This document shows, in pieces, positions 1 to 35,151 of a stretch of DNA of 35,151 nt. Both the position numbers and the translations under genes were made by a program. This stretch comes from Thaumarchaeota archaeon 13_1_40CM_4_38_7 (lineage in GTDB: Archaea > Thermoproteota > Nitrososphaeria > Nitrososphaerales > Nitrosopumilaceae): positions 10,277 through 45,427 of the forward strand of contig MNFB01000074.1 of assembly GCA_001917995.1 (NCBI GenBank), written 5' to 3'. The notes under the pieces were generated by a model. That model was not told where the DNA came from and did not search any database. It worked only from the letters and a program-made list of their open reading frames with translations. Numbering within the stretch: position 1 is the stretch's first letter; each line of letters begins with the position of its first letter.

Positions 1-599
1 CCAGCTTTATTTGCAAACTTGCCTTCCATGACAATTTCAGAAAGTGGTTTTCTATCACTAGGGGCCTCGCGTTGTTGTAGTTCTGGCAAAAGTTTCTCCG
101 TTGTCCCCTTTTTACCAATTGCAACCATTGCCATCACATCATATTCATCTGGTATTGCAAGATCTTTTCTTGCCCGTTCATAATCAAATCCCTGCATGGC
201 ATGTGTAATTAATCCCTGAGATGTTGCTTGTAGGGCCAGGTTTTCCCATGCTGCACCAGAATCAAACTGGTGGGTCACAGATGGTTTTCCATTATAATCA
301 AATGTCTTTTTTGAGATAATTACGACGAGTGCAGAGGCATTTGCACACCATTGTTTATTGAAATCTACAAGCAAATTAAGTATGGTATCCCAGTGCTTTG
401 AGTTTCGTTTTGCATAGATGAACCGCCAAGGTTGGTTGTTGTATGATGATGGAGCCCATCTTGCTGCCTCAAAGAGGGCAAAAAGGTCTTGGTCGCTTAT
501 ATCTTCGCCAGAAAATGATCTTGGAGACCACCTATTGAGAATCATATGATTTACCCCGTAGGCTGATTTTCTGGTCTTCTCTATTTCGGGGTCTAACAT
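1..599 (-). CDS. Nitroreductase family protein, 3' end cut by window edge
   Basis: Reading leftward from an ATG at 599-597, about 199 codons stay open to the window edge, so the C-terminus is missing, probably by only a few residues. The translation shows nitroreductase-family features: an N-terminal NRWSPRSFSGEDISD segment, then LFEAARWAPSSYNNQPWRFI, the FMN-binding signature with its Arg and Ser residues. A middle segment AAWENLALQATSQGL and a later AIGKKG segment also fit. These enzymes bind FMN and reduce nitro compounds, quinones or similar substrates with NAD(P)H in the cytoplasm. The physiological substrate here cannot be told from sequence. No operon partner is visible. Confidence 0.9.
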   Translation of the reverse strand, partial: MLDPEIEKTRKSAYGVNHMILNRWSPRSFSGEDISDQDLFALFEAARWAPSSYNNQPWRFIYAKRNSKHWDTILNLLVDFNKQWCANASALVVIISKKTFDYNGKPSVTHQFDSGAAWENLALQATSQGLITHAMQGFDYERARKDLAIPDEYDVMAMVAIGKKGTTEKLLPELQQREAPSDRKPLSEIVMEGKFANKA

Positions 600-871
600 A
601 ACCGGCTTTTCTTTTTATCATACTTAAAAGTTTGATAATGTTTTTCACCAAGTGTTGCACAAGACAATCGTACTGGAATAGTATGTCATAAATGTTACAA
701 ACCAGATCTTATTGGTAGTTTCAAGATAGACTTGATATCATGCGACCCAGCAACTTGCTCCATTTTAGGTCCAGACACCAACCAACCCTCATAGCCTAGT
801 TGCCAGGGTGCATGTATATTTTTTCAAAGATTATAACCACATCATACAGAAAATAACTTAACTTTCATTAT

Positions 872-997
872 ATGAATAGCAAGAAAAAACAACAAGACAG
901 AGAAGAATTTCTAAACGAAGAGAAAGAAAATGACAGTAAAGAGTGCGAAGAATATCTTGACGACGAGTTTGAGGATGAGAAATTATCTAAAGATTAA
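872..997 (+). CDS. Small acidic protein (41 aa), unknown function
   Basis: An ATG at 872 opens a 41-codon frame very rich in Glu, Asp and Lys (segments such as QQDREEFLNEEKEND and CEEYLDDEFEDEKLSKD). There is no hydrophobic segment, so it would be a soluble, strongly charged peptide. Its TAA stop (995-997) overlaps the TAA stop of the convergent TrmB-like gene (994-996 on the other strand), an unusually tight convergent junction. No family is recognised. The coding call rests only on codon regularity and composition and could be wrong. Confidence 0.4.
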   Translation: MNSKKKQQDREEFLNEEKENDSKECEEYLDDEFEDEKLSKD

Positions 998-2073
998 CGA
1001 GTCTGTTCTGTTTTTTCCCAACAGCAATCAAACAACATTATCATAGATTCAGCAAGTGTTTGCGAATCAGTCCATATGGAAAAAACGTTGCTTGGTGAGT
1101 GAGTTGCATTTCTTAAGAAAATCATAACTTCAGAATCCTTTACTACAAAGCATTGATTTTCTGTCTTGGTGTTAGGCATGAATCTAATTCTTCTTTTATT
1201 GATCTTTCGTGCATAGGTCGGTATCATAGATGCTGGCGATATTATGAGTTTTACATCTGCCGGTGATTTTGCCAACATGTCAATAATGTCTGAATAATAG
1301 AAACTGGAGAGATCCCGCAGTGTACAAAATATCTTGATTTCTTCTTTTACAGTTTCTACCATCTGTCTTAATTTAGAATGAATTTGTGGATTTCCCTGTA
1401 GCATTTGTAATTGTTCTTTTCTTGTTGTGTTTCCTTCCGTAATAGATGCTGGTATTATTATGAGTTTTACATCTGCCGGTGATTTTGCCAACATGTCAAT
1501 AATGTCTGAATAATAGAAACTGGAGAGATCCCGCAGTGTACAAAATATCTTGATTTCTTCTTTTACAGTTTCTACCATCTGTCTTAATTTAGAATGAATT
1601 TGTGGATTTCCCTGTAGCATTTGTAATTGTTCTTTTCTTGTTGTGTTTCCTTCCGTAATAGATGCTGGTATTTCATTCCACATTTCCATCAGCTTATCTT
1701 CGCGTTTTGCAAGTATGTTGATCTTTTCCTTTTCTGCGCTGACAAGAGCGTCAATTGTATCCTTCAAGTCTAATGCAGCATATACCACAGGAGAAGAAAA
1801 TTCTGCTGTGATAATTCCACGGCTCTGCAATGCGTTAAGAATACCATATGTTTCAGTCCTTGGCAGCTCTAGTGCTTTAAATATGTCTGATGCCTTTTTT
1901 GGACCAGATTTTGATAGATAAATGTACACCTTGGCTTGATTTGATGAAAGTCCGAATTTCATAAGCTCGTCTTTTACTTTGTCAAGCTGTATCTTGTAGT
2001 GATATAGACGCGAGTCTGGTTCTGTATCAAAGAGACTGATATCTGAATTTACTGCTAATTTTTCTGTCTGCAT
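994..2073 (-). CDS. TrmB-like transcriptional regulator with duplicated internal segment
   Basis: The 359-aa protein has a TrmB-type winged helix at about residues 33-95 (FGLSSNQAKVYIYLSKSG, then the recognition region ALELPRTETYGILNALQSRG), followed by a coiled linker and a C-terminal effector-like domain. Residues 135-206 and 207-278 are identical copies of 72 aa; without the second copy the protein would be 287 aa. The duplicated part is the first half of the effector domain, so folding or ligand response may be altered. TrmB proteins usually control sugar or central-metabolism genes; the target here is unknown. The start is the ATG at 2073. The gene diverges from the small gene at 2266 with 192 bp between them. 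Confidence 0.85.
   Translation of the reverse strand: MQTEKLAVNSDISLFDTEPDSRLYHYKIQLDKVKDELMKFGLSSNQAKVYIYLSKSGPKKASDIFKALELPRTETYGILNALQSRGIITAEFSSPVVYAALDLKDTIDALVSAEKEKINILAKREDKLMEMWNEIPASITEGNTTRKEQLQMLQGNPQIHSKLRQMVETVKEEIKIFCTLRDLSSFYYSDIIDMLAKSPADVKLIIIPASITEGNTTRKEQLQMLQGNPQIHSKLRQMVETVKEEIKIFCTLRDLSSFYYSDIIDMLAKSPADVKLIISPASMIPTYARKINKRRIRFMPNTKTENQCFVVKDSEVMIFLRNATHSPSNVFSIWTDSQTLAESMIMLFDCCWEKTEQTR
1240..1672. repeat. Perfect 216-bp tandem duplication inside the TrmB-like gene
   Basis: Bases 1240-1456 repeat at 1456-1672 without a mismatch when read by eye, with a period of exactly 216 bp (72 codons), so the frame is kept. An 11-bp sequence, atagatgctgg, occurs at 1226-1236, 1442-1452 and 1658-1668, at the flanks and at the junction. 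On the coding strand it encodes Pro-Ala-Ser-(Met/Ile). This is the pattern left by recombination or slippage between two short direct repeats already in the ancestral gene. Absence of divergence means the event is recent, or is an assembly artefact. Confidence 0.95.
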
Positions 2074-2265
2074 TATTAACCCCTGTAGTGTAGTTCAGAT
2101 CTAGATAATATAAAAAACCCGTCTGCCAAAAGTGGTAATCACCCTTTTCTTAAGGTAATATGAAAGGAATTGGAATTTACCTATGTGGTTTACATGATTG
2201 CCTTTAACGGCTCATTATCAATTTGTCATCTACAATCACTTAAAAACTTGCATTTATTCTACTAG

Positions 2266-2520
2266 GTGTTGAGTAATTCAGATTTTAATTCTCAAATTGA
2301 AAAGATTGCCATGTTGATTGTTTCAGACAAGACCTCACCTGATGAACAAGACGCGCAGAAGCTGAAAAAGTATTATGACTATGCTAAAAAACAATTTCAA
2401 CTCAAAGATGAAGACGCGGTACAGCTAGTAAATGAAACCTTGTTGTATCTGAAATTGAAAAGTTCTGATTCTATAGATCCACTCCAATACGGTGACCAGT
2501 TCGGTGCGGGATTTAGTTAG
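2266..2520 (+). CDS. Conserved-looking small protein (84 aa), unknown function
   Basis: Opens with GTG at 2266 (a TTG follows at 2269). A TATA-like stretch, cttaaaaact, lies at about 2239-2248, so a leaderless message starting at the GTG is likely. The protein is mostly helical and charged, with heptad-like segments around residues 25-70 (KLKKYYDYAKKQFQLKDED, VNETLLYLKLKSSD) and a short polar tail ending GAGFS. No signal peptide or membrane segment is present. No family is recognised. Confidence 0.7.
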   Translation: MLSNSDFNSQIEKIAMLIVSDKTSPDEQDAQKLKKYYDYAKKQFQLKDEDAVQLVNETLLYLKLKSSDSIDPLQYGDQFGAGFS

Positions 2521-2554
2521 ACAATTATATTTTGGAATAACAAAAGCGACAATT

Positions 2555-3058
2555 TCATTGTCCTAATTTTATTCTAGTTTTGGCGGACAAAACAATTGTT
2601 GATAAAATTGCAATTGTAAGTATTACAAATGCTATGCCACCAAATTCTGGAACTACCTGTGTTCCAATTACTTCGATTTGTTCAGTGCCATCAATAAAAG
2701 ATACCGTTATGGTTCTATCTGTACTAGTCTTTGATTCATTAAACTCTGTGTCAGCACCATCTACTAGGACAAAGAACTGATCATCGTCTGCACCTGCTTT
2801 AGCATCTATGAGTGTTCTGGGCAAAGTCATAGTAAGACTGCCATCACCTGTTGTCTGAATTGATACCACAAGCGAGGTTGCGTTTGTGTCAAGCGTCATG
2901 TCACTTACCGTTCCCCCTGTGATGCCATAGTTTACAGGATAGGACTGTCCACCTGAAGGATCTGGTACAGCAAATTGGTTTTGCGTCTGTGCAAAGACCG
3001 GTGCTACACCCAATGAAATAACGATGATAACCATAATTACATATGACAAATAGCGCAT
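2555..3058 (-). CDS. Secreted PEFG-CTERM domain protein
   Basis: This 167-aa protein begins with a signal peptide (MRYLSYVIMVIIVISLGVAP then VFAQTQ) and ends with VVPEFGGIAFVILTIAILS and a basic tail TRIKLGQ. That is the PEFG-CTERM arrangement: a PEFG motif, a transmembrane helix, then Arg/Lys. In thaumarchaea such tails are thought to be recognised by an archaeosortase that cuts the protein and anchors it at the cell surface. The middle (about 30-135) is beta-rich and polar, with a VNYGITGGTVSDMTLD segment, and has no enzyme motif. It is likely a surface-layer-associated structural protein. Confidence 0.85.
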   Translation of the reverse strand: MRYLSYVIMVIIVISLGVAPVFAQTQNQFAVPDPSGGQSYPVNYGITGGTVSDMTLDTNATSLVVSIQTTGDGSLTMTLPRTLIDAKAGADDDQFFVLVDGADTEFNESKTSTDRTITVSFIDGTEQIEVIGTQVVPEFGGIAFVILTIAILSTIVLSAKTRIKLGQ

Positions 3059-3115
3059 GAGATCTTTTTAGAAGTCTTGTATTTGACCTTTACGTCAGCA
3101 CTTTACTTTTACTGT

Positions 3116-3250
3116 CTACTGAGATAATTTGGCGAACATTCGTTTGTTTAATTGTTCTATGGCCTTGTTTCCCATCTTTCTATCTAAAAGGTTAAAGGCG
3201 TCAACTTCGATGCTTTCTAGAATCTTGTCTTTGGTGGGTTTTTCTTCCAT
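3116..3250 (-). CDS. Small charged protein (44 aa)
   Basis: An ATG at 3250-3248 starts a 44-codon frame ending at TAG 3118-3116. The sequence begins MEEKPTKDKILESIEVDAFN and continues LLDRKMGNKAIEQLNKRMFA. It is amphipathic and helical, with regular codon use and no signal peptide. It lies on the same strand as the PEFG gene, 57 bp upstream of that gene's start, so the two might be co-transcribed. No family is recognised. Confidence 0.55.
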   Translation of the reverse strand: MEEKPTKDKILESIEVDAFNLLDRKMGNKAIEQLNKRMFAKLSQ

Positions 3251-3341
3251 ACAGTATATTGTTCCAAGGGCGTGATTAACTCTAGCTAGTTCCCGCTGTT
3301 ACATACTTGTTTTTTCAGGCTGATCTATGAGGTAAAGTCTC

Positions 3342-4721
3342 TTGAGGCTAATTCATGGGGTAGAACTTAAAACCTACATGATTGATCCTCCTCTGTTGCT
3401 ACAAAGTCAAAATCCGGTAGCATTGCGAGACGAGATTCAAAGGATATTGGTTACAAATGGATTAGATAGGACATGTTACACCAATATCCTCGACTATACC
3501 ATAGAATTATTCGAATCAAATGGACTTGGTGTAAATTATTACGGATATCATAATATCGTTCATGAGCTAGAAGTCACATATGTGACATTACTTGCAGCAC
3601 AGTGGCAAAGCCTACATGGCAAGGTTGCAAAAGAAGATTTACCCTATCTTTTTGTTGCAGCTCTCTTTCATGATTATGATCCTCAGAAAACTGGAGAGAG
3701 ACCCCATGAAGAAGATGCTGTAAAATTTGTCATATCTGACGAAAAACTTCATTTGCTACTCAAGGAAGCAGGCATTGACAAAAATTTGGTTGCGGCTTTG
3801 ATTCTAAGAACAACCTACCCCTGGACTGACGAAATAAGGAAAAACGTAGAAAAACAGATTGATGAATACTCGTCTAAATCAAATATAGCAAAAGATGATA
3901 ACAAAAAAGAACATTTCAGAAAACTTGGTTGGTTTCTTTCAGTTGCTGATAGAATTGGAGGATATGCGCTTGGGGATTTTGTAAAAGCAATGGAAATGGC
4001 GCAAAAAAATGCCTATACATTGGCATGGCATCCATACTATATCGTAAGAAGATCTGTATCATATTTTGAAGATCTTCTCAACAATGAAGCAGAGATGTGT
4101 CAGGGAATATTGCATTCACTTCCAAAAGAAATGAGAAAGAATTTCATGGACAATGTTTTGTCATTTATGAAATTACGAGAGCAAGAAATACAGATTGAGG
4201 CAGCTCTAGTCTATGACAATGCAAGATTTTTTGCAAACATAGAACCGATCTCAAGACGCAGAGATCCTGATTTTGTAAAAACTCTGGCTCAAATCCATGA
4301 AGAATTACCTCTTCCACTACAGTTCAAAAAAGAAGAATTTAATGAATCTGTGATGGCCCCATATACAATTCTAAATACGTTAAGACTTGGTAGCGAGAAC
4401 GGACCAATAATTGGTTTTGCCAAGGGTGGACCTCTCGAGGGATACAAATTGCGACCTGAAATCAATGATCCAAATTATGGGATGGCAAATACAATGTTTT
4501 TGGAACCAATAGCTATTAGAGTTGGATATTGGGGACAGAGGGGTGGACGTGAAATAAGACTTTTGTTTACAATGCAAGCACAGGCCAAAGGATTCAAGTA
4601 CTTGACAAGTTTTGCACTAAGAGACGTAATTTCAGGTAGAATTCAGCGCGGAGAACAAATAGAATTTACACAACCCCTTAATCCAGAGCACTGGTGGAAC
4701 TATTATGGAATTAGACTGTAG
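3342..4721 (+). CDS. HD-domain phosphohydrolase-like protein with GNAT-like C-terminal domain
   Basis: The 459-aa frame opens at TTG 3342; an ATG at 3378 (residue 13, MIDPPLLLQS) is a good alternative start. Residues about 30-290 carry an HD-superfamily metal-binding pattern: YHNIVHELEV (H70, H74) and AALFHDYDP (H110, D111), which resembles the class I cyclic-nucleotide phosphodiesterase layout YHN-x-x-H plus HD. Residues about 340-459 look like a GNAT acyltransferase fold, with MFLEPIAIRVGYWGQRGG and REIRLLFTMQAQAKGFKYL resembling the acyl-CoA pyrophosphate loop. The substrate is unknown; a nucleotide second messenger is one possibility, inferred only from the motif. It is monocistronic and converges on the gene at 4912. 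Confidence 0.7.
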   Translation: MRLIHGVELKTYMIDPPLLLQSQNPVALRDEIQRILVTNGLDRTCYTNILDYTIELFESNGLGVNYYGYHNIVHELEVTYVTLLAAQWQSLHGKVAKEDLPYLFVAALFHDYDPQKTGERPHEEDAVKFVISDEKLHLLLKEAGIDKNLVAALILRTTYPWTDEIRKNVEKQIDEYSSKSNIAKDDNKKEHFRKLGWFLSVADRIGGYALGDFVKAMEMAQKNAYTLAWHPYYIVRRSVSYFEDLLNNEAEMCQGILHSLPKEMRKNFMDNVLSFMKLREQEIQIEAALVYDNARFFANIEPISRRRDPDFVKTLAQIHEELPLPLQFKKEEFNESVMAPYTILNTLRLGSENGPIIGFAKGGPLEGYKLRPEINDPNYGMANTMFLEPIAIRVGYWGQRGGREIRLLFTMQAQAKGFKYLTSFALRDVISGRIQRGEQIEFTQPLNPEHWWNYYGIRL

Positions 4722-4759
4722 TAAAAATATGAAATACTAATTTTACAGTTTTATTATTC

Positions 4760-4773
4760 CTTGATGCATCAAG
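4760..4773. promoter_or_regulatory. 14-bp perfect palindrome CTTGATGCATCAAG
   Basis: A perfect 14-bp dyad lies 39 bp after the stop of the HD-domain gene in a convergent intergenic region. It has no U-tract after it, so it does not look like an intrinsic terminator. It could be a protein-binding site. The function is unassigned. Confidence 0.35.
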
Positions 4774-4836
4774 AACTTTATTGCAATTAAAAAGCATTTA
4801 GTAATGCTACTTTACATACCAGCTCTTGTTCATAAA

Positions 4837-4852
4837 TTTCCAAATTTGGAAA
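4837..4852. promoter_or_regulatory. 16-bp perfect palindrome TTTCCAAATTTGGAAA
   Basis: A second perfect dyad lies in the same convergent gap, 64 bp after the first. AT-rich palindromes occur by chance more easily, but 16 bp without a mismatch is notable. It lies beyond the 3' ends of both flanking genes, so it is either a transcription-end or binding element or has no function. Confidence 0.35.
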
Positions 4853-4911
4853 ATTGTAATGTATCTAAAATTTTTTCATACTGTATTAGAAAAATAAATT
4901 GTGTCAAGTGA

Positions 4912-5262
4912 TCAAGGCATTCCATCTGGAGTGTGAAGCATGTCTTGTTTTAATCTTAATGCTCTGTAAATTATCGGGGCATGGTCAGCCTCTACATCAG
5001 TAGTGATATAGAGTATGTGATCTTCATCTAAAGGCATTGTAATTCGTTTTAGCTTTTCATATTCTACTAGTGCATATTTTCCCTTTCCAATCTTACCTGA
5101 AACTTCGTTACGAGATTTCCAAGCATTAATTGCAAGTTGAAGTGATTTCTGACTCTCTTCTGCCGATAGAAGGTTCTGAACTCCCTTACGATGGCCGCTA
5201 GTCATCACATTGCCATTCATATCAAATATTGTTGCAAAGCGAATCTTGGGGTCAAGTGCCAT
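4912..5262 (-). CDS. Thaumarchaeal roadblock-like sensor family protein (DUF6659-type), copy 1
   Basis: This 116-aa protein opens with DPKIRFATIFDMNGNVMTSG, then a helix with GVQNLLSAEESQKSLQLAIN, then IGKGKYALVEYEKLKRITMP and a strand DHILYITTD. That alternating beta-alpha pattern and the IRFA(T/G)I start resemble a thaumarchaeal family that I believe is DUF6659, with a roadblock/profilin-like fold. It is clearly paralogous to the genes at 5364-5735 and 25188-25565. A TATA-like TATAAATT lies about 20 bp before the ATG on this strand, so it may have its own promoter 101 bp after copy 2. The function is unknown; signalling is inferred from fold resemblance only. Confidence 0.75.
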   Translation of the reverse strand: MALDPKIRFATIFDMNGNVMTSGHRKGVQNLLSAEESQKSLQLAINAWKSRNEVSGKIGKGKYALVEYEKLKRITMPLDEDHILYITTDVEADHAPIIYRALRLKQDMLHTPDGMP

Positions 5263-5363
5263 TACTTTCTCGTATAGTAATTTATAGTCCGTATTATCTA
5301 GTAGGTTTCCTAAAGGATAAAGATTACTAGCTTCCTGTAACCCTACGCCAAGTCTTTCCTGTG

Positions 5364-5735
5364 TTACCAGTTGCGAGTGTAATCTCCAGAAAACATGTTC
5401 TGAAGACGTTCAATTATGTCTGTCGTACCACCATCAGTACCCCATGTAATCAAAAGCAAGTATTTTTCTCCCACTGGCATGGTCAATCTCCTGAGTTTCT
5501 CATACACAGCTAACACATATTTTCCCTTACCTATCTTTGGTGCAAACTTGCTGCGTGTCTTCCATGCGTTCACTGCATATCGAAGTGTCTCTTTGGTTTC
5601 TGAGTCGTTGAGCAAAGGTGTAACATCTTTTCGCATCTCTGTTCTGATTTCATTGCCCTCCATGTCACAGATAGTGGCATATCTAATGTGGTGGTCAGTA
5701 TTCATGATATTATCTAAGAGTTTATCAAATGACAT
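5364..5735 (-). CDS. Thaumarchaeal roadblock-like sensor family protein (DUF6659-type), copy 2
   Basis: 123 aa, same layout as its neighbour: HHIRYATICDMEGNEIRTE, then a helix ending TLRYAVNAWKTRSKF, then IGKGKYVLAVYEKLRRLTMP and a strand KYLLLITWG. It has a longer N-terminal helix (MSFDKLLDNIMNTD) that copy 1 lacks from its ATG onward. Codons upstream of copy 1 (DYKLLYEKV) resemble this helix but no start codon is available there. The two genes sit in tandem on the same strand, 101 bp apart, indicating local duplication. The function is unknown. Confidence 0.75.
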   Translation of the reverse strand: MSFDKLLDNIMNTDHHIRYATICDMEGNEIRTEMRKDVTPLLNDSETKETLRYAVNAWKTRSKFAPKIGKGKYVLAVYEKLRRLTMPVGEKYLLLITWGTDGGTTDIIERLQNMFSGDYTRNW

Positions 5736-5837
5736 ACAATATTATGATAAAAGAGTTAGAAAAAGTTTCCATATCATTTCCACCCAAAATTTACTTTTGA
5801 TTCGTTTTTATCAAGGAAGTATACAAAAGTACTATAT

Positions 5838-6089
5838 ATGGTTAAAAAGAAAAAGCTGCCCAAAAACACCGACAACTCTTGGAAGGAATATCTTGAGCTT
5901 CTAAGACAATGGATTCACACCTTTGAATCTCTACAAAGAATCAATACTGAATTGCAGATAAAGTACTTGGAATTGATGGGCAAGGCTCTTAGTGATTCAA
6001 AGAACATCAATATGATAAGCCAGCTAGTTGAAAACTGGCAAAAATTGACAAGCCAGTTTTGGCAAGAACAACTAATGTACAAAAGATAA
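5838..6089 (+). CDS. Small phasin-like protein (83 aa), PHA-granule candidate
   Basis: The ATG at 5838 follows a TATA-like ttttatca near 5804-5811. After a lysine-rich start (MVKKKKLPKN) the protein is one long helical segment: WKEYLELLRQWIHTFESLQR, then QIKYLELMGKALSDSK and VENWQKLTSQFW. The pattern W..Y...L..W...FESL followed by Q-KY-E-M-KAL and ENWQ matches the 124-aa protein at 32263-32637, so the two are paralogues. It lies just upstream of the hydrolase and phasin genes, which supports a role at PHA granules. This is inference from composition and context. Confidence 0.65.
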   Translation: MVKKKKLPKNTDNSWKEYLELLRQWIHTFESLQRINTELQIKYLELMGKALSDSKNINMISQLVENWQKLTSQFWQEQLMYKR

Positions 6090-6194
6090 CATGGTGCCTT
6101 GACGCATGAATGAAGAGATTCAATAATACTAACATTCTGGCTAATTGTTATTACGGAAAAGGTTATCTTACCTAGAAACTACGATCAAATATCC

Positions 6195-7010
6195 TTGGAA
6201 GAGCAATTTGTAAGTGTGGGGGGATACAACACAAGGTATCTAGACTATGGCAATTCTAATGAAACTCTAGTTCTTATTCACGGACTTGGTGCCTCCGCAG
6301 AAAGATGGCTTGGTGTAATTCCTTATCTAAAGTCAAAATATCGATTAATCATACCTGATTTGATTGGTTTTGGCCAGAGCGATAAACCGTCTATAGATTA
6401 TACAATAGAATTTCTTTCAAATTTTGTGTTTAGATTTTTGGGGGCACTCGGTATAAAAAAAGCGAATCTGATTGGATCTTCGCTAGGAGGCCAGATAGTA
6501 GCAGAGTGTGCAAGTACGCAAAATGGCATTGTCGAAAAGATTGTTCTAGTATCGCCATCAGGAATGATGAAGAGAACCACTCCTGCACTTGACGCATACA
6601 TGCTGGCTGCACTCTATCCTACACTTGATAATGCCCATACTGCCTTTAGCATGATGGTAGAGAAAGGAGAGATCCAGCAAAAGTTAGTAAATGATTTTGT
6701 TACTAGAATGACCCTTCCAAATGCAAAACTTGCGTTTCTTTCCACTGTTTTAGGCATTCGAAACTCGGTCAACTTTGAAGACAAGATTCGAAAGATCAAG
6801 TCGCCTACTTTGATAGTTTGGGGAAAGCAGGACAAGATGATTCCAGTAGAATACGCAAGTCCATTTATGTCTGCGATCAAAGAATCAAAATTTGTCGAGA
6901 TGCCAGAATGCGGCCATGTACCACATGTTGAACAGCCAAAAAAGTTCTCGGAGGTAGTCTCAAGTTTTTTAGACCATGAATTGGTAATGAATGCCAATTA
7001 TTACCAATAA
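6195..7010 (+). CDS. Alpha/beta-hydrolase, possible PHA-linked esterase or depolymerase
   Basis: The 271-aa frame starts at TTG 6195; an in-frame stop lies upstream and no ATG is available. The fold is shown by the oxyanion segment LVLIHGLGASAERW, the nucleophile elbow GSSLGG (Ser96), WGKQDKMIP (Asp213) and ECGHVPHVEQP (His241), a complete Ser-Asp-His triad. Such enzymes hydrolyse esters, lactones or C-C bonds. Its place next to phasins and phaEC suggests action on hydroxyalkanoate oligomers or their CoA/ester derivatives, but sequence alone does not prove this. The 3' end of the gene contains part of the ATTACCAA motif cluster. It ends 32 bp before the phasin-AbrB gene, which has its own promoter. 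Confidence 0.85.
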   Translation: MEEQFVSVGGYNTRYLDYGNSNETLVLIHGLGASAERWLGVIPYLKSKYRLIIPDLIGFGQSDKPSIDYTIEFLSNFVFRFLGALGIKKANLIGSSLGGQIVAECASTQNGIVEKIVLVSPSGMMKRTTPALDAYMLAALYPTLDNAHTAFSMMVEKGEIQQKLVNDFVTRMTLPNAKLAFLSTVLGIRNSVNFEDKIRKIKSPTLIVWGKQDKMIPVEYASPFMSAIKESKFVEMPECGHVPHVEQPKKFSEVVSSFLDHELVMNANYYQ

Positions 7011-7054
7011 ACTTATATTCTAGGTATTACCATTTATTACCAATGAACGGTAAT
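6981..7054 (+). promoter_or_regulatory. Promoter of the phasin-AbrB gene with clustered ATTACCAA sites
   Basis: A TATA-like acttatat lies at about 7011-7018, some 25-30 bp before the ATG at 7043, so the message is probably leaderless. Around it sit TTGGTAAT (6981-6988), ATTACCAA (7000-7007), ATTACCA (7026-7032), ATTACCAA (7036-7043, touching the start codon) and GGTAAT (7049-7054). Sites on both sides of the TATA box, in both orientations, are the layout expected of a repressor or autoregulator. The AbrB-type domain of the gene product is the natural candidate to bind them (inference). Confidence 0.55.
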
Positions 7055-7462
7055 GACAACCAGTACGACCCTACCACCATGTTCAAAGAATGGATACAAA
7101 AGGGTGGAAAGGCCCAGATGGACTTTTTCAAAACCTTCGGCGATATAATGGGTCATCAAGGAGGACGATTCAACCCCGCTGACACATTAAAGGATATAGT
7201 CGAAAAAAACACAAAAACCCAGGCGGATTTTATGCAAAATATTGGAGACTTTCAAACAAAGGCAATGAATAGTTGGACCAAGATGTCACAGTCGGTTCCA
7301 CAGTTTTTGTCATGGGGGGCCTTTAAGACAGCGGTTGGAAGTAACGGAAGAATATCAATTCCAGAGGCAGAAAGAGATGCTCTGAAAATCGGAGAGGGGG
7401 ACTTGGTTCAGGTAATAATCGTTCCAATTGAAAAGAAACGAAAACAGGGGGTGAAAAAGTGA
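7043..7462 (+). CDS. Phasin-like protein fused to AbrB-type DNA-binding domain (PhaP/PhaR-like)
   Basis: 139 aa. Residues 1-90 are helical and polar with regularly spaced Phe and Trp (FKEWIQKGGKAQMDFFKTFG, ADFMQNIGDFQTKAMNSW), as in granule-surface phasins. Residues about 92-132 form a SpoVT/AbrB-type swapped-hairpin: KTAVGSNGRISIPEAERDAL then KIGEGDLVQVIIVP, with the usual GRISIP signature. Haloarchaea have AbrB-domain granule proteins (PhaR with PhaP upstream of phaEC), and this one joins a granule-binding and a DNA-binding part in one chain. That suggests a sensor that leaves its operator when granules form (inference). Its stop overlaps the next gene's GTG by 4 bp, so the two are co-translated. 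Confidence 0.8.
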   Translation: MNGNDNQYDPTTMFKEWIQKGGKAQMDFFKTFGDIMGHQGGRFNPADTLKDIVEKNTKTQADFMQNIGDFQTKAMNSWTKMSQSVPQFLSWGAFKTAVGSNGRISIPEAERDALKIGEGDLVQVIIVPIEKKRKQGVKK

Positions 7463-7878
7463 GTAAAACAGCACCAGAAGCAAAAGAGATCTTTGTAGTA
7501 TACAAGCAAAACGTTGACAAATTCTTTGATGATGTAGAGAAATCTCTTCCACAATACCTCCAGTCAATAACAAGTCTTCAACAGGAATACACTGGGGCAT
7601 GGAAGAATGCATTTAATTCAGCAATCTCTATACAACAGGAATACGCAACCAAGAGCGGACTGAACACCAATGTTCCAGCAGCATATATCAAACTGATAAA
7701 TGATGGAACGGAAGAGATTATCAAGGCACGTTCAGTTCAGAATAAAATTGCACTAGCATCAATTGATGTAGCACGACAAAACATCAAATCATTTAACGAC
7801 AATGCAAAAGCATTTACCGATCTAAATCAAAATATGCTACAATCTTGGATCTCAGCGTGGACACCTAGCAGAAATTAG
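7459..7878 (+). CDS. Phasin-like PHA granule-associated protein
   Basis: 139 aa, starting at GTG 7459 inside the stop of the preceding gene (GTGA overlap), with a purine-rich gggggtgaaa just upstream as ribosome-binding site. The chain is almost entirely amphipathic helix (VYKQNVDKFFDDVEKSLPQY, SLQQEYTGAWKNAFNSAISI, ARQNIKSFNDNAKAF) and ends with Trp-containing SWISAWTPSRN. It has no signal peptide and no cysteines. This fits phasins, which coat PHA granules. It converges on phaC with an 18-bp gap, so the phasin pair and the synthase genes form a convergent locus. Confidence 0.7.
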   Translation: MSKTAPEAKEIFVVYKQNVDKFFDDVEKSLPQYLQSITSLQQEYTGAWKNAFNSAISIQQEYATKSGLNTNVPAAYIKLINDGTEEIIKARSVQNKIALASIDVARQNIKSFNDNAKAFTDLNQNMLQSWISAWTPSRN

Positions 7879-7896
7879 TTAGGTACATCCATTTTC

Positions 7897-8967
7897 CTAT
7901 TTTTTTGACCTTTCTTTTAACCACTGACCAAACTCAGGTAGTACTCTTTTTTGAGAAAATGAACTTGCAATCATGCCCACATGCCCTGTTGTATATATCT
8001 GCAAGCTCTTGTCTTGACTTGAGACTGCGTAATGAATAGGCATACTACATTCAGGGGAGACAAGATGGTCTGCTACTGCGACTTGGGTAAGCAATGGCAT
8101 GTCTATGTTCTTAAGTGAGACTTGTTTTCCACCTACGTACATTTTGCTTTGAATCAACAAGTTCTCCTGATATACATCCTTTATCCATTGTCTGAACAGC
8201 TCTCCTGGAATAGGAGGGGTATCACTTAGCCATTTTTCCACACGAATAAAGTTTTCAACATAATCCTTGTCATGAATGTTTTTAAAGAAATTAACATATT
8301 TTTCAAAGCCTTGTTCAAATGGCTTGAGTACAGAGAATACAAAGTACATGAATTCCGGAGGCATGTTTCCAATGGTATCTACAAGCTTGTCAGCATCGAT
8401 GTGTTTTGCAAGATTTCCAACAACTGTCGTGTCTTTTTTTCCATCAATTACGGGAGCGGTAAGGGTGAGAGTTTGCAGCCTTTTTGGATGAAGGGCCGCG
8501 TATACAGTTGCCAAAGTTCCTCCTGTACAGTATCCCTGCATTGAAACCGTTTCCTCTCCAGTTTCTTTGGTGATAAAATCAACGCAGTTATCAATATACC
8601 CATTCACATAATCATCAAACCCCATGTATCTGTCAGTATTAGTTGGGGTACCCCAATCTACAAGATATACGTCAACACCTTGGTTTAACAGATTTCTCAC
8701 CCAGCTTTTCTGCGGATGAATATCCAATATGTGATACCGATTTATTAACGCATAAACTATTACCAGCGGCGTCTTTATTTGCCGTTCAGTTGTTGGATGA
8801 AAATGAAGTAGCCTTACTTTGTCTTCTGAATACGCCACATCATATGGAGTCATATCCAGATTGATTTCATCAGGGGCACGAACAAGCTTTGGAGCTTCAA
8901 AGATGTTTTTGTTGATACTAAGAAATTCCTCTACAAGCTTTGGATCTATTTTTAGCTCATTTACCAT
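7897..8967 (-). CDS. phaC: Class III poly(3-hydroxyalkanoate) synthase subunit PhaC
   Basis: The 356-aa length is typical of class III PhaC. It carries the synthase lipase-like box GYCTGG with catalytic Cys147, the Asp in VAVADHLVSP (Asp300) and the His in TTGHVGM (His329). The spacing Cys-Asp 153 and Cys-His 182 matches what I recall for the class III enzyme of Allochromatium. Also present are VDWGTP and the alpha/beta core YLVDWGTPTN. The enzyme polymerises hydroxyacyl-CoA into PHA granules and needs PhaE. The start ATG overlaps the end of phaE by 11 bp, so the subunits are translationally coupled. Confidence 0.96.
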   Translation of the reverse strand: MVNELKIDPKLVEEFLSINKNIFEAPKLVRAPDEINLDMTPYDVAYSEDKVRLLHFHPTTERQIKTPLVIVYALINRYHILDIHPQKSWVRNLLNQGVDVYLVDWGTPTNTDRYMGFDDYVNGYIDNCVDFITKETGEETVSMQGYCTGGTLATVYAALHPKRLQTLTLTAPVIDGKKDTTVVGNLAKHIDADKLVDTIGNMPPEFMYFVFSVLKPFEQGFEKYVNFFKNIHDKDYVENFIRVEKWLSDTPPIPGELFRQWIKDVYQENLLIQSKMYVGGKQVSLKNIDMPLLTQVAVADHLVSPECSMPIHYAVSSQDKSLQIYTTGHVGMIASSFSQKRVLPEFGQWLKERSKK

Positions 8968-9535
8968 TTTTCATTACCATCCTATGATTGGCATCCTTTT
9001 CCATCTTCGTTATTCTTTTTTTGAGAGAATGCAATTCCTTGTAGACTTCGGTGATGTCATCTCTAGTAGGAAGATTTGCGTTATCTAGTAATACTGATAT
9101 CATATTATTCCAATGCTTTGCAAGTTCAAGTTCAGTTGAAACCATCTTGCCAAAATTTTCCGCAAATTTAGGAGAATCAAATAGATTTGTAAAATTATTT
9201 TCAAATATATCTATCCAGATACGTTTAGAAGCTTCGATATGTTCTGCGTCATTTGGTATCTCTGGCACCTTTTTGTTGAATTGCTTTTGTGCCTCAGTCC
9301 ATGTATCGGTAAGCTGTTTATAATATTCTGCAAGTCTGGTATTAAATTCTACCAGATCATCGTTTGATTCTATTAGTTCGGTTGTAAGTTTTTTCATATT
9401 TGTCCCAAATTTTCGCATTGGGCCTGCGGCTACAAGTGCATATGGCTTACTCATCATAAGGGACAGCAAGTCTGTCCAAAATACAGAGACGTGCTTATAG
9501 TATTCTTGTGCTTTTTTGGTGCCAGAAGTTTGCAT
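8957..9535 (-). CDS. phaE: Class III PHA synthase subunit PhaE
   Basis: 192 aa, mostly helical. An N-terminal region (YYKHVSVFWTDLLSLMMSKP) is followed by the stretch ESNDDLVEFNTRLAEYYKQL and TDTWTEAQKQF. A WIDIFENNFTNLFDSPKFAE segment resembles the conserved PhaE core, and a C-terminal coiled coil follows (VYKELHSLKKRITKMEK). It is shorter than bacterial PhaE, like archaeal versions. The order phaE-phaC with overlap is the haloarchaeal arrangement. On this strand a CTATAAGAT box lies about 30-35 bp before the ATG, giving a promoter for the phaEC operon. PhaE activates PhaC in the complex on the granule surface. Confidence 0.88.
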   Translation of the reverse strand: MQTSGTKKAQEYYKHVSVFWTDLLSLMMSKPYALVAAGPMRKFGTNMKKLTTELIESNDDLVEFNTRLAEYYKQLTDTWTEAQKQFNKKVPEIPNDAEHIEASKRIWIDIFENNFTNLFDSPKFAENFGKMVSTELELAKHWNNMISVLLDNANLPTRDDITEVYKELHSLKKRITKMEKDANHRMVMKNGK

Positions 9536-9635
9536 GTAGAGTACAGTATGATGGATGTCGCATCTTATAGCGCTTACTGACTGTTGTTAGTCTAGATTTA
9601 ACAAAATCATGCTAAGCTCTACTCAATTATAATTT

Positions 9636-9869
9636 ATGAGTAAGATTAATCTATCATTATTTTTTGCCAACAATATGCTCAGATTCAATCATGGTGAGAG
9701 AGTTCGTCTAGCAGAATCAGGTGAGCAACCTGGCAAGATTTACATCATAAAAGATATTAAGAAGATCAGAAAAGGGGGAGTCTTGTATCTATTAAAATCA
9801 CTGGAGGAAGAGTCTGTTTTGCGCCTATACTACGAAAATAAAGAATCCCTCCTTGAAAGAATTTCCTGA
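9636..9869 (+). CDS. Small conserved-looking protein (77 aa), unknown function
   Basis: Starts at ATG 9636, with an alternative ATG at 9675 (residue 14). A TATA-like attataattt at 9626-9635 touches the first ATG, which is too close for a leaderless start there and slightly favours an internal start. The core FNHGERVRLAESGEQPGKIY then KDIKKIRKGGVLYLLKSLEE looks like a small SH3-like beta barrel. There is no signal peptide. It diverges from phaE. The function is unknown; a role with the PHA genes is possible only by position. Confidence 0.6.
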   Translation: MSKINLSLFFANNMLRFNHGERVRLAESGEQPGKIYIIKDIKKIRKGGVLYLLKSLEEESVLRLYYENKESLLERIS

Positions 9870-9919
9870 TGGTTGCCTGAAAAGCTTATGCAGGGCATGC
9901 TATCTTCAAGAATTATTAA

Positions 9920-11161
9920 ATGTTAATTATCAAATCAATAGCATTCCTATTAATTGTCAACTCCTTTTATCTTCCACAAAATGCCCTTTCCTTTCCAGAA
10001 ACGGCCCAACTTTCCACCACTGGAAGCGATATAAGCTCGACTCCAATCGAGTTTAACAAGAAAGTGTTCAGCTGGACTGACCGTGTATACATCAAAATAG
10101 TTGCACCTGATTTCAATTCAGACCCAAATGTAGTTGACGTAATAGGGCTTACCTCAGATGATAAAGTCACAGTCTCTACAACAGGCCACAGTATCCCGTA
10201 TAAATTAGCCGAGACTGGTGTCAATACTGGGATATTTACAGGATATGTCACTCTTACTGGCGATCCTGCCCAGAAAGGTTCAGTGGGGGTAGATGGCGAA
10301 GGTACAAACCCATCAGGTGTAGAATCATCATGCAATCCAATATGTGGTCCTACAGATGGTTTTCTTCCAAGTACAGGCAATGATGGAATAACAGTATCCT
10401 TTGAATATTCACGTGATAGAACTCTCACCGGTTCTGCATTTATTAGGTGGAGTCAAGGGGACATAAAATGGCTTCAGTCAAACTATCCGACAAATGGTAA
10501 TGGAATAGTACAGATAAGTGATCAAGACATGAATCTTAATCCAAAGGCAATAGACAAATTTGAAACCAATGTTTGGTCTGACTCTGATTCTGGTGGAATT
10601 AAACTTACCATGACAGAGACGGGGGAATCAAGTGGAGTCTTTCAAGGAACAGTCTATTTTGCGACTAATTTCCAGTCCTCTGGAAATAGACTACACGTTT
10701 CCAATGACGATACAGTGAGAGCAGAATACATCGACAGAACATTACCCTATCCTCATTCACCATCTGATCAGTTACGCATACTAACCACTACCACAGCAGG
10801 TTCTAGCCTTCCTCCTTTAGAAAAGGCGCCAGCAAGCAACCTAAGAATATTAGATTCCAATGGAAATGTTCTTGACAAAGTTTTAGTAAATCAACAAGTC
10901 CAACTTGCTTCAGACATAGCTAACAAACAAAACATAGATCAACCCTTTGCCTACCTCGTACAAATACAGGACAACAATGGCATAACTCTATCTTTATCTT
11001 GGATTACTGGCACTTTGTCCGCCAACCAAAACCTAAGCCTTAGTGAGTCTTGGATGCCAAAAACCTCTGGAGCATACACAGCCCAAATCTTCGTCTGGCA
11101 AAGCATAGTAAATCCAGGTGCGCTTTCTCCTCCACTAGTTCTACAAATACCGGTTACATAA
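9920..11161 (+). CDS. Secreted beta-rich surface protein, large paralogue
   Basis: 413 aa with a signal peptide (MLIIKSIAFLLIVNSFYLP then QNALS). Residues about 45-170 form a module with VYIKIVAPDFNSDPNVVDVI, then KVTVSTTGHSIPYKLAETGV and NTGIFTGYVTLTGDP. The same module occurs in the PEFG protein at 29744-30286. A second, divergent copy follows at about 175-290 (QISDQDMNLNPKAIDKFETN, MTETGESSGVFQGTVYF). The C-terminal third (about 300-413) looks like an Ig-like domain. No PEFG tail or membrane anchor is seen, so it may be released or bound through the S-layer. The function is unknown; adhesion or envelope structure is likely. Confidence 0.8.
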   Translation: MLIIKSIAFLLIVNSFYLPQNALSFPETAQLSTTGSDISSTPIEFNKKVFSWTDRVYIKIVAPDFNSDPNVVDVIGLTSDDKVTVSTTGHSIPYKLAETGVNTGIFTGYVTLTGDPAQKGSVGVDGEGTNPSGVESSCNPICGPTDGFLPSTGNDGITVSFEYSRDRTLTGSAFIRWSQGDIKWLQSNYPTNGNGIVQISDQDMNLNPKAIDKFETNVWSDSDSGGIKLTMTETGESSGVFQGTVYFATNFQSSGNRLHVSNDDTVRAEYIDRTLPYPHSPSDQLRILTTTTAGSSLPPLEKAPASNLRILDSNGNVLDKVLVNQQVQLASDIANKQNIDQPFAYLVQIQDNNGITLSLSWITGTLSANQNLSLSESWMPKTSGAYTAQIFVWQSIVNPGALSPPLVLQIPVT

Positions 11162-11235
11162 TTTCGCTCAGACACGTTATTGAAACTTCATTCCTGTGTC
11201 CAAATACATCCTTTAATCTAAAATCGAAAAAGATG

Positions 11236-13062
11236 CTAATCCTCTTCGTTATGCTGGCCTTTTTTATTATCTTCTGACTTGCCTTTTTGCTTCTTGAGGT
11301 CGTTTTTAATGTTTTTCATTTCTTTTTTGGTATTACCAGTGCTGTTGCCAAATGGTTTACCCTCTTTTAAGTTGGCAGTACTGTTTTGAGAATGTTTGGT
11401 TTCTTTTTCAGATTGTTCATTCTCTTCAGATTGTTTGATCTCTTTTTGAAGATCATGCACTATGCTTGTAGCATTTACTAGTTTTATCTTTTCATCTTGT
11501 ATTTGCAACTCGAATTGTTCTCTTATTTGTTTAAATTTATCTTGTAGTTGTTTTCGTGATTCCTTGTACTTTTCCCTGAGTTCCTTTATCTTTGCCTTGC
11601 ATTCATCATGTGTTTGCTTCCTGTCATCTGGAGAAGCATTTTTCATTTCGGTATGACATTCATGTATCGCATTGAGTATCTCTGCTCTTTGCTGTTTTAA
11701 AAGCGCGTTACGTTTGTGAACAAAATCAGAAATCAATTGTCCCAAATTGGAAAACGTGGTTGTTGCATTGGTATTGTTACCAGAAGTTCCTGGTGATGAG
11801 ACGCTAGTTGAGCTCATAGTTATTCCAGATACGAAACTGGAAAAGGCACCAAGACCGGCGCTGTTCCATGCCGCTAGTCTGTATGTTTCCTTATGGTTTG
11901 GCAACAGGTTTGTATTAGTAAAGATGGTTTGGTTGGTAAGTGTATTGCTTACAATAATTGTTCCGTTTCTTTGAATCAAATATCCGGTTATTTTGGAATC
12001 CCCACTATTAGATGGCGAGTGCCAAGTTAGTTTCAGTGTGGAATTTGAGATGGTAGTTACATGTAATCCAGTAGGTGCGCTTGGAACATGAGTTTGGAGT
12101 GAGGAGTTGGTAATTGCGACAACTTCAGGTGATGGCAAACCAGTACCGATAGCGTTGACTGCATCTACTCTGTACAGATAACATGTGTTAGCTGTAAGGC
12201 CAGTATCTGAATATGTGCTTGAATTGCCGGTATTAGCCAATGTGATGAAGCTGCCCGTACAAGCAGTTTTTCTTTCGATCTTATATCCCGTGATTGGAGT
12301 TCCACCGTTATTGCTAGGTGCACTCCAAGTAAGATTAATTTGAGATGAAGAAATTGTTGCTGCTGCAAGTTTTGCAGGGGCAGAAGGCACAGAAAGCGTT
12401 GTTGCAGTTGCGTTATGTGTTGATGAAGAACCAATGCCTATAGCGTTGACTGCTTCCACATTATATTGATAACATGTGTTGGCAGAAAGCCCCGTATCTG
12501 AGTACATAGTACTTGCATTTGCAGTATTAGTTATTGTGGTAGGGTTTCCAGCACACAAACTTTTTAGAATTTTGTAACTCGTGATTGGAGTTCCACCGTT
12601 ATTGCTAGGTGTAGCCCAGCTAAGATTGATCTGTGACGATGATACTGCTGTTGCCAGTAGGTTTGTTGGCGCTGAAGGTACAGAAAGTGTTGTTGCAGTT
12701 GCATTATTTGACGGACTACTTACACCAACAGAATTTATCGCGTGAACACGGAATTGATAGCATGTTGCATTAGTCAGCCCGGTACTCAAGAAACTTGTTG
12801 CGGTAGTATTTACTAAGAAATTAAAAAAACCTGAGCAGGAAGGCCTCATTTCAATTTTATATCCACTAACTCCATCTTGGGTGGCATTAATTGGGGCGGT
12901 CCACATTAGGAAAATTTTGGTACCGGATACGGCGGTAGCATTAAGTGCGGTTGGAGGTAATGGGGTTGTTTGGGTCGTAGCAAAAGCAGATAAAACTCCA
13001 ATCGGAGAAACTAGCGAGCCCAAAAGAAGAATCAATACAAGCGATATCCCTAATGTCTTCAC
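11236..13062 (-). CDS. Secreted protein with four fibronectin type III domains and charged C-terminal coiled coil
   Basis: 608 aa. A signal peptide (MKTLGISLVLILLLGSLVSP) is followed by four fibronectin III repeats at about residues 36-125, 128-222, 224-318 and 325-415. Each starts with PSAPT-like and contains an INLSW or LTWHSPSN strand and a YKI/YLI strand. Repeats 2 and 3 are very similar in DNA as well (the same 30-odd bases at about 12290 and 12582), showing recent duplication. Residues about 440-608 are a long Lys/Glu/Gln-rich coiled coil (RKQLQDKFKQIREQFELQIQ). No membrane anchor is seen. It is probably an extracellular adhesion or matrix protein. Confidence 0.88.
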   Translation of the reverse strand: MKTLGISLVLILLLGSLVSPIGVLSAFATTQTTPLPPTALNATAVSGTKIFLMWTAPINATQDGVSGYKIEMRPSCSGFFNFLVNTTATSFLSTGLTNATCYQFRVHAINSVGVSSPSNNATATTLSVPSAPTNLLATAVSSSQINLSWATPSNNGGTPITSYKILKSLCAGNPTTITNTANASTMYSDTGLSANTCYQYNVEAVNAIGIGSSSTHNATATTLSVPSAPAKLAAATISSSQINLTWSAPSNNGGTPITGYKIERKTACTGSFITLANTGNSSTYSDTGLTANTCYLYRVDAVNAIGTGLPSPEVVAITNSSLQTHVPSAPTGLHVTTISNSTLKLTWHSPSNSGDSKITGYLIQRNGTIIVSNTLTNQTIFTNTNLLPNHKETYRLAAWNSAGLGAFSSFVSGITMSSTSVSSPGTSGNNTNATTTFSNLGQLISDFVHKRNALLKQQRAEILNAIHECHTEMKNASPDDRKQTHDECKAKIKELREKYKESRKQLQDKFKQIREQFELQIQDEKIKLVNATSIVHDLQKEIKQSEENEQSEKETKHSQNSTANLKEGKPFGNSTGNTKKEMKNIKNDLKKQKGKSEDNKKGQHNEED

Positions 13063-13194
13063 GATCCAAGTTTCAACTATTCTCGCTTATAATTATCTGG
13101 CAGAATTGATCAGTAGAATTTCTACGCAAATTTAAAGTATAGAATCGTATTTCCCGCCTCTCGGCACGAAGAAACCTACATTTTGATTATTATT

Positions 13195-13656
13195 CTAAGC
13201 AAAAGACCAAGCAGAGTAAAACTTTGGGTTGATTTCAAGTACCGCCTCGTTGCCTTGCATTATTTCATTGATAATCCATTTAGCCAAATCATTTTCCAAG
13301 TTACCCATATACTTTGTAATTATTTTTTCTGCGATTTTAACGTTGTAGTTAATGTCTTCAAGTGACTTGACAGTACCTTTTCCTTTGACACCTTTGTATG
13401 GGAATGACTCGTCATCAATGGAAAAATAGACAAGTTTTTGTCGTAATGAATTCTTTGCTTTCTTGGATTTTTTCGATGTCGCAACATAAATTCTATCATT
13501 TTCAAAAATGTACCATATGGGATGAATGTTTGGTTCGCCCTTTTCATCAATTGTACCTAATTGCAGATTTAGTTTTGACCTAGCAAGAAAATCCCTCACT
13601 TGTTGTTCGCTTAGCGATTTGCCAAGGCCTGGCATTGCATTTACAATTTTCATCAT
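13195..13656 (-). CDS. Pyridoxamine 5'-phosphate oxidase-like flavin-binding protein
   Basis: 153 aa with the split-barrel pattern: an N-terminal helix LSEQQVRDFLARSKLNLQLG, then TIDEKGEPNIHPIWYIFEND, IYVATSKKSKKAKNSLRQK and VYFSIDDESFPYKGVKGKG. These are the strands that bind FMN or F420 in the PPOX family. It is short and single-domain, like archaeal F420- or FMN-binding members. The precise cofactor and substrate cannot be told. It lies 33 bp downstream of the methyltransferase gene on the same strand, so it may be the last gene of a three-gene operon with the Lrp-like regulator. Confidence 0.8.
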   Translation of the reverse strand: MMKIVNAMPGLGKSLSEQQVRDFLARSKLNLQLGTIDEKGEPNIHPIWYIFENDRIYVATSKKSKKAKNSLRQKLVYFSIDDESFPYKGVKGKGTVKSLEDINYNVKIAEKIITKYMGNLENDLAKWIINEIMQGNEAVLEINPKFYSAWSFA

Positions 13657-13689
13657 AACAATATCAGCACGATCATTTAAAACGGTTTA

Positions 13690-14862
13690 TCATGACTTTA
13701 CTTCGGCAAGTCCTACTATGGCTCTTGGAAAGACATCTTTTCGTTGTTCGCTAGGTTTCAAATATTGTTCATAACCTGTGACAGGCTGCAACGATTTTTC
13801 ATCCATGATTTTGTAATTTGATATTCTTGCTTTTCTGAATATTTGTTCTAAATCATCTTTTGAGAACCATTTTGAATAAACACCTTTCTTTGTCCTAACG
13901 ATAGAATTTTCTTCATCTTGTTTTGAATTTATTATTTCGCCAACAGTTTGTTTTACTTCTCTTCCATAGAAGGTGCGTAACCCAAAATCTTTGAAGCGTT
14001 TCTTATTAAACACTGAAATTATTATCGTCCCATGTGGTAAAGCCAATCGCTTCATCGATTCTAATAGTTGTACTTGTAAATCCATGTTTTCTTGATTGCC
14101 TAACGTTTGAAAGGTGCACACTATTACCTTGTGAATTCGGTCAAGACCTTTGTGGTTGAGATGAAAGTTCTGCGCTATACCAGTTATTGGGAATATTCTT
14201 TCATAGAGATACTGTTCAAGTCCATATTTCTTCATCAATCTAATAGAATGGGAGATCATTTCTTCAGAATAATCAATTCCAATTACATACCGTAGATTCT
14301 TGTCATACATGTCATCATATCGGTATAGGACATCAGTCTCTGAATTTTTTTTCAATTCTCTACAAGAGTTAACGCTCATCTTAGACCCCAGTAATATCAG
14401 AAAACGTCCTGGACCAGATCCTGCGTCTATGAAAGCTACTTCTTTATTCTTTAAGAGACTGTTTAGATAATTTACTATGAAAATGTCTTCAAATCGTTCA
14501 TACGCACGAGCAGACCATGCAGCCTGTGTAGGATGAACTACGTTTCTGAAATATTGTTTTGCCATAGACTTGCTAGCTAATATGCCCTTGACTAGGTCTT
14601 GTTCATTTTTGGATAGTTTGCTTAAGTGAAGTCCATCCTTAATCTTTCGTGCTAAGATTCCTTTAGTACAAATTTCTTCTCTTATTTTGGATGGCAAGAG
14701 ATTCAGGTAGCCATTTTTAAATGAATAAATTGAATTACAGTTAATACATTGAAGATCTATTTCATTGTGTTCTTGTGATTTTCCGTTTCTGAATTTTAAA
14801 GACGAGCCACACGTAGAACAGTTTGCTATGGATAAGTTTTTGTGAATCAGTGTTGACATCAT
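13690..14862 (-). CDS. SAM-dependent methyltransferase with N-terminal zinc ribbon
   Basis: 390 aa. Residues about 15-60 have two Cys pairs (CSTCGSSL and CINCNSIYSF), a probable zinc ribbon of the kind found before class I methyltransferases (Trm112-like). The Rossmann motif I is VAFIDAGSGPGRFLILLG at about 142-159. A later acidic segment is YVIGIDYSEEMISHS, and KVIVCTFQTLGN is motif IV-like. An unusual insert (about 160-190) separates motif I from motif II. The substrate is unknown. The start codon overlaps the 3' end of the upstream regulator by 4 bp (14859-14862), so the two are translationally coupled. Confidence 0.8.
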   Translation of the reverse strand: MMSTLIHKNLSIANCSTCGSSLKFRNGKSQEHNEIDLQCINCNSIYSFKNGYLNLLPSKIREEICTKGILARKIKDGLHLSKLSKNEQDLVKGILASKSMAKQYFRNVVHPTQAAWSARAYERFEDIFIVNYLNSLLKNKEVAFIDAGSGPGRFLILLGSKMSVNSCRELKKNSETDVLYRYDDMYDKNLRYVIGIDYSEEMISHSIRLMKKYGLEQYLYERIFPITGIAQNFHLNHKGLDRIHKVIVCTFQTLGNQENMDLQVQLLESMKRLALPHGTIIISVFNKKRFKDFGLRTFYGREVKQTVGEIINSKQDEENSIVRTKKGVYSKWFSKDDLEQIFRKARISNYKIMDEKSLQPVTGYEQYLKPSEQRKDVFPRAIVGLAEVKS

Positions 14863-15653
14863 TTCCTGTCCTGACTAACTACATCTTCATCGAATTGTTC
14901 ACTATTCTTTTTCTTGGTTACTTTTTGTTTTGAAGCACCTTCTTCCTTTATGTATGCATCATATGCCCGGTAAACATTTCTAATACACCTCAGATAGTTT
15001 TCAAAGTCTGGTAACTTTATTGGATCATAGAAATAATTTGAGTGTACTTTGGTAAATGTATTTTTTGAGATTCCTACTCCTTCAAGTATGTGTATAGGCT
15101 TACTATCTACTGAATGAACCCATCCAAGAGATCTAATCTTTTCTATCATCTCTTCAAATGTGGTAGCCTCATTGGTAACTATTCGTAAAATAAAATCGTA
15201 GTTTTGTCCTTCTCCCTGTACAAGATCTATTGCAGTTACAATTCCGTATTGTCTGCTTATCTCAACTAAATTGCTATACATCTCAGAATAAGGAATTACA
15301 CGACGTTCAAATAGTGGATTTTGAGTTTTTATGAAAGTATACCACTGATTATCAAACAATTTGCTTGGGTCTACTAGTATCCATTTTATCTTGTCATCCT
15401 TTTTGCTGTCTTCTGTGTTGTTATGTTCTAGTATAACGCCTTTTTTTACAAGTTCATCTATCCTGTTTTTGACATTCTCTCTGGAAAGAACATAGCCATG
15501 TTCCTCAAGATCTTTATTTGCAGTGTCTGGCGTTGCCCCGCTCTGCAACGCATGAAGAATGAGTAGATCTAGTGGGCTAATTCCATTCTTCGTCAGATTT
15601 TTTATAGGTACAACATTGTCAGGACTGTCTGTTCCTCTTCCTACCATACTCAT
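14859..15653 (-). CDS. Lrp/AsnC-like winged-helix regulator
   Basis: 264 aa. Residues about 22-90 read as a winged helix: GISPLDLLILHALQSGATPD, then the helix pair and RENVKNRIDELVKKGVILEH. Residues about 120-205 look like a ligand-binding or dimerisation half (RQYGIVTAIDLVQGEGQNYD, FEEMIEKIRSLGWVHSVDSK), similar in layout to an Lrp C-terminal ferredoxin-like fold. The C-terminal tail is charged. It leads an operon with the methyltransferase. It diverges from the zinc-finger gene at 15809 with 155 bp between them. Its target is unknown. Confidence 0.65.
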   Translation of the reverse strand: MSMVGRGTDSPDNVVPIKNLTKNGISPLDLLILHALQSGATPDTANKDLEEHGYVLSRENVKNRIDELVKKGVILEHNNTEDSKKDDKIKWILVDPSKLFDNQWYTFIKTQNPLFERRVIPYSEMYSNLVEISRQYGIVTAIDLVQGEGQNYDFILRIVTNEATTFEEMIEKIRSLGWVHSVDSKPIHILEGVGISKNTFTKVHSNYFYDPIKLPDFENYLRCIRNVYRAYDAYIKEEGASKQKVTKKKNSEQFDEDVVSQDRK

Positions 15654-15781
15654 AAGCAGCCATCTGTTGTTAAAAATATTTACGACGAATTTGTCACAGA
15701 AATGTTGAAAATCACTGTTTTGTACTTGAGTTGGCCCTTGTAAGTGTATAACGTTTTTGTCGCAAAAACAGCTTGAAATGA

Positions 15782-15793
15782 TTTATAATTTTT
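15782..15793 (+). promoter_or_regulatory. TATA-like promoter for the zinc-finger/hammerhead transcript
   Basis: TTTATAATTTTT lies about 24 bp before the ATG at 15809, the right distance for a leaderless archaeal message. No comparable box is seen between 16040 and 16125, so this is the likely promoter for both the zinc-finger gene and the downstream secreted-protein gene. Confidence 0.6.
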
Positions 15794-15808
15794 AATCATA
15801 CTTGAGAC

Positions 15809-16039
15809 ATGGCTTACATACCAAAAGTCGAAAGGATTGAGGAATCTCAGTGCAGTGTTTGCTCACACATCTGTGCCAGACTATGTGTGACATGTGGAAC
15901 TGCATTTTGCAACAAGCATCTGCTATCACATGCAAGCTTGCACAAACAAGCATACCATGAGATTGTGCGAACAATACTTAGGGATGGGCTTACCGATGTT
16001 GCAAAGCATCTCGTTTCCTTTACACTAACAACTGTGTGA
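15809..16039 (+). CDS. Small B-box-like zinc-finger protein
   Basis: 76 aa, ATG at 15809. It has closely set zinc ligands: CSVCSHICARLCVTCG (Cys15, 18, 22, 26, 29), then AFCNKHLLSHASLH (Cys34, His37, His41, His45). The C-x2-C...C-x2-C-x4-C-x2-H-x3-H-x3-H pattern resembles a B-box zinc finger. The rest is a short helix and a hydrophobic tail (KHLVSFTLTTV). It likely binds protein or nucleic acid; the partner is unknown. The TGA stop at 16037-16039 comes just before the hammerhead ribozyme. It and the secreted coiled-coil gene at 16125 appear to share one transcript. Confidence 0.75.
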   Translation: MAYIPKVERIEESQCSVCSHICARLCVTCGTAFCNKHLLSHASLHKQAYHEIVRTILRDGLTDVAKHLVSFTLTTV

Positions 16040-16045
16040 TACGAG

Positions 16046-16104
16046 GATATCCCCTGAAGAGTCCGTGAGATCCGGACGAAACAACTCAAAGTTGTCGGGA
16101 GAAC
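16046..16104 (+). ncRNA. Type I hammerhead ribozyme (self-cleaving), intercistronic
   Basis: All core elements are present in order. The stem I 5' strand is UCCC (16050-16053). The core CUGAAGA is at 16054-16060 (the variable core base is A). Stem II is GUCCG (16061-16065) pairing with CGGAC (16073-16077) over a 7-nt loop. GAAA is at 16078-16081. Stem III is ACAAC (16081-16085) pairing with GUUGU (16091-16095) over UCAAA. C17 is at 16096 in a GUC triplet, and the stem I 3' strand is GGGA (16097-16100). Cleavage is expected between 16096 and 16097. Beyond 4 bp, stem I has an internal loop (extra pairs U16048-A16102 and G16046-C16104) that could contact loop II. Stem I is the open one, hence type I. 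Cleavage activity itself is inferred. Confidence 0.9.
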
Positions 16105-16114
16105 AAGGAGGTGA
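16105..16114 (+). promoter_or_regulatory. Perfect Shine-Dalgarno AAGGAGGTGA for the secreted coiled-coil gene
   Basis: This matches the archaeal 16S 3' end complement over the full AGGAGGTGA and lies 10 nt before the ATG at 16125. It begins 8 nt after the predicted ribozyme cleavage site, so the downstream product would start with 5'-OH GGGAGAAC and carry its own ribosome-binding site. It decides the start at 16125 over the ATG at 16116, which is followed at once by TGA. Confidence 0.8.
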
Positions 16115-16124
16115 AATGTGAAAG

Positions 16125-16781
16125 ATGAACGAAAAAATACCAAAAAGAGAATGGCAATCTAACTACAGTAAGAATGCTAAAGACAAGACTCAGCTTCTTC
16201 TTGCTGCAAGTGCTCTAGCATCGCTGCTTGTTGTAAGTAGCCTAGGATTTGCTTGGGCAGAGACAGATAATTCAGATGTCACAATAAAGGCAAGTGATGA
16301 CATAAAGAACAACCCAACTGCAATGAAAATACTCAAAAACATAGAATTGTTCAAGAAAAGCTATGCTGCATTACAGCAGAGGCAACAGCTTCTAGATCAG
16401 CAACAAAAGTTCATAGAAGAACAACGCCGTATTGCAAACCAATACTTGCAAATTGATCTTGCTGGCATGAATAACTTGAACAATCAAAATCTGCCAAGAA
16501 ATGCATATGCAACATTCGTATCAAAAGTGGATAACTCTACACAAGGCCTCTTCTGGGACCAGTTTGGTTTCATGGAAGACAAGCTGAGCAAGGCAAATCA
16601 AGCAAAGAACAATGTTCTCAAAAATGGAGGTAGTGTGAAAGAAGCTTGGCAAGCATACAATGACGCACTTGCAATGCACAAGAGCGATCTTGTAAGTGTT
16701 AACAAGAACTTGAATGTCAAGTATCACTTTGCGGATGCAAAGACACAGAACCTATTCAACAAGTACGGAAGGGTTCAGTAA
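16125..16781 (+). CDS. Secreted or membrane-anchored coiled-coil protein downstream of the hammerhead
   Basis: 218 aa. A basic N-terminus of about 22 residues (KREWQSNYSKNAKDK) precedes a hydrophobic segment LLLAASALASLLVVSSLGFA ending AWAETDN, a long signal peptide or signal anchor. The exported part has a Gln-rich coiled coil at about 75-105 (LQQRQQLLDQQQKFIEEQRR), then a helical region with FWDQFGFMEDKLSKANQAKN and AWQAYNDALAMHKSDLVSVN. No cysteines or enzyme motif are seen. The gene uses a strong Shine-Dalgarno and follows a hammerhead ribozyme, with no promoter of its own visible. Family not recognised. Confidence 0.75.
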   Translation: MNEKIPKREWQSNYSKNAKDKTQLLLAASALASLLVVSSLGFAWAETDNSDVTIKASDDIKNNPTAMKILKNIELFKKSYAALQQRQQLLDQQQKFIEEQRRIANQYLQIDLAGMNNLNNQNLPRNAYATFVSKVDNSTQGLFWDQFGFMEDKLSKANQAKNNVLKNGGSVKEAWQAYNDALAMHKSDLVSVNKNLNVKYHFADAKTQNLFNKYGRVQ

Positions 16782-16897
16782 CACAAACATAAATCCCAAA
16801 TTTATTTTCAAAAATTTCTATCTATTAGAAATTATGGCCTAATGGTTATAAAACTAGCACTATTAGAACTAAAAAATAAAATGAGGGTTTGGGAATA

Positions 16898-17566
16898 TTA
16901 CCTAGCTGCTGCAGTTACTTCTATTGGCGATCCTGACTGACCGGCATAGAGAGCTATACTGACTGGTGAACTTGCGTCCAGAGATGTCAGTAGATTTTGT
17001 TGTACCTTGAAGTAGACAATTCCCCTTTGCCCAGGATATAGAGATACTGGACCATTTTGCGAAGTCAAGCAAAGAGTTGGATTCTGTGAGACTGATCCTA
17101 ACTGCATGATGAGTTTTCCAGAAGTATTCGTACATCCATTAGGTGCTGCTACACCTACTGCTGTGCCATTATTCAGTTCTCCATTAGGTGAGTTGGGTGA
17201 GACTTTCATCGATGTGTAGTTTAGCGCCCATTGGAGGTTACTTACAGTCACCCTAGTTTGATTGGTATCAGCATACCAGTTTTGAAATGGCACTGCTTGG
17301 CCGTGAACCGTTAATTGATCAACTGACAATATTTTGTCGCCACTGTTTCTGAAATCTGCTGCGCCCCATGCCCAACCGGAACTGCCTGTTTTATCTATCC
17401 ACAACTGGATTCCTGTGGTGGTAAGTGCTTGGTTATTTGCTTTATTCTGGAAAGTGCTTGTACCATATAGAACAACACCTGTTGCAAGTACAACAGATGC
17501 CACTACAATAATCATAGTGGTAAGTACAGTGCTAATTGCTTTCCTTTTGTGCATCTTTCTTAACAT
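16898..17566 (-). CDS. Archaeal type IV pilin/archaellin-like protein with class III signal peptide
   Basis: 222 aa. The N-terminus has a basic HKRKAIS followed at once by the hydrophobic helix TVLTTMIIVVASVVLATGVV, the class III signal peptide layout cut by a prepilin peptidase. The rest is a beta-rich Thr/Asn/Gly-rich head with two cysteines (NGCTNTSGK and TLCLTSQ) that may pair. It is longer than most minor pilins and has no archaellin operon around it, so an adhesive pilus subunit or pseudopilin is more likely than a motility filament. A palindrome pair lies just before the start. Confidence 0.8.
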   Translation of the reverse strand: MLRKMHKRKAISTVLTTMIIVVASVVLATGVVLYGTSTFQNKANNQALTTTGIQLWIDKTGSSGWAWGAADFRNSGDKILSVDQLTVHGQAVPFQNWYADTNQTRVTVSNLQWALNYTSMKVSPNSPNGELNNGTAVGVAAPNGCTNTSGKLIMQLGSVSQNPTLCLTSQNGPVSLYPGQRGIVYFKVQQNLLTSLDASSPVSIALYAGQSGSPIEVTAAAR

Positions 17567-17583
17567 TAATTTTCAATAAAGAA

Positions 17584-17614
17584 ATAAGCTTATCATTGTA
17601 AGTATGTACTTACA
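17584..17614. promoter_or_regulatory. Palindrome pair upstream of the pilin gene
   Basis: ATAAGCTTAT (17584-17593) and TGTAAGTA-TG-TACTTACA (17597-17614, 8-bp arms with no mismatch) lie 18-48 bp upstream of the pilin start on its side, where promoter elements would be. Two adjacent dyads in promoter position suggest operator sites for a dimeric regulator. No match to a known motif is claimed. Confidence 0.5.
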
Positions 17615-17693
17615 TTGTACGGCCAAAGGTAAAGTAGTCCACCCAAAGATGGAAATGACCAAACACGTTTTTAGGAATTTTCGCATGTATGTG

Positions 17694-19346
17694 TTATCCA
17701 TGCGCCATCTCGTCAAGTCTAATCTTTCTTAACACCTTCTTTCCTCCTTTGATGCTAATTAATGGATTAGAATTTTCGACCCATCTTGGAAGTCGTACTT
17801 CTGATATACTCCCTTCAAAGACATGCCTAGGTTTATCTAACTTTGTATCAGTCCAAACGCATGTTTCTTTATCACATAAAATAGTACAATATTCCATGGT
17901 TGGGCCACTGTTTCTTATCCGTATGTGCTCAATCCCATTTTCAAGGTACTTTTCCATGGTAAAGGTGTATTCTTTTGCAATCTTTTTTGCAATTTTTGTC
18001 CTTACAAACCATGTGATTATACCCACTACACCTATGGCGATAACTGAAGTGATTACGTTGTAAATCAGACTGTTGATTGGAGGAGTGTTTGTTTGAGTTG
18101 GAGTAGGCAGATTATTGGATGTAGGTGGTTCTGGAGCTGTCTGTTGTGTGTGAATATTTTGATATTTGATAAGACCTGCCAAGGAATTGTTTACTGTCTG
18201 AGTTGTTTGAGATATATTAGAAACAATACTTCGTGGATCTTTTATTATCAGTAACTGTTGATAATCACTTTGTGCTATTACTACGGCAGTTAATGTAGTT
18301 CCGTCTGGTGTAGTAAAATCAAACTTTACAGCTGTCACGACTGGGATAGATTGCATAGGCGTGGACGAATTAGATGTGCTTGATGCATTAGTTCGTGGAT
18401 TTTGTGATGCTGGTTGTGAAGTTACAAACGTAGTTGCTGAAGCTTCGTTTGACGGATTAGACATGGTATGAACATTGTAAATTGCTGATACTCGATATGT
18501 ATAGGTATTACCTGGAGTAAGTGGATAAACAGAATATCTTGTAGTTGAATTATGAGTGTTATCGTCTATTACGATATAATCTCCAGTTGCACGTTTCCAT
18601 TCAATTTGATACCCGATGATTATCTTTCCATAGTTTTGCGTTGGAGCCACCCACCATAGATTGATTTGAATAGAAGAGAAGGGCGTTGCAATAAGAGGAC
18701 CTGGGACTGCCTCATCGCTTAGATGGGCATCCTGGTATGCAAGAATGGTTTTAAGATTGTTATTTACTGGTTGCCCAGTCGATATTATATTTGCAATTAC
18801 ACTTCTAGTGTTTTTCTGGTACAATAACTGAACATAATCACCTTGTGTTAATATTACACCAGCTAGCGCGGTTCCATCAGATGGCGTAAAATCAAATTTT
18901 ACGTTTGAGGTTTGTTCTGACGATGGTGGAGTTGGCTTTGTTGGGGCAGAAGTTAGAGTTGGAGTTGCTGAAGCTGGATTTGATGGACCTGATGTATTGT
19001 TATCAGACCATACAGCTGAGATCCTGTATGTATATGTAGTTCCGGTCTTTAATCCCGTAATGGAATACGCGGTAAGTGTACTTCCCGTGTTATCTACTAA
19101 TGTGTAATAAGCTCCACTGGATAACTTTTCTTCGATTTTGTATCCAATGATAACCTTTCCATAGTTTTGTGTTGGTGCATTCCATGAAAGGTCGATTTGA
19201 CTAGGAGATACCGGTGTTGCAACAAGATCTGTTGGCGTATCGGTCAACGGAATGGTTTTCCCTTCCGCAAGGCTAGGCATTATTATCAAGAGGTAACTTA
19301 CAGCAACAAGTATCACTATAACTAGGAAGTTAAAAGACGTCCTCAT
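17694..19346 (-). CDS. Membrane-anchored surface protein with duplicated fibronectin III plus KFDF module
   Basis: 550 aa: a signal peptide (FNFLVIVILVAVSYLLIIMP), then two copies of a pair of modules. Each pair is a fibronectin III domain (VATPVSPSQIDLSWNAPTQN, and the second LIATPFSSIQINLWWVAPTQ) followed by a module starting VKFDFT-x-x-DGT and containing a DY-x-QLL helix (about 148-215 and 340-405). Then come a Pro/Thr linker, one transmembrane helix (VITSVIAIGVVGIITWFV) and about 110 residues on the inner side, with MEYCTILCDKETCVWTD and a basic tail. Outside-in signalling through the inner domain is possible but not shown. It lies downstream of mscL on the same strand. Confidence 0.85.
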   Translation of the reverse strand: MRTSFNFLVIVILVAVSYLLIIMPSLAEGKTIPLTDTPTDLVATPVSPSQIDLSWNAPTQNYGKVIIGYKIEEKLSSGAYYTLVDNTGSTLTAYSITGLKTGTTYTYRISAVWSDNNTSGPSNPASATPTLTSAPTKPTPPSSEQTSNVKFDFTPSDGTALAGVILTQGDYVQLLYQKNTRSVIANIISTGQPVNNNLKTILAYQDAHLSDEAVPGPLIATPFSSIQINLWWVAPTQNYGKIIIGYQIEWKRATGDYIVIDDNTHNSTTRYSVYPLTPGNTYTYRVSAIYNVHTMSNPSNEASATTFVTSQPASQNPRTNASSTSNSSTPMQSIPVVTAVKFDFTTPDGTTLTAVVIAQSDYQQLLIIKDPRSIVSNISQTTQTVNNSLAGLIKYQNIHTQQTAPEPPTSNNLPTPTQTNTPPINSLIYNVITSVIAIGVVGIITWFVRTKIAKKIAKEYTFTMEKYLENGIEHIRIRNSGPTMEYCTILCDKETCVWTDTKLDKPRHVFEGSISEVRLPRWVENSNPLISIKGGKKVLRKIRLDEMAHG

Positions 19347-19446
19347 TGTATCAATTGGGTTTCAAATAGCTTGTTCATATGTATTTTTTCACAATCATCC
19401 TTTTGTTGGATGTGGTTCTGACTAATTTATAGACAAGATCTGGTAT

Positions 19447-19818
19447 TTACGTCGGATTTTTTGTTTTATCTTCTACGAGTCTGAATCTTGAGAGCTGTTT
19501 GTATGCAATGAATACCACAAAGGCAATTATCAGAAAGTCGATCATATTTGCAATCAAGTCGTCATATGAAAATGTGGATTTTCCAATAGTAAATGATACA
19601 TCCTTCAAGTCTCCCTCATTAGGAAACGCAAGCCCTATCAATGGTGTTATCACGTCAGTCACAATTGCAGTAACTAGTTTTGATGATGCCTGACCAATAA
19701 CAAATGCAATAGCCAATCCTATGACACCAAATTTTTGTAGAAAGTCTATGAACTCTTGAAGCATTGTTTTTTTGACTGGAGGTTGTTCTGCCACATATTT
19801 TAGCAGATGCTCTCTCAC
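19447..19818 (-). CDS. mscL: Large-conductance mechanosensitive channel MscL
   Basis: 123 aa. The conserved start region LQEFIDFLQKFGVIGLAIAF is followed by VIGQASSKLVTAIVTDVITP, which is TM1 with its pore-lining segment and the VT-x-x-ITPLIG signature. A short periplasmic-like loop follows, then TM2 (NMIDFLIIAFVVFIAYKQLS). The channel opens under membrane tension and releases solutes after osmotic downshock. The first 18 residues before MLQEF are longer than usual, so the true start could be the internal Met. Confidence 0.93.
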   Translation of the reverse strand: MREHLLKYVAEQPPVKKTMLQEFIDFLQKFGVIGLAIAFVIGQASSKLVTAIVTDVITPLIGLAFPNEGDLKDVSFTIGKSTFSYDDLIANMIDFLIIAFVVFIAYKQLSRFRLVEDKTKNPT

Positions 19819-19927
19819 ATAATTGAACTACTGTCAAAATCTTTGGCTTATGTAAATTAAAGGAATAATTTTGAACGATGACTTGATTGATTTCAAACGT
19901 TCTAAGTTCTTTGGCAGAATTACTTTC

Positions 19928-21184
19928 TTACTGTATAGTGATTACTGCGTTTGGATTCAAGTTCTTGTGCACTACTGTTATCACAACGGTAGCTGCATCT
20001 TTTCCATATGAATTACTGACAGTAAGTGTGAACGCTAGTTCTTGTTTTTCACCTATTGGGACATCTGGAGCAATAAATTGTGGATGTGCGGTACCAGTGT
20101 AAAGCAATGTTACTGGGATTCCTGCAATTTGAGTCCAAGAATATTGCAGGTATCCACCGGTACTCTTACTACCATCCAAGGTTACCACATCTTCTTGATT
20201 AACAATTCTATCAGCACCTGCATCAGCTATTGGTGGAGACGATGGTTCTGGTACAGCTGCAAATACGTATCGCTCACATTGTCCTATAATAATATCACCT
20301 TGTTTTACAACCAGCATAAAATCAACTACCTGCCCACCCGAACCCATTGGGAGTTGGATTGTGGGTGTTGGATCAGAGCTGGATGAAATTTTTACGGGCA
20401 TGCCAGCTACCTGGGTCCATGTATAAGTCAACGGTATATTATCTGGATTATCGACAGTAGCTGAAAGTTGAATTGGGCTGCCTTCATGACCTCTAATAAT
20501 CGGTCCACATGTTACTGTGGCCATACGATATGCCACAGCACTAATAACATGAACTGTAACGGTATCAGATGCTTGTCCTCCATGACTATCATCTGCCGTA
20601 ATTGTAAACATTAGATCCTTGCTTCCTGTACTACCTACTGATGGGGCAGTAAACATTGTGGTAGGTTGGTCAGGTGTTGATAGGGTAACTTTATCTCCTG
20701 TAGTTTGAGCCCACATGTATTTGAGTGCGTCATTATCTGGGTCTGATGCATAAGCTTGAAGGTTAACGGTAGATGATTCTGGGACTGTCATTTCATGATC
20801 AGTTGTTACTAGCGGTGGATGATTAACATGGATGACTTGGAGTATAAAGGAAGTAATGCTTTGACCTCCATGACCATCATTTACGGTTAACGCAATTTTG
20901 AGATACTTTGTTTCACCAGGGCCCACTGCAGGTGTTGTAAATGTGACTGTAGAATCAGTGTTTGATGAAAATGCAACAGGTTCACCGTCTATTTGCTCCC
21001 AAAAGTAAGAAAGATTATCATTATCTGGGTCACTTGACTTTAGGCCTGAAAGCGTGATTTCGGTTTGTTCATTGACTACAGCAGTGTTTGATTGACTAGT
21101 AGTTGCGGCATACGCATAAAATGATGACATGCCAATTGATAATACGCTAATTGCAAGGATAGCAAAAACTATTCTGTAATTCAA
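19928..21184 (-). CDS. Secreted protein with four PKD-like/cadherin-like repeats
   Basis: 418 aa with a signal peptide (YRIVFAILAISVLSIGMSSF then YAYA). Four tandem beta-sandwich repeats of about 95 aa follow. They are marked by SSDPDNDNLSYFWEQIDGEP, then YASDPDNDALKYMWAQTTGD, VDNPDNIPLTYTWTQVAG and STGGYLQYSWTQIAGIPV; each ends in a LTV-DGHGGQ or similar strand. DPDND motifs suggest Ca2+ binding as in cadherin-like folds. No membrane anchor follows the last repeat. It is probably an S-layer-associated or adhesion protein. It stands alone on its strand, with a leader of a few tens of bases at most. Confidence 0.87.
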   Translation of the reverse strand: MNYRIVFAILAISVLSIGMSSFYAYAATTSQSNTAVVNEQTEITLSGLKSSDPDNDNLSYFWEQIDGEPVAFSSNTDSTVTFTTPAVGPGETKYLKIALTVNDGHGGQSITSFILQVIHVNHPPLVTTDHEMTVPESSTVNLQAYASDPDNDALKYMWAQTTGDKVTLSTPDQPTTMFTAPSVGSTGSKDLMFTITADDSHGGQASDTVTVHVISAVAYRMATVTCGPIIRGHEGSPIQLSATVDNPDNIPLTYTWTQVAGMPVKISSSSDPTPTIQLPMGSGGQVVDFMLVVKQGDIIIGQCERYVFAAVPEPSSPPIADAGADRIVNQEDVVTLDGSKSTGGYLQYSWTQIAGIPVTLLYTGTAHPQFIAPDVPIGEKQELAFTLTVSNSYGKDAATVVITVVHKNLNPNAVITIQ

Positions 21185-21305
21185 CTTGTGAATGTGTAAA
21201 TTCTAGATGATTAAAAACCTTTCTCTCATAAGATCTGCATCTAGGATCAAAAAAATTGTAATACAATGAAGATATGATCAGAAAAACTGGTTTTGTAGAC
21301 TTTAG

Positions 21306-21875
21306 CTAAAATTGATTCTGACGCGTTTTATTCTCTTTTCTAAAGTCTCTAGCTCCAATCAAGATTCCAACAATAAAGGTAATTATTCCAACTATAACAA
21401 GACCTATTGCGGCCTGGACAGTATAGCATTCTATTCCAGAATTGCAATTTCCACTGAGATATGGGTCTTCCCCTATGATAACACCTGCTTGTACAGGTTC
21501 ACTGCCCGAGTTTGAAATTTGAATTGAGTAGATTCCTTCTGACTTGCTCTTTTGTATGATATGATATAGAAATCCATTCTTACTTTCTTTTTCAAATGTC
21601 ATTCCGCTTGGCTCTATTCCAAAAAGCTTGACTGAACCAGATAAAGGAATCAAATGCATGAGAAGTACATTGTGCTCCCTGAGGTAACCAGTAGGAATTG
21701 TTGAATTTATGAATTGGTTTAGTGGAATAGTTTTGCTATCTATTATAGTCTGTTTATTTTTTAGTACAGGTTCAACTGATTCGTAGGCACTGTCAAAGAG
21801 ATTGGCACCTATTACAACAACTACTAGCGCAATACCTGCGATTATAGGGCCGCGTGCTAAAGACCATTTGGCCAA
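21306..21875 (-). CDS. Membrane protein with two transmembrane helices and an outside beta domain
   Basis: 189 aa. TM1 is GPIIAGIALVVVVIGANLFD; the outer part (about 30-150) is beta-rich and polar (REHNVLLMHLIPLSGSVKLF, GIYSIQISNSGSEPVQAGVI) with two cysteines (GNCNSGIECY) that may form a disulfide. TM2 is AAIGLVIVGIITFIVGILIG, followed by a short basic tail RDFRKENKTRQNQF. The architecture fits a small envelope-stress or surface-domain protein. Family not recognised. Confidence 0.75.
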   Translation of the reverse strand: MAKWSLARGPIIAGIALVVVVIGANLFDSAYESVEPVLKNKQTIIDSKTIPLNQFINSTIPTGYLREHNVLLMHLIPLSGSVKLFGIEPSGMTFEKESKNGFLYHIIQKSKSEGIYSIQISNSGSEPVQAGVIIGEDPYLSGNCNSGIECYTVQAAIGLVIVGIITFIVGILIGARDFRKENKTRQNQF

Positions 21876-21950
21876 GTTATCTGAGCTTGAAAATAAGCCC
21901 TAATAAGAAACTTCATGACCTTTACGAATCAATTTACAAGAGTTTGAGAC

Positions 21951-22100
21951 TTAGGATTTTTGCTTTTTAATACACGTGTACAGATGAGAAAGCGTCTCAG
22001 AGGTTGGGTGTAGCTTCTCAAGTGTCTCACGTTTTACACCAAAGCCTTCTAATGCCTTGTACATCTCCTCAACCGAGATATTTCCACTAGTCTTTGACAT
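21951..22100 (-). CDS. Small helical protein (49 aa)
   Basis: ATG at 22100-22098, stop at 21953-21951. The sequence MSKTSGNISVEEMYKALEGF then GVKRETLEKLHPTSETLSHL ends YTCIKKQKS. It reads like a short helix-turn-helix or EF-hand-like helical pair with regular codon use. It is too short for a confident family call. It lies 75 bp upstream of the two-TM protein gene on the same strand and could be co-transcribed with it. Confidence 0.55.
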   Translation of the reverse strand: MSKTSGNISVEEMYKALEGFGVKRETLEKLHPTSETLSHLYTCIKKQKS

Positions 22101-22262
22101 ACGGAAGATCCTTCGTTATTTTGTAATATTACTGGGTGTGAGACTTTTCATAGTATGCGCTCAAGATCCATTGCGTAGTCAAATTTGTTTTGTAGTTTAA
22201 AGCTACAGTAAATATTCAATACATACCACAGCTTTAAAGACAAGCTAGTTTCTCAAAAATGC

Positions 22263-22448
22263 ATGCTCAAACTAAAATGCAAAGATGTTGGTTTCAAGTG
22301 CGGATTTGTGGCAAAGGGCAAGACAGAAGATGAAATAATGCAAAAGGCTGCAGAACACGCGATGAAAGATCATGGCATGAAACCAGAAGACATTACACCC
22401 GAGATGAAAGAGAAGATACGATCTCTGATTCACAAGTCTTGGTTTTAG
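22263..22448 (+). CDS. DUF1059-type small metal-binding protein
   Basis: 61 aa. The start LKLKCKDVGFKCGFVAKGKT, then EDEIMQKAAEHAMKDHGM, is the DUF1059 pattern: two cysteines (Cys6, Cys13) and two histidines (His32, His37), a predicted metal site. Members are stand-alone, small and cytoplasmic; function is not established. The C-terminal half is the usual TPEMKEKIRSLI helix. The gene has its own promoter region with a TATA-like atacc..ttaaag stretch near 22220-22240. Confidence 0.85.
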   Translation: MLKLKCKDVGFKCGFVAKGKTEDEIMQKAAEHAMKDHGMKPEDITPEMKEKIRSLIHKSWF

Positions 22449-22580
22449 ACTTTCTGCGATTTTTTTAATTCCTGGTAGATAGGAGAACCCATAAACAATT
22501 ACAATCCATGTGACTTGAGAGCATAATTCCCTTACTTAATTGTTGATTTATTGCAAAATTATCAAATGGATCTGAAGATG

Positions 22581-22955
22581 CTAGTTTTGTTTTTTGTTTA
22601 CAGTTAAATCAAATTCTTTTTTGAGCATTAGTTTTTTGGCATTATTTGTATATACTTCAACTGTTATCTTAAAAGACATTTTATGAACCGGAATATTATA
22701 CGGATTTAACATGATTTCATGATCTCCTGTATTACTATTAGGAAAAACCAAGGAGGGAAGTCTGAGCGAAGTGTTGCTGATATGTAGATATTGGTTACTT
22801 GCATCATCAGTCTTTGTTATGACTGCAATATCGTCAAATTTTTCCTTAAAGTTTTTAACATTAACAGTAATTGTAGTGGTTTCATCCGAATTTATTTTTG
22901 ATTTAGATAATTCTATTTTTTCAAATGCTAGACCTTTTTTACCAAATATCCCCAA
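22581..22955 (-). CDS. CARDB-like/Ig-like single-domain protein
   Basis: 124 aa without a signal peptide or membrane helix. It is beta-rich with the pattern FEKIELSKSKINSDETTTIT, then VNVKNFKEKFDDIAVI and a closing strand FKITVEVYTNNAKKLMLKK. This resembles the CARDB/Ig-like domains that usually sit in exported proteins, here as a lone cytoplasmic-looking chain. No catalytic residues are evident. The neighbour is a rhomboid protease gene on the other strand. Confidence 0.65.
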   Translation of the reverse strand: MGIFGKKGLAFEKIELSKSKINSDETTTITVNVKNFKEKFDDIAVITKTDDASNQYLHISNTSLRLPSLVFPNSNTGDHEIMLNPYNIPVHKMSFKITVEVYTNNAKKLMLKKEFDLTVNKKQN

Positions 22956-23063
22956 ACTTGTAGCCTCGATTCTTCATCTATCTTCCGTTAAATAAAGTAA
23001 CAGGAGAATCTAAATAAAACTAGAACAATATGAGAATTAAAGTACCGGCGTTTTAAAGAGAGA

Positions 23064-23681
23064 ATGTTTAAAATGTTGTTTCCCAAAATATCAGATCTTC
23101 CGCCTGTTACAACTAGTTTGATAATTATAAACGGACTTGTCTTTGTGTACGGTATCATAACAGGTACACAAGACAGAATAATTGCAAATTATGGGTTTAT
23201 TCCAAACTATCTTTTTTATGGTAACCATCCTTTTTCAGACAACATAACCAGGCTCTTTTCATCGATGTTTCTTCATGCTGGAATTGCTCACATAGCATTC
23301 AATCTTTTTGCTTTGGCATACCTTGGAGGCTTTGCCGAAAAATCAGTTGGCAAAACAAGATATCTTGGAATATACATTGCAGCTGGAATTGCAGGTGCAT
23401 TACTTCATGGAACAGTCTATACTTTGGCCATAGGAAATGGCTTTGGTGTACTAATAGGTGCATCGGGGGCCATATCGGGGGTCATGGGAATTACTGCCGC
23501 ACTTGGCAACATACGTGGATACTATTGGCTTGCAATACAAATATTGTATGCCTTTATCGGTTCGGTTGTTTCTATTCCGATTGCATTTACTGCCCATGTT
23601 GGCGGATTTCTGACGGGACTATTATTGACAAAATTGCTAATTGCAATAGAACGGAAAAGAAGGGGTCAATATCTGTATTGA
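23064..23681 (+). CDS. Rhomboid family intramembrane serine protease
   Basis: 205 aa, six hydrophobic helices. The catalytic Ser134 sits in IGASGAISG and His178 in TAHVGGFLTG, the rhomboid dyad. The conserved HAGIAHIAFN segment (His71, His76, Asn80) forms the oxyanion side, and RLFSSMFLH corresponds to the RxxTSMFLH-like motif before it. Rhomboids cut membrane-spanning substrates inside the bilayer. Substrates in this window could include the single-pass surface proteins, but this is speculation. No TATA match is certain. Confidence 0.94.
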   Translation: MFKMLFPKISDLPPVTTSLIIINGLVFVYGIITGTQDRIIANYGFIPNYLFYGNHPFSDNITRLFSSMFLHAGIAHIAFNLFALAYLGGFAEKSVGKTRYLGIYIAAGIAGALLHGTVYTLAIGNGFGVLIGASGAISGVMGITAALGNIRGYYWLAIQILYAFIGSVVSIPIAFTAHVGGFLTGLLLTKLLIAIERKRRGQYLY

Positions 23682-23916
23682 TGACATATATCAAAAAGTT
23701 AGTTCTTCATATAATTTATTTTATATTTCCTAAAATTTTTGTAAAGTATACACATTTGGTTTCATGAGAGCAAAACAATCTGTGATTTTAGAATAATTTT
23801 TGAAATTTATTAGAATAGAAAATAATTCTAACAGGACTGGTAAGGTTTCATGTAATTTTTGGAGTCGCTATTTAGAAAAAATACACCTGCTTAAATATAC
23901 AGTTGGTAGATTCAAC

Positions 23917-24543
23917 ATGAAACAAGATGGTGAGTCAATAGGTGCAAATTCCTTTGAAGTTTGTAAACAGTCTTGATGCCAACAGACAATTCTACTTTTC
24001 TACAGTGATCCAGAATATGCAAAGAAAATAGAATTTCAGTTTATAGAAAATGGTTTGGCAAGAGAAGAGCATTGCATCTATGCCACAGAGGAAGACCCTA
24101 CATTCATTAAAAAGAAAATGGAAGAATTCGGAAGAGTCAGTGATTTTATCAAGAGAAATCTTTTGCACATTTACCAAACCGAGGATCCGTTTATGCATCC
24201 AGAAGGGGTACTAGCTGGTGCCAAAAGCAATTTTGAAATGATCTTAAAAGATTCCAAACCTCCGTACAGAATAGTTGCAATGCTGATTCCTGATACTGGA
24301 ACTGCAGAAGCGATGCATACTCATATAAAAATAGAAAGAGGGTTTCAAGACAGTTTTGAAGGATTTAACGGCTCTGTGATGTGTCCTTATAATATAAAGA
24401 AGTTAGAGCAAAATAAAAGCGATAATTGGATTAGAGAACTGTTTGACAGCCACCACTCGGCAATTTATGCTCCTACCTTTGAAGAAGGTGGAGTTTTTCA
24501 ACTCGTCTTAAAGATAGAATATTTTCCTTACCCTTATCAGTAG
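23917..24543 (+). pseudogene. MEDS-domain protein gene, disrupted near its 5' end
   Basis: The frame from 23977 reads QQTILLFYSDPEYAKKIEFQ then FIENGLAREEHCIYATEEDP, the start of a MEDS (methanogen/methylotroph DcmR sensor-like) domain. It continues to FPYPYQ at 24543. However, no start codon precedes the first strand in that frame after an in-frame TGA (23974-23976); the first TTG (24055) would cut off the first strand and helix. The ATG at 23917, which follows a TATA-like ttaaatat at the right distance, is in frame with the TGA. A second frame from GTG 23942 reads PLKFVNSLDAN and would need a 1-nt shift. So the gene is either broken or carries a sequence error. Confidence 0.55.
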
Positions 24544-24560
24544 GAAACTCCGTTGGAAAG

Positions 24561-25169
24561 ATGTTGGACAAGTCTTCTAGTACAAAGGATGCCAAAGTAT
24601 TACACAAGAAAGCACTCAAACTACAACACGATGGCAAGCAAGAAGAGGCCGTTGTATATTTTGATAAGGCATTAGAGATAGCACCTACTAATGCTGAATT
24701 GTTATATGACAAGGCAATATCTTTGCAAATGCTTTTCAAATTTGAAGATGCGCTAAATTACTACGATAAATCACTTGCTATTGAACCAAATAATTTTGCT
24801 GCATTTATCAACAAGGGACTTTGCCTGGCAAACCCCAAGATAAATAAACAAGAAGATGCGTTGTCATGTTTTGATAAAGCACTAAGAATTGAGCCAAATG
24901 ATCCTGGTGCACTATCACTGAAAGGCTACTCATTAGATAGCATAGGCAGATACTCTGAAGCTATTGCATGTTTTAACAAAGTCTTGGAGCTGAAGCCTGA
25001 TGATTCAAACGTGCTTTTAAACAAAGGTCTTGCGCTGACTCATCTTGGTAGATATGATGAAGCCATCGCATATTTTGATAAAGTACTCGAAGGTGAACCT
25101 GATAATTTGTTTGCATTAGAATGGAAAAAAGAAGCAATCAGTGCACAAACTAAGCATCTTATGTTCTAG
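24561..25169 (+). CDS. Tetratricopeptide (TPR) repeat protein
   Basis: 202 aa, about five TPR units from residue 10 to 190. Typical units are LHKKALKLQHDGKQEEAVVY, then FDKALEIAPTNAEL, YDKSLAIEPNNFAAFINKG, FDKALRIEPNDPGALSLKGY and FDKVLEGEPDNLFALEWKKE, with the canonical W/L-x2-G-x-A-x6-A/L-P spacing. TPR repeats bind partner proteins. It starts 17 bp after the stop of the MEDS gene and lies on the same strand, so the two were probably one operon and the partner may be the MEDS protein. No signal peptide. Confidence 0.93.
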   Translation: MLDKSSSTKDAKVLHKKALKLQHDGKQEEAVVYFDKALEIAPTNAELLYDKAISLQMLFKFEDALNYYDKSLAIEPNNFAAFINKGLCLANPKINKQEDALSCFDKALRIEPNDPGALSLKGYSLDSIGRYSEAIACFNKVLELKPDDSNVLLNKGLALTHLGRYDEAIAYFDKVLEGEPDNLFALEWKKEAISAQTKHLMF

Positions 25170-25187
25170 CTGAGATTTAGATAATTT

Positions 25188-25565
25188 CTACTGAACAATC
25201 TCTAATATCTTCATCGCAACAGACGCAAAATCTAGGTTTCTATCTGCAGATACATACAGTACTTGTGAGTTTCCAAGTGGGAAGCTCATGACAATTACTT
25301 TTTCTCTCATTGAAAGTGAGAACTTGACTGTCCCTAGTTGTTTGTCAAACTCTTGTCGCATCTTTACACGCAGTGCAAGTTCCATGAAAAGCATTTCGTC
25401 ATCTTTTGGATCTTCAAGTGATTTTAGTCCACTACGAAGACCTCCTGCCACAAGCTTACCTTTTTCATTAATTATTCCTGCAAATCTTATCTTGTCATCT
25501 AGGTCAAGCACGTTTTTGCATGTGGCATTAAGATCAACTAAACCCTCCCCAACATTCTTTTTCAC
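25188..25565 (-). CDS. Thaumarchaeal roadblock-like sensor family protein (DUF6659-type), copy 3
   Basis: 125 aa. It shares the layout of the genes at 4912 and 5364: DDKIRFAGIINEKGKLVAGG, then a helix MLFMELALRVKMRQEF, then LGTVKFSLSMREKVIVMSFP and a strand SQVLYVSADRNLD. It has an N-terminal extension (MKKNVGEGLVDLNATCKNV) like copy 2. It is more divergent than copies 1 and 2 are from each other, so it is an older paralogue. It converges on the TPR gene with 18 bp between them. The function is unknown. Confidence 0.75.
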   Translation of the reverse strand: MKKNVGEGLVDLNATCKNVLDLDDKIRFAGIINEKGKLVAGGLRSGLKSLEDPKDDEMLFMELALRVKMRQEFDKQLGTVKFSLSMREKVIVMSFPLGNSQVLYVSADRNLDFASVAMKILEIVQ

Positions 25566-25741
25566 AATAAAATACCCCTTATTGCAATCATCGTTTTATA
25601 ATTTACAGCGTAAGATATAACCTGTTCCCAGATCGAAAAATCTTTTGTTCTTATCTAATGCCCAAATCATTTTGGAATTGTATATGACACTATAGTAATT
25701 TTAGAACCCAGAGTATACAGTATAATCTCTTCCTGTCTTAC

Positions 25742-25840
25742 AGAAGTATCATGGTTCTTAGCTTTATGATTCAGGATAGTCGGAACCACATAGTGGGCAT
25801 CTGCTTCTCAGACCATGATACCTCTCGTCATAATAGACGA
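25742..25840 (+). ncRNA. Candidate structured non-coding RNA
   Basis: In a 418-bp gap without a gene, GTATCATGGT (25746-25755) pairs perfectly with ACCATGATAC (25812-25821). Inside lies the hairpin CCAC-ATA-GTGG (25786-25796), and directly after comes TCGTC-ATAATA-GACGA (25825-25840). By hand count 25741-25860 is about 45% GC, well above the flanks. A TATA-like gagtataca lies at 25711-25719, about 26 bp before 25742. The strand is inferred from that promoter. It does not match SRP RNA, RNase P RNA or tRNA as far as I can tell. Another weak hairpin, ACATGC/GCATGT, lies at 25873-25897. Confidence 0.5.
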
Positions 25841-25940
25841 TGGCGGTGGGGTAACTACATCCAGAGCATTCCACATGCTTGAATTTTACTTGCATGTAAT
25901 TATATAACACAGGCGAGTATATCATCAAGATTCAATAGAC

Positions 25941-25970
25941 TAGCTTAAGAATCATATCTTTAGCTTAAGA
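25941..25970 (+). promoter_or_regulatory. Tandem TAGCTTAAGA sites upstream of the PII-like gene
   Basis: The same 10-bp sequence occurs at 25941-25950 and 25961-25970, exactly 20 bp apart (two helical turns), ending 13 bp before the TTG start. Each contains the palindrome CTTAAG. The layout suits two regulator dimers bound on one face of the DNA. The regulator is unknown; nitrogen control is plausible from the downstream gene. Confidence 0.5.
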
Positions 25971-25983
25971 GATTCTATCAATA

Positions 25984-26331
25984 TTGACGTCCGATACCAT
26001 AGAAGCCATAATTCCGGAAGACAAAGTTACTCCTGTTTTTCAAGCGTTAACACAATTGGAGTTGGGCGGTTTCACATATCACTCAGTTAAAGGAAGGGGT
26101 GCAAGGCCGCGACAGATGGTCAGAACAAGCAGTAGTGGACGATTGGAATCCCAATACAATCTGAACACAAACTTTTTCGTTGTTGTACGGGATGATGTAG
26201 TGGGCAAGGTCATCGAGACGATAGTTTCACATGCAGGCACAGGGTTAGCAGGAGAAGGAAAGGTATTCGTGTCAAGTGTAACGGATACAGTAGACATTGG
26301 ATCCAAAGAACGTGGCGAATCTTCACTTTAA
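25984..26331 (+). CDS. PII-like nitrogen regulatory protein
   Basis: 115 aa from TTG 25984; an in-frame stop lies at 25966-25968 and no ATG is available upstream. The order is the PII fold: EAIIPEDKVTPVFQALTQLE, then FTYHSVKGRGARPRQ, a T-loop region with SGRLESQYNLNTNFFVVV, RDDVVGKVIETIVSHAGTGL and AGEGKVFVSSVTDTVDI. The VKGRG strand, the loop length and the GTG-x-x-GEGK/FV segment fit the PII family. The T-loop lacks the usual Tyr51 context, so modification is unlikely. PII proteins sense ATP/ADP and 2-oxoglutarate and control ammonium uptake or metabolism. No amt or glnA gene lies next to it. Confidence 0.8.
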   Translation: MTSDTIEAIIPEDKVTPVFQALTQLELGGFTYHSVKGRGARPRQMVRTSSSGRLESQYNLNTNFFVVVRDDVVGKVIETIVSHAGTGLAGEGKVFVSSVTDTVDIGSKERGESSL

Positions 26332-26350
26332 ACAATCAATGATATCTAGT

Positions 26351-26767
26351 TTAATCTTCGGCAAGTTCCTTATCGATTTTATCTCTAAGTGATTCATATT
26401 TACGGAATCGCTTGTTCCACTTGGAATAAAACCCATATTCCTTTATTCCAATAAACAGCCAGATTCCCGCTATTATAATAGAGATTGAAATTAGAATTGT
26501 TGCCAATACTGCCACAAACGGAAGTCGATGAAAAGTTTCCGGTGCTCCTGGAGCTTCAGCCATAAAGCGCACTATATTAAAACGCGGGTGTACCAGCAAA
26601 AAGCCGCCTACCACCATAGCTATTGGTGCAAAAATTAGAGACGATATTATCAATACCACAAAAAGATGACGTGTGGTATGCATGTGTGAGATCAAGTCAT
26701 CTAGTACTTTCAAAATGTTCTCAGATTTTTCCTCTTTACCCTTAGATTCGTCAGACTCTCCTGACAT
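26351..26767 (-). CDS. Two-TM membrane protein, unknown function
   Basis: 138 aa. The N-terminus is acidic and cytoplasmic-like (SDESKGKEEKSENILKVLDD). TM1 is HLFVVLIISSLIFAPIAMVV, followed by a short outside loop (VHPRFNIVRFMAEAPGAPET), TM2 VAVLATILISISIIIAGIWL and a charged C-terminal helix (KYESLRDKIDKELAED). No enzyme motif. It converges on the PII gene with 19 bp between them. Family not recognised. Confidence 0.75.
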   Translation of the reverse strand: MSGESDESKGKEEKSENILKVLDDLISHMHTTRHLFVVLIISSLIFAPIAMVVGGFLLVHPRFNIVRFMAEAPGAPETFHRLPFVAVLATILISISIIIAGIWLFIGIKEYGFYSKWNKRFRKYESLRDKIDKELAED

Positions 26768-26817
26768 TTAACACAAAGACCTCCTTTGATTCAGTTTAAA
26801 ACATTTCGCTAACATTG

Positions 26818-27177
26818 TTACCTATTGGTCTCCTTTTCTTTTCGTGGGAATACTTCTTCGTATGGTTCTAAGATAAGTGTAGAAAATTCCCTGCCCTTTT
26901 GAGTTATTTTGAATTTGATTATCTTTTTGCTTCCCCATGGCTCTTCTGTTTTTGTTATGAATCCCTTTTTTTCCAATCCCTCTAGTATGTCTTTGTGTTT
27001 CATCAAATTAAGCCCGCAATAACTCAAAAGTGATGTTTGATTTAATTCGGTGTATTCTGCAAGTTTGAGTAGAATATCTTTTCGGATATAGATTCGGTCA
27101 CGGTATTCATGTGACAATAGACAAGCTTCCTCACTGATTTTAACAGATATTAAGTTTTTATGCATAAATAATAGCAT
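26818..27177 (-). CDS. Winged-helix transcriptional regulator
   Basis: 119 aa. The core reads RDRIYIRKDILLKLAEYTEL, then NQTSLLSYCGLNLMKHKDIL, EGLEKKGFITKTEEPWGSKK and FKITQKGREFSTLILEPYEE. That is the thaumarchaeal one-domain winged helix: three helices and a wing with a GRE-x-x-x-x-L ending. The first Met or the Met at residue 5 could be the start. It lies 50 bp upstream of the two-TM membrane protein gene on the same strand, so it may regulate or be co-transcribed with that gene. Target unknown. Confidence 0.8.
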   Translation of the reverse strand: MLLFMHKNLISVKISEEACLLSHEYRDRIYIRKDILLKLAEYTELNQTSLLSYCGLNLMKHKDILEGLEKKGFITKTEEPWGSKKIIKFKITQKGREFSTLILEPYEEVFPRKEKETNR

Positions 27178-27313
27178 TTGTGTTAAAATTTTGTTTCAGT
27201 AACAGTGGCATTCTAGATAGGAAATTTATGTCAACTTTTTGTAAGAATCAAAGAGAATATTTCAAACAGTAAAATTAAAAGACTCTGGTTACTATTATAT
27301 CTTAGAAATCCAA

Positions 27314-27769
27314 TTGCGATGTTCTATTCTAGTACTATTGGGGTTTTCTTTTGTGGTAGGATACATGCTTGATAACCCAGTTTATGGATCTTTCGACTTT
27401 GGTGGAAATTATTATTGCAATCCCAGTAACATTGAACTTGAAAAGACAATTTACAAAGCAGCAGTTGAGAAACTCAACTATGAAATTGATTCATACCTTA
27501 GCTTAGAACCAAGCGCCACTCCTAAACAGTTACAAAATTACATAATTCATACTCATTTTGGAACCGCGGAATCCACATATGATATAATGACCAAGGCACA
27601 ATCGTGCCTTGCATCAGATGGTATAGACCCAGCGTCAATTGCAACGCCGGTTACATTGGATTCTCATATGGCATATGCCCCAGAATTTGGTACTCTTGCT
27701 AGAATAGTTGTTTTAGTTTCTATAATAGGAGTGATTACAATCACACGAATATTTTTTATGAAAAAATAA
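27314..27769 (+). CDS. Secreted PEFG-CTERM protein, paralogue A
   Basis: 151 aa from TTG 27314. A signal peptide (RCSILVLLGFSFVVGYMLDN then PVYG) precedes a domain with FDFGGNYYCNPSNIELEKTI, YKAAVEKLNYEIDSYLSLEP and ESTYDIMTKAQSCLASDGID, and the tail is YAPEFGTLARIVVLVSIIGV with a basic end (RIFFMKK). The two cysteines (YCNPS, SCLAS) are at matching places in the protein at 29142-29603, so the two are paralogues. The PEFG-like tail suggests processing by an archaeosortase. Function unknown. Confidence 0.75.
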   Translation: MRCSILVLLGFSFVVGYMLDNPVYGSFDFGGNYYCNPSNIELEKTIYKAAVEKLNYEIDSYLSLEPSATPKQLQNYIIHTHFGTAESTYDIMTKAQSCLASDGIDPASIATPVTLDSHMAYAPEFGTLARIVVLVSIIGVITITRIFFMKK

Positions 27770-27813
27770 TCTTGCATTAATTTCGATTAACTGCAGAAAG
27801 CAGTTACAGTGAG

Positions 27814-28198
27814 GTGAGTTTTCTGAATTTACAGGTTGTCTGGTTTTACTCTCTCCTTAGTGCAACCATTGGAGACATCTTCGATGCCTTCCATGCTGGA
27901 TACAATCCAGCTTCTATACTTAGAACTACTGAGAGTGCCCAAACTTTTACCATATCAGCTGGAAGAAATATTTTCAGCAAGTGCACAGATCACACTGAGA
28001 ACAGTCATACCATTGTTATCGACTGGAATGTAGTCTTGTCATAGTATTGATGTATCTAGCGTTGATTTTAGAATTAGTGTAATGCCATGCACAAACTTTC
28101 ACGTGGGTGGCTTTAAACATCAATGACAACAACAACCTCAGCAACAACCACAACAGCAATCGTATGTCGTTCCTGAAAATTCAGCATTGGGTGTATAG
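27814..28198 (+). pseudogene. Decayed secreted-protein gene with PEFG-like remnant
   Basis: Pieces that look coding lie in different frames: a segment ending FTISAGRNIFSKCTDHTENS (27814 frame), then VSSVDFRISVMPCTNFHVGG (another frame), then an in-frame TGA (28124-28126) and QQQPQQQPQQQSYVVPENSA at 28127-28198. The last piece resembles a Pro/Gln linker plus a V-V-P-E-(F)-G-A-L PEFG start that breaks off at a TAG. The transmembrane part is absent. This is best read as a degraded paralogue of the neighbouring PEFG proteins, but the evidence is weak. Confidence 0.35.
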
Positions 28199-28353
28199 TA
28201 CACCACACCTCTTTTTTATTTCTAGGAAAATTACGTCAATTGAAGAATTAGAAGTTTTCATTTTTTAATAAAATACATCTAATTCTCAAAGAGAAGAATT
28301 TGGTCTAAAAGAGTAGAAGGATCTAAATATCAAAAACCATTGCATAAGATTTA

Positions 28354-28509
28354 ATGATTTATGCTACCTGCATAGCGTGTGAGTTTGAAGCATCTGGACA
28401 ATCATTTGATGAATTAGATTCAAAATGTAGACGACATTTTGTAATTCGTGGTCATGGCGCTTATTTTTACAAGGAGAAGAACGTACAGAAAATAAGAAAA
28501 ATTTGTTGA
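28354..28509 (+). CDS. Zinc-finger-like microprotein (51 aa)
   Basis: ATG at 28354, TGA at 28507-28509. The chain MIYATCIACEFEASGQSFDE then LDSKCRRHFVIRGHGAYFYK has Cys6, Cys9, Cys25, His28 and His34, a likely single zinc site. It ends in a basic stretch (KEKNVQKIRKIC). A TATA-like ctaaatatc lies about 28 bp before the ATG, fitting a leaderless start. Too short for a firm family call. Confidence 0.6.
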   Translation: MIYATCIACEFEASGQSFDELDSKCRRHFVIRGHGAYFYKEKNVQKIRKIC

Positions 28510-28555
28510 CACGTCTGGCTCCACATACGTGTTAAAATCTTTACTCTTACTTTTC

Positions 28556-28744
28556 TTATGAACCGCGTATGATTATATCATGCCTTTTGTGTGCCTGGGA
28601 TCTCTTGTTAAAAGTTATTACACTGTATAGTGCTACGTCAGAAAAATACTCTTCGTTATAATCCCCCAGGGATTCGTTGCAATTGACACAGTACAATTCT
28701 TTGAAAGCCAATTGATTTCGATTATCAAAACACAAAATTTTCAT
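28556..28744 (-). CDS. CxxC microprotein (62 aa)
   Basis: 62 aa from ATG 28744. It has LYCVNCNESLGDYNEEYFSD, with one CxxC pair like half of a zinc ribbon, then LYSVITFNKRSQAHKRHDII. The second pair of ligands could be His residues (AHKRHD) or supplied by a partner. No signal peptide. It lies in a cluster with two other short zinc-site proteins (28354 and 28871). Confidence 0.45.
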   Translation of the reverse strand: MKILCFDNRNQLAFKELYCVNCNESLGDYNEEYFSDVALYSVITFNKRSQAHKRHDIIIRGS

Positions 28745-28870
28745 TTCTAGGGCTTTGCTAAAAGAAGCTGAGAATGTGGTAAAATCTCTTTACAATTTAT
28801 AGTGAAAATAGAAGTAGAAGCCGTCAGAAAGGGATGATAGAATACAGAATACACACAGATTTGATATTGC

Positions 28871-29026
28871 CTAGAATCTTCGTACTGGTTTTGGATCCAA
28901 TACTACTACCTTTCTTCCAATAGAGTAATCACTACCACATTTTGGACAGTTAAAACTATTCCATCCTATCTGTTCCAGGACTATCTCCTCACCTGAATGG
29001 TTTGCACACGTCAATCGTTGCTCCAT
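28871..29026 (-). CDS. Zinc-ribbon microprotein (51 aa)
   Basis: ATG at 29026-29024, stop TAG at 28873-28871. The chain MEQRLTCANHSGEEIVLEQI then GWNSFNCPKCGSDYSIGRKV ends VVLDPKPVRRF. Cys7 and His10 with Cys27 and Cys30 give a zinc-ribbon-like arrangement. The GWNSFNCPKCGSDY segment is typical of archaeal short zinc ribbons. Confidence 0.6.
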   Translation of the reverse strand: MEQRLTCANHSGEEIVLEQIGWNSFNCPKCGSDYSIGRKVVVLDPKPVRRF

Positions 29027-29141
29027 GTGCTAACACTTGATTTCTTTCTTAATAAATTGTCGTACTAGAATTTACTTGACAAGCATGCTTATCCTAATAT
29101 TTAGAGGAATGCCTCTTTCTATTCACGGCTTGGATTATTTT

Positions 29142-29603
29142 TTATTTTAATCTGATTCTAGAAATCACAACACTAAGGCAGACAGCAATTGAAAGTGCGA
29201 CTATACCTAGCATATTAAATTCTGGAACTGCGATTACCTGTTTTACATCTTCATTTAGAGAGGCGGTTTTGTCTGAATTTATTCCAAGTGCTTCTATACA
29301 TGCTTTAGATTTGTTGTAAAGCTGCCACGTGTTTTGATATTTCATTATAAAGTCGTGTTGCTCCTGTTCTGTTGAATTAGGATATGACCTCTTGTAGAAT
29401 TCTAGCTTTTCATTTATTTGGTTTACAACAGAAATAAAGATATTCGTTTCAAGTTCTCCTTTGAAAGGGTTGCAAACGTAGTTGCCAGCACTATCAAATT
29501 CAGCATACACAGATGTTCTTCCTATACCTACTGTAGAAAATGAGAGCAAGAGAACTAGTGGAGTAATAACCAACCAATTTTTCCATGAAGACAGAATAAT
29601 CAT
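29142..29603 (-). CDS. Secreted PEF-tail protein, paralogue B
   Basis: 153 aa with a signal peptide (WLVITPLVLLLSFSTVGIGR then TSVYA). The domain FDSAGNYVCNPFKGELETNI, then INEKLEFYKRSYPNSTEQEQ, and WQLYNKSKACIEALGIN follows the same pattern as the gene at 27314-27769, including both cysteines. The tail VIAVPEFNMLGIVALSIAVC keeps PEF but has Asn where PEFG has Gly, then a basic SRIRLK end. It points away from paralogue A. The Gly change may weaken recognition by the sorting enzyme. Confidence 0.75.
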   Translation of the reverse strand: MIILSSWKNWLVITPLVLLLSFSTVGIGRTSVYAEFDSAGNYVCNPFKGELETNIFISVVNQINEKLEFYKRSYPNSTEQEQHDFIMKYQNTWQLYNKSKACIEALGINSDKTASLNEDVKQVIAVPEFNMLGIVALSIAVCLSVVISRIRLK

Positions 29604-29743
29604 GTGATATGACGCTATAATATCTAAAATGTGATAGAAAAGGATTAGGTTGATGCCATAATTATTATATCATTTCAAAATTATCGTCATATACGGACAT
29701 AAGTTCAACCAAATTATCTTATTCCATATTAATACTAATTATT

Positions 29744-30286
29744 TTGTCATCTGTAGCGGACGCGTGTGCCCAAACACATTTCGTAGCTGCCCAGGATACC
29801 ATTAGCAGGAATGCATCGCCAATTGTAATTTACAGAGATTCTTACTCACCTACTTCACTGGTACACATTTTAATCAACGCGCCTGATTTTAATTCAAATC
29901 CATATGCCATCGATACAATAGGAGATGATTCTGAAAACAAGATAACCGTCTCTACTAGAGAAAGCAGTATTCCTTATCGACTAGTTGAAACAGGAGCAGA
30001 TACAGGAGTATTTGCAGGCTATGTGATCTTGTCTGGAGCCACATCGGTTTGTTCGCCAGTTTGTGGCCCAACAGATGGATTCTTGGAAGCATCAGGAGAT
30101 GATGCGATTACCGTTTCGTTCACATACGCACAGGGCAGAACCATTACTTCTACCTCTACTGGTTTTACACAAGACAAAAATAGTAATCAGACAATACCGG
30201 AATTTGGAGCACTGGCTGGCCTTGTTGTCACAATATCAATAATTGGATCCATAATGTATTCAGTAAGATGGGCTAAAATTATGTGA
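29744..30286 (+). CDS. Secreted PEFG-CTERM protein, small paralogue of the 9920 gene
   Basis: 180 aa from TTG 29744. The module VHILINAPDFNSNPYAIDTI then KITVSTRESSIPYRLVETGA and DTGVFAGYVILSGATS matches the 413-aa protein at 9920-11161, and SVCSPVCGPTDGFLEASGDD occurs there too (NPICGPTDGFL). The tail TIPEFGALAGLVVTISIIGS is a PEFG anchor. From the TTG the signal peptide is truncated. The frame extends upstream and reads SSTKLSYSILILIILSSVAD from an ATA at 29699, which sits about 30 bp after a TATA-like ttatatc, so the real start may be non-canonical. Confidence 0.8.
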   Translation: MSSVADACAQTHFVAAQDTISRNASPIVIYRDSYSPTSLVHILINAPDFNSNPYAIDTIGDDSENKITVSTRESSIPYRLVETGADTGVFAGYVILSGATSVCSPVCGPTDGFLEASGDDAITVSFTYAQGRTITSTSTGFTQDKNSNQTIPEFGALAGLVVTISIIGSIMYSVRWAKIM

Positions 30287-30318
30287 CTCTTATAGACTAA
30301 CTGACCGCGCTTATGTGG

Positions 30319-30930
30319 TTAGCAGGAAATGACTTGCAAGATGGAACTTTTCTTAAGAGATTCTTTTGAAACTTGAATCTTTACTTCTACCTTGTTTTTC
30401 TCAAAATTAATTACAAGATTTTCAAATAATGATTTGTATTTTATTACCTCCAAGTCGTCACGCATTTTAATTGTACCATCTGAGATTAACAGGCCATTTT
30501 CTATTAGCTGGCCTACTTTTCTGTAACCCGAAGTCTGCGGTATTTTGCAAGTCTCCAATATTTCAGAAGTGATCCTAGATTGTCCTTGAGTTGAAGTAAG
30601 AATAGCATTTTTGTCTTTATCTCCAAGTGCTTCCAAAATCACTTTAGCAAGTGAGTGATTCTCTACTGTGAACCATTCTAAAGCCTCGGCCTCTGCTTTT
30701 TGTATGGTAATTACTTTCTGTAAGCATTGTCTTTCTAGCCCTTCAGCACCTGAACCAAAAAATTCTCGCATTACTTCGTCTAACTTGGTAAAGTGTTCGG
30801 CAGCTTGTGTCATATTAATTCCATATCGCTCAAATAGCCTTTTTTCAATTCTTTGGAATGTCTTTTCACCAAGATTTTCTTCAATTGTCGTGATTAAGGA
30901 TCTTGCGACCAGCGAATCCAAGCCTGACAT
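30319..30930 (-). CDS. HTH transcriptional regulator-like protein
   Basis: 203 aa. The N-terminal half is helical (VARSLITTIEENLGEKTFQR, FERYGINMTQAAEHFTKLDE) with a segment FFGSGAEGLERQCLQKVI. The middle reads as a winged helix: STQGQSRITSEILETCKIPQ then TSGYRKVGQLIENGLLISDG, where the recognition helix carries Thr-Ser-Gly-Tyr-Arg. The C-terminus is a strand-rich stretch (LEVIKYKSLFENLVINFEKN). Such proteins are common in thaumarchaea. The target is unknown. TAATATTACAT lies about 50 bp upstream of its start and recurs at 31112-31122. Confidence 0.7.
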   Translation of the reverse strand: MSGLDSLVARSLITTIEENLGEKTFQRIEKRLFERYGINMTQAAEHFTKLDEVMREFFGSGAEGLERQCLQKVITIQKAEAEALEWFTVENHSLAKVILEALGDKDKNAILTSTQGQSRITSEILETCKIPQTSGYRKVGQLIENGLLISDGTIKMRDDLEVIKYKSLFENLVINFEKNKVEVKIQVSKESLKKSSILQVISC

Positions 30931-31304
30931 ATAAAAGACTATATGATTTGAGGCTAAAATGCAACAGTCTGTATCATAATATTACATTTTTTTAGCATCA
31001 TGCTTCAGTATACTTGGTACAAACCCCAATTTTTCGTAAAAATTCGAAATCTATAATTGAAATTTAGCCATAGAAATCACTATACCGAGGTCTTTTTAGA
31101 TTAATGTAACTTAATATTACATACTGCCGTTATTGTAAAAGACATGCCAGTAGGAATCATGAGCTGTTATCCACAGAGATTGAAGAAACTTTTAACAGAA
31201 AGTGAACAAAAAACCTCCGATTCCGACAATGTATTGTTAGAATAGTTCCTGTTTCTGCGCCAATGATAGGAATCTGCAGTTAGTCAGTAAGGTAATTTAT
31301 CAAT
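30931..31304. other. Intergenic region, no firm gene
   Basis: It holds TAATATTACAT at 30977-30987 and 31112-31122, the second also forming an ATGTAA...TTACAT inverted repeat (31104-31122), an AATTTTT-CGT-AAAAATT inverted repeat near 31043-31059, and a short open frame of 33 codons at 31144-31245 that I do not support as a gene. Nothing else is recognised. Confidence 0.5.
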
Positions 31305-31448
31305 CTAAGATAACGATTTGAATTTCTTAATAGCTTCTCGGGTTAGTCTTTCTTGTTCCTCTTTTGAAATGTTAGTTGGGTCTTCTGAAGCCAATACCTT
31401 GTTGTAATCTTCTTCAGTATTTGATTTCATTTTCTTTTTTTCTTCCAT
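31305..31448 (-). CDS. Small charged protein (41-47 aa)
   Basis: The frame from ATG 31448 to TAG 31307-31305 reads MEEKKKMKSNTEEDYNKVLA then SEDPTNISKEEQERLTREAI and KKFKSLS. A strong TATA box, tttataaata, sits at about 31452-31461. Its expected start site falls near 31431, next to the internal ATG at 31430, so the 41-aa form starting MKSNTEED is the likely product. Highly charged, helical, no family recognised. Confidence 0.6.
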   Translation of the reverse strand: MEEKKKMKSNTEEDYNKVLASEDPTNISKEEQERLTREAIKKFKSLS

Positions 31449-31500
31449 TAATATTTATAAATACATAACGCTCTTATGCCTTTCCACGCGGCGATATTTG

Positions 31501-31632
31501 TCATCTCCGTTTCATCTTTTCTAGTTTTCTTGTAATGTTGACTATTTTGTCGATTGTTTCATTGTTGCTACCCTTGCCTTCTAGGAATTTGCAAAGCCAG
31601 ACTATTTCGTCATTTGTGAGTAGATTTTCCAA
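31501..31632 (-). CDS. Small helical protein (43 aa), start uncertain
   Basis: The frame reads MENLLTNDEIVWLCKFLEGK then GSNNETIDKIVNITRKLEKM with TTG as start (31632-31630). Upstream the frame stays open (NNNNAYCGFLPKKVA) but lacks an ATG. An ATG one frame off lies at a good leaderless distance from a ttataaaa box, so a frameshift or a short leader peptide is possible. The amphipathic helices look real. Weak call. Confidence 0.35.
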   Translation of the reverse strand: MENLLTNDEIVWLCKFLEGKGSNNETIDKIVNITRKLEKMKRR

Positions 31633-31728
31633 AGCAACTTTCTTTGGTAGGAACCCACAATAAGCATTGTTATTATTGCGTGATTTTATAATTACCCTAA
31701 AACAAGTGTTGAGTTAGTATTCTAATTA

Positions 31729-32106
31729 TTATGGCGCCTGAGCCCAACCGCGTTCTGTAAGCGTGGTAGCATCTTCAGGTTTTACACAAGCAGGCGAACC
31801 ATCTTCTTTTTTCAAAATTAATTGCATGCCATCTATGCATTTTATATCATTGATTGAGACTCCATTTTTTAGTTGTTTCAGTGGAGGAGCTATGACAATG
31901 TTATTCTTAGTTACATCTACTGTTTCATTCACCCCAAGAGTTTCATTGGTCTGGGGAGACATGATTGCAGAAGAATTAGTTGAGTTTTGAGCCATGGTGA
32001 GCGTGGTAGCATTTTGTGCCATAGTCTGGTTTGATTCCGTGTAACTTTGTGCCATGACTATCGTTGTATCACCTACCAGAAAACTTGTTACCACAGTCAC
32101 TACCAA
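31729..32106 (-). CDS. Secreted protein with thaumarchaeal KCIDG domain
   Basis: 125 aa from TTG 32106. The C-terminal 45 residues (VSINDIKCIDGMQLILKKED then GSPACVKPEDATTLTERGWA) match a short domain common at the ends of thaumarchaeal exported proteins, with two cysteines that probably pair. The middle is a Thr/Asn-rich linker. From the TTG the signal peptide has no positive charge. The open frame continues upstream as RLIKLLLLVV, which gives a normal signal peptide if translation starts at ATT 32121 or another non-AUG codon. The exported protein is likely small and surface-bound. Confidence 0.75.
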   Translation of the reverse strand: MVVTVVTSFLVGDTTIVMAQSYTESNQTMAQNATTLTMAQNSTNSSAIMSPQTNETLGVNETVDVTKNNIVIAPPLKQLKNGVSINDIKCIDGMQLILKKEDGSPACVKPEDATTLTERGWAQAP

Positions 32107-32262
32107 TAATAGTAATTTAATTAGTCTCGTAAGATCTACTCATATCATCACTTTAGATAAACTTTAGCCTGATTCTCATAATTTATCGAAGTCAACGCCT
32201 GTAGGTTATAGCGGAAATTTTTCTCTCAAAAATCAATTTATTACACAAAACTTTATCAGATA

Positions 32263-32637
32263 ATGAACTATTACCAACACATGGCAAAAGACAGCCCAGC
32301 TCAAGATTGGGACACTCTCTGGACCGAATACAATAAATCACTAAAAACATGGCTGCAAGCATTTGAATCACTCAAAAAAGCAAGCAGCGAGGTACAGGAA
32401 AAATACAACGAGGCCATGGCAAAAGCACTTGGTGGATCAAGTCAAAATACAGTCAACCAATTTATGGAGAACTGGCAAAACGCAATGAGCCAAGGAGGAC
32501 TAGACGCGTTAAAACAATTTGGTGAGAACTGGCAGACAATGATAAGCCAGTCTGGCTTTGACCAGCTAAGAACATATGGTGAAATGATGAACAAATTTGC
32601 CGAGACTTGGGGTAAAATGTATAACATGCCAAAGTAG
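32263..32637 (+). CDS. Phasin-like granule protein, larger paralogue
   Basis: 124 aa from ATG 32263, with a TATA-like tttatta at about 32237-32243, so leaderless. The chain is one long amphipathic helix region: WDTLWTEYNKSLKTWLQAFE, then SLKKASSEVQEKYNEAMAKA and repeated ENWQ motifs (MENWQNAMSQGG, GENWQTMISQSG) ending FAETWGKMYNMPK. It is paralogous to the 83-aa protein at 5838-6089. An ATTACCAA sits at codons 3-5, as at the phasin-AbrB start. This points to PHA-granule function and shared control with the distant pha locus (inference). Confidence 0.75.
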   Translation: MNYYQHMAKDSPAQDWDTLWTEYNKSLKTWLQAFESLKKASSEVQEKYNEAMAKALGGSSQNTVNQFMENWQNAMSQGGLDALKQFGENWQTMISQSGFDQLRTYGEMMNKFAETWGKMYNMPK

Positions 32638-32761
32638 GATCTTGGATATTAGTAGGTACTTGAAAAGCTCCTTTGGTATTTTTTCACTAGAGCATCTGTG
32701 TTATTACCAATACTGGGATTGACAAACAACTGCTTATACCACACCAAGAAAATAATGGTTT

Positions 32762-32893
32762 ATGGTCATACAGAATCTTTTCAGTGGTTTTGAGGTAAGC
32801 TTGCTGACTTTTGTATGCGGAGTGGTCATAGCATTTCTTTTACGAAAGAAATTATTTAGACAGGTCCACAAAGAATCTCCTACAACAAAATGA
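32762..32893 (+). CDS. Small single-TM protein (43 aa)
   Basis: ATG 32762 to TGA 32891-32893. The chain FSGFEVSLLTFVCGVVIAFL then LRKKLFRQVHKESPTTK is one membrane helix followed by a strongly basic tail. A TATA-like gcttatacc at 32733-32741 is about 25 bp before the ATG. An ATTACCAA lies 23 bp before the TATA box (32703-32710). It is likely a true small membrane protein, with function unknown. Confidence 0.6.
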   Translation: MVIQNLFSGFEVSLLTFVCGVVIAFLLRKKLFRQVHKESPTTK

Positions 32894-33031
32894 AAAACCG
32901 GTTGAATATAATTTAACAATATATAGATCAGATTATTTGCTGTACAGTTACATTCCTTAATCCACTAATGGTTATGTAGATCGGATCACTTGTCACGGAT
33001 AACCTACATGTAATATGAAATGACTCGGTTC

Positions 33032-33424
33032 TCAGTCTTTCTCTAGTTTGAGTGCGCATGAATTGATGCAATATCTCATTCCTGTTGGTTCTGGTCCGTC
33101 ATTGAATACATGGCCAAGGTGAGCACCACACTTGTCACAGATAACTTCGATTCGATGCATGAAATGACTGTTGTCGTCATGTTCTGCTATGGAGTCGTTA
33201 GCTGGTTTGGTAAAGCTTGGCCATCCTGTACCAGAATCAAACTTGTCGTCGGATTTGAAAAGAACGTTACCGCAACATATGCACTTGTAGACTCCATTCT
33301 CCTTGGAATTGACATATTCCCCCATGAATGGCATCTCAGTGTCCTTTTTTCTTGTGACAAGATATTGTTCTGGAGTAAGTTGCTTCTTCCATTCCTCATC
33401 ACTTTTTGAAATTTTTTCTGTCAT
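33032..33424 (-). CDS. msrB: Methionine-R-sulfoxide reductase MsrB
   Basis: 130 aa. Two zinc CxxC pairs (CICC and CDKC), the fold segments [14 protein letters not shown] and [20 protein letters not shown], and the catalytic segment [11 protein letters not shown] with Cys119 all fit MsrB. The segment [15 protein letters not shown] is typical of the start. It reduces methionine-R-sulfoxide in oxidised proteins. It follows msrA with 15 bp between them, so the two are co-transcribed and repair both sulfoxide isomers. Confidence 0.96.
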
Positions 33425-33439
33425 AGATTTAGTCTCCTT

Positions 33440-33937
33440 TTATTCCATCACTGGATGTGTGTAGCAGCTACTTCCACCCATTTTCATATAGTATTTCTGA
33501 TGATATTCTTCAGCTTTGTAAAATGATGAAGCCGATACAATTTCAGTCACAATCTTGTTTTTTAATCGTCCAGATTTCTCAATGGATTCTTTTGAATTTC
33601 TTGCAATCTGTTCTTGCTCTGCAGTGTGATAGGCGATCATGGAACGATATTGCGAACCAATGTCAGGCCCTTGTCTGTTCAATGTAGTTGGATTATGAAT
33701 GGACCAGAATACCTCAAGTAGCTTTTCATATGAAACCTCTGCTTGATCATATTCTACTTGGATAGCTTCAGCATGTCCTGTTTTATCAGAACAGACATCA
33801 TGATATGTCGGATTTTCTGATCTTCCTCCTGTATAACCTACCATGGTTGATTTGACGCCTTTTATTTGTCTGAAGGCTTCTTCTACGCCCCAGAAACACC
33901 CTGCGGCAAAGGTTGCTAATTGGGTATTTTTGCTCAT
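33440..33937 (-). CDS. msrA: Methionine-S-sulfoxide reductase MsrA
   Basis: 165 aa with the active-site segment AAGCFWGVEEAFRQIKGV (Cys14 in GCFWG), then VGYTGGRSENPTYHDVCSDK, HAEAIQVEYD and NRQGPDIGSQYRSMIAY, all MsrA hallmarks. Near the end, SSCYTHPVME supplies a candidate resolving cysteine. It reduces methionine-S-sulfoxide with a thioredoxin-like donor. It is the first gene of an msrA-msrB operon, a defence against oxidative damage that suits an ammonia oxidiser. Confidence 0.96.
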   Translation of the reverse strand: MSKNTQLATFAAGCFWGVEEAFRQIKGVKSTMVGYTGGRSENPTYHDVCSDKTGHAEAIQVEYDQAEVSYEKLLEVFWSIHNPTTLNRQGPDIGSQYRSMIAYHTAEQEQIARNSKESIEKSGRLKNKIVTEIVSASSFYKAEEYHQKYYMKMGGSSCYTHPVME

Positions 33938-34102
33938 GATATCAATTATCTATCTTGGTATAATTATATTATTCCAGATCGATTCCAAATTGCTATCAAT
34001 TTCATAGTTGAGTTAGGAATGAAATCAAAATGCTTCCAGGAGTAGATAAATGGTACGCAATAAACAAATTCAACAAAAATCCTGCGATATATCTTAAATG
34101 AG

Positions 34103-34762
34103 TTAGCTTACGCTTTCCTCAAAATATTGAGATAAGATTTTACCGTTGTATAGTGCACTTAGCGCATCAAGGTTGCCCTTTGAGATAAATGCTAATCTTC
34201 CGTCAATGTCGCCATACATCAAGTCGTTAGGAGATGAAGAATGGCCCAGGCCTAACGCATGTCCAAACTCATGCCTCGTTATTCCTGCAAGATCCTCATT
34301 GGTTAGAGTGTCTGCCTGGTATATCACAATATGAACACTTTCTATCATTTTATTATATTGAGTAAAGGAGGTATAACCGTCATATCCAAGATCATTTTTT
34401 GACGTTGTAAGTGTTATCGTTACTTTGATGTGAGCATTATCCGAATCAACTATCTTCAAATTTGTTGGTATGTAATACCTTGTGTAATGCTGTGATTCCT
34501 TTAATGCACCTTGCCATCCTTCATAAAATTTCTTTCCATCTTTTGTGAAAGAGTGGATAGACGTTACGGCATTTTTTACAATTTGTATTTTTTCTTCAGG
34601 TATAGTAGGATCAACTACTATTGCGATATAGAGTGTCTTATCTGCCTTTACATCTAACGGCAAATTTGTCATTGTAGTGTTGACAAATTTTTGAGCTGTA
34701 ACAGAAGCAGGCAAGAAACATAACACTAAGAGAAATGCTATAGCAAGAAATGTTTTCCTCAA
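34103..34762 (-). CDS. Secreted matrixin-like zinc metalloprotease
   Basis: 219 aa with a signal peptide (KTFLAIAFLLVLCFLPASVT then AQK). The zinc motif is RHEFGHALGLGHSSSPNDLM: His164, Glu165, His168, His174 (HExxHxxGxxH) with Met182 eight residues after the last His as the Met-turn, as in metzincins. The upstream domain (about 30-150) holds strands IAIVVDPTIPEEKIQIVKNA and VHIVIYQADTLTNEDLAGIT. The short length and lack of a long propeptide suggest a small self-contained protease acting outside the cell. Its substrate may be the surface proteins in this region (speculation). Confidence 0.92.
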   Translation of the reverse strand: MRKTFLAIAFLLVLCFLPASVTAQKFVNTTMTNLPLDVKADKTLYIAIVVDPTIPEEKIQIVKNAVTSIHSFTKDGKKFYEGWQGALKESQHYTRYYIPTNLKIVDSDNAHIKVTITLTTSKNDLGYDGYTSFTQYNKMIESVHIVIYQADTLTNEDLAGITRHEFGHALGLGHSSSPNDLMYGDIDGRLAFISKGNLDALSALYNGKILSQYFEESVS

Positions 34763-34865
34763 TTATGGGCTTAAGCGTGGATTTGAAAATATGGTTGGGT
34801 ATGTACCAGGACATGACAAACACTTGCATAAATGGATTAAACATCAAGCGCTGTTTGATTCTCAG

Positions 34866-35151
34866 TTAAGAGATAGAGTTTCGTCTAGTAAGTTGCCTAC
34901 TTTTTAAAATATACGCAGAAGATATTCCAGCTACTATTATTACTGCTACTATAATCCACAGTAACAGTGTATTGAAGAGGTTCGCATTAGGTCCCAAGTG
35001 ATTTACGGGGCAACAGTTGTTTTCAGGGGCTGGATGTTCTTGTGGCTGTCCCTGAGTGTACGCCGTTTCTAATTGTGGTTTTAGCGGATTTGTTTCTGAA
35101 TTTATCTTCACTATTTCTTGGATGACAATGTGACGGACAAGTCTACCGCCA
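34866..35151 (-). CDS. Membrane-anchored surface protein, 5' part cut by window edge
   Basis: The frame ends in NLFNTLLLWIIVAVIIVAGI, one membrane helix, and a basic tail SSAYILKSRQLTRRNSIS. Upstream it stays open past the GTG at 35111 (KINSETNPLKPQLETAYTQG) and reads GGRLVRHIVIQEI to the window edge with no start. So this is probably the C-terminus of a larger surface protein: a beta-ending domain, a Pro/Gln-rich linker with a CC pair (ENNCCPVNHLG), then the anchor. Confidence 0.65.
   Translation of the reverse strand, partial: GGRLVRHIVIQEIVKINSETNPLKPQLETAYTQGQPQEHPAPENNCCPVNHLGPNANLFNTLLLWIIVAVIIVAGISSAYILKSRQLTRRNSIS

Follow-up and report, generated by a model that had tools for sequence, protein, structure and literature searches.

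Why does a self-cleaving ribozyme lie between two genes of an ammonia-oxidising archaeon, and what might it do there? The question is raised by a 35,151-nucleotide stretch of DNA (the window), whose host belongs to the genus Ca. Nitrosotalea. The carriers of the ribozyme are acid-soil Nitrosotalea and a sister genus. An earlier note on this DNA had placed a hammerhead between a zinc-finger gene and the gene for a predicted secreted protein, and the core, the stems, the chance expectation and an independent model all confirm it. We think it likely that both genes are carried on one leaderless dicistronic transcript, which a type I hammerhead would cleave into a zinc-finger message and a secreted-protein message led by a Shine-Dalgarno (SD) sequence. 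For comparison we used 250 genomes of the family, including 37 of the genus, many of them incomplete. The record LN890280.1 of N. devanaterra has the same ribozyme as the window.

The predicted type I hammerhead occupies positions 16050-16100 (+) between the two genes. Stem I is open and consists of four pairs (UCCC/GGGA, 16050-16053/16097-16100). It is followed by the core strand CUGAAGA (16054-16060), a loop-closed stem II of five pairs (16061-16065/16073-16077), the core strand GAAA (16078-16081) and a loop-closed stem III of five to six pairs (16081-16085/16091-16095). The order is thus that of type I, with stem I open, stems II and III looped and 4/5/6 pairs in the window copy. The residues C3 U4 G5 A6 N7 G8 A9...G12 A13 A14 A15.1...U16.1 H17 are intact in the window and in 19 orthologues. 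Cleavage is predicted after C17 (C16096, that is, at 16096/16097) in a GUC triplet that follows the NUH rule of hammerheads, and the predicted downstream product begins GGGAGAAC. From this architecture we infer self-cleavage in vivo after C16096. Loop II has seven nucleotides and is of the GUGARA type, while stem I is short with an A-rich 5' flank. A tertiary contact between stem I and loop II is hinted at, though no more than hinted at, by A residues conserved on the 5' side of stem I and by invariant positions in loop II. Stem III probably has just three pairs in eight species, N. devanaterra among them, and a four-pair stem I combined with a minimal stem III could slow cleavage.

The Rfam model RF00163 (Hammerhead_1) assigned 27.6 bits to the window copy (E=7.5e-5 genome-wide) and its gathering score is 34, so a default Rfam search misses the ribozyme. 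With the type III model RF00008 (Hammerhead_3) the copy scored 19 bits against a gathering score of 48.5 and stem pairs were broken, which places it outside type III. A pattern search with loose settings (stems 3/3/3) found one hammerhead-like structure in the whole window, where 0.023 are expected, and at strict settings (4/5/5) 12 Mb of simulated sequence yielded no such structure. RF00163 also matched sequences in G049, G034 (a second site), G100, G091 and G069; these lack a proper three-stem core and were set aside.

A comparison with relatives indicated that the element is kept. Orthologues of the zinc-finger gene number 20, from 19 of the 37 Ca. Nitrosotalea genomes and from G041 of the sister genus; G043 and G090 gave weak matches only and were not counted as orthologues. 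A core-perfect hammerhead lies downstream of the gene in all 20. The earlier note had named the gene pair without the ribozyme in most relatives as an outcome that would refute its reading; this outcome was not seen, as none of the 20 lacks the ribozyme. A covariance model built from these 20 ribozymes and run over the 250 family genomes gave at least 73 bits in 24 of them, the next score being 22. The carriers beyond the 20 are G026, whose contig begins just 5' of the ribozyme, and three other sister-genus genomes. Thirty-six ribozyme columns are invariant among the orthologues, and core variation is confined to the two catalytically free positions: N7 is A, C or U, and H17 is C or A but G in no orthologue. 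Of the stem cells in the alignment of orthologues 99.2% are paired, and compensatory double changes occur at two stem II pairs. Within the gene pair no other stretch is as well conserved as the ribozyme, which has a mean identity of 86% versus 63% for the zinc-finger DNA, 66% for the secreted-protein DNA and 38% for the spacer 5' of the ribozyme. Its position is also constant across carrier loci, with 10-27 nt from the zinc-finger stop to C3 and 20-30 nt from the cut to the second ATG. In the window 10 nt separate the zinc-finger stop codon from stem I, a small correction to the earlier note, which had the ribozyme start directly after the stop.

Independent evidence for the fold came from a wider hammerhead pattern scan of GTDB genomes and IMG/VR. 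Apart from the core and a GUGANA loop II nothing was fixed in the pattern; the three inner pairs of stem II were left free. An unfiltered count showed full pairing of stem II for 57 of 63 distinct cores and for 69 of 70, where by our own estimate random letters would give about 5%. A covariation count on the wide set was discarded as circular, because its rows had been chosen for pairing, and the unfiltered count was used instead. A model made from 59 non-Nitrosotalea hammerheads scores the window copy at 57.6 bits (E=7e-15) and finds one copy per related locus, with no other match in 425 kb.

The first cistron (15809-16039, +) encodes a 76-aa B-box-like zinc-finger protein with seven invariant Cys/His residues (C15 C18 C26 C29 C34 H37 H41). 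No Pfam or NCBIfam family scored above its cut-off, and a fold search gave a weak B-box resemblance with no E-value below 0.7. The second cistron (16125-16781, +) encodes a 218-aa predicted secreted protein with an N-terminal hydrophobic signal-like segment, a member of a thaumarchaeal paralogous family, and its orthologue lies directly 3' of the ribozyme in carriers. Divergent from the pair, and co-inherited with it, is a gene for a 264-aa winged-HTH-like protein (14859-15653, -) that has weak HTH matches. It is present in 19 of the 37 genus genomes, every one a ribozyme carrier. The order methyltransferase, HTH, zinc finger, ribozyme, secreted protein is kept in 11 other species, a count in which the zinc-finger genes of G016 and G034, unscored by BLAST, were read directly from the sequence. 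Such conserved synteny shows that the locus is chromosomal.

Genomes without the ribozyme also lack the HTH and zinc-finger genes, and nearly all lack the methyltransferase. The whole unit is absent from 16 genus genomes, several of them nearly complete. Carriers and non-carriers are interleaved in an RpoB tree; the pattern is blurred by incomplete genomes but hints that the unit has been lost as a whole. The non-carrier G001 has a broken methyltransferase piece with internal stops (G001:C213:9970-10485), consistent with such a loss.

A possible layout of the transcript can be read from the flanks. The TATA box TTTATAATTT (15782-15791, +) starts 27 nt 5' of the zinc-finger ATG and is kept in 19 of 19 readable loci, 21-28 nt before that ATG; a leaderless zinc-finger message is therefore predicted. 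In 23 loci the 150 nt upstream of the second ATG contain no box resembling the conserved one, in keeping with the earlier note, which saw a single TATA-like box ahead of both genes. The leader after the predicted cut would be 28 nt long up to the ATG at 16125 and includes a perfect SD, AGGAGGTGA (16106-16114, +), conserved or nearly so in 23 loci and altered in the sister genus. The earlier note had called this SD an exception, rightly: in a 220-kb sample of N. devanaterra, SD matches of at least 9 nt precede two of 172 genes, the secreted-protein gene being one, and match lengths before genes are no different from those in random coding windows. The other perfect-SD gene in this sample, at L322:9482, is the second of a close co-directional pair, and its start seems to overlap an AbrB-like gene at that gene's end; the SD may mark second cistrons in the genus. 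After the SD the window has an ATG followed by TGA (16116-16121), in frame with the ATG at 16125. The gene of G012 opens at the matching ATG, and the window copy seems to have lost this first start. We also considered a switch in which cleavage releases the SD and rejected it, as predicted accessibility rises from 0.48-0.52 to 0.59 after cleavage, a small and inconsistent change, and the sister genus has an altered SD.

What the genomes themselves show is a conserved ribozyme, a layout with one promoter, the SD and inheritance as a unit, and the sequence data strongly support predicted co-transcription from one promoter with a self-cleavage site between the genes. In the proposed mechanism, a single leaderless transcript would start with the zinc-finger ATG or slightly upstream of it and extend across the secreted-protein gene. 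The intercistronic RNA would fold as a type I hammerhead and cut itself after C16096. The upstream product, the zinc-finger mRNA, would then close with the hairpins of stems II and III and terminate in a 2',3'-cyclic phosphate, and the downstream product would carry a 5'-OH on its SD-containing leader. Cyclic phosphate and 5'-OH ends can slow exonucleases that depend on a 5'-phosphate or a 3'-OH, and the archaeal ligase RtcB accepts such ends as substrates; these two properties might bear on the two messages here. These unusual ends and the separate leaders may allow independent stability and translation of both messages, so that the zinc-finger and secreted-protein messages would meet different fates. 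Points that speak against this reading are the short stem I and the probably minimal stem III of eight species, the score below the Rfam gathering value and the genus genomes from which the whole unit is absent.

Could the hammerhead instead be a regulated switch, its cleavage, and thereby expression of the secreted-protein gene, being altered by a ligand, by ionic conditions (pH, Mg2+) or by a protein, for example the zinc-finger protein? The constant co-inheritance of the zinc-finger gene, ribozyme and secreted-protein gene fits such a role, and with stems I and III this short, activity could depend on conditions. However, there is no additional conserved aptamer-like domain, the loops of stems II and III are short and the spacer is only 38% identical, while nothing points to binding of the ribozyme RNA by the zinc-finger protein. 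We therefore hold a switch to be unlikely. It is more improbable still that the secreted-protein gene has its own start site within the zinc-finger gene and that the ribozyme merely trims the 5' leader. A hammerhead of this kind has been suggested in the haloviruses HF1/HF2 (PMC3088659), but in 23 loci the 150 nt before the second ATG hold no TATA box of the conserved type.

Nor does a viral or selfish-element leftover devoid of a host role account well for the locus. The same ribozyme shape is abundant in viral contigs and present in proviruses, yet the Nitrosotalea ribozyme is conserved beyond both flanking genes and varies only where catalysis is free to, its synteny is chromosomal, and neither the zinc-finger gene nor the secreted-protein gene has a match in PHROGs. 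We give this explanation very little weight. A chance or inactive look-alike, with the sequence conserved on other grounds, for instance as an RNA stability hairpin, appears hardly credible: MFE folding of the window copy is no better than that of shuffles (z = -0.04), but the chance expectation, the core pattern and the independent model are all contrary to it. The reading that we prefer remains the self-cleaved dicistronic transcript.

The same shape recurs in viruses, other archaea and bacteria. Of 102 copies in viral contigs, 96 are not within an ORF, and 82 of these 96 are followed by a gene of the same orientation; the median distance from the cut to the start is 35 nt, gene starts in this wider survey being taken from simple ORF calls. 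One viral contig (L231:1332-6899, +) has eight hammerheads of this subclass, mostly intergenic, all on one strand of a region of about 5.5 kb. Copies in Nitrososphaeria and Bathyarchaeota lie closely 3' of a stop codon and 5' of predicted secreted-protein genes (L096, L126, L175, L404), and those in L107 and L400 precede provirus-like genes. In apparent nitrososphaerial proviruses from two genera (L107, L386, L400) the hammerhead sits between the same two genes, the second of which seems to encode a structural protein of the tail-tube kind or similar. Several bathyarchaeotal hammerheads (L133, L154, L159, L171) follow a small gene, 4-5 nt past its stop codon, and precede genes whose predicted products are secreted and phosphoesterase-like. 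In Legionella (L101, L108, L111, L112, L116, L121, L124) the same subclass recurs in many species, in a conserved intergenic setting of its own. An Rfam search at gathering score called a hammerhead in none of 14 such loci.

The leader after the cut in L400 is AATAGGAGGTGAG, near the Nitrosotalea SD leader. This likeness and the shared shape in viral and archaeal loci make it plausible, although unproven, that the Nitrosotalea ribozyme is of viral origin and was later domesticated; the source might have been a viral intercistronic hammerhead cassette taken over in the ancestry of Nitrosotalea and its sister genus. Intercistronic hammerheads may even be a general archaeal and viral device that splits polycistronic transcripts to yield separate SD-led 5'-OH messages, of which the copy in Nitrosotalea and the sister genus would be a vertically inherited host operon element. 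We advance this broader view tentatively, as somewhat less than an even chance.

The ribozyme class is known; new, it appears, is a vertically kept and probably operon-splitting copy in a cellular chromosome, present in a cultured species too. None of the papers searched pairs a hammerhead with Nitrosotalea; an earlier mention is possible, for example in Gupta and Swati 2016, reportedly the earlier main survey of archaeal hammerheads. The role of hammerheads in prokaryotes thereby becomes testable at one spot, with one gene pair and two dozen genomes. As Ca. N. devanaterra is in culture, mapping of RNA ends can address the role of the ribozyme directly. The locus draws attention, too, to a viral and archaeal subclass of hammerheads that escapes Rfam searches at default settings.

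With known type I hammerheads (RF00163; Perreault et al. 2011, PMC3088659) the window copy shares the common core, the three stems, the type I order and the NUH triplet. It differs in its sub-gathering score, short stem I, A-rich 5' flank and GUGARA-type loop II, and in its fixed place in a host operon. The RAGATH-1 hammerhead (RF03152) has a core with an extended 5' region in common with it, and the copy scores 19.1 bits under that model versus a gathering score of 56.3, which leaves it outside the family. The HHphage hammerhead of HF1/HF2 likewise has an archaeal context and a cut just 5' of a start codon; its cleavage site lies 13 nt upstream of a gene, and a transcript 5' end maps at most 3 nt from that site, a precedent for the reading preferred here (PMC3088659). 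HHphage is viral and has a core variant with an insertion near C3, whereas the window ribozyme has a standard core and lies between two genes of a cellular chromosome. Bacterial hammerhead and twister ribozymes are enriched near Mu-like phage genes, according to work cited in PMC10085705. These are also tied to particular genes, with several per region in some phages (compare L231). They are phage-associated, whereas the window ribozyme resides in a vertically inherited host gene pair.
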